From: Planctomycetota bacterium
GTDB taxonomy: Bacteria; Planctomycetota; Planctomycetia; Gemmatales; Gemmataceae
Reading direction: 5' to 3'
Assembly: GCA_016872595.1 (NCBI GenBank)
Contig: VGZJ01000022.1
Location: 1-36,786, forward strand
Length of the DNA stretch: 36,786 nt
Within the stretch, counting starts at the first letter, position 1. Each line of letters opens with the position of its first letter. A model generated the notes under the pieces. That model made no database searches. It worked only from the letters and a program-made list of their open reading frames with translations, and was not told the DNA's origin. Shown here piece after piece: positions 1 through 36,786 of the stretch. The position numbers were made by a program, and so were the translations under genes.

Positions 1-129
1 AACCGTTCGACCGTGGTCGGGACCTCATCCGGGTGCGAAAATCGTTGCGGACCACCCTTCGCGGGGGTACTTTGTGGCCGCACGGCCGATTTGCGTTTCC
101 AGAGGCGTTCATCTGGGAAAGATCGGCTC

Positions 130-1314
130 ATGGCTCTGAGCCTCGGGGCCTCGCTGGTGCTGGTTCTGATCGGCCTCGCGGTACCGGCGCTCGAGCGCGG
201 GGCCGCCGACTTCGTCCGGCGCATCGACCTAAACGAGGCGTTCCTCCAAGGGATGTTGGGGTTCTTGCTGTTCGCGGGCGCGCTCCACATCCGGCTCGAC
301 GAACTCGCCTCGCGCAAGTGGACGATCCTGACGCTCGCCACCGTGGGCGTCGTCGTCTCGACGGTCGCGGTCGGGCTGATGGCGTGGGGGCTGCTGCACG
401 CGGTCGGCATCCCGGCCCGGCTCGTGTACTGCCTTATGTTCGGCGCGCTCATCTCGCCCACCGATCCTATCGCGGTGATGGCCATCCTAAAGAGCGCCGG
501 TGTCCCGAAGGACACCGAGATCAAGATCGCCGGCGAGTCGCTGTTCAACGACGGCGTCGCGGTCGTGGCGTTCTTGGGCCTGTTCGAAATCGCCACCGGT
601 ACGGTCGGGTTCGACCCCGTTCACCTCACCAAACTGTTCCTGTGGGAGGCGGTCGGCGGCGCGCTCGTCGGGTTCGCTCTCGGCTGGATCACCTACCGCA
701 TGTTGCGCTCGGTCGATCACTATCAGGTGGAAGTGCTGCTCTCACTGGCGCTGGTGGCCGGCGGGTACGCGCTGGTGAACCGGCTCCACATGTCCGGCCC
801 CATCGCGATGGTCATCGCCGGCCTACTGATCGGCAACCTAGGCCGGGCCTACGCCATGTCGCAGACCACCATCGAGCACGTCGACACGTTCTGGGAACTG
901 CTCGACGAGATCCTGAACGCGGTGCTGTTCGTGCTGATCGGCGTGGAGGTGCTGGCGCTGGCGTTCACCGGGAAGCTGCTGCTGATCGGGCTGGCGGCGG
1001 TCCCCGTCGTGCTGCTGGCCCGATTGGTGTCGGTGGCCCCGCCGATCGCGCTGCTGCGGAAGCGCGGCCGGTTCCCGCGGTACACGATCCGGGTGCTCAC
1101 GTGGGGCGGGCTGCGCGGCGGCATCTCGGTGGCACTGGCCCTCTCGATCCCGCGCGCGGTCAAGGGCGAGCCGGTCGCCGAGCGCGACGCCCTGCTCGCC
1201 ATGACCTATGTGGTCGTGGTGTTCTCGGTGCTGGTGCAGGGGCTGACGCTGGGGCCTCTGGTGAAGCGCTGGATGCGGTTCCGGCCCCACGGCCCCCGCA
1301 CCCCGGCCGCGTGA
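130..1314 (+). CDS. CPA1-family Na+/H+ antiporter (N-terminus short)
   Basis: Inner-membrane cation/proton exchanger, probably exporting Na+ (or K+) for H+. From the ATG at 130 the product has 394 residues, almost all hydrophobic helices. The two family signatures are present: ISPTDP near residues 108-113 and GESLFND near 135-141, whose Asp residues form the ion site. A late Gly-rich stretch (WGGLRGG) also fits. Members of this family usually begin with one more helix ending in a 'NHRFLRLPxTIG'-like segment, and that part is absent here. The frame stays open back to base 13, but the upstream residues are Arg/Cys-rich and do not look like a membrane helix. The start is therefore uncertain: a frameshift near 60-130 or a shortened protein are both possible. 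The gene converges on the next one with an 8-base gap. The family call is firm; the substrate is not. Confidence 0.85.
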   Translation: MALSLGASLVLVLIGLAVPALERGAADFVRRIDLNEAFLQGMLGFLLFAGALHIRLDELASRKWTILTLATVGVVVSTVAVGLMAWGLLHAVGIPARLVYCLMFGALISPTDPIAVMAILKSAGVPKDTEIKIAGESLFNDGVAVVAFLGLFEIATGTVGFDPVHLTKLFLWEAVGGALVGFALGWITYRMLRSVDHYQVEVLLSLALVAGGYALVNRLHMSGPIAMVIAGLLIGNLGRAYAMSQTTIEHVDTFWELLDEILNAVLFVLIGVEVLALAFTGKLLLIGLAAVPVVLLARLVSVAPPIALLRKRGRFPRYTIRVLTWGGLRGGISVALALSIPRAVKGEPVAERDALLAMTYVVVVFSVLVQGLTLGPLVKRWMRFRPHGPRTPAA

Positions 1315-1322
1315 GTGCCGGG

Positions 1323-3034
1323 TCAGAAGCGGTAGCGCAGCTCGAACCGGGTCGTGTCGCGCGCTAGGTACTTGCCGGTGATGCCGTGCTGCCAGCCCAC
1401 GCCCACGTCGAGCACGTCGCCGAAGAACAGCCGGAACCCGGTGCCGAGGTGCGCGCTCGTCCGCTTCGCCAAGCGTTGGGAGCCGAGGACTGGGTCCGTG
1501 AACAGGCCGTCCTGGAACGAGATGCCCGTTGTTTCCACCGTGCCAATCAGTTGCACGTCCTTGATCGGCTGCCACCACATGTGGTTGATGCTCGCGGCCC
1601 AGCGCAGGTGCGCGCCTTGATAGTCGTTGTCGCCGCCGAGCGGGATCCACTCGACCACCTGCGCCTGAAGGTACGTCTTGGGCGCGGCGCGCAGCCCGAA
1701 GTTCAGGCCCGGTTCCAGCGCGACGTGCCCCGTGCCCAGTCCCTTCGTCGGCACGCCGATCGGGATGTACGTCCGCATCTGGAACCCGAACAGCGCCAGC
1801 TCGCTGTCGAGCAGCATCGTCTTGGCGGTGACGGTCATGTCCGCGAACCCGGCCCCGTCCTGGCCGAACGGGGTGCTGTTCACCGACCGGTACGGCGCGG
1901 CGATCTGCACCCCGGTCGCGCCCATGCCGATCTCCGTGACCAGCATGAACTCGTGCGCGTCCACGTACGGGATGCTCCGCAGCGGGGCGTTCGCGCGCGG
2001 GCCTTTGCCGTTGCCGTCGCCGCGGGCGAAGAAGAACTCGCCGCGGTCCGGGTAGGCGTAGTGGTTCATGTGGTCCCAGCGGAACCGGGTGCTCGTCTTG
2101 GGCCGCACCGCGTCCACGAAGAACGCGGCGTCGGCCAGCGGCTCCCACTTCGGCTGGTAGCACGGGTCCGGGCAGACGACGCTCGAATAGATCAGGCCGA
2201 TGACGCGGCCCGCGGCGGTCTTCGCGGGGAACGGCTCGCACCGCCCGCCGCGGCACGGCGGGTCGCCGCACGCGCTGCAACTGCCGTAGCTCGCGCCGTG
2301 CGTGCAGAGGTTCCCGTCTACCAGCTTCGTGAGCGCGTCGAACGTCGCCGGTTTGCCGTTCAGTTCAATGGCCACGGGCGCGGACTGAAGCGGCGGCAGT
2401 TCGGCCGGCGGAGGCGGTTTCACCTCCACCGCGGGCGAATCGCTCGTGCGCGCGGCCGACGGCAGGAACGCCTTCGACTTCACCGGCGGCGGCAGCGGGG
2501 CGTCGGGCACGGTCGGGATCGGCGGCAGGAACTCGCCGGGCGGAGCCGCGGGCTCGACCGGCTTCGCCGGCTCGTGCGGTTCCGGCGCGGGCCGGAGCGG
2601 GATCGGGCCGGGCGGCTCGGTCACGGGCGGGAGGCTCACGGGCCGGTCGTCGTCGCGGGTCAGTCGCGGCGCGCGCGCGGTGCGCGCCGCGGCGCTGGCG
2701 CGGATCGTCCCGGCCGCGACCCACGTGGAATCCAGATCGTCCGGCGGCGGAACGGCCGCGGTCGAGGTGAGCAGGTCCGCGGCCTTCGCAGTGGGCAACG
2801 GGAGCGGCAGCGGAACGGCGACCGCGGGCGCGCGCGCGGCGGGCGGAACGTCGGGCGTGGCCGCGCGCACCAAGGTCACTTCCGGCGGCTTCAACTTGGC
2901 GAGCGCGAACGGTTCGCGCGGCTCCGCGACGGCACTGCCGGGGCGCGCTCGGCCCCAGTCTGCTGCGGCAGGTGGCACCCGGCCGCGAGCAGCACGAGCG
3001 CGACGCGCGAACTGCGAAGCAGGCGACCGCCCAT
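1323..3034 (-). pseudogene. Proline-rich lipoprotein with C-terminal beta-barrel-like domain, apparent frameshift
   Basis: An outer-membrane or cell-surface protein of unknown role. The ATG at 3034 opens a clear lipoprotein signal (RVALVLLAAGC, lipobox Cys20), but that frame stops at 2891. The rest of the protein lies in the neighbouring frame and runs to 1323. Adding one base to the G-run at 2940-2943 joins the two frames smoothly into about 570 residues. The order is: lipoprotein signal, about 200 residues of Pro/Ala-rich linker, a short Cys-rich segment (CSACGDPPCRGGRC), then about 270 residues of alternating Gly/aromatic strands ending in RYRF. A terminal Phe is typical of outer-membrane barrels. 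The longer open frame that starts at 3341 is Arg-rich non-coding sequence upstream of the signal. The break may be a real mutation or a homopolymer sequencing error. The barrel assignment is inferred from composition. Confidence 0.7.
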
Positions 3035-3281
3035 CGCGCCCCCGCGCCGGCCCACGTCGCTCCCCCGGTCGCGCGACTGGGCGCCTTGAGCAGCGTCCTC
3101 TTGTTTTCGGCGCGCCGCGCTCGCGACCTTGACGCTTGTAGCGGTTTGGCGCGCCGATTCCGGCGCGCGACACTTGCCCAAGTTGCCCACAGCGCGCGAC
3201 CGCGCGAACCGGCAGATTCCGTGAAGTCATCGGGCCGCGCCGCCCGATGAACGACGGTGGCGCAATAGCGGAGGGCTTCGC

Positions 3282-4532
3282 ATGACGGCGCGTGCGGAGG
3301 TACTGATGGTGGCGGTCGCCTGCGCGCCGGCGCACGCGCAACCGACGCTGCCCGGTGCGCCGGCGCTGCCCGGTGGCCCGACGCCGGCCGCTGCCGCTGC
3401 GCCCGCGGCCGGTGGGGGCGGCGCGCCGCGCAACATCTGGAGCTTCTTCATGAAGACTCCCGAACAGAAGGCGCAGTGCAAGGCGAACTTCTGCAACTCG
3501 CGCATCGGCCTGTTCGTGAACAACCTGCTCGTGCCCGCGGGCGCGGCGACCGGCGGGTTGCTCGGCCCGGTGTGCCCGCCGCCCGGCGTCGGCGGCGCGG
3601 TGGGCGGCGCGCCCAACCCCGATGACCTGAAGAAGCCCGCGACCAGCCCCGAAGGGGCCGCCGCCAAGATCAAGGCGGAAGAGGCCGGGGCGAAGGCTAA
3701 AGTGGGCGCGATCGAGTTTCTGGGCACGGTCAATTGCCGCTACTACCCGGAAGCCGAGGCCGGGCTGATTGCCGGGCTGCGCGCGGAGAAGAACGAGTGC
3801 GTGTGGATCGCCGCGGCCAAGGCGCTCGCCACCGGGTGCTACTCGCCGAAGGTGGTGAAGGCGCTACTGACGTGCGTGAACTGCTCGAACAAGGACGGGT
3901 TCCCCGCGGAGGCGTCCGAACTGGTGCGCACGTACGCCTACGTCGCGCTCGAGCGCTGCCTGCGGAAGTGCGCCGAAGAAGAACCGGACGCGCCGCCGGA
4001 ACCGCCACCGGCCGCGAAGAAGGCCATGTATGAGGCGCTCGTGCCGATGGGCGCGACGGTCGATTACAGCGCACACATCTTGCTGGCGAGCTACTACCCG
4101 ACGGAGGCGCGCGAGACGCCGGCGCAGGTGTACGCGGAGGGGCACCGGGCGCTGGCCCGCGGGCTGAAGGTGTCGCCGCGCACCGTCGAGCGCCTGTCCG
4201 GGCCGCGGAACGTGGCCGACGCGGTGTTCCCGTCCGGCGCGCGCGAGCCGGTGTCGTTGGCCTCGATCACGTCGTTCGCGCTGCCCTCGCTGCCGTCGCT
4301 CCCCTCGTTCGCGTCGATCCGGGCGCACGCGCCGCCCGTCGCGGAGCCGCCGGCGCGAAGTGTCCTGCCCCCGCCGCAACTGGTGGTCGAGCGACCCGCG
4401 CCCGCGACACAGCCGGCGCGGTACGTCGCCCCGGCCGCGGCCGTCGCGCAGCCGGTCGCGCAACCCGCGCCGCCCGCGCGCACGGGGCGCGGCAACTTGA
4501 TGAACATCTTCCAAGACGGCTGGAAGCGGTGA
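3282..4532 (+). CDS. Secreted Cys-containing protein with helical HEAT-like region
   Basis: Function not recognised. The ATG at 3282 follows a good GGAGG (3270-3274). The first 20 residues form a short signal peptide with likely cleavage after AHA. An Ala/Gly/Pro linker follows. Residues of roughly 140-240 are paired helices with several Cys (QCKANFC, LTCVNC, ERCLRKC), resembling a degenerate HEAT-type repeat. The last third is low-complexity Pro/Ala and ends in a compact charged tail (NIFQDGWKR). The second ATG at 3306 also has a GGAGG, but it would leave too short a signal peptide. The gene is divergent from the frameshifted lipoprotein gene, with about 250 bases of shared upstream DNA. It is probably a periplasmic or cell-surface structural protein. 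Confidence 0.65.
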   Translation: MTARAEVLMVAVACAPAHAQPTLPGAPALPGGPTPAAAAAPAAGGGGAPRNIWSFFMKTPEQKAQCKANFCNSRIGLFVNNLLVPAGAATGGLLGPVCPPPGVGGAVGGAPNPDDLKKPATSPEGAAAKIKAEEAGAKAKVGAIEFLGTVNCRYYPEAEAGLIAGLRAEKNECVWIAAAKALATGCYSPKVVKALLTCVNCSNKDGFPAEASELVRTYAYVALERCLRKCAEEEPDAPPEPPPAAKKAMYEALVPMGATVDYSAHILLASYYPTEARETPAQVYAEGHRALARGLKVSPRTVERLSGPRNVADAVFPSGAREPVSLASITSFALPSLPSLPSFASIRAHAPPVAEPPARSVLPPPQLVVERPAPATQPARYVAPAAAVAQPVAQPAPPARTGRGNLMNIFQDGWKR

Positions 4533-4533
4533 G

Positions 4534-4539
4534 TACAAT
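4534..4539 (+). promoter_or_regulatory. Possible -10 element (TACAAT)
   Basis: TACAAT is a rare word in this GC-rich DNA. It sits between the stop of the secreted protein and the CoA-transferase, 17 bases before its ATG. I see no good -35 box. Transcription from it would give a very short leader and remove most of the ribosome-binding site, so it may be chance. Confidence 0.3.
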
Positions 4540-4556
4540 TCGGCAGGAGGTTCGTT

Positions 4557-5777
4557 ATGCTCCCGTTTCCTGCCGACGCGGGGCCGGTGCTGGGCGGGGT
4601 GCGCGTGCTCGACGCGGCCCGCGTGCTCGCCGGCCCGTTCTGCGGCCAACTGCTCGCCGACCTCGGCGCGGACGTGATCAAACTCGAGCGCCCCGGCGCG
4701 GGCGACGACACGCGCGGCTGGGGGCCGCCGTACCTTCCCGGCTTCAACGACCTCTCGGCGTACTTCCTCTCGTGTAATCGCGGCAAGCGCGCGCTCACGC
4801 TCGACATCGGTACGCCCGATGGCAGCGACATTTTCCATCGGCTGCTCGCGAAGTCCGACGTGCTGATCGAGAACTTCCGCACCGACAGCGCGGAGAAGTT
4901 GGGCCTCGCGCCGGCCGACCTGCTGGCGCGGCACCCGCACCTGATCGCGTGCTCGATCTCCGGGTTCGGGCGCACCGGCCCGCTGCGCGACGCGCCCGGC
5001 TACGACTTCGCGGTTCAGGCGCTCAGCGGGCTGATGAGCGTCACCGGGCCGCCGGCCGGCCCGCCGTACAAGGTCGGGGTCGCGCTCGCCGACGTGCTGA
5101 CGGGCCTGTACGCCTCGAACGCGATCCTCGCCGCGCTGCACGCCCGCGCCCGCACCGGCCACGGGTACGCCATCGACCTCGCTCTCGCCGACTGCGCGCT
5201 CGCGGCGCAGGTGAACGTGGCGCAGGCGTACCTCACCAGCGGCACCGTTCCCAAGCGGCAGGGCAACGCGCACCTGCAAATCGTGCCGTACCAACTGTTC
5301 GCCACCGCGGACGGCTGGCTCGTGCTGAACGTCGGGAACGACGGGCAGTGGCGCGCGTTCTGCGCCGCGGCCGACGCCGGGGAACTGGGGGCCGACGCGC
5401 GGTACGCCACCAACCGCCAGCGCGTCGAGGCTCGCGCCGAACTGGTGCCGCATGTCGAAGCGCTGATGACGCGCTACACGACCGCGGACTGGGAGCGCCG
5501 GCTGACCGGGGTGAACGTGCCGCACGCGGTCGTGCGCACTTACGCCGACGTGTTCGCCGACCCGCAGGTGATCGCGCGCGGCATGAAGCTGACGGTGCGC
5601 GACCCGGCCGGGAACGCGGTCGATCTGGTCGGGAACCCGGTGCGGTTCCACGGCGCGCCGAACCCCGACCCGACCGCGCCGCCGCAACTGGGCGCGCACA
5701 CCGCGAGCGTGCTGAGCGACCTCCTCGGCCTCGACGCCGACGCGGTCGCCGCGCTCCGCGCGAAGGGCGTGGTGTGA
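4557..5777 (+). CDS. Class III (CaiB/BaiF family) acyl-CoA transferase
   Basis: Cytoplasmic enzyme that moves coenzyme A between an acyl-CoA and a free carboxylate. It has 406 residues, the normal family length. The start is set by AGGAGG at 4545-4550, six bases before the ATG. Family marks in order: the N-terminal 'GVRVLDAARVLAGPFCGQLLADLGADVIKLE' region (residues 14-44), NRGKRAL (74-80), the GYDF motif with the presumed catalytic Asp at 150, and VGVALADVLTGLYA (about 172-186). The overall pattern is closest to enzymes acting on dicarboxylates such as glutarate or succinate, but the substrate cannot be read from sequence alone. No beta-oxidation or dicarboxylate gene lies next to it. Confidence 0.93.
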   Translation: MLPFPADAGPVLGGVRVLDAARVLAGPFCGQLLADLGADVIKLERPGAGDDTRGWGPPYLPGFNDLSAYFLSCNRGKRALTLDIGTPDGSDIFHRLLAKSDVLIENFRTDSAEKLGLAPADLLARHPHLIACSISGFGRTGPLRDAPGYDFAVQALSGLMSVTGPPAGPPYKVGVALADVLTGLYASNAILAALHARARTGHGYAIDLALADCALAAQVNVAQAYLTSGTVPKRQGNAHLQIVPYQLFATADGWLVLNVGNDGQWRAFCAAADAGELGADARYATNRQRVEARAELVPHVEALMTRYTTADWERRLTGVNVPHAVVRTYADVFADPQVIARGMKLTVRDPAGNAVDLVGNPVRFHGAPNPDPTAPPQLGAHTASVLSDLLGLDADAVAALRAKGVV

Positions 5778-5785
5778 CTGTAGTT

Positions 5786-5804
5786 CCCGCGCATCGCGCG
5801 CGGG
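5786..5804 (+). terminator. Hairpin after the CoA-transferase gene
   Basis: CCCGCGC (5786-5792) pairs with GCGCGGG (5798-5804) just 8 bases past the stop codon. It has no T-tract. It fits a terminator or 3'-end stabilising stem. Confidence 0.45.
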
Positions 5805-5888
5805 TACACTGGGCACATTCGGCCGAACTCGCGAAGCTGCGCGCGGAGTTGGCGAAGGCGCAGCAGCAGTAACCCGAAGGCGTTCCCC

Positions 5889-6200
5889 ATGCGCCCGTGC
5901 CGTCAGTGTCGCGTGCCGATTGAGAACCGCGCCCCGGTGTGCGCGCGGTGCGGCGCGACTCAAGAGGCGGCCCCGCGAGCCGATACCGAACCCACCCCAC
6001 CGCCCAATAGCACGGCGCGGCGCGTCACTCGCGACGCGGGCACGCTCCTCTGGCTCGCGCCGCCGTACTCGTTGCTGTTGCTCGTCCTTCCGCTCGCGGC
6101 GGTCGGCTACTGCGCCTTCGGTCCAACGGGGGCGACGGTCGGGGCCGTTCTTGCGCTGGTCGTCTGTGTCGGCGCGCTGCTGTCCGATTCCGGGGGCTGA
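5889..6200 (+). CDS. Small zinc-ribbon membrane protein
   Basis: A protein of 103 residues with unknown role. Residues 4-22 hold two Cys pairs (CRQC and CARC), a treble-clef zinc ribbon. A polar linker follows, then two hydrophobic helices (about 53-73 and 79-97). Small proteins that anchor a cytoplasmic zinc ribbon to the membrane are common in planctomycetes. A partner cannot be named. It ends about 60 bases before the next gene and may be transcribed separately, because a -10-like TACAAT lies in that gap. Confidence 0.75.
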   Translation: MRPCRQCRVPIENRAPVCARCGATQEAAPRADTEPTPPPNSTARRVTRDAGTLLWLAPPYSLLLLVLPLAAVGYCAFGPTGATVGAVLALVVCVGALLSDSGG

Positions 6201-6224
6201 CGCCGCGCGCGCCGTTCTTACAAT
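6197..6224 (+). promoter_or_regulatory. Possible promoter for the oxidoreductase gene
   Basis: CTGACG (6197-6202) and TACAAT (6219-6224) are spaced by 16 bases and lie about 40 bases before the GTG start. Matches to the sigma-70 consensus are 4 of 6 and 5 of 6. Confidence 0.4.
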
Positions 6225-6264
6225 TCCCGGCACGCATTCCTCCCCACTCTCTCTGGAGTTCACC

Positions 6265-7452
6265 GTGCCGACCAACGGATCGCTCAACCGCAAGCTGCGC
6301 ATGGGCCTCATCGGGGGCGGGCAGGGCGCGTTCATCGGGCGCGTTCACGCTACTGCCGCGGTGCTCGACAACCGCGCGGCGCTCGTCGCCGGGGCGCTGT
6401 CGTCCGACCCCGCGCGCGCGAAGGCCAGCGCTGGCGACTACGACATCCCCGCCGAGCGCGCGTACGGCTCGTACAAGGAGATGGCCGACGCCGAAGCCAA
6501 GCGCGCCGACAAGGTGGACTTCGTGAGCGTCGCGACCCCCAACCACACGCACTTCGAGATCGCCAAGACCTTCGCCGAAGCCGGGTTCAACGTCGTCTGC
6601 GACAAGCCCCTCACCTTCGACCTCGCGCAAGCGGAAGAGCTGCTCAAGGTGGTCGAGAAGAGCGGTGTGGTGTTCGCGGTCACGCACAACTACACCGGCT
6701 ACCCGCTGGTGCGGCAGGCCCGCGAGATGGTGCTCAACGGCGAGTTGGGCGAGATCAACGCGATCCGCTCGAACTACATTCAGGGCTGGCTCCGCACGCG
6801 GCTCGAATCGAGCGACCAGAAGCAAGCGAAGTGGCGCACCGACCCGAAGCAGAGCGGGGCCGCCGGGTGCTTCGGCGACATCGGCACGCACGCCTACAAC
6901 CTCGGTCGCTACATGACCGGGCTGCTGCCCAGCGAACTGGCGTGCAACCTGAAGGTGTTCGAGCAGGGCCGGGCGCTCGACGACTACGGCGTGGCGCTGG
7001 TGCGGTTCGAGAACGGCGCGCTCGGCACCGTGACCGCGAGCCAGATTTCCCACGGCCGCGAGAACGACATCTTCATCGAAGTGGACGGCACGAAGGGCGC
7101 GTTGGAGTGGCACCAAGAGGAGCCGAACAAGCTGTTCGTGCGGAAGAACGGCGACGCGCACAAGACGTACACCCGTAACGGCGGGCCGTACCTCGGCGCG
7201 GCGGCGGGGGCCAGCGTGCGGCTGCCAAGCGGCCACCCGGAAGCGTTCTTCGAGGCGTTCGCGAACGTCTACACCGCGGCCTACGACGCGATCATCCAGC
7301 GCGCGAGCGGGGCGAAGTTCGAGACCGTGAACACGGTCTACCCGAACGTGTACGACGGCGTGGAGGGGATGCTGTTCATCACGCAGTGCGTCGAGAGCAG
7401 CAAGCAGAACGGCGGCTGGGTGAAGTTCCGCCACCCCAAGAGCCGGAAGTAA
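6265..7452 (+). CDS. Gfo/Idh/MocA-family NAD(P)-dependent oxidoreductase
   Basis: Cytoplasmic dehydrogenase of the glucose-fructose oxidoreductase / inositol dehydrogenase type, usually acting on sugars or sugar-like alcohols. The GTG at 6265 follows GGAG (6255-6258) and gives 395 residues. An ATG at 6301 is the alternative. The N-terminal Rossmann fold starts at [15 protein letters not shown]. The family motif CDKPLTFDL (about residue 113) carries the conserved Lys-Pro. [14 protein letters not shown] contains the catalytic-region Asp and His. A C-terminal alpha/beta sheet domain follows. The substrate is unknown. The DUF1559-like gene begins 5 bases after this gene ends, so the two may share a transcript. 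Confidence 0.93.
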
Positions 7453-7457
7453 CCGCC

Positions 7458-8294
7458 GTGCGCCGCAAGCACGTCCTCGCCGCGGTCGCGTGTACCATCC
7501 TGCTGACGTGCGCCGGGCTGCTGTTCCCGGCGATCCAGCGGACGCGCGAGGCCGCGGCGCGCATGAGGTGCCACAGTCATTTCAAAGGGTGGACCGTCGC
7601 GCTGCACGGCTACGCATCGTCCCACGACGACAAGTTCCCGGCGGGCACCGTGTCGCACCCGGACCTGCCGCCCGATCAGCGTCTGAGTTGGTTCGTCGCT
7701 GTACTGCCGTTCTACGAGCAGGAACACGTCTATAAGCAGTTCGACCTAACGCGCAGGGCGGGCGATCCGGTGAACGCTAAGGCCGTGAGCAACCGCTTCC
7801 GGTCGATGGTATGCCCGTCGTCCGGCGAACAAAGCTACAACGATAGGCCAGCCGTCTGGAGGTCACCCACACCGCTGACGCATTACGTCGGAATTGCGGG
7901 CGTCGGCACGGACGCCGCCGCACTTCCGTCGAAGAACCCGCGAGCCGGCGTCTTCGGCTACGACCGTCGCGTGACGGTCAAAGACGGCGTGAAAGACGGC
8001 TTCCCCGACGGCACCTCCAACACGCTCCTTCTGATCGAGACGGCGCGCGATCCGGGCCATTGGACTTACGGCGGGTTCGCGACCGTGCGCGGGTTCGAGC
8101 CGGGCGCGGCCCCGTACATCGGCGAGGGGCGACCGTTCGGCGGGTTCCACGGCAACCACTGGCTCGGCACGCGCAACTGCACGGTCGCGTTTGCCGACAG
8201 TTCGGTACGCAGCTTCACACCCAAGACCGACCCCGCGCTACTGGAAGCGCTCGCGACCGTCGCCGGCAAAGAGGCTCTGCCGGCCGAGTGGTAG
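7458..8294 (+). CDS. DUF1559-like protein lacking the prepilin leader
   Basis: Related to the large planctomycete DUF1559 family. Start GTG at 7458; 278 residues. The N-terminal helix (HVLAAVACTILLTCAGLLFPAIQ) is followed by TREAAARMRC, the usual DUF1559 sequence just after the pilin-like helix. The Gly/Phe-Thr-Leu-Ile-Glu cleavage motif of type IV prepilins is missing, so the helix is probably an uncleaved anchor. The core has the family order: a C-H segment, YEQEHVY, VCPSS, DGTSNTLLLIE and a final HGNHW...FADSSVRSF, where DSS replaces the usual DGS. Its role is unknown. It follows the oxidoreductase by 5 bases. Confidence 0.85.
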   Translation: MRRKHVLAAVACTILLTCAGLLFPAIQRTREAAARMRCHSHFKGWTVALHGYASSHDDKFPAGTVSHPDLPPDQRLSWFVAVLPFYEQEHVYKQFDLTRRAGDPVNAKAVSNRFRSMVCPSSGEQSYNDRPAVWRSPTPLTHYVGIAGVGTDAAALPSKNPRAGVFGYDRRVTVKDGVKDGFPDGTSNTLLLIETARDPGHWTYGGFATVRGFEPGAAPYIGEGRPFGGFHGNHWLGTRNCTVAFADSSVRSFTPKTDPALLEALATVAGKEALPAEW

Positions 8295-8372
8295 GGGCGC
8301 GACGAAATCCGCGCTAAGTCGTCCGCGCTTCTTGCTTGCCCAAACTCTTCTTCCCTTCTGGCGCGCAGCGGC

Positions 8373-8378
8373 TATCAT
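8373..8378 (+). promoter_or_regulatory. Possible -10 element (TATCAT)
   Basis: TATCAT lies 37 bases upstream of the TPR gene's ATG, in the 121-base gap after the DUF1559-like gene. No convincing -35 is seen. Confidence 0.3.
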
Positions 8379-8415
8379 CCGGGCACTTGAAGCGCCGTTG
8401 TTCGCGGGGCCACAC

Positions 8416-10659
8416 ATGATCGCCGGGCTGTTCGTCGGGGCCGTACTCTGCGCCGGGGCCGAACCCCAACCCGAACCCGCGCCGCGGGGGCCGACCGAGG
8501 CCCGTAAGGACGCGCTCGCGCGCTACGGCGCGGCCGTTTGGAACGTGCGCCGCGAGCGACTCCTCTCGGCCGTCAAGCAACTCGAAGCGGTCGCGAAGGA
8601 CGACCCGGACGCCGCCGAACCGCGCCGCGAACTGGTCCGCCTGTACGCCCAACTCGGGCGCGAGCCGCGCGCCATCGAACTCGCCCGCAAGCTCCTCGAC
8701 AAAGACCCCGACGACGCCGACACCGCCGCGCTGCTCGCCCGGCTGCTGTTCGACGCGGGTGAACTGAAAGACGCGCTCGCCGCGGCCAAGCTCGCGGCCG
8801 GCGCGAAGGCGCTCGCCGACCGGCCCGACCGCGCGGTGCGCGTGTACCGCGACCTCGCCGCGCTGTGCGAGAAGGCCGACGACCTCGCGACCGCGGAGGC
8901 CGCGCTCCGCAAGGCCGTCGAACTGCTGACCGAGGGCCGGGCCGCGGTCATCAAAGTCGCCGCGTTCACGCCGAAGGAGGCCGACAGCGAGGCGGCGGAC
9001 CTGCTCGAACGGTTGGGGCAGATTCTGGTGAAGCGCCAGCAGCACGAGCCGGCGGCGGAAGCGTTCGCGGCGGCGGCGAAGCTGTACGCGGACCCCAAGA
9101 AGGTGAACGACCCCGCGAGCGCCGCGCGCCTGTCGTGGAACCTGTCCGGCGCGCTGGAGGCGCGCGGCGACGCCACCGCCGCGCTCAAGCACCTGCAGCA
9201 GTTCCTCAAGTACCAGCCGCGGGCCGCGGAGCCGTACCAGCGGCTCGCGCGCGTGCTCCGCGCCGCCGGGCGCGGCGACGACGTGGTGCCCACGCTCCAG
9301 CAATACGCCGACCGCGACAAACTGAACCGCCCGCTGGCCGCGGTGCTGGCCGCGGAGATGGCCGCGGACCCGGCCACGCGCCGCGCCGCCGACGAGCTGT
9401 TCGCCGCGCTGACCGGCGAGACGCACGACCCCGCCGTCATCGCCGTCGTGGTGCGCTCGCACCTCGACACGCGGCGCGCCGGCGAGATCATCAAAGACGT
9501 GGACCGCGCGTTCGCCGTGCTGAAAGAGAAGGACAAGGAGAAGGACAAGCCGGAGACGCCGGAAACGGCCGCGGCCCGCGAGTTCGCCGGGGCGAAGGCC
9601 CGCGCCTACGCCGACGCGCTCTTCAAGGAACCGGACGGCGTCGACGCGCTGCTGCGTGCGGCCGGCGACGACCTGAAGGCCGGCAACAAGCGCGCCTACG
9701 GCACCTACTTCTACCTCGGCTCGCTCGCGTTCCGCGCCCGCAAGCTCGAACTCGCCACGCTCCAATTCGAACAGGCCGTGCGGCTCGCGCCGCGCGACTC
9801 GCAGTCGGACGCTTACACGGCGCTCTTCCAAGTTCACTGGCTCGCCAACAAGCCGGACAAGGTCGAGGAACTGTGCGCCGGCGTACTGGCGGTCGATGAC
9901 CAGTTCCGCGCCGACGTGTTCTTCAACTTCCACCGCGCCCGCGCGCTCGCGGAGTTGGGCAAGAGCGCCGCCGCGCTCGCCGCGGCCGATAGCGCGATCA
10001 AGCAGGCCGGCGACGCCGACCGCCTCACGGTGCGCCTGCGCCGGCACCTCGTGTTGTGCATCGGCGGGCAGTGGGACGAGGCCATCGAGTACGGGACGAA
10101 GCTCGCGGACCAGTTCGACGCGCCCGCGGACCGGACCCGCGTGCGCCACGCGCAGGCCGCGGCGTACTGGGGCGCGAGGAAGCCCGCGGAGGCCGAGGCC
10201 GTGCTGCGCGCGATCCTCGACGACGACCCCGACAACGCCGGCGCGTGCAACGAGCTGGGCTACCACCTCGCAGATCAGGGCCGCAACTTGGACGAGGCCG
10301 AGCGCCTGATTCGTCACGCCATCGCCACCGACCGCATCGACCGGCGCAAGGCCGGGAGCGCGGACCCGGAGAGCGCCGCCTACCGCGACAGCCTCGGCTG
10401 GGTGCGGTTCCGGCGCGGCGACCTCGCCGGCGCGCGGGCCGAACTGGAAACGGCGGCGGCGCTGCCCGGCGGCGCGACCGATCCCGTCGTGTGGGACCAC
10501 CTCGGCGACGTGCTGTTCCGCTCTGGGGAGAAGGTGAAGGCGAGGGCCGCGTGGGAAAAGGCCCGCGACCTGTACGACGCCGACCCGCGCGCCTCGTCCC
10601 GCGGTCGGCGCGACGGCCTGCTCGCCGAAGTGAAGCGCAAGCTCGCGCGCCTGCCGTAG
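8416..10659 (+). CDS. Large tetratricopeptide-repeat (TPR) protein, probably exported
   Basis: A helical scaffold protein of 747 residues from the ATG at 8416. A short hydrophobic start (MIAGLFVGAVLCAGAEP) looks like a signal peptide or a single anchor. The rest is Ala/Leu-rich paired helices. TPR units are clear at about residues 40-110 (VKQLEAVAKDDPDAAEPRRELVRLYAQLG), 140-165 and 240-310, and again over the last 150 residues (NAGACNELGYHLADQG; YRDSLGWVRFRRGDLAGA; WDHLGDVLFRSGEKVKA). A charged KEKDKEKDK linker splits the protein near residue 375. Such proteins usually mediate protein-protein contacts in envelope complexes, but no partner is evident here. Confidence 0.88.
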   Translation: MIAGLFVGAVLCAGAEPQPEPAPRGPTEARKDALARYGAAVWNVRRERLLSAVKQLEAVAKDDPDAAEPRRELVRLYAQLGREPRAIELARKLLDKDPDDADTAALLARLLFDAGELKDALAAAKLAAGAKALADRPDRAVRVYRDLAALCEKADDLATAEAALRKAVELLTEGRAAVIKVAAFTPKEADSEAADLLERLGQILVKRQQHEPAAEAFAAAAKLYADPKKVNDPASAARLSWNLSGALEARGDATAALKHLQQFLKYQPRAAEPYQRLARVLRAAGRGDDVVPTLQQYADRDKLNRPLAAVLAAEMAADPATRRAADELFAALTGETHDPAVIAVVVRSHLDTRRAGEIIKDVDRAFAVLKEKDKEKDKPETPETAAAREFAGAKARAYADALFKEPDGVDALLRAAGDDLKAGNKRAYGTYFYLGSLAFRARKLELATLQFEQAVRLAPRDSQSDAYTALFQVHWLANKPDKVEELCAGVLAVDDQFRADVFFNFHRARALAELGKSAAALAAADSAIKQAGDADRLTVRLRRHLVLCIGGQWDEAIEYGTKLADQFDAPADRTRVRHAQAAAYWGARKPAEAEAVLRAILDDDPDNAGACNELGYHLADQGRNLDEAERLIRHAIATDRIDRRKAGSADPESAAYRDSLGWVRFRRGDLAGARAELETAAALPGGATDPVVWDHLGDVLFRSGEKVKARAAWEKARDLYDADPRASSRGRRDGLLAEVKRKLARLP

Positions 10660-10724
10660 CCACGATCCGCGCGCCGGGCCCCAAAGTTTCGTAAGCTGTC
10701 GCGGACGCGACCCGTTCCCATCAA

Positions 10725-10748
10725 GCCGCTCGCGGAGCCGCGAGCGGC
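10725..10748 (+). terminator. Hairpin before the esterase/SMP-30 gene
   Basis: GCCGCTCGCGG (10725-10735) and CCGCGAGCGGC (10738-10748) are perfect 11-base complements. The stem ends just before the ribosome-binding site GGAGG of the next gene. It could end the TPR transcript or modulate translation of the next gene. Confidence 0.4.
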
Positions 10749-10760
10749 CGGAGGCTCACC

Positions 10761-12470
10761 ATGCGCCGCCTTCTCGCTCTCGTATTCGCGCTCCCGGCCC
10801 TCGCGTTAGCGACCGCCCAAGACGCCAAGCAGCCGGACGTGCCCAAGGGCACGACGTTCAACTTCACCTTCGCCAAGAGCAAGGTGTTCCCCGGCACCAC
10901 GCGAACCGTAACCGTGTACGTCCCGGCGCAGTACGACGGCAAAACGCCGGCGTGCGTGTACGTGAACCAAGACGGGCTGCCCGGCTACGTCGGGCCGACC
11001 TTCGACAGGCTCATCGCGGCGAAAGAGATGCCCGTTACCATCGCCGTCGGCGTCACGCCCGGTGTCGTGCCGGCCGCGAACAAGGACGCGCTGCCGCGGT
11101 TCAACCGGAGCTTCGAGTACGACGGCCTCGGCGACGCCTACGCCCGCATGCTGCTCGACGAACTGCTGCCCGAAGTGGAAACGAAGACCGCGAGCGGCGA
11201 CCGCAAGATCGTCCTCTCCAAGCGCGGCACCGACCGCGCCATCGGCGGCGCGAGCAGCGGGGCCATTTGCGCGTTCACGGTCGCGTGGGAGCGCCCGGAC
11301 GCCTTCACCCGCGTGTTCAGCACTATCGGCACCTACGTGGGCTTGCGCGGCGGCGACGTGTACCCGACGCTGGTCCGCAAGTTCGAGCCGAAGCCGCTCC
11401 GCGTGTACCTGCAAGACGGCAGCAAGGACCTGAACATCTACGGCGGCGACTGGTGGATGGCGAACCAGACGATGCAACGCGCGCTGGTCTTCGGCGGGTA
11501 CGAGGTCAAGCACTCGTGGAACGAGGGCGGGCACAACGGCGGCCTCGCGGCGCACGTGTTCCCCGAGGCGAGCGCGTTCCTGTGGAAGGACTGGCCCGAA
11601 CTCCCGAAGGCCGGGAAGGGGTCGAGTCAGTTGCAGGAGATTCTGATTCCGGGCGAGGGCTGGAAACTGGTCGGCGAGGGCTACAAGTTCACCGAGGGGC
11701 CTGCGACCGACGCCAAGGGGAACGTGGTCTTCAACGACGTGGGCGCGAGCAAGACGTACAAGGTGGTTGACGGCAAGCCGGTGGAGTGGCTCGCGGACAG
11801 CAAGCGCGGCGACGGCCAGCGGTTCGGCCCGGACGGGAAGCTGTACGCCAACAGCGCCGCCGAAAGCAAAGTGCTGGCGTGGGACGCCGACGGCAAGGCG
11901 ACCGAGTTCGCCGGCGGCTTCAAGGGCAACGATCTCGTGGTACTGGCGAACGTCGCGGTCTACGCCACGGCCCCGTTCGACCCGCCCACCAGCAAGGTCT
12001 ACTACGTCTCGCCGAAGGGCGAGGCGAAGGTGGTCGATACCGGGCTGAAGTTCGCCAACGGTATCACGGTGTCGCCGGACCAGACGCTGCTCTACGTCGC
12101 GGACAGCCGCACGCACTGGGTGTACAGCTACGTGATTCAGGCCGACGGCGCGCTGGCGAACAAGCAGAAGTACTACCACATCTACCAGCGCGACACGGAC
12201 GACGACACCGGCGCGGACGGCCTGCGCTGCGACCGCGACGGCCGCCTCTGGGTGGCGACCCGCGCCGGCCTTCAGGTGTGCGACCAAGCGGGCCGCGTGA
12301 ACTGCATCATCCCGACCCCGAACGGCAAGGTCTCGAACCTGACCTTCGGCGGCGCGGACATGGACACCGTGTACGCGACCTGCGGCGACAAGGTGTATTC
12401 GCGCAAGGTGAAGGTGAAGGGCGCGAACGCCTTCGAGAAGCCGTTCAAGCCCGCCACCCCGCGGCTGTGA
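10761..12470 (+). CDS. Secreted esterase fused to an SMP-30/gluconolactonase-like beta-propeller
   Basis: A secreted two-domain hydrolase of 569 residues. The signal peptide covers residues 1-19 (cleavage near ATA-QD) and the start follows GGAGG. Residues 30-290 are an alpha/beta-hydrolase of the esterase D / enterochelin-esterase type. The nucleophile elbow is GGASSGA with Ser165, and a His in the NEGGHNGG segment is likely the catalytic base. Residues of about 300-560 match the SMP-30/gluconolactonase propeller: KFTEGPATD with the metal-binding Glu, GNDLVV, NGITVSPDQTLLYVADS and DGLRCDRDGRLWVA. A combined role in opening ester or lactone bonds of a sugar acid is plausible but inferred. Confidence 0.9.
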   Translation: MRRLLALVFALPALALATAQDAKQPDVPKGTTFNFTFAKSKVFPGTTRTVTVYVPAQYDGKTPACVYVNQDGLPGYVGPTFDRLIAAKEMPVTIAVGVTPGVVPAANKDALPRFNRSFEYDGLGDAYARMLLDELLPEVETKTASGDRKIVLSKRGTDRAIGGASSGAICAFTVAWERPDAFTRVFSTIGTYVGLRGGDVYPTLVRKFEPKPLRVYLQDGSKDLNIYGGDWWMANQTMQRALVFGGYEVKHSWNEGGHNGGLAAHVFPEASAFLWKDWPELPKAGKGSSQLQEILIPGEGWKLVGEGYKFTEGPATDAKGNVVFNDVGASKTYKVVDGKPVEWLADSKRGDGQRFGPDGKLYANSAAESKVLAWDADGKATEFAGGFKGNDLVVLANVAVYATAPFDPPTSKVYYVSPKGEAKVVDTGLKFANGITVSPDQTLLYVADSRTHWVYSYVIQADGALANKQKYYHIYQRDTDDDTGADGLRCDRDGRLWVATRAGLQVCDQAGRVNCIIPTPNGKVSNLTFGGADMDTVYATCGDKVYSRKVKVKGANAFEKPFKPATPRL

Positions 12471-12485
12471 GCGCGTCGCAGTCTT

Positions 12486-12561
12486 CGCGAGCGGCCCGGT
12501 TCACCCCGGCCGTCTGTTGCTGCCAAGAACCAGACGGCCGGGGAGAACCGGGCCGCTCGCG
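12486..12561 (+). repeat. 31-bp inverted repeat / strong hairpin
   Basis: Arms 12486-12516 and 12531-12561 are complementary over 31 bases with one mismatch and a 14-base loop. It starts 15 bases after the esterase stop. It would form a very stable stem in either strand. No T-tract follows. Likely a 3'-end element or a palindromic repeat. Confidence 0.85.
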
Positions 12562-12649
12562 AGCGCCCCTATGCCCAAGCCATTTGATGAGCTGTCGTCC
12601 GAGGGCGTGCAGAAAAGCGGGGTTCTCCAAACAGTCACGGAGGTTCGGT

Positions 12650-13636
12650 ATGGTGCGGTTCGCGATTCTCGCCGCTGTTGTGGCGCTCGGGCTGGTCGGG
12701 TGCGGGGCGAAGGACGCGACCACGACCCCGGCGACGGGCAAGGGGCCGCAGCCGAACGGGGGCGAGGGGCCGCGCGCCGGGGGGCCGTCGCTCGCGGAGG
12801 CGCGTAAGGGGTTCGTCACCAAGTTGAAGCGCCGAGAGAGGGCCGACGAACCGGTCGATGAGCCGCCGGCGAACACGTTCCGCAAGGTGCAGTACGACGC
12901 GCCCGTGGGCAAGTGCGCCGCGTACCTCACCCCCGACCCGAAGGACGGCAAGAAGCGCCCCGCCATCGTGTGGATCACCGGTGGCGACTGCAACACCATC
13001 GGCGACGTGTGGTCGCGCAAGCCCGCGAGCAACGACCAGACCGCGCGCCAGTACCGCGACGCCGGCCTCGTGATGATGTTCCCGTCGCTCCGCGGCGGCA
13101 ACGACAACCCCGGGGTTCAGGAGAACTTCTACGGTGAGGTCGACGACGTGATCGCCGCGGCCGACTACCTCGCGAAGCTCGACTACGTGGACCCGAAGCG
13201 CGTCTACCTCGGCGGGCACAGCACCGGCGGCACGCTCGTGATGCTGGTCGCGGCCGTCCCGAACCCGTTCCGCGCGGCGTTCTCGTTCGGCCCCGCGGAC
13301 GACATCGCCAACTACGGCGGGCAGTTCACCGAGGCCGTCAACTTGTCGGACGCGCGCGAGGTCGAACTGCGCTCGCCCGCGAACTGGGTTCACTCGATCT
13401 CGTGCCCGACGTTCGTGTTCGAGGGCACCGTGAACGGGAACCTCGGGGCGCTCCAGTCGATGGAGAGCGCCTCGACCAACCCGAAGGCCAAATTCGTCCC
13501 GGTCGAGGGCGCGAACCACTTCAGTATCCTCGCTCCGGTGAACGGGGTGATCGCCCGGAAGTTGATCGCCGACACCGGCCCGGAACCGAATATCGCGTTC
13601 ACCGCGGCGGAACTGAACAGGCTCTTCGGAAGGTGA
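12650..13636 (+). CDS. Lipoprotein alpha/beta-hydrolase (prolyl-oligopeptidase-like)
   Basis: A membrane-anchored serine hydrolase of 328 residues. The ATG at 12650 follows GGAGG. The signal ends in the lipobox LVGC (Cys18). Residues 20-75 are a flexible polar linker. The catalytic fold follows: PAIVWITGGD, a Pro-Ser-Leu-Arg-Gly-Gly-Asn strand, the nucleophile GHSTGG (Ser191) and a late GANHFS with the probable catalytic His. The layout resembles S9-type peptidases and acetyl-esterases of the dienelactone-hydrolase group. The substrate is unknown. It lies 88 bases past the large hairpin and probably has its own transcript. Confidence 0.87.
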   Translation: MVRFAILAAVVALGLVGCGAKDATTTPATGKGPQPNGGEGPRAGGPSLAEARKGFVTKLKRRERADEPVDEPPANTFRKVQYDAPVGKCAAYLTPDPKDGKKRPAIVWITGGDCNTIGDVWSRKPASNDQTARQYRDAGLVMMFPSLRGGNDNPGVQENFYGEVDDVIAAADYLAKLDYVDPKRVYLGGHSTGGTLVMLVAAVPNPFRAAFSFGPADDIANYGGQFTEAVNLSDAREVELRSPANWVHSISCPTFVFEGTVNGNLGALQSMESASTNPKAKFVPVEGANHFSILAPVNGVIARKLIADTGPEPNIAFTAAELNRLFGR

Positions 13637-13781
13637 GCGGCCCACATTTCCGGCCGGGTCTCAACTCGGCCCGTTGGCGCGGGGAAAAGCTCGCGCCGCG
13701 GTTTGCGGGGCGGGCGGGGTGAACTAGGGTTGTGCGGATTCCCCGCGCCCGCGGGCAAACACGAGCGCGCCGCGACCCCGC

Positions 13782-14684
13782 ATGACCACTGCCGACGATC
13801 CCCTGCCCGCGCTCGTGCGCGACCTGCGGAGCCAACTCCCCGGCGCCCGCCTGCGCGCGGCCAAAGACCTCGGTCGCCTCGGGTGGCTCGCACGCGAGGC
13901 GCTCCCGGCCCTCGTCGCGGCCCTGCGCGACCCCGACGGTAAGGTGCGCGAGTCAGCGGCGCAGGCCATCGGCCTCATGGGGCCGGAAACGCTGCCCACG
14001 CTCCTCGAGATGCTGGCCCACGACGACAAGTACGTGCGCCGGCACGCGGTGTGGGCGCTCGGCAAACTCGGCCCGCTCGCGCGCGACGCGCTCGGCGACC
14101 TGTGCGGTGCGCTGAAGGACGGCGACCCGCGCACCGCGTCCGGGGCCGCGCAAGCGCTTGGCGCGTTGGGCACCGACGGGGCCGACGCCGTAGTCGTACT
14201 CGCGGAGGCCATGCGCGGCACGAACATCGTGCTGTGCCGGCTCGCGTCGAAGGCGCTCTCGCAGATCGGCCCGCCGGCGCTCGCCACGCTGATCGCGCAC
14301 CTGCAACACGCGGACCCGTTCGTGCGCGGCGAGTCCGCGCTGGCAATCGGTTGGATGGGGGCCGCGGCGCGGTCCGCGGTGCCGTTCCTCGCGCGCATCG
14401 TGCGCGGCCCGGAGTCGGCGCTGCTGCGCACCCCCGCCCCGCTCTCGTTCACGCCCGCGTCCGTTGCCCCGCCCGACAGCGACACCGCGACCCCGCCGCA
14501 AGTGGCCGACGGCACGACCGCGTCGCCGGACGTGAACTGCCGCGTATACGCGGCGCAGGCGCTCGGGCGCATCGGCCCGCCGGCCGCCGCCGCGCTCCCG
14601 GACCTGCGCGACGCCGTCACCTACGGGCCCGGCCCCGTTCGCGCCGCCGCCCAGCAAGCCCTGCGGCAGGTGGAGGGAGAGTAG
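13782..14684 (+). CDS. HEAT-repeat protein
   Basis: 300 residues with no signal peptide, probably cytoplasmic. It is built from about seven helical HEAT / PBS-lyase-type repeats, each roughly 37 residues with the pattern 'D..VR..AA.ALG.LG..A..AL..L...L'. Examples are RLRAAKDLGRLGWLAREALPAL, KVRESAAQAIGLMG and YVRRHAVWALGKLGPLA. A Pro/Thr/Ser-rich insert (about 210-250) splits the last repeats. Such proteins usually act as binding scaffolds. No partner is obvious next door. Confidence 0.88.
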   Translation: MTTADDPLPALVRDLRSQLPGARLRAAKDLGRLGWLAREALPALVAALRDPDGKVRESAAQAIGLMGPETLPTLLEMLAHDDKYVRRHAVWALGKLGPLARDALGDLCGALKDGDPRTASGAAQALGALGTDGADAVVVLAEAMRGTNIVLCRLASKALSQIGPPALATLIAHLQHADPFVRGESALAIGWMGAAARSAVPFLARIVRGPESALLRTPAPLSFTPASVAPPDSDTATPPQVADGTTASPDVNCRVYAAQALGRIGPPAAAALPDLRDAVTYGPGPVRAAAQQALRQVEGE

Positions 14685-14687
14685 GCC

Positions 14688-14747
14688 GAAGAAACCCACC
14701 CCCCGGCCCACTCCCTTCAGGGAGTGGGCCGGGGGGTGGGTTTCTTC
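14688..14747 (+). terminator. Perfect 29-bp hairpin, 2-base loop
   Basis: Arms 14688-14716 and 14719-14747 are perfect 29-base complements. It starts 3 bases past the HEAT gene stop. The descending arm ends TTTCTTC, only weakly T-rich. Probably a terminator; it may also belong to an intergenic repeat family. Confidence 0.85.
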
Positions 14748-14825
14748 GCCTCTCACTTTCCGCGTGCATCCGGCCCCCCATCGCAGTACAAGTGCGGTGC
14801 CTCCCTTCTCACGGAGCCCGCCGCC

Positions 14826-17219
14826 ATGACCCGCCTGTTCCTCTCCCTGTTCGCGCTCGCCGCGCTCGCCGCGAGTTCGCGCGCCGCCGACGTGCCGGTT
14901 ATTGACGTCGAGGGCCAGCCGCTCGCGGCCAACGCCGGCCGGCTCCTCAAGGCGCTCGACATGCTCGGCGCCCCACTTCCGGCGGACGCGACCAAGTCGA
15001 TTGAGAAGGCTATCGCCGACAAGGACGCCAAGAAGGTTCAGGAACTGCTGGATAAGCACGTCCTGTTCGCCATCACCATCAACCCGGAGGCGCGACTGAA
15101 GGTCGCCACCGGGCCGGCGGGCACCACCATTCAACAGGCCGGGTGGACGCCGGTCGTGGTGAAGGTGATGAACGACAGCACCGTGAAGAAGCAACTGAAG
15201 ATCATGAGCAACCAAGCCGGGCCGGTGTACACCGGGGCCGGCGGGCAGTTCCGCGACCCCAAGTCCGACCCGAAGGTCGTGGAGCGGTTCCTGTCACTCG
15301 AAGTGTTCACGCAGCCGCCCATGACCGACACCCTCAGCGGGTTGAAGGTCGAGTACGCCATCGCGCTCATCTATTCGAGCGAGAGCGGCAAGCGCGAGGC
15401 CACCATCGGCTTCGACATCGGGCAGGGCAACCAAGACCTCGGCTTCCGCGGCGAAGCGCCGGTGCTGTTCGACGTGAAGCCGGCGGTCGCGGTGAAGGTG
15501 AAGGTCGCGGACTTCGATGGGAAGCCGACGACCGGCCGGTTCCTCATCACCGATGCGCAGGGCCACGTGTACCCGCCGCAGGCCAAGCGCCTCGCCCCGG
15601 ACTTCTTCTTCCAGCGGCAAATCTACCGGCACGACGGCGGCACGATCCTGCTCCCGCCGGGCAAGTTCACGGTGCAGTACGGCCGCGGGCCGGAGTACTC
15701 GCTGAAGTCGCAAGAGCTGATCGTGCGCGGGCCGAACGCACGCTTCCAGACGCAACTCGACGTGAAACTCGCGCGTTGGATCAACCCCGCGGACTATGGG
15801 TTCTTTAGCGGCGACCACCACATCCACGCCGCCGGGTGCGCGCACTACACGAACCCGACCGAGGGTGTGCTGCCCGAAGACATGTTCCTGCACGTGAAGG
15901 GCGAGGGGCTGAACGTCGGCTGCTGCCTGACGTGGGGGCCGTGCTACGACTACCAGCGCAAGTTCTTCGAGGCCAAGCCGTGGGTGCGGAGTGAACCGTT
16001 CACCATCCTCAAGTACGACGTGGAGGTAAGCGGCTTCGGCTCGCAGGCGATGGGTCACGTGTGCCTGCTGAACCTGCGCGACCAGACGTACCCCGGCTCC
16101 GACGGCACCAAGACGAAGGGTTGGCCGACGTGGACGACGCCGCTGATGAAGTGGGCGAAGGATCAAGGCGCAGTGACCGGCTACGCCCACTCCGCGAACG
16201 GCCTCGGCGTGAACCCGAAGGAGTGCGCCAAGCGCCTGATGGAGATTCTCGACACTAACAACGACGGCATCATCAGCGTGGCCGAAGCGATGAAGGGTAA
16301 GCTGCCGCTGCCCGAGCAGTTCGTCAAGATCGACGCCAACAACGACGGCGACATCAGCGCCGCGGAGTTACTCAAGAGCATCGAGCGCACTGCGAACCTG
16401 CTCCCGAACCTGAACGTGCCCGAAATGAACGGCATCGGGGCACAGGAAATCTGCGTCACCACCGCGATGGGCGTGTGCGACTTCATCAGCGCGATGGACA
16501 CCGCCCGCGTGCCGGAGTGGAACTGCTGGTACCACATCATGAACTGCGGGTTCCCGCTGAAGGCCAGCGGCGAGACCGACTTCCCGTGCATCAGCGGGAG
16601 CCGCGTCGGGCAGGGCCGCGTGTACGTTCAACTCGGCAAGAAGACCGACATGGTGGACTACGCCGCGTGGTGCAAGGGCATCCAACTGGGCCGCTCATAC
16701 GTGTCCGACGGCTACGCGCACGCGCTCGAGTTCAAGGTCAACGACACCGCACCCGGCTACGGCGACGTGAAGATCGACGCGGCGGGCAAGGTGAAGGTGT
16801 CGGCGAAGGTGGCGTTCGCGAAGGACGTGGCGCTGGGCACCGCGCCCGGCGCGACGGCCCCGACCGGCGACGTGCGCAAGCTCGAACTGGTCGTGAACGG
16901 CAAGGTGGTTCAGTCGAAGGACATCCCGGCCGACGACAAGACCCACGACGTGAGCTTCGACCTGCAAGTGGATAAGAGCTCGTGGGTCGCGATCCGCCAC
17001 TTCCCGCAGATGCACACGAACCCGGTGAACGTGCTGGTGGGCGGGAAGCCGATCCGCGCGAGCAAGCAGAGCGCGCAGTGGTGCATCGGGGTGATCGAGC
17101 AACTGTGGACGGTCCGCGGGGCCGGGATCAAGGCCGAGGAGCGCGACGAGGCCCGCAAGACCTTCGACAAAGCGCTGGAGATGTACAAGAAGATCGTGGC
17201 CGAGAGCGCCGACGAGTAG
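14826..17219 (+). CDS. Secreted CehA/McbA-like (PHP-type) metallohydrolase with two EF-hands
   Basis: A secreted protein of 797 residues. The ATG at 14826 starts a clean signal peptide (cleavage near SRA-AD). The first 320 residues are beta-rich and probably bind the substrate or carry the domain. The metal site opens at GDHHIHAAGC (residues 329-338), the first motif of CehA/McbA-type PHP hydrolases. Further His residues follow in GYAHSAN (452-458). Two canonical Ca2+-binding EF-hand loops lie inside the catalytic region: DTNNDGIISVAE (476-487) and DANNDGDISAAE (503-514). A C-terminal beta domain follows. The ester or carbamate substrate typical of CehA cannot be assumed. The EF-hand insertion suggests Ca2+ stabilises or regulates the fold. 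Confidence 0.85.
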   Translation: MTRLFLSLFALAALAASSRAADVPVIDVEGQPLAANAGRLLKALDMLGAPLPADATKSIEKAIADKDAKKVQELLDKHVLFAITINPEARLKVATGPAGTTIQQAGWTPVVVKVMNDSTVKKQLKIMSNQAGPVYTGAGGQFRDPKSDPKVVERFLSLEVFTQPPMTDTLSGLKVEYAIALIYSSESGKREATIGFDIGQGNQDLGFRGEAPVLFDVKPAVAVKVKVADFDGKPTTGRFLITDAQGHVYPPQAKRLAPDFFFQRQIYRHDGGTILLPPGKFTVQYGRGPEYSLKSQELIVRGPNARFQTQLDVKLARWINPADYGFFSGDHHIHAAGCAHYTNPTEGVLPEDMFLHVKGEGLNVGCCLTWGPCYDYQRKFFEAKPWVRSEPFTILKYDVEVSGFGSQAMGHVCLLNLRDQTYPGSDGTKTKGWPTWTTPLMKWAKDQGAVTGYAHSANGLGVNPKECAKRLMEILDTNNDGIISVAEAMKGKLPLPEQFVKIDANNDGDISAAELLKSIERTANLLPNLNVPEMNGIGAQEICVTTAMGVCDFISAMDTARVPEWNCWYHIMNCGFPLKASGETDFPCISGSRVGQGRVYVQLGKKTDMVDYAAWCKGIQLGRSYVSDGYAHALEFKVNDTAPGYGDVKIDAAGKVKVSAKVAFAKDVALGTAPGATAPTGDVRKLELVVNGKVVQSKDIPADDKTHDVSFDLQVDKSSWVAIRHFPQMHTNPVNVLVGGKPIRASKQSAQWCIGVIEQLWTVRGAGIKAEERDEARKTFDKALEMYKKIVAESADE

Positions 17220-17236
17220 GCGCAATTCGTTCGCCG

Positions 17237-17276
17237 CGAGCCGCCGGCGCGCGTTCGTTCGCGCGCCGGCGGCTCG
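17237..17276 (+). terminator. Perfect 17-bp hairpin after the metallohydrolase gene
   Basis: Arms 17237-17253 and 17260-17276 are perfect complements with a TTCGTT loop. The stem begins 17 bases past the stop codon. Confidence 0.75.
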
Positions 17277-17433
17277 TGCGTTCCGCCGGTTTTCCCGTCA
17301 AACGCCGGGCGCGAACCGCGTATCCCCAACAGCGGGCGCGGTTTCGCGGCGCGAATCCTGTCCACGGCCGGCCCCGCGCGCCTAAGATACCTGCAACCGC
17401 AGGGGACACCCCACGTCCGACCTCTCCCTCGCC

Positions 17434-17439
17434 TATAAT
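17434..17439 (+). promoter_or_regulatory. -10 element (TATAAT) just before korA
   Basis: A perfect TATAAT lies 16 bases upstream of the korA ATG in otherwise GC-rich DNA. No -35 match is visible at the usual distance. If it is used, the mRNA leader is only about 8-10 bases, so korA would be translated from a nearly leaderless message. Confidence 0.5.
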
Positions 17440-17455
17440 CGAGGTTCTCGGCTCC

Positions 17456-19360
17456 ATGAACTCTACGAACGTATCCGCCCCGCGCACCCGCGAACAGCGC
17501 GAGTCCGTCACCATCAGGTTCGCGGGCGACAGCGGCGACGGTATGCAAGTCGCCGGCACCAAGTTCACCGACACCTCCGCCCTGCTCGGCAACGACATCG
17601 CCACGTTCCCCGACTTCCCGGCCGAGATTCGCGCGCCCGCCGGCACGCTCGCCGGGGTCTCCGGGTTCCAAGTCCACTTCAGCAGCACCGACATCCACAC
17701 CCCCGGCGACGACCTCGACACGCTCGTCGTGATGAACGCCGCGGCCCTCAAGACCAACATCAAGGACCTGCAGTCCGGCGGCATCCTGATCGTCAACACG
17801 GACGGGTTCGAGACCAGCGACCTGAAGAAGGCGAACTACAAGACCAACCCGCTGGAGGACGGCACCGTCAAGGGCGTGCGGGTCATCCGCGTCGCGGTCG
17901 CGAAGCTCACCGTCGAGGCGGTCAAGGAGTTCAAGCTGAGTCCGAAGGAAGCGGACCGGTGCAAGAACTTCTTCGCGCTGGGGCTGGTGTACTGGCTGTA
18001 CGAGCGCCCGTTGGACTCCACGGTGAAGTGGATCAAGGGGAAGTTCGCCAAGAACGTTCAGTACGTGAACGCGAACACCGCGGCGCTGACGGCCGGGTAC
18101 AACTACGGCGAGACGGTCGAGGCGATGCCGGTGCAGTACTTGGTGGCGAAGGCCCAGATTTCGCCGGGCAAGTACCGGAAGATCACGGGCAACGACGCCG
18201 CGGTTCTGGGGTTCGCCGCCGCCGCGCAGCTCGCGAAGAAGACGCTCGTGTACGCCGGGTACCCGATCACCCCCGCCAGCTCGATTCTGGAAGGGCTGAC
18301 CGACATGCGGCGGTACGGGGTGAAGACGTTCCAAGCCGAAGACGAAATCGCCGCCGCGGGCGTGGCGATGGGCGCGAGCTACGGCGGGGCCATCGGCGTC
18401 ACCGGCACCAGTGGCCCCGGCATCTGCCTGAAGTCCGAGGCCATCAACCTCGCGGTGATGACCGAACTGCCGCTGGTGATCGTGGACGTGCAGCGCGGCG
18501 GCCCCAGCACCGGGCTGCCCACCAAGACCGAGCAATCGGACCTGCTGCAAGCGATGTTCGGGCGCAACGGCGACAGTCCGGTCGCGATCATCGCCCCGCA
18601 GTCGCCCGTCGATTGCTTCGACATGGCGATTGAGGCGGTGCGCCTCGCCACGCGGTTCATGTGCCCGGTGTTCTACCTGTCGGACGGGTACATCGCCAAC
18701 GGCTCCGAGCCGTGGAAGATTCCCGCGGTGGCCGACCTGAAGCCCATCGAGATCAGCCACCCCACCGAGCCGAACGGCACCGGCACCGACCTCGCGCACG
18801 AGGCCGACGAGGAAGGGGGCGGCGCGGCGGGCAAGTTCCTCCCGTACAAGCGCGACCAGTACCTGTCGCGCCCGTGGGCCGTGCCCGGTACGCCGGGGCT
18901 GGAGCACCGCATCGGCGGCATCGAGAAGCAGGACGTGACCGGCAACATCAACTACGAGCCGGCCAACCACCAGCACATGACGGACACGCGGGCCAAGAAG
19001 ATCGAGAACATCGCGCAGGTGATCCCGGACCTCGCCGTGACCGGGGACCCCGACGGCGACCTGCTCGTGGTGGGCTGGGGCGGCACGTTCGGCAGCATCA
19101 CGACCGCGGTCGAGCGCGCCCGGCGCAAGGGGCTGAAGGTGGGGCAGGCCCACTTCCGCTACCTGAACCCGATGCCGAAGAACACCGAGGCCGTGCTGAA
19201 GCGGTTTAACAAGGTTCTGGTGCCGGAACTGAACAGCGGGCAACTGTGCTGGCTGCTCCGGGCCAAGTACCTCGTTCCGGCGCAAGGGCTGAACAAGGTG
19301 CAGGGCAAGCCGTTCCTCGTGTCCGAGATCGAGGCCGCCATCGAGAAGGCGCTGGCGTAG
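17456..19360 (+). CDS. korA: 2-oxoacid:ferredoxin oxidoreductase, fused gamma-alpha subunit
   Basis: With KorB it oxidatively decarboxylates a 2-oxoacid, most likely 2-oxoglutarate, to its CoA thioester while reducing ferredoxin. It can run backwards in carbon fixation. 634 residues from the ATG at 17456. The gamma domain fills residues 18-200 (RFAGDSGDGMQVAG near the start; FPAEIRAPAGTLAGVSGFQV). The alpha domain follows, with GYPITPASSILEGL, the thiamine-region AEDEIAAAGVAMGASYGGA and the QRGGPSTGLPTKTEQSDL segment typical of the KorA group. A C-terminal transketolase-like domain ends the chain. The gamma-alpha fusion and the absence of a separate delta ferredoxin subunit suggest a two-subunit Kor enzyme. 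Pyruvate or another 2-oxoacid cannot be excluded. Confidence 0.93.
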   Translation: MNSTNVSAPRTREQRESVTIRFAGDSGDGMQVAGTKFTDTSALLGNDIATFPDFPAEIRAPAGTLAGVSGFQVHFSSTDIHTPGDDLDTLVVMNAAALKTNIKDLQSGGILIVNTDGFETSDLKKANYKTNPLEDGTVKGVRVIRVAVAKLTVEAVKEFKLSPKEADRCKNFFALGLVYWLYERPLDSTVKWIKGKFAKNVQYVNANTAALTAGYNYGETVEAMPVQYLVAKAQISPGKYRKITGNDAAVLGFAAAAQLAKKTLVYAGYPITPASSILEGLTDMRRYGVKTFQAEDEIAAAGVAMGASYGGAIGVTGTSGPGICLKSEAINLAVMTELPLVIVDVQRGGPSTGLPTKTEQSDLLQAMFGRNGDSPVAIIAPQSPVDCFDMAIEAVRLATRFMCPVFYLSDGYIANGSEPWKIPAVADLKPIEISHPTEPNGTGTDLAHEADEEGGGAAGKFLPYKRDQYLSRPWAVPGTPGLEHRIGGIEKQDVTGNINYEPANHQHMTDTRAKKIENIAQVIPDLAVTGDPDGDLLVVGWGGTFGSITTAVERARRKGLKVGQAHFRYLNPMPKNTEAVLKRFNKVLVPELNSGQLCWLLRAKYLVPAQGLNKVQGKPFLVSEIEAAIEKALA

Positions 19361-19391
19361 GCGCGCCGCGCTCGCCTTCGGCTCGCGGCTA

Positions 19392-19426
19392 ACCAAACAC
19401 CAAACACCAAACACCAAACACCAAAC
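19392..19426 (+). repeat. Five tandem copies of the 7-mer ACCAAAC before korB
   Basis: Five perfect copies of ACCAAAC run from 19392 to 19426, followed by ACC and then the korB ATG at 19433. No Shine-Dalgarno sequence is left in front of korB, so the repeat replaces the usual ribosome-binding region. Copy number could change by slippage. Confidence 0.95.
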
Positions 19427-19432
19427 ACCACC

Positions 19433-20461
19433 ATGCCGACCGCTCTCCCGCTAACGACGAAAGAACTGACCACCGACCAAGCCGTGCGCTGGTGCCCCGG
19501 GTGCGGGGACTACAGCATCCTCGCGCAGATGAAGACGGCGCTGACCACGGTGGGCGTGCCACGCGAGAAGATGGCGTTCGTGTCGGGCATCGGCTGCTCC
19601 AGCCGGTTCCCGTACTACATGAACACCTACGGGTTCCACACGATCCACGGCCGCGCGCCCACGTTCGCCAGCGGCCTGCGGCTCGCCAACCCGGGCCTGC
19701 AAGTGTGGGTCGTCACCGGCGACGGCGACGGCCTGTCCATCGGCGGCAACCACCTGATCCACGCGCTGCGGCGCAACATGGACATCAAGGTGCTGCTGTT
19801 CAACAACGAGATCTACGGGCTGACGAAGGGCCAGTACTCGCCGGCCAGCCGCGTCGGGACGCCCACCAAGACCAGCCCCGGCGGGTCGTTCGAGACCCCC
19901 ATGCGCCCGCTGTCGGTGGCGCTCGCGGCCGAGGCCACGTTCGTCGCCCGCACCATCGACGTGGACGTGCAGCACCTCCGGGCCACCATCCAGAAGGCGG
20001 CCGAGCACAAGGGGAGCGCGTTCGTCGAGATCTACCAGAACTGCGTGATCTTCAACGACGACGTGTACAAGTACGCCACCGACAAGGCGGTGAAGGCCGA
20101 CAACCTGCTGTACCTCGAACACGGCAAGCCGATGATCTTCGGCAAGGACAAGAGCAAGGGCATCCGGCTCAACGGCCTCAAGCCCGAAGTGGTGACCATC
20201 GGCAAGGACTGTCAGATCGACGACCTGTTGACGCACGACGCGAATGCCGAGGACCCGACGCTGGCATACCTGCTGAGCCGGATGTCGCACGACGCGCGCG
20301 CCGCGGCCCCGTTCCCGGAGCCGGTCGGCGTGTTACGCAGCGTCAAGAAGCCCACCTTCGAGGACGCGCTCGACACCCGCGTCGCGAGCGCCGTCGAGAA
20401 GAAGGGGCCGGGCAAGATCGAAGACCTGTTCAAGGCCGAGGACATGTGGACGGTACAGTAG
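19433..20461 (+). CDS. korB: 2-oxoacid:ferredoxin oxidoreductase beta subunit
   Basis: Thiamine-diphosphate-binding partner of KorA; 342 residues. WCPGCG (20-25) supplies Cys ligands for a [4Fe-4S] cluster, with a further conserved Cys in GIGCSSR. GDGDG...GGNH (96-107) is the ThDP/Mg2+ motif. NNEIYGLTKGQ (about 124-134) is the usual next element. The C-terminal part, with FNDDVYKYATDK, fits the KorB/PorB subgroup of about 340 residues. It follows korA by 72 bases, and the gap holds the ACCAAAC repeat. The spacing and order indicate one transcript. Confidence 0.95.
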   Translation: MPTALPLTTKELTTDQAVRWCPGCGDYSILAQMKTALTTVGVPREKMAFVSGIGCSSRFPYYMNTYGFHTIHGRAPTFASGLRLANPGLQVWVVTGDGDGLSIGGNHLIHALRRNMDIKVLLFNNEIYGLTKGQYSPASRVGTPTKTSPGGSFETPMRPLSVALAAEATFVARTIDVDVQHLRATIQKAAEHKGSAFVEIYQNCVIFNDDVYKYATDKAVKADNLLYLEHGKPMIFGKDKSKGIRLNGLKPEVVTIGKDCQIDDLLTHDANAEDPTLAYLLSRMSHDARAAAPFPEPVGVLRSVKKPTFEDALDTRVASAVEKKGPGKIEDLFKAEDMWTVQ

Positions 20462-20463
20462 CC

Positions 20464-20571
20464 GTCAGCTATCAGCTATCAGCCATATAAAGAACCGGGA
20501 CGCGGGTGCCGACACGGGCGGCGCGTCCCGATTCGGCTTTCCGGCTGAAAGCTGATAGCTGACAGCTGATA
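20464..20571 (+). repeat. Nested inverted repeat built from AGCTATC / GCTGATA 7-mers
   Basis: Arms 20464-20484 and 20543-20563 are complementary over 21 bases with one mismatch. A second stem (20496-20504 with 20522-20530, 9 bp) is nested in the 58-base loop. The right side continues as four GCTGAxA 7-mers (20544-20571); the left side holds two AGCTATC copies. It starts 2 bases after the korB stop and ends 10 bases before the next ATG, leaving that gene without a Shine-Dalgarno. Confidence 0.9.
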
Positions 20572-20581
20572 GCTTTCAACC

Positions 20582-21097
20582 ATGTACTGTCCCGCGTGCG
20601 GCCACGACAAGAACCCGCCGGGTACGGACCAGTGCGCGAACTGCGGGCTGGCCCTCACGCACCTCGACGCGCCGGTCGCCAACGGGCCGGTCGAAGCCAG
20701 TCTCACCTCGGAAGCGGTTTCGGTTCTCGACCCGCGCCCGCCGATCACGGTCCCGGTTGACGCGACGCTGGGCGACGCCATGCGCGCGATGACCGCGGAG
20801 CGCACCGGGGCCGTGCTCGTGACCGGCGCGGGCGGCGAACTGGTGGGCATTCTGACCGAGCGCGACTTCCTGACGAAGGTCGCGGGCGAACCCGGCTTCG
20901 CGGGGTTGCCCGTGAGCCGGTTCATGACACCGGATCCGGAAACGGTCGCGCCGACCGACGCGCTGGCCTTCGCGCTGGGGAAGATGGACGCGGGCGGCTA
21001 CCGGCACCTGCCGGTGGTGGCCGCGGGCAAGCCGGTCGGGGTCATTTCCGTGCGCGACGTACTGCGGCACATCACCGCGGTTTGCCCGGACGGATGA
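20582..21097 (+). CDS. Zinc-ribbon protein with a pair of CBS domains
   Basis: 171 residues, cytoplasmic. Residues 3-22 form a zinc ribbon (CPAC...CANC). Residues 50-165 are two CBS domains, which usually bind adenine nucleotides and act as energy sensors. The sequence shows the CBS pattern (ITVPVDATLGDAMRAMTAERTGAVLV...GILTERDFL; then FMTPDPETVAPTDALAFALGKMDAGGYRHLPVV...GVISVRDVL). Immediate position behind korAB suggests that it senses or tunes that pathway, which is inference. No enzyme domain is attached. Confidence 0.9.
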   Translation: MYCPACGHDKNPPGTDQCANCGLALTHLDAPVANGPVEASLTSEAVSVLDPRPPITVPVDATLGDAMRAMTAERTGAVLVTGAGGELVGILTERDFLTKVAGEPGFAGLPVSRFMTPDPETVAPTDALAFALGKMDAGGYRHLPVVAAGKPVGVISVRDVLRHITAVCPDG

Positions 21098-21430
21098 CCC
21101 GCGTGCGGGGCAACAGATGTGAAAGGGCGTCAAGTAGGGGGGCGCTGTTTTCATCATTTTCCCGTTGACACCACACACAATTTTCGGAAGATTTAATAAA
21201 TCGTGGGGCTACTCCGCACCCCCGGTTGACGACTCGCGCGATGTGGTGACTCGCACCCGCACACGTGCCGCCGACCCGAGTACAGAACCGCACGATTCCG
21301 CCCAACGCGGTGTTGTGTTCTTATCGTCTCGTACCCGCCGGTTTCGACCCGGCACTACGGAACGCGGTCCGATCCGATTCTCCATATTTTCTTCTGGATC
21401 GGGTTCTCGCGCTCCCCTTGGAGGTCTTCT
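21098..21430. other. 333-base gap; promoter and long leader of the DUF1559 gene
   Basis: No gene is seen here. An AT-richer patch around 21140-21200 holds the promoter candidate described separately. Further right, a small stem (21337-21353, GCCGG/CCGGC with a 7-base loop) and a T-rich stretch precede the GGAGG of the DUF1559 gene. If the promoter is real, the leader is about 230 bases, long enough for regulation. Confidence 0.5.
21165..21193 (+). promoter_or_regulatory. Possible sigma-70-type promoter for the DUF1559 gene
   Basis: A perfect TTGACA (21165-21170) is followed after 17 bases by AAGATT (21188-21193), a weak -10. TTTAAT just beyond (21192-21197) is an alternative at longer spacing. 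The region is distinctly AT-richer than its surroundings. Confidence 0.5.
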
Positions 21431-22342
21431 ATGTCTCGCTCTCGGACCAAGCGTGGGTTCACGCTGATCGAACTGCTGGTCGTCATCGCGATCATCGCGA
21501 TCCTGATCGGCCTGCTGCTGCCCGCCGTGCAGAAAGTGCGCGAGGCCGCAGCCCGCATGAGCTGCACCAACAACCTCAAACAGATCGGCCTCGCGGCGCA
21601 CAACTACGAGAGCGCCAACGGGTTTCTCCCGCCGGGCGTGAACAACAACGCGATGTCCCCGGTTCCGAACTCCAGCAACTCCGCTTCGCCCGGCTACGGC
21701 GGGAGCATGGCCGGCACGCACACGTACCTGTTGCCCTTCGTGGAGCAGGACAACGTGTTCCGCCTCATCCCCACCGGCGCGTTCACCCTGCCCTCGACGG
21801 GCAGCTACTACCCCGGTGGCACCGCGACCCAAGCCAAGATCAAGTACTTCGTGTGCCCCTCGACCACGGTGGCGGAGGGCGTACCGACGCTCGGGACGTT
21901 CGCGTTCTTCGTGTACTACAACGGAAGCATGACGGGCTACTACTTCTCCGGCAACACGCCTTACGGCCGCACGACCTACGCCTCGAACGCCGGGTACCTC
22001 GGCAACATGCCGAACAACATCGCCTTCCAAGGGCCGTACGGGGTGAACACCCGCACGAAGCTGACCGACATCGGCGACGGGACCAGCAACACGGCCGCGT
22101 TCGGCGAGACCGGTCTCGGCCCGACGTTCTTCAACAACTGGTACAGCGCCAACCTGCCGACCGCGTGGGGCATGAACTCCAACCCCCAATGGTATCAGTG
22201 GGGGAGCAAGCACAACGCCGGCGGCACGGTGAACTGGGTGCTGTGCGACGGCTCGGTGCGCGGCATTCCTGTCGGCATGAACTCCAATCAGTTCATCTAC
22301 TTCACCGGGATGACCGACGGTCAGGTTATTCGGATCGACTGA
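21431..22342 (+). CDS. DUF1559-family protein with type IV prepilin-like N-terminus
   Basis: Exported pseudopilin-like protein of 303 residues. The start codon follows GGAGG. Residues 1-9 are a short basic leader, then [21 protein letters not shown], the classic prepilin peptidase site and hydrophobic helix. [26 protein letters not shown], typical of DUF1559, follows. The body carries [12 protein letters not shown] and ends with the family motif H...[13 protein letters not shown]. The family is heavily expanded in Gemmata-like genomes; its role is unknown but may be surface structure or secretion. The tiny lipoprotein gene lies 68 bases downstream, probably in the same transcript. Confidence 0.95.
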
Positions 22343-22410
22343 CAAACTTCAACCGCCCGGCGCGCCCCGCCAGGCGGTTCGTTCCGCACACCCGAGGAGC
22401 CCCCGTTACT

Positions 22411-22581
22411 ATGAAGCGCCTCTGCCCGATTCTCGTACTCGCCGCGCTCGTCGTCGCCCTCGCCGGGTGCGGCAGTAAAGACACGCCGCCGCCTGATGGC
22501 CCGGCCCACGACCCCGGCAAGGCGAAGAACGAACAGCCGCCGCCGCCGCCGCCGCCGCCCCCGCTGCCCAACAAGAAGTAA
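22411..22581 (+). CDS. Very small proline-rich lipoprotein
   Basis: 56 residues from the ATG at 22411, with GAGGAG upstream. The first 20 residues are a lipoprotein signal with the lipobox VALAGC. The mature part is polar and ends in a run of nine Pro and NKK. Short lipoproteins placed just behind DUF1559 genes are common in this group. No function is known. Confidence 0.75.
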   Translation: MKRLCPILVLAALVVALAGCGSKDTPPPDGPAHDPGKAKNEQPPPPPPPPPLPNKK

Positions 22582-22596
22582 GCGCCCGCTCTCCCC

Positions 22597-22621
22597 AACG
22601 GCTCGCCTCTGGCGGGCCGTT
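22597..22621. terminator. Terminator-like hairpin between converging genes
   Basis: AACGGCTCGCC (22597-22607) pairs with GGCGGGCCGTT (22611-22621); one position is a T-G pair and the loop is TCT. It lies between the tiny lipoprotein (+) and the HPPK-SDR gene (-), so it can serve both. Confidence 0.65.
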
Positions 22622-22626
22622 GCCCT

Positions 22627-23880
22627 TTACGCCCGCACCGCGCCGCCGTTCACGCGGATCGTTTGCCCCGTAATGAACCGCGCCGCCGGGCTCGCCAGCC
22701 ACACCGCCGCCGCCGCGACGTCGTCCGCCAAGCCCCACACACCCAGCGGCGTTTCGTCGCGCACGCGCTCCTGCCACACGTCCGAGGCGGTTTCGCCCCA
22801 CGCGGTGCGCACCCAACCCGGCGCGAGGCAGTTCGCGCGCACTTCGGGCGCGAGCGACAGCGCGAGGCTGCGCGTGAAGCACGTCACCGCGCCCTTCACC
22901 GCCGCGAACAACTGCCCGCTGTCGCCCTCCATCCCGGTTTCGGCTTGGTCCCAGCCCACCGTCAGAACGCTCCCGCGACCCCTCTGCTTCATGCGCGTTC
23001 CGATGTCGCGCGACAGGCGCATCGTGGCCTTCAGATCGACCGCGAGCAGCGCCTCCAGTTTCTCGTCGAACGACAGCTTCGCGCCGTCGCCGGTGAGCGT
23101 GTCCGCGCCGGCGTTGCACACCAGCACGTCGAGGCCGCCGAACGTGTCCCACGCCTCGCACGCGAGCCGGTCCACTTGCGCCGGGTCGCGCAGGTCGGCC
23201 GAAACGAACCGCTCGTCGGGGGCGAGTTTCGCGCGCCTCCCGTGGCGCACGACTTCGGCCCCGTGAAACTGGAACTCGTTCGCGATGGTCGCCCCGATGC
23301 CGCTGGTCGAGCCGGTCACGAGCGCACGTAGCCCGGTGAGCGTCTGCGGCCGCTGCCGCCGTTCGAAGTACAACCGCGGGCGCGGCACAGAGGGGTCGGC
23401 GTAGGTCGCGAGAAACGGTTCGTACAGCTCCTGCGCAGTCTTCTTCAGGATCGGGTGAACCGCCGGATCACCAATGCTGTTCGCGGCTTCCGCAAGTGGC
23501 GCGAGAACGAAATCCCGCTCGTGCATCCGCGGGTGCGGGAGCGTCAGTTCGGGCGTGTTCAGGACGCGGTCGCCGTAGAGGATCAGGTCGAGGTCGAGTG
23601 TGCGCGGCGAGTTGGGTTCGCCCCGCACGCGCCCGAACTGCCGCTCGGTGCGGAGGAGCAGTTGCAAGAGGTCGTGCGGTTCGCGCGCCGTCTCGATGGC
23701 AACGACGGCGTTGAGGAACGCCCCGGAGTCGGGCGGGCAGTTGACCGGGGCGGTCTCGTAGAACTCGGAGCTTTCGCGGACGCGCAGGCCGGGTTCCGCG
23801 TGCAGCCGGTGCACCGCGGCCGAGAGGGTGGCGTACCGGTCGCCGAGGTTGGAGCCGAGTGCGATGTACGCGAGTGGCAT
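22627..23880 (-). CDS. folK: HPPK (folate pathway) fused to a short-chain dehydrogenase-like domain
   Basis: Residues 1-160 are 6-hydroxymethyl-7,8-dihydropterin pyrophosphokinase, which adds pyrophosphate from ATP in folate synthesis: ALGSNLGDR (7-15), the Mg2+ site RTLDLDLILYGD (Asp96 and Asp98) and HPRMHERDFVL (116-126). Residues 180-417 are a short-chain dehydrogenase (SDR) fold with the NAD(P) motif TGSTSGIG (189-196) and NAGA (256-259). The SDR active site is abnormal: the usual Tyr-x-x-x-Lys reads FAAVK (Phe325, Lys329), and no Ser sits 13 residues before it. The start is the ATG at 23880; the in-frame stretch upstream lies in repeat DNA. The SDR part may be a degenerate pterin reductase. 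Confidence 0.9.
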   Translation of the reverse strand: MPLAYIALGSNLGDRYATLSAAVHRLHAEPGLRVRESSEFYETAPVNCPPDSGAFLNAVVAIETAREPHDLLQLLLRTERQFGRVRGEPNSPRTLDLDLILYGDRVLNTPELTLPHPRMHERDFVLAPLAEAANSIGDPAVHPILKKTAQELYEPFLATYADPSVPRPRLYFERRQRPQTLTGLRALVTGSTSGIGATIANEFQFHGAEVVRHGRRAKLAPDERFVSADLRDPAQVDRLACEAWDTFGGLDVLVCNAGADTLTGDGAKLSFDEKLEALLAVDLKATMRLSRDIGTRMKQRGRGSVLTVGWDQAETGMEGDSGQLFAAVKGAVTCFTRSLALSLAPEVRANCLAPGWVRTAWGETASDVWQERVRDETPLGVWGLADDVAAAAVWLASPAARFITGQTIRVNGGAVRA

Positions 23881-23902
23881 GATTCCGGGTTCCAAGTAAC
23901 GA

Positions 23903-23966
23903 AGTTCCGAGTTGAGGGTAGCGGCCGGGGCCACGCGCCTTCAACTCGGAACTGGGAACTCGGAAC
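23903..23966 (-). repeat. Inverted repeat with CTCGGAA 7-mers
   Basis: AGTTCCGAGTTGA (23903-23915) and its perfect complement (23941-23953) form a 13-bp stem. Three tandem 7-mers CTCGGAA, CTGGGAA, CTCGGAA occupy 23945-23965. The element lies 7 bases past the stop of the small basic protein gene and upstream of the HPPK-SDR start. Confidence 0.8.
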
Positions 23967-23973
23967 GTGGACG

Positions 23974-24252
23974 CTACTTCTTGGGGGCCGGGGCCTTGCT
24001 AGCGGCGGCAGTCGCGCCGGCCGCGGGGGTCGCGCCCGCGGCACCCGCGGCGGCGTCGCCCTCGGCCGCTTCCTTCTTGACCTTCTTCTTTAGCGCGACC
24101 TTCTGGACGCGGGTCTTGGGGAGCCCATAGGGGCTGGTGTCGGTGCCGAACTTGCCGTTCTCCATCATCTTCGCGATCCGCTCGGCGCGGGTCAGCACGC
24201 ACCGCTGCTTGGACATCCCGCCCTTGCGCTTCAGGCTCTTGTCGATGGACAT
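23974..24252 (-). CDS. PVC-type small basic protein
   Basis: 92 residues. The first 60 are strongly basic and carry the pattern of the small basic protein family known from Planctomycetes and Verrucomicrobia: MSIDKSLKRKGGMSKQRCVL, then TRAERIAKM, a GxF-x-GxPKTRVQK segment and KKKVKKE. The Ala/Pro-rich tail (residues 63-92) is extra and low in complexity. It probably binds RNA or the ribosome, judging from composition, though I know of no experiment that proves this. It starts at the ATG at 24252, divergent from the aldolase-family gene. Confidence 0.87.
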   Translation of the reverse strand: MSIDKSLKRKGGMSKQRCVLTRAERIAKMMENGKFGTDTSPYGLPKTRVQKVALKKKVKKEAAEGDAAAGAAGATPAAGATAAASKAPAPKK

Positions 24253-24458
24253 GGTCGTGTGTGGGGTGCTCGGTGTTTCGGGTAGCCGCGAGCCGCGGGC
24301 GAGCGCGAGCCGGGCGTGAACAGTGATCCTATTGCGCCGGCGGCGGGCGTCCACTCGCGCGCCGCGCAGGTGCCGGAGGGCGCGGCGACGGCGTCGCACG
24401 TTCGTCGCGCGCCTCCGAACCGTCTGCGCGACACACACGGTAACGAGGTGGGAACTTC

Positions 24459-24488
24459 TTGCACCCGCGGGGTGCGGGCGCGTATGAT
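24459..24488 (+). promoter_or_regulatory. Promoter with a palindromic operator in the spacer
   Basis: TTGCAC (24459-24464) and TATGAT (24483-24488) are 18 bases apart, upstream of the aldolase-family gene. The perfect palindrome GCACCC-GCG-GGGTGC (24461-24475) overlaps the -35 and spacer. That placement would suit a dimeric repressor or activator site. Confidence 0.5.
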
Positions 24489-24516
24489 CAATGCGGCGAC
24501 TCGGAGGATGAGTCGG

Positions 24517-25470
24517 ATGAACCGCCCAGCGCTCGACCCGCTCTCGATGATCCGCCCGCGGCGGGGGATCACCGGCATTTCCGCGATCCTGCTCCCGTTT
24601 ACCGACCGTGGCGACATCGACTGGGCGGCGTTCGCCGCCCACTGCGTGCGCACCGCGGACGCCGGCCTCACCCCGGCCGTGAACATGGACACCGGGTTCG
24701 GGAACCTGCTCGCGCCGGACCAGAAAATTGCGGTTCTGGACGTGACCCGTTCCGCTCTGGGCGGAAAACCTTTTGTCGCGGGCGCGGTTTTCGTGGACGC
24801 TCCGGGCGAAATCTTCGCTTTAGATAAGTACCGGCGGGCGGTCGCCGACATCGTGACCCGCGGCGGCACGCCCGTGGTCTGCCAGAGCTACGGCCTGACG
24901 GCACTGCCGGGGCCGGAACTGATCGCGGCCTACGAAGCCATCGGGCGCGAGTGTGACGCCTTTATCGCGTTCGAACTCGGCCCGATGTTCGTCCCGTTCG
25001 GTAAGGTTTACGATCTGGAGGTGTACCGCGGACTGTTGGGCGTTCGCGCGTGCGTCGGGGCCAAACACTCGTCGCTGCGGCGCGAACCGGAGTGGGCGCG
25101 GCTCGCCCTGCGCGACGCGGTGCGCCCGGACTTTAAAGTGTTCACCGGCAACGACCTCGCGGTTGATATGGTGATGTACGGCAGCGACTACCTGCTGGGC
25201 CTGAGCACTTTTGCCCCGGACCTGTTCGCGCGGCGCGACTCGTACTGGCGCGCCGGCGACCCGCGGTTCTACGAACTGAACGACGCCCTCCAGTACCTCG
25301 GTTGCCTGACGTTCCGCGACCCGGTGCCGGCGTACAAACACTCGGCCGCGATGTTCCTGAAACTGCGCGGGTGGATCGGGTGCGACGCGACGCACCCGCG
25401 CAGCCCCACCCGGCCCGAGTACGATCGCGAACTCCTTCGCGGTATTCTTCGACGGTTAGAAGCCCTGTAG
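24517..25470 (+). CDS. Dihydrodipicolinate synthase / N-acetylneuraminate lyase family aldolase
   Basis: 317 residues, TIM-barrel class I aldolase type. The start is the ATG at 24517, nine bases after GGAGG; ATGs at 24484 and 24508 are in frame but less well placed. The Schiff-base Lys is clear in VGAKHSSL (Lys183). The Tyr that normally assists catalysis in the YNxP motif is not evident: the matching segment reads AFELGP, with Phe152. The usual GTTGE phosphate/carboxylate loop is replaced by NMDTGFG. The gene is therefore unlikely to be the lysine-pathway DapA and may act on another 2-oxo acid. The response regulator follows after 24 bases, probably in the same operon. Confidence 0.85.
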   Translation: MNRPALDPLSMIRPRRGITGISAILLPFTDRGDIDWAAFAAHCVRTADAGLTPAVNMDTGFGNLLAPDQKIAVLDVTRSALGGKPFVAGAVFVDAPGEIFALDKYRRAVADIVTRGGTPVVCQSYGLTALPGPELIAAYEAIGRECDAFIAFELGPMFVPFGKVYDLEVYRGLLGVRACVGAKHSSLRREPEWARLALRDAVRPDFKVFTGNDLAVDMVMYGSDYLLGLSTFAPDLFARRDSYWRAGDPRFYELNDALQYLGCLTFRDPVPAYKHSAAMFLKLRGWIGCDATHPRSPTRPEYDRELLRGILRRLEAL

Positions 25471-25494
25471 CGCCCCTTCTTCCGGAGTGCGCCC

Positions 25495-25902
25495 GTGCCC
25501 ATCAGCGATCAATTGCCTCTCCCGCCCTCGGTCTACCCCAAACCGCGGGTTCTGATCGTAGACGACGAACCGTCCGTGCGCCACGTTGCCCGGCTCATCC
25601 TGGAACTGGACGGGTACGCGGTCGTGGAGGCCGCGACCGCCGACGACGCACTCGAGTGCGTGCGCGGGGCCGAGCGCCGGTTCGTCGTGATCCTCCTCGA
25701 CGTGACCCTGCCGGATCGCCCCGGCACGGAGTTGATCCCGGAACTGTGGGCCGCGGCCCCGCGCTCGAACATCGTTCTCACCAGCGGGAAACCGCTGGAC
25801 GGCGCGACCGAGTTTAGTGCCGACGGCTACCTGCCCAAGCCGTTCACCCGCGACCAACTGGTAAAGGCGATCCGGGCCGTGACCGCCCTTACGCCCACGT
25901 AG
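25495..25902 (+). CDS. Receiver-only response regulator (CheY-like)
   Basis: 135 residues with no output domain. GTG start behind GGAG. The receiver signatures are complete: acidic pair DDE (23-25), phosphorylated Asp69 in LLDVTLPD, Ser/Thr at 96-97 (LTSGK) and Lys115 (LPKPF). It would relay phosphate or bind a partner directly. No histidine kinase lies in this window. It ends six bases before the converging esterase gene. Confidence 0.93.
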   Translation: MPISDQLPLPPSVYPKPRVLIVDDEPSVRHVARLILELDGYAVVEAATADDALECVRGAERRFVVILLDVTLPDRPGTELIPELWAAAPRSNIVLTSGKPLDGATEFSADGYLPKPFTRDQLVKAIRAVTALTPT

Positions 25903-25908
25903 TCGCGG

Positions 25909-26976
25909 TCACGCGCCGAACAGGAACGCCAGCACCTTGTCGAAGCGCGCGCCCCAGTGCGCCTCGTTGTGAACGCCGCCGCGCACCTCGACGTGCTTCA
26001 GACGCGGGCCGAGCCCGTGCTTGCGGAGCAGCCCGGCGAGCCGGCGCACCCGGCCGCGCGTCGCGGCGCTCCCGCTGCGCGACCCGGCCTCGCGGTCCCC
26101 AACGTCGAGCCACACCCGCGCCCGCGCCAGCCAGCCCGCCGAAACGGTCACGTTCCGCAAGAAGTTCTCGCGCTCCCACCACAGCGACGGCGACAGCGCC
26201 GCGCACTTCCCGAACACCGCGGGGAACCACTTGCACAGGTGCAAGGAGATCAGCCCGCCCATTGAGGAACCGCCGACGGCGGTGTCTTCGGGGCCGGGGC
26301 GCGTGCGGTACAGGCCGTCGACGAACGGCTTCACCTCTTCGACGAGGAACCGCCCGTAGGCGCGCGAGCGGTCGCCGGCGCGCCGCGGGCCGCACCGCGT
26401 CGGGCCGTACTCGTGGATGCGGTCCGGGGTGTTCGCCACGCCCACCATGATGACCGGCGGCACGCGCCCGGCGCGCACCGCGCGCTCCGCGCTCTCGTCC
26501 GCGCCCCACGGCACGCCCCCGAAGGCGGTGTGCGCGTCGAACAGGTTCTGCCCGTCGTGCAGGTAGAACACCGGGAACCGGCGGTGCGGGTCGAGGCCGT
26601 AGCCCGGCGGCAGCCACACGGCGACCGTGCGCGACCGCAGCCCGTCGCGCGCGGGGAACTCGTGGTGGTACTCGATGCTGGTTTGGTCCCAGCCGCGCAC
26701 GTCGGCTTCGACGCGGGGCCGGTCGGCGTGAACCTCGCGCGGCGCGATCTCGTGGCCGTGGCCGTCGCTCTCGGCCTCGCGCCAGCGCCCGAGCGTGACG
26801 ACGAACCGGCCGCGGAACCCCGGCGGCACTTCGACGCGCGCGCGCCGGGTGCCGTCGTCCCAGCGGTCGAGCGCGACGCCGGTCGCGGCCCAGTCGCCCA
26901 GCGGCCCGTCGCCCGCGAGGAACGCGCGGCGCTCCGGCGGGGTGTCGTCCGGCACGCGCACCACGAACTCGGTCAT
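25909..26976 (-). CDS. Enterochelin-esterase-like hydrolase with N-terminal beta domain
   Basis: 355 residues, no signal peptide visible. Residues 1-95 form a beta-sandwich that resembles a carbohydrate-binding (CBM20-like) or esterase N-terminal domain (AGDGPLGDW, then VEVPPGFRGRFVVT). Residues 100-355 are an alpha/beta-hydrolase of the Fes / esterase D group: AVWLPPGYG, FPVFYLHDGQNLFD, the nucleophile GGSSMGG (Ser238) and a C-terminal GGVHNEAHW that supplies the catalytic His. It could cleave ester-linked siderophores or acylated sugars. It belongs to the same superfamily as the N-terminal half of the fusion at 10761-12470 but is not a close copy. Confidence 0.87.
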   Translation of the reverse strand: MTEFVVRVPDDTPPERRAFLAGDGPLGDWAATGVALDRWDDGTRRARVEVPPGFRGRFVVTLGRWREAESDGHGHEIAPREVHADRPRVEADVRGWDQTSIEYHHEFPARDGLRSRTVAVWLPPGYGLDPHRRFPVFYLHDGQNLFDAHTAFGGVPWGADESAERAVRAGRVPPVIMVGVANTPDRIHEYGPTRCGPRRAGDRSRAYGRFLVEEVKPFVDGLYRTRPGPEDTAVGGSSMGGLISLHLCKWFPAVFGKCAALSPSLWWERENFLRNVTVSAGWLARARVWLDVGDREAGSRSGSAATRGRVRRLAGLLRKHGLGPRLKHVEVRGGVHNEAHWGARFDKVLAFLFGA

Positions 26977-27014
26977 TCCGCCCCCGCCCTCGTCGCCCCG
27001 CGCCGCGCGCGCGG

Positions 27015-27020
27015 TATCAT
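27015..27020 (+). promoter_or_regulatory. Possible -10 element (TATCAT)
   Basis: TATCAT lies 30 bases before the ATG of the ThDP-binding gene, in the short gap between divergent genes. No clear -35 box is seen. Confidence 0.35.
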
Positions 27021-27050
27021 TCAGGGTACACGCTCGCGGAGAGGCGCGCC

Positions 27051-27533
27051 ATGCTCGACCCCGGAGTTATCGTAGCGGCGCTCGAAGCGGCCGGGTTCAC
27101 GCACCTCGTTTGGATCCCGGACAGCCACCTCGGGACGTGGGAACCGGCGCTCGCGAACTCGCGCCTCGCGCCGATCCGCGTGTGCCGCGAAGGGGAGGCC
27201 GTCGGCCTCGCCATCGGCCTGATGCTCGGCGGCGCGCGCCCGCTGGTGGCGGTGCAATGCACCGGGTTCTTCGAGGCCGGGGACGCGGTGCGCAACGCGG
27301 CGCACGACCTCAAATTGCCGCTGAAAATGCTGGTCGGGGTGCGCAGCGCGCGGGCGGCGAAGGCCGGCCCGGTGCGCGACAACTGCCCGCACTTCGCCGA
27401 GCGCGTGGTCGTGGCGTGGGAGCTGCACCGCACCCGCTTCGACCCCGCGGAGGGCGACGCGACCGCGCTGGCCGCCGCGCTCCGCGCGCTCGCCGACCAC
27501 CCCACCGCCGCCGCGCTCCTCTGGGACGAGTGA
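27051..27533 (+). CDS. Stand-alone ThDP-binding (PYR) subunit, sulfopyruvate/phosphonopyruvate decarboxylase alpha-like
   Basis: 160 residues with GGAGAGG upstream. It matches the N-terminal (pyrimidine-binding) domain of thiamine-diphosphate decarboxylases such as sulfopyruvate decarboxylase alpha: HLVWIPDSHLGTW (19-30) and CREGEAVGLAIG (45-56) with the likely cofactor-activating Glu47, then RPLVAVQCTGF. The partner with the second (PP) domain is not found in this window, so the active enzyme would need a subunit encoded elsewhere. The downstream FHA and MarC genes follow closely but do not suggest a pathway. Confidence 0.8.
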   Translation: MLDPGVIVAALEAAGFTHLVWIPDSHLGTWEPALANSRLAPIRVCREGEAVGLAIGLMLGGARPLVAVQCTGFFEAGDAVRNAAHDLKLPLKMLVGVRSARAAKAGPVRDNCPHFAERVVVAWELHRTRFDPAEGDATALAAALRALADHPTAAALLWDE

Positions 27534-27568
27534 CCGCGCGCCCGCTGTCCCCGCGCGCGGCGGCGTGG

Positions 27569-27574
27569 TATAAG
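27569..27574 (+). promoter_or_regulatory. Possible -10 element (TATAAG)
   Basis: TATAAG lies 22 bases before the FHA gene's ATG, in the 63-base gap. It may be an internal promoter. Confidence 0.35.
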
Positions 27575-27596
27575 AGGCTATCCCCCGGAGCCACAC

Positions 27597-28001
27597 ATGG
27601 CCGCGCACCTGCTCTCACTCGCCGACGGGCCGAGCATCCTGATCGACAAGCCGATCCTGCTGTTCGGCCGGCACGAGGAGTGCGACGTTCAGTTGAACTC
27701 CAAGAAGGTGTCGCGCCGGCACTGCGTGCTGGCCCAGATCACCGACTACCTCGTGATCCGCGACCTCGGCAGCACCAACGGCGTGAAGATCAACGGCACG
27801 CGCGTCGTCGAGGGGAAGCTGCGCCCCGGCGACGAGTTGCAGATCGGCAACTTCAAGTACCAAGTGTGCGGCGACCCGCTCGGGCGCTCGGCCGCGCCGC
27901 CCCCGGCCGCGGAGTACAAGTCCGTGCCGCACACCGAACGCGCCGACCTTTCGAACGACGACAAGGAAGAGTCGATGAAGGACGGCTCGTCCGCGGGCTG
28001 A
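27597..28001 (+). CDS. FHA-domain protein
   Basis: 134 residues, cytoplasmic. The forkhead-associated domain fills residues 10-90 and has all its marks: FGRHEECDVQL, VSRRHC, DLGSTNGVKINGTRV and LRPGDELQIGN. FHA domains bind phosphothreonine peptides, so this protein probably reads a Ser/Thr kinase signal, which is abundant in planctomycetes. The C-terminal 40 residues are flexible and acidic. MarC follows 21 bases later. Confidence 0.93.
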   Translation: MAAHLLSLADGPSILIDKPILLFGRHEECDVQLNSKKVSRRHCVLAQITDYLVIRDLGSTNGVKINGTRVVEGKLRPGDELQIGNFKYQVCGDPLGRSAAPPPAAEYKSVPHTERADLSNDDKEESMKDGSSAG

Positions 28002-28022
28002 GCGCGCCCCTACAACACCCCC

Positions 28023-28658
28023 ATGCTCGACTTTGCCACCACCGCGTTCGTCTCCATCCTGTTCCTCGTCGACCCGCCGGGCACGGTGCCGGCGTTCATG
28101 GCCCTGACCGCGCGCTACACCCCGGAGCGCCGGCGGCGCACGGCCCTCGTCGCCAGTGCGGTCGCCACGCTCACGCTCATGGGGTTCGCCGCGGTCGGCA
28201 ACGTCGTGTTCCGCGGGCTGGGCCTCACGCTCCCCGCGTTCCAGATCGCCGGGGGCGTGATCCTGTTCCTCGTGGCGCTCGACATGATCCGCGGGCAGCG
28301 GACCACGCAGGAAGGGCCGGGCGAAATGAAGGAGGGCGAGGAGGCGAACGACGTGGCGGTCGCGCCGCTGGCGATTCCCATGCTCGCGGGGCCGGCGGCG
28401 CTGAGCACGGTCGCGGTGCTGATGGCGCAGGCGAAGGACACGGCGCACGTGTCGCTGGTGTTTCTGGCGATCGCGCTGACGGGGCTGATCTGTTACGTGA
28501 CGCTGCGGCTCGCGGCCCCGATCCAGAAGCGCCTCGGCACGACCGGGGTCCACATCCTCGGCCGCGTGCTGGGCCTCGTGCTGGCCGGCATCGGCGTGCA
28601 GTTCATCCTCAACGGCCTGAAGGCCGCCGGCCTGATCCCGCTCCAAGCCGCGGGGTGA
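28023..28658 (+). CDS. MarC-family integral membrane protein
   Basis: 211 residues with about six membrane helices. N-terminal FLVDPPGTVPAFMALT and GGVILFLVALDMI, and APLAIPMLAGPAALSTV in the second half, are typical of the MarC (UPF0056) family. The insert QRTTQEGPGEMKEGEEAND (about residues 93-111) is a charged cytoplasmic or periplasmic loop. The family has no settled function; it was once linked to multiple-antibiotic resistance. The stop lies one base from the end of the converging gene on the other strand. Confidence 0.92.
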   Translation: MLDFATTAFVSILFLVDPPGTVPAFMALTARYTPERRRRTALVASAVATLTLMGFAAVGNVVFRGLGLTLPAFQIAGGVILFLVALDMIRGQRTTQEGPGEMKEGEEANDVAVAPLAIPMLAGPAALSTVAVLMAQAKDTAHVSLVFLAIALTGLICYVTLRLAAPIQKRLGTTGVHILGRVLGLVLAGIGVQFILNGLKAAGLIPLQAAG

Positions 28659-28659
28659 A

Positions 28660-29412
28660 TCAGCACGATTCGCGCCACGGGCGACCGAGCAGCAGGTCGA
28701 TGACCCAGCACCCGCGCACGTGCGTTGCGGTCGCGTCGCGGCAGTGGTTAAGCACCTCGTCGTTATCGCACCCGGCGTCTTGCAGCGCGTCCGCGAGAAT
28801 CGGCATCCGGTCGAACGCCTTGTCGTCGTAAATGCCGCGCGCGAGCAACACCACATCCGACGTGAGCCACGACGGGGGAACCGCGACGTCGCGAAAGGGG
28901 AGGGGGCCGAAGATGTCGTGGAGGAGCGCGACTTGTGCAAAGTTCGAATCCGCCCGTGTGACCGTTGCAGCTACTCCATCTTCTTCCGCAGCAAGGGCTG
29001 CTTCGTACGCACACCATATTGGGTACGGGAAATCGTCTTCAGACTCGTACCATTCACGCGAGCGATAGAAGGGCAAGTGCAGATCGTTGACGTTGTACAA
29101 ACCCGAAATTACCGCGCGACAGGCATCGGCTTCGGTGGTGGTGGCGTTCGTACCGCCCCATTGAGCTTCGTAAGTTGCAACCACATGCTGGCGTGCTTGC
29201 AGGGCGGTCTCAGCGTCAATAGAGCCATCCGCGAATCGCTCTACGCCGTCCAGCGCGTCGAGAGCTGTGGACAGAGTAATGCAGTGCTTTACTCGCTGGC
29301 AGCAAGCCGCAGCAAATAAGCGGAACTTCCGATCAACTCCTTTGACTTCAAAGAATAACCAGTCGATCGGATCGTGAGGTTCGGTCGCGGCCCACCATTC
29401 GCTTTCGGTCAT
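28660..29412 (-). CDS. Gemmata-type hypothetical protein (TESEWW...VRGCWVIDLLLG)
   Basis: 250 residues, function unknown. The start is the ATG at 29412; the frame runs further up into the palindrome at 29426-29485. Marks are MTESEWW at the start, RKFRLFAAACCQRVKH near residue 30, a central helical part, then LLHDIFGPLPF, PPSWLTSDVVLLARGIYDD, FDRMPILADALQDAGCDNDEVLNHC and a final HVRGCWVIDLLLGRPW. The same order occurs, from memory, in a family repeated many times in Gemmata-like genomes. There is no signal peptide. The base composition is lower in GC than that of its neighbours, which may point to separate history. Confidence 0.75.
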   Translation of the reverse strand: MTESEWWAATEPHDPIDWLFFEVKGVDRKFRLFAAACCQRVKHCITLSTALDALDGVERFADGSIDAETALQARQHVVATYEAQWGGTNATTTEADACRAVISGLYNVNDLHLPFYRSREWYESEDDFPYPIWCAYEAALAAEEDGVAATVTRADSNFAQVALLHDIFGPLPFRDVAVPPSWLTSDVVLLARGIYDDKAFDRMPILADALQDAGCDNDEVLNHCRDATATHVRGCWVIDLLLGRPWRESC

Positions 29413-29425
29413 GGCAACCACCTCA

Positions 29426-29485
29426 GCGAGCCGCGACCGCAAGGGAGCGGTTTACGTTTCCCGCTCCCTTGCGGTCGCGGCTCGC
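29426..29485 (-). repeat. Perfect 25-bp inverted repeat after lpdA
   Basis: Arms 29426-29450 and 29461-29485 are perfect complements with a 10-base loop. It begins 8 bases past the stop of the dihydrolipoyl dehydrogenase gene. The sequence (GCGAGCCGCGACCGCAAGGG...) resembles a palindrome I recall as recurring between planctomycete genes; that needs a genome count. Confidence 0.9.
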
Positions 29486-29493
29486 AAGAATGC

Positions 29494-30918
<1,425 letters not shown>

Positions 30919-30939
30919 GGTTGGTTCTCTTAACGTCTT

Positions 30940-31024
30940 GGCGAGCGGGGGCGTAAGCCCCCTGATAGCCGCGAATGTCGAGATACATGAAAAGCAATCA
31001 GGGGGCTATCGCCCCCCGCTCGCC
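30940..31024 (-). repeat. 27/28-bp inverted repeat after the secreted protein gene
   Basis: Arms 30940-30966 and 30997-31024 are complementary except for one inserted base and a two-base difference, with a 30-base loop. It lies 27 bases past the stop of the gene at 31052-31783 and upstream of lpdA. Confidence 0.85.
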
Positions 31025-31051
31025 TTGATGGAATTGTATGCGCGGGCGCGC

Positions 31052-31783
31052 TTACGGGCCGACGCCGGTGTCGGTATCGACCGCGAGCTTCACGGCCTCG
31101 GTCTTCTCGTAGTAGGTCAGCTTGATCGCGACCGCCTCGGTCTTGGACGGCAGCGTGTACGTCGCGCTCTGCGTCACCTTGCCGCCGGGCGCGCTCAGGC
31201 TGATGGTGCCGCTCTGGGTCAGCGGCTTGCCGTCGGGCGTGGTGAAGTTCACCGCCTTGACCGACGCGCCCTCGGCCTTGAACGTCACCGTCAGCTTGTC
31301 CTTCGCCACGACGACCTCGAACGTGACCGGCCCGGCGGTCGCCTTCTCCTTGTCCTTGAGCGCGAGCTTCTCGACGTTCGCGGTCTTCTCGCCGGTGCCG
31401 CACAACAGCACCAGCTCGCCCTTCACGCGGGCGCGGGTCGCGCCGGCCGCGGGCGCTTTGTTGCCCAGCACGTACAACCGCCCCTGTTCCTTGCTCTTGT
31501 CGATGGCGAGCGAATTACCGGGCAGCACCTTCGGCCCGCCGAGGTCGGTGCCCTTGTCGTCGGTCAGCGCGAGCTTCGTGGCCGTGGGGTCGAACGAGAG
31601 AATCTGTTTGCCGGGCACTTGGATGAACATGTACACGCCGGTGTACGCGGGGCTGACGATCTCCTTCGGCGCGCCGGCCGGCGGGTTGTTCACGTTCAGC
31701 GCGTACGCCTTCACGGAAGGATCGGCCGCGGTAGCCGTCAGCGCGGCGCACGCGAGAAGGGCGAGGGCACAGGCGATTCGCAT
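31052..31783 (-). CDS. Secreted hypothetical protein, beta-rich
   Basis: 243 residues from the ATG at 31783. A clear signal peptide covers residues 1-20 (ALLACAALTATAA, cleavage near AA-DP). The rest is rich in Lys, Thr, Val and Gly in strand-like alternation, with few aromatic residues and one Cys (VLLCGTG). It may be an Ig-like periplasmic domain. No catalytic motif is visible and the family was not recognised. It is flanked by two large palindromes. Confidence 0.75.
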   Translation of the reverse strand: MRIACALALLACAALTATAADPSVKAYALNVNNPPAGAPKEIVSPAYTGVYMFIQVPGKQILSFDPTATKLALTDDKGTDLGGPKVLPGNSLAIDKSKEQGRLYVLGNKAPAAGATRARVKGELVLLCGTGEKTANVEKLALKDKEKATAGPVTFEVVVAKDKLTVTFKAEGASVKAVNFTTPDGKPLTQSGTISLSAPGGKVTQSATYTLPSKTEAVAIKLTYYEKTEAVKLAVDTDTGVGP

Positions 31784-31800
31784 GGCAGCTCCGGTTACGG

Positions 31801-31923
31801 CAGAAGGTAGCAGAGTTTCGACAGGATCACAGGATAACACAGGATGAAACGAGAGGAATACCAACGCCCCAACTCTTCATCCTGTGTTATCCTGTGATCC
31901 TGTCGAAACTCTTCTGCCTTCTG
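31801..31923 (-). repeat. 48-bp inverted repeat with ACAGGAT words
   Basis: Arms 31801-31848 and 31876-31923 are complementary over 48 bases with two mismatches; the inner 37 bases are perfect. The loop is 27 bases. ACAGGAT occurs at 31821, 31829 and 31839, spaced 8 and 10. It begins 11 bases past the stop of the zinc-ribbon gene at 31935. Confidence 0.95.
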
Positions 31924-31934
31924 TTTTTTGGGTC

Positions 31935-32486
31935 CTACTCTTCGCCGGTCAAGCCCTTGATGAAGGCGACCAGCCCGATGATGAACAGGATTGGTGGGTA
32001 GAAGAAGATGATGTCGTTGGCGAGGCCGATGACGAACCACACGACCGCGCCGATCATCGCCAAGAGGCCCACGGCCACGCCGCCGTGGACCACGTTCCCC
32101 TCGAAGCTGCGCCCGCTGTTCTCTTCGGCCCCGCTGCTCGACCCGCGGCGGAACTTCTTCTTCTTGGGCTTCTTCTTGGGCTTTTCTTCCTCTTCGTCCT
32201 CGTCCTCGTCGCGCGACTTGGTGCGCGCCATGCGATAGCCGGTCTTCGGCGCGTCGTCGTCGTCATCGTCGTCGTACTTCGATGTGGGCTTGCCGACGGG
32301 CCGCGCCGCGACCTTCGGCTTCGGCTCGTCCTCGACCACCTCGAACTGCGGTTCGGGTTCGGGCGGCGGCTCCGGCGCGGGCACGGTGCCGACGAGGTTG
32401 CACGCGGGGCACTTCACGCGCCGGCCGGCGAAGTCGTCGCCGACGCGCAGCGTCTTTCCGCACGGGCAGTCGAAGGTGATGGGCAC
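31935..32486 (-). CDS. Zinc-ribbon protein with charged linker and membrane helices
   Basis: 183 residues. The GTG start at 32486 is set by comparison with its paralogue just upstream, whose product begins almost identically (PI-FDC-CGKTLRV). Residues 6-34 form a zinc ribbon (CPCG...CPAC). A strongly charged middle follows: a run of Asp, then Asp/Glu-rich and Lys-rich blocks (about 70-125). The C-terminus has two membrane helices (GGVAVGLLAMIGAVVWFVIGLA; IIFFYPPILFIIGLVAFI). Role unknown. Its start lies 10 bases past the stop of the paralogue, so the two form an operon. Confidence 0.82.
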   Translation of the reverse strand: MPITFDCPCGKTLRVGDDFAGRRVKCPACNLVGTVPAPEPPPEPEPQFEVVEDEPKPKVAARPVGKPTSKYDDDDDDDAPKTGYRMARTKSRDEDEDEEEEKPKKKPKKKKFRRGSSSGAEENSGRSFEGNVVHGGVAVGLLAMIGAVVWFVIGLANDIIFFYPPILFIIGLVAFIKGLTGEE

Positions 32487-32496
32487 GGGCGCGGTC

Positions 32497-32877
32497 CTAC
32501 TGGTAGTTATCGGTTCCCTTGCGGAAGTTCGGCAGCCCGCCGCCCGGCCCGCCGCTCTTGCCCTTCGGCTTGCCGGTTCCCTTTCGCGGGCCAGCGCCGG
32601 AATCGTCGTCGTCGTTGCGGTCGGGTTTGGCGAGTCCGTAGGTGCTGCCGTCGTCGGAGTCGTCGTCCACAACCGGCTTGGGGGCGGGCAGTTCGCCGTG
32701 GCGGGCGGCCCCGGCGCGCGGCGGCGGGGGCGGCGGCTCCTCGACGATCTCGAACTGCGGTTCCGGTAGCGGCACGGTCAGCACCGCGGCACACGCGGGG
32801 CACTTCGCCCGCCGCCCGGCGAACTCGTCCGGCACGCGCAGCGTCTTCCCGCACGAGCAGTCGAACGCGATCGGCAT
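32497..32877 (-). CDS. Zinc-ribbon protein, soluble paralogue
   Basis: 126 residues. The N-terminal ribbon (CSCGKTLRVPDEFAGRRAKCPAC) is nearly the same as that of the next gene. After a Pro-rich stretch the chain is acidic, then Gly/Lys-rich, with no membrane segment. This ribbon often starts envelope or regulatory proteins in planctomycetes. It looks like a tandem duplication that lost, or never gained, the membrane part. Confidence 0.8.
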   Translation of the reverse strand: MPIAFDCSCGKTLRVPDEFAGRRAKCPACAAVLTVPLPEPQFEIVEEPPPPPPRAGAARHGELPAPKPVVDDDSDDGSTYGLAKPDRNDDDDSGAGPRKGTGKPKGKSGGPGGGLPNFRKGTDNYQ

Positions 32878-33226
32878 GGCGCTCCCCCGGGTGTCACCCG
32901 CAGTTAAACCGAGCGCGCGAAGAATTGCAAGCTGCGTCGGAAATATGAACGCGAAGACCGGAAGAGTTCGATCCGCAGATTGCGCAGATGGACGCAGATT
33001 TCCAGAAGGCAGGAAGAGAGTTCACCACAGAGTCACAGAGAGCACAGAGCAAGGCAGAAGGCAGAGTAAGCAAAGAGAATGCAGGATTTGAACCCCAATC
33101 TTCTCTCTTCCTCTGTCTTTTGCCTTCCTCAGTGCCCTCTGTGACTCTGTGGTGAACTCTCTTCCTGCCTTCTGGAAATCTGCGTCCATCTGCGCAATCT
33201 GCGGATCGAACTCTTCCGGCTCCGGC
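32878..33226. other. 349-base gene-free gap
   Basis: Most of the gap is the giant inverted repeat listed separately. The 80 bases nearest the zinc-ribbon start (32878-32957) should hold its promoter, but I see no clear -10/-35 pair there. Confidence 0.6.
32958..33219 (-). repeat. Giant inverted repeat, 83-bp perfect arms
   Basis: Arms 32958-33040 and 33137-33219 are perfect complements over 83 bases. The 96-base middle also pairs in part, so almost the whole 262 bases can fold. The arms combine three parts: CGCAGAT words at 32974, 32983 and 32993; a CCAGAAGGCAGGAAGAGAG segment; and CACAGAG words at 33026, 33034 and 33043. It begins 7 bases past the stop of the S46 peptidase gene. Confidence 0.97.
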
Positions 33227-35368
33227 TTACTTCTTGCCGGTCAGCTCGTCGGCCAGCGCGCCGGCGTCGTACACCTTGCGCAGCGACTCGATGATCGCCC
33301 GGCTGTCCACCGACACCGCCCGCGCGATCGTGTCGTCGTAGATGAAGTCGAGCACCAGCGACTGGATGTTGCCGTCGAAGATCAGCCCGACCACTTCGCC
33401 CTTTGTGTTGACGACCGGCGAGCCGCTGTTGCCGCCGATGATGTCCGCGGTGCAGACGAAGTTGTACGGCGTCTTCAGGTCGAGTTTGTCCTTACGCTCG
33501 ACCCACCGCTTGGGCAGTTCGAACGGCCCCTTGTTGCCCTGTTCCTTCGAGCGGGCGTACAGGCCGTCCATCGTGGTGAACGCGGGCACGTCCTTGCCGT
33601 CCTCCTTGTACCCCTTCACGGTGCCGAACGCGAGCCGCAGGGTGAACGTGGCGTCCGGGTACACCTTGTCCCCGTCCATCGCGAACTTGGCCTTCGCCAG
33701 CGCGCTGTACGCCTGACGCTTCGGCTCGTCGACCTCGTTCTCGAACCGCTTGCGGACCGCGCGGCACGCGGGGTCGACCAGCGCCGCCACGTCGAGCATC
33801 GGGTCCTTGAGAACGCTGAGGTCGAGGGTGCCGCCGTTCTTGGTCGCGGTCTCGATGTTCTCGAAAACCTGCTTGCGGAACTTGGGGTCGCGCACCTTCG
33901 TGCCGCTAATCAGGTCGTAGGCGCGCTCGCGCGGCGATTTCCCGGCCAGCACCTTCTTCACGAGGTCCGAGTCCGGCCCCAGCGTGACCGCGAGGAACTG
34001 CAGCCCGTCCGCGAGCTTCAGCGTTTCGAGGTCTTCGTAGATCGGTTCGTCCGAGAACAGGCCGAACTTGAGGCTGGGCAGCCGGGCGTCGGCGAACTCG
34101 CGCAGGCGCTCCGCGTTCGGCTTCGGCAGTTCCGCGGCGGCGCGCACCAGCGTGCGGGCGATGCCGAACGACGCGCTGTTGAACCCGGCCGAGTTTTCCA
34201 GAACCGTGATGTCCTTGATGAGGTCGGTGCGGACCTTCTCGGCCTTCGCCACGGTCGCGAACGCGGCCTTGGCGTTGTTCACCATCGTCGTGGTCGCGGT
34301 GTCGGTGTCGTGCGGGCCGTTGAGGAACGCCTTCAGCCGCTCCTCGTCCTTGATCTTGCGGCCCATGAGCTTCGGGTCCATCAGCCCGGCCAGCCCGCCG
34401 ATGCGGGCCTTGCGGCTGTTCTGGATGCTGAACAGTTCCTCTTCGCTCTTCTGGCTGTTGGCCTCGCTGCGCGCGCCCCACGAGCCGAGCAGCACTTCGA
34501 GCCGGTTCAGGCGGTTCAGGAGGTACGGGTAACCGGTGTCGCGCAGGTACTTGAGCTCGTCGGTGGTGTTGCCGCGGTTGGTGCGGCCGGGGTGCCCGCT
34601 GACCAGAACCAGCTCGTCGGCCTTCGCGCCGGCGGCGCTCCACTTCAGGTAGTTCTCGGTGTTCAGCGGCTTGCCGTCTTCCCAGACGCGGAAGAAGGCG
34701 ACGTCGAGGTCGAACCGCGGGTACTCGAAGTTGTCCGGGTCGCCGCCGAAGAACGCGGCCTGCTTCTCCGGGGCGAACACGATGCGGATGTCGGTGTACT
34801 TCTTGAAGGTGTACAGGTGGTACTGCCCGCCGGCGTACAGCGTGACCACGTCGGCCCGCACGTTCTTGGCGGGGTCGGCCGCGCCCTTCTCAAGCTCGGC
34901 GATCTTCGCGGTGCGCAGCTTGAAGGCCTCGGCCGGCGCGGTGCCCGCGGGCACGGCCTTTTCGACCTCCGCGGTCACGTCCTTGATGGCCGTGAGCACG
35001 TTCAGTTCCAGCCCCTTGCACTTGATCTCGTCGTCGTGGTTCTTGGCGAGGAACCCGTCGCGTAGGTAGTTCTTCTCGGCGGTCGAAACCTTGTCGAGGT
35101 CGTGGGCGGCGACGTGGTGGTTGGTCATCACGAGGCCGGTGGGCGAGACGAAGCTGCCGCTGCCGCCGGAGTTGAACCGGACGCTAGAGAGGCGCACGTG
35201 GTCGAGCCACTTCTGGTCCGGCTCGAAACCGTACTTCTTGAGCTGGGCGCGGGGCGGGTTGCTGAACAACCACATGCCCTCATCGGCCGGGCTTTTCTTG
35301 GGGGTCATGAACAGTCCCAGCGCGGCGCAACCGGCCGCGACGACGAGGAACCGAATCGGGGAACGCAT
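33227..35368 (-). CDS. S46-family dipeptidyl-peptidase
   Basis: Exported serine peptidase that removes dipeptides from peptide N-termini. 713 residues from the ATG at 35368, the usual length. A signal peptide covers about residues 1-27. The chymotrypsin-like triad is visible: His85 in TNHHVAAHDL, an Asp in FDLDVAFFR and Ser648 in GGNSGSPV. The large helical S46 insert lies between. The substrate-pocket segment reads GLIFDGN, with Gly where DPP11 enzymes have Arg, so a DPP7-like preference for hydrophobic residues is expected. This last point is inference. The protein probably helps digest peptides in the periplasm. Confidence 0.92.
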   Translation of the reverse strand: MRSPIRFLVVAAGCAALGLFMTPKKSPADEGMWLFSNPPRAQLKKYGFEPDQKWLDHVRLSSVRFNSGGSGSFVSPTGLVMTNHHVAAHDLDKVSTAEKNYLRDGFLAKNHDDEIKCKGLELNVLTAIKDVTAEVEKAVPAGTAPAEAFKLRTAKIAELEKGAADPAKNVRADVVTLYAGGQYHLYTFKKYTDIRIVFAPEKQAAFFGGDPDNFEYPRFDLDVAFFRVWEDGKPLNTENYLKWSAAGAKADELVLVSGHPGRTNRGNTTDELKYLRDTGYPYLLNRLNRLEVLLGSWGARSEANSQKSEEELFSIQNSRKARIGGLAGLMDPKLMGRKIKDEERLKAFLNGPHDTDTATTTMVNNAKAAFATVAKAEKVRTDLIKDITVLENSAGFNSASFGIARTLVRAAAELPKPNAERLREFADARLPSLKFGLFSDEPIYEDLETLKLADGLQFLAVTLGPDSDLVKKVLAGKSPRERAYDLISGTKVRDPKFRKQVFENIETATKNGGTLDLSVLKDPMLDVAALVDPACRAVRKRFENEVDEPKRQAYSALAKAKFAMDGDKVYPDATFTLRLAFGTVKGYKEDGKDVPAFTTMDGLYARSKEQGNKGPFELPKRWVERKDKLDLKTPYNFVCTADIIGGNSGSPVVNTKGEVVGLIFDGNIQSLVLDFIYDDTIARAVSVDSRAIIESLRKVYDAGALADELTGKK

Positions 35369-35456
35369 GGTGCGCCTCACGGCGTAAGGGACCGGCGCGC
35401 GAGTGTTGGGAGGAGGCAATCGCCGGGGCGCATCGTTATAAGGCGCACCGCGCGAC

Positions 35457-35484
35457 GGGGCCACCCGCGGAAGAGGGTGGCCCC
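35457..35484 (-). terminator. 10-bp hairpin between the LRR and S46 genes
   Basis: GGGGCCACCC (35457-35466) pairs perfectly with GGGTGGCCCC (35475-35484) with an 8-base loop. It is 54 bases past the LRR gene stop. Confidence 0.5.
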
Positions 35485-35538
35485 AACAACCCGCGGCCCG
35501 CGCACGCCGAACCGTGCCGATCTGTCCCGGCCCCCGGC

Positions 35539-36762
35539 TCACTTCTTCGGCTCGATCACGCCACCGTCGTGTACGATTTTGCACCCCGGCACCGCCGCGT
35601 GGAACTCTTCGAGCGCCTTCGCCGTCACCTTCGTCTTCCGGACGTCGAGGTGCTTCACCTTCGTCTTCCGGACGTCGAGGTGCTTCAGGTTTTTGCAGTC
35701 CTTGAACTGTGCCAGCCCCGCGTCGCTCACCTGCGTGTTGCTCAAGTAGAGTTGCGTCAGGTTCTTGCAGTCCTTGAAGTGGGCCAGACCCGCGTCGCTC
35801 ACCTGCGTGCCGTTCAGGCCGAGTTGCGTCAGGTTCTTGCAGTCCTTGAAGTGGGCCAGACCCGCGTCGCTCACCTGCGTTCCGAGCAGGTTGAGGTGCG
35901 TCAGGTTCTTGCAGTCCTTGAAGTGGGCCAGACCCGCGTCGCTCACCTGCGTTCCGAGCAGGTTGAGGTGCGTCAGGTTTTTGCAGTCCTTGAAGTGGGC
36001 CAGACCCGCGTCGCTCACCTGCGTGTTGCTCAAGTAGAGGTGCGTCAGGTTCTTGCAGTCCTTGAAGTGGGCCAGACCCGCGTCGCTCACCTGCGTGCCG
36101 TTCAGGGTGAGTTGCGTCAGGTTTTTGCATTCTTTGAAGTGGGCCAGACCCGCGTCGCTCACCTGCGTGTTGCCGTGCAGATTGAGTAACGACAAGAAGA
36201 ACTTGTCTTTCGGTAACTCGCCCACGGCTTTGATGTTGCGGTTTCCGCCGTTGACGGACACAACGCCGCCGATGGAGATGGCGTATTCGGCCGCTTTGCG
36301 ATCGACATCAACGGCTTCGATCACGCCGCCGTCGTGCTCAATCTTGCACCCCGGCACCGCCGCGTGGAACTCTTCGAGCGCCTTCGCCGTCACCTTCGTC
36401 TTCCGGACGTCGAGGTACGTCAGGTTCTTGCAGTCTTTGAAGTGAGCCAGACCCGCGTCGCTCACCTGCGTGTTGCTCAAGTAGAGGAGCGTCAGGTTCT
36501 TGCAGTCCTTGAAATGGGCCAGACCCGCGTCGGTCAACTCCTTGTTCGCATCGAGATTCACGACCGTGAGCTGGAACGCCTCCTTTGGCAACTCCTTCAC
36601 GTCACGCACGTCTCGCTCGCCACCATTGATGCGGATGATGCCGCCGATGGAGAGGACATATTCCGCCGCCCGGCGGTCGGGGTCGGACTTACTGATCCGC
36701 AGGTAGGGAATCCTGTCTATCTCCTCCTCGCATATGGGAAGGGTAGGTCGGACCCGTCCCAC
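35539..36762 (-). CDS. Leucine-rich-repeat protein, two modules (probably 5' partial)
   Basis: At least 407 residues from the GTG at 36762. The frame is still open to the window edge and no ribosome-binding site supports this start, so the true N-terminus may lie outside. The chain has two copies of one module. Each begins with DRxAAEYxxSIGG...ELPK, continues with 24-residue LRRs (TQVSDAGLAHFKDCKNL) and ends in LDVRKTKVTAKALEEFHAAVPGCKI-HDGGVIE. The first module has about two full repeats, the second seven. LRRs bind proteins. No signal peptide, kinase or membrane segment is visible in this part. Confidence 0.88.
   Translation of the reverse strand: MGRVRPTLPICEEEIDRIPYLRISKSDPDRRAAEYVLSIGGIIRINGGERDVRDVKELPKEAFQLTVVNLDANKELTDAGLAHFKDCKNLTLLYLSNTQVSDAGLAHFKDCKNLTYLDVRKTKVTAKALEEFHAAVPGCKIEHDGGVIEAVDVDRKAAEYAISIGGVVSVNGGNRNIKAVGELPKDKFFLSLLNLHGNTQVSDAGLAHFKECKNLTQLTLNGTQVSDAGLAHFKDCKNLTHLYLSNTQVSDAGLAHFKDCKNLTHLNLLGTQVSDAGLAHFKDCKNLTHLNLLGTQVSDAGLAHFKDCKNLTQLGLNGTQVSDAGLAHFKDCKNLTQLYLSNTQVSDAGLAQFKDCKNLKHLDVRKTKVKHLDVRKTKVTAKALEEFHAAVPGCKIVHDGGVIEPKK
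35627..35686 (-). repeat. 30-bp perfect tandem duplication in the LRR gene
   Basis: Two identical 30-base copies (35627-35656 and 35657-35686) insert the ten residues KHLDVRKTKV twice. The other module has only one copy of this segment. It is in frame and looks recent. Confidence 0.95.
35686..36189 (-). repeat. Seven 72-bp LRR-coding repeats
   Basis: Units start at 35686, 35758, 35830, 35902, 35974, 36046 and 36118, an exact 72-base period. They are nearly identical at the DNA level, differing mainly in a few codons at the variable face (YLSN, GLNG, NLLG, TLNG). Confidence 0.95.
36421..36564 (-). repeat. Two further 72-bp LRR-coding repeats
   Basis: Units start at 36421 and 36493. The second is diverged at its far end (ELTDAGL instead of QVSDAGL). 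They belong to the shorter module of the same gene. Confidence 0.85.
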
Positions 36763-36786
36763 AGACTCCGGAGGAGGTCCGGGTCG

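Follow-up and report, generated by a model that had tools for sequence, protein, structure and literature searches.

A nested palindrome of short word arrays in a planctomycete genome: a probable dispersed repeat of REPIN/MITE-like behavior

The window analyzed here (the whole stretch of 36,786 nucleotides, which is contig C22 in a draft assembly of 6.8 Mb and 590 contigs) carries at 32958–33219 a long composite palindrome. We consider it probable that this is a recently inserted, non-autonomous dispersed palindromic repeat, REPIN/MITE-like, whose modular build would come from nesting and which an enzyme acting in trans would spread. It is REPIN/MITE-like in behavior, yet two features of REPINs fail in the loci checked. 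The observations that bear on this reading are a repeat family with several module combinations, an intergenic bias toward the 3′ side of genes, uneven copy number, a word array found across phyla, the lineage-specific presence of a related copy, and the lack of a linked transposase at the loci checked. The unusual feature is the word-array unit, which is common to bacteria and archaea; literature searches with the exact words gave no description of the CACAGAG array (among the matching papers listed, all looked unrelated by title).

Architecture of the Palindrome

The features of this part of the window are the following.

31801–31923, no strand assigned: second palindrome, ACAGGAT word family, with perfect arms at 31812–31848 and 31876–31912
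32497–32877, minus strand: gene for a small protein with paired cysteines, resembling a zinc ribbon, without a Pfam hit
32958–33219, no strand assigned: the whole composite palindrome, CGCAGAT words outer and CACAGAG words inner
32958–33040, plus strand: left perfect arm, 83 bp
32974–32999, plus strand: CGCAGAT array in steps of 9 and 10, with its mirror at 33178–33203 on the minus strand
33003–33016, plus strand: CAGAAGGCAGGAAG linking part, with its mirror at 33161–33174
33026–33049, plus strand: CACAGAG array in steps of 8 and 9, with mirror words at 33137–33143 and 33145–33151
33082–33095, no strand assigned: central loop, 14 nt
33137–33219, minus strand: right perfect arm, 83 bp
33227–36130, minus strand: Peptidase S46 ORF, called as 33227–35368 by our own codon-usage model

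An 83-bp perfect inverted repeat assembled from three word families had been predicted from inspection of the letters, and it was confirmed at 32958–33040 and 33137–33219, 7 nt past the stop codon of the Peptidase S46 gene. The predicted word spacing holds as well. In the left arm the CGCAGAT words start at 32974, 32983, and 32993, AGAAGGCAG starts at 33004, and the CACAGAG words start at 33026, 33034, and 33043, with the nuance that the third CACAGAG lies beyond the perfect part and that its counterpart in the partner arm, further inward, reads CACTGAG. Counted without gaps, the arms extend to 124 nt and are 91% complementary around the 14-nt loop. Perfect pairing ends at 32958 and 33219, and the next five positions are mismatched; further out, at 6 to 20 nt from these ends, complementarity returns at 10 of the 15 positions (0.4% of random pairs in the window do as well), which may be due to chance or to an old, decayed outer part. 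Folded as a single RNA strand, the palindrome has an energy of −237 kcal/mol (z = −24.5, with none of 200 shuffles as stable), and 20 stretches of the same genome hold 83 hairpins of score at least 18 versus none after one codon-block shuffle. A chance origin of the hairpin is excluded on these grounds.

The motif CAGAAGG, which the original prediction placed at the ends of the second palindrome, was seen there at 31801 (plus strand) and 31923 (minus strand). Several palindrome families in this genome commonly have CAGAAG-type parts near their ends, which fits the link that had been drawn to 31801–31923.

A Dispersed and Modular Repeat Family

A BLASTN search of the element against its own genome returned 90 alignments, which merging by hand reduced to at least 40 places, counting the window (a first look gave 63 candidates, of which 40 were scored, and more copies are possible). 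The arms are thus not unique in the genome; uniqueness was the outcome that the original prediction had named against itself, and it does not hold. Tandem CACAGAG has 59 matches in this genome versus 1 for the reversed control, and tandem ACAGGAT has 133 versus 0. A census of long hairpins counted 241 in 1.08 Mb, a sample consisting of the window and 60 stretches picked for holding such repeats, so that its densities are not genome averages; contiguous relatives have 15 in 200 kb and 12 in 125 kb. The hairpins of the genome include word-array families (ACAGGAT, CACAGAG, CGCAGAT, CCGCGGAG, CACAAA, AGTGGGCAG, GATTGACG, and others), GTAG-tagged palindromes of known REP kind, and a CCCCTTCCC family, with 71 of the 218 intergenic hairpins left unsorted.

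Module order was read along word clusters in 79 sources, with a clustering rule of 130 nt. Thirteen clusters are CACAGAG-only, five are CGCAGAT-only, and six have CGCAGAT outside and CACAGAG inside, the kind to which the window palindrome belongs; three more of this kind are half-seen or split by the clustering rule, and asymmetric forms also occur (L003, L011). One cluster has CGCAGAT outside and ACAGGAT inside, and none of the 79 sources has arrays in the reverse nesting, CACAGAG outside CGCAGAT. The loop of one CACAGAG palindrome (L015) includes a lone CGCAGAT-like word, and a few further mixed arrangements are each represented by one cluster. The two modules are hence found both alone and combined, as a modular build would have it. 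The accompanying idea that the palindrome had grown by the addition of units fits less well, and the structure is probably better read as a palindrome within a palindrome that then spread. We infer nesting followed by multiplication of the composite because the junctions look alike by eye in several copies; the loops of several copies also look related by eye.

In the mechanism we propose, the basic unit would be about 25–30 bp long, TTAACC-ACAGAG-N-CACAGAG-NN-CACAGAG, i.e., three CACAGAG words. Such units would commonly be paired in inverted orientation around a loop, making a hairpin possible, and an enzyme acting in trans, encoded elsewhere, would make further copies of them. Copies found just after stop codons would sit where harm is least. 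A CACAGAG palindrome may have come to lie within a CGCAGAT palindrome and the composite may then have spread as a unit, which would account for the mosaic arms, and perfect arms would mark a young copy among older ones that have decayed.

The arms themselves were compared in 31 elements of at least 90 nt. The median identity of an arm is 0.81 with its partner, 0.72 with a typical other arm, and 0.87 with the best-matching one among all others, and an arm's own partner is its best match in 5 of the 31 elements. The window copy, with its long arms, ranks second of 31 in arm identity, and the arms of most other copies are more decayed. The arms of family copies seem to decay after insertion, and the window copy is most simply read as young, its youth being the probable cause of its perfect arms. 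Perfect identity had been put down to either recent formation or upkeep by gene conversion; recent formation probably holds, given the greater decay of most copies, and gene conversion is not needed, since a partner is the best match as rarely as age alone would give.

Position and Turnover at the 3′ Ends of Genes

Genes of the sampled genome were called with our own codon-usage model (879 genes). The 218 intergenic hairpins of all families lie between tandem (149), convergent (48), and divergent (21) genes, where intergenic length would predict 128, 31, and 58 (p = 1.6e-8); of the remaining hairpins, 17 are in genes and 6 at edges. The CACAGAG/CGCAGAT class has 29 tandem, 5 convergent, and 2 divergent copies and 1 in a gene, at a median of 10 nt from the stop codon and 28 from the start. 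Among 96 array elements taken across phyla, 12 lie inside ORFs, 8 are unclassified, and 76 are classified as convergent (28), tandem (38), or divergent (10), and gaps below 60 nt make up 47/94 of those facing a stop versus 15/58 of those facing a start. The class is intergenic, biased to the 3′ side of genes, and rare between divergent genes.

Close relatives allow presence to be compared with absence. A CACAAAG/CACAGAG palindrome related to the window copy (L134:10955–11122) is missing in all three relatives that have both flanks, with spacings between the aligned flanks of 5 nt (G006), 3 nt (G012), and 40 nt (G016), and is most simply a gain in its own lineage. No target-site duplication is visible by eye against these empty sites, which agrees at this one site with what had been stated for the window copy. 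The empty-site comparison is that of the related copy only, as the contig of the nearest relative ends before the site orthologous to the window palindrome.

Matches to the S46 gene were found in 18 congeners, and the loci of 17 relatives reach the site and were compared over the first 400 nt past the stop codon (L205 over 68 nt). In ten of them the gene is followed by an unrelated hairpin scoring at least 14 (L196, L197, L200, L201, L203, L204, L206, L207, L209, L212), in two by a 10-bp hairpin (L199, L208), and in four by no local hairpin (L198, L202, L210, L211); L205 is not judgeable, and the contig of G006 (L195) ends before the site. For a CACAGAG copy at L134:9039–9189, 14 relatives with both flanks were compared. 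Four have a hairpin of score at least 13 in this slot, made of AAGTTCC words in L248, a GTAG doublet in L253, and AGTGGGC words in L255, the fourth being L256; weaker hairpins score 10–12 in two relatives and 7–9 in four, and no hairpin seed is seen in the slot in the last four (L247, L249, L252, L261). The notion of a palindrome in the same slot of every relative was dropped after this comparison.

Tandem CACAGAG ranges among the 18 congeners from 0 matches (five genomes: G001, G002, G003, G013, G015) to 159 (G009), with many matches also in G008 and G011, against 0 to 28 per genome for the reversed control, the 28 being in G009 too; arrays of period 8 may fit the reversed pattern as well. 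Congeners with no tandem-word matches and with more than 150 offer a direct comparative test. Two relatives that are 96% identical at the S46 region (G001 and G002) show 13 length differences of at least 30 nt between collinear blocks over about 78 kb, and six of the 13 have, in the longer copy, a hairpin scoring at least 18 that belongs to other palindrome families. An imperfect repeat of about 12–14 nt stands on either side of one such hairpin difference, which is not of the CACAGAG kind. Neither genome has any tandem CACAGAG, so their differences show a turnover of palindromes in general. In the first of the two (G001:C1, about 1728000–1729000), a loxP-like sequence stands beside a run of N, which we take to be probably a sequencing linker left in the assembly.

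The Array across Phyla

One scan of species genomes found the ACCACAGAGNCACAGAGNNCACAGAG pattern (ACC-CACAGAG-N-CACAGAG-NN-CACAGAG) in at least 115 stretches. Among the matches listed, the carriers are Planctomycetota, Verrucomicrobia, Acidobacteria, Chloroflexi, Sorangium, Cyanobacteria, Chlamydiae, Spirochaetes, Proteobacteria, and a Prevotella in the bacteria, and Methanothrix and Diapherotrites in the archaea; most are metagenome bins, in which misbinning is possible, and Verrucomicrobium, Sorangium, Nostoc, and Calothrix are isolates. Sorangium cellulosum So0157-2 (NC_021658.1) is a complete genome. Tandem CACAGAG has 4 to 403 matches in 46 carrier genomes, all positive by construction because they were picked for a triplet-carrying locus, and tandem ACAGGAT occurs in 12 of the 46. 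Of 294 genomes of the phylum, 21 contain the exact triplet, the genome under study among them (control 0), and its spacer letters are mostly constant within several genomes of the phylum.

Little is conserved across phyla beyond TTAACC and the array. The complementarity of 41 cross-phylum pairs drops from 0.73 beside the array to 0.2–0.44 from 5 nt outward. For 134 hits, partners within 400 nt face inward in 78 cases, outward in 6, and the same direction in 3 (the 134 count both arms of some elements, and the 41 pairs follow a different, deduplicated pairing rule). In the rows listed for a Pyrinomonadaceae genome (G042) and a Methanothrix bin (G032), CACAGAG arrays are mostly outward, at a spacing of about 25–60 nt. 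These genomes and the nine outward or same-direction partners led us to drop the rule that arrays always face inward. In L036 (Nostoc) and L101 the CACAGAG array lies within a longer inverted repeat starting GGGACTTCCAA, another case of nesting. The array is also found in 68 stretches of IMG/VR contigs (L276–L343), some of which may be host DNA; a plasmid search with the 262-bp element as query gave no match.

Most word families of the genome under study share a polarity. The 5′ arms are purine-rich and T-poor in all ACAGGAT (41/41), CACAGAG (15/15), and combined (6/6) copies, and purine-rich in 14/34 of the GTAG, 2/9 of the CCCCTTCCC (reverse), and 40/71 of the unsorted hairpins. Over all 241 hairpins, the purine content of the 5′ arm is at least 60% in 108, at most 40% in 8, and between these in 125, and in the contiguous relatives purine-rich and purine-poor 5′ arms number 8 versus 1 of 15 and 3 versus 1 of 12. 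Copies within a family are not independent in these counts, and the outward-facing genomes elsewhere break the purine-rich rule.

Known Repeat Systems and the Search for an Enzyme

Palindromes of the MITE, ERIC, and NEMIS types are about 100–260 bp long, intergenic, palindromic, and non-autonomous. The element described here is likewise about 100–260 bp, intergenic, palindromic, and non-autonomous, and as in MITEs it is short and non-coding, with terminal inverted repeats and many dispersed copies. It differs in that no target-site duplication was seen by eye at one site of a related copy and in that its conserved part is a word array found across phyla. The original prediction set the palindrome apart from MITEs, a distinction not borne out by its dispersed family, lineage-specific presence, and very uneven copy number between relatives, traits seen in MITEs and REPINs alike.

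REP, REPIN, and BIME sequences are described as GTAG- or CGTC-tagged extragenic palindromes and as inverted doublets capable of forming hairpins (PMC3733652, PMC3116915), and GTAG repeats are reported from Planctomycetes too (PMC3733652). As these accounts have it, they resemble the present element in being short extragenic inverted doublets that can fold and that are sometimes found inserted into other palindromes. The pairing of two inverted copies across a spacer, with the potential to fold as a hairpin, is found here as in REPINs. The word arrays differ in that they carry no GTAG/CGTC foot (among the commonest terminal 7-mers of CACAGAG and CGCAGAT elements there is no GTAG/GTGG-type foot), in that no linked Y1 gene was found, and in that the arm is a triplet of a 7-nt word at steps of 8–10 nt, where theirs is a palindrome of 20–40 bp. 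The small dispersed repeats of cyanobacteria, described as very short, dispersed, and possibly mobile (PMC2884548), are like the array in those same respects, going by the description. A rare class of TnpA-Y1 (class 3), reported to accompany atypical structures of high copy number with a CnGA foot in Planctomycetes and Acidobacteria (PMC6006769), is suggestive only, in that the CAGA within the words fits such a foot; the difference is that L224–L226 read YIxNQ or YILRQ and L228 reads YVLNNP, with no class 3 protein among the four read.

The genome has five Y1_Tnp genes (L224–L228), two of which are flanked by REP-like palindromes and none by word arrays. The flanking palindromes of L227 and L228 (C241, C291) are of the GCGAGCGGCGCGGCG...GTAGCTACCGG and GGCCTC...GGCCGGCTAC types, which also occur elsewhere in the genome, and these two genes with their palindromes are ordinary REP/RAYT pairs. 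Such resident genes, together with the likeness of the element, as an inverted doublet with hairpin potential, to the REPINs described in PMC3116915, raise the thought that it is a REPIN spread in trans by a Y1 transposase of the RAYT type. We hold this to be highly improbable: no GTAG foot is common to the ends of the family, and no array stands beside the Y1 gene at the five loci of this genome or at 11 carrier loci (one inspected per carrier). Moreover, Y1 (E up to 0.001) is common in carriers (11/12) and non-carriers (20/24) alike, so that its presence does not discriminate carriers, and one carrier with two triplets (G338) has no Y1. A parent transposon was sought by all-against-all blastp of 3,470 ORFs from 115 cross-phylum loci, and no protein family was found within 1 kb of the array at more than four of them.

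Alternative Explanations

The strong bias toward stop codons and away from divergent regions would also be expected of a selected 3′-end element, a bidirectional terminator or an mRNA-stabilizing hairpin kept after stop codons for its RNA function, and the ten relatives with a hairpin of score at least 14 within 400 nt after the S46 stop, plus the two with a 10-bp hairpin, speak for it too; these hairpins, and the small number of relatives with a palindrome in the slot at 9039, weigh slightly toward this reading and away from that of a mobile repeat. We nevertheless find it unlikely. The transcribed strand has no excess of G-U over A-C mismatches, either over all families (121 versus 131, p = 0.57) or in the CACAGAG/CGCAGAT class (32 versus 44), these counts covering tandem contexts only and leaving compensatory changes uncounted. 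In this class a T-tract (at least five T in 8 nt) follows the 3′ arm in just 2 of 29 cases, and a search of Rfam found no family at gathering score (33 matches, all below it, mostly microRNA families). Nor do relatives keep such elements: the related copy is lacking in three of three at the L134 site at 10955, and four have no local hairpin in the S46 slot and four no hairpin seed in the slot at 9039. An intrinsic terminator or selected RNA is not supported by T-tract, G-U bias, or Rfam, and the palindrome's unlikeness to a usual terminator, part of the original prediction, was upheld by the rare T-tract and the lack of G-U bias.

An origin in place is a very unlikely alternative, in which the palindrome was formed and perfected by template switching on a quasi-palindrome and the words arose by slippage, all without transposition. 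Replication template switching on quasi-palindromes is a mechanism described in the literature, and words at steps of 8–10 nt suit slippage. Against this, the same words recur in the same layout at at least 40 places of this genome and in many phyla, several copies have loops that look related, and the partner arm is the best match in so few copies (5/31) that homogenization is not the rule. An assembly artefact, for which the origin of the window in a draft of 590 contigs might be cited, is next to impossible with many copies in different flanks and with the array in isolate or complete genomes such as that of S. cellulosum So0157-2. The reading as a mobile, REPIN/MITE-like repeat has its own counterevidence: among the loci checked there was no mobilizing enzyme, and no target-site duplication or exact excision was seen; the mostly outward arrays listed for G042 and G032 make the unit less uniform than in the genome under study; and the two slots studied are not always used, being without a hairpin in many relatives.

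The stretches examined contain many such repeats, which turn over between close relatives at the 3′ ends of genes. That unrelated phyla carry the same array suggests a mobile or recurrent process, one that was not found in the catalogues and papers searched. It is conceivable, though we would call it doubtful, that the array is a very small mobile DNA shared across domains, with the triplet of a 7-nt word (CACAGAG or one like it) as its unit, occurring as singlets and inverted pairs, nesting, and copied by an undescribed enzyme that reads the array. If such an enzyme were found, it would mean that very small DNA can be spread in a way not known before.

Other Features of the Window

Further palindromes of other families lie at 14687–14748, 29426–29485, and 20460–20567 (CCCCCCGGCCC, GACCGCAAGGGAGCGG, and AGCTATCAGC words). 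The adjacent genes at 31935–32486 and 32497–32877 have in common an 88-nt stretch (84%) that codes for their cysteine-paired, zinc-ribbon-like start, and in some relatives one or two genes similar to these stand beside S46. Coding repeats of about 72 nt occupy about 35650–36530, in the gene upstream of S46, with self matches at 35871, 35943, 36015, 36109, 36312, and 36481.
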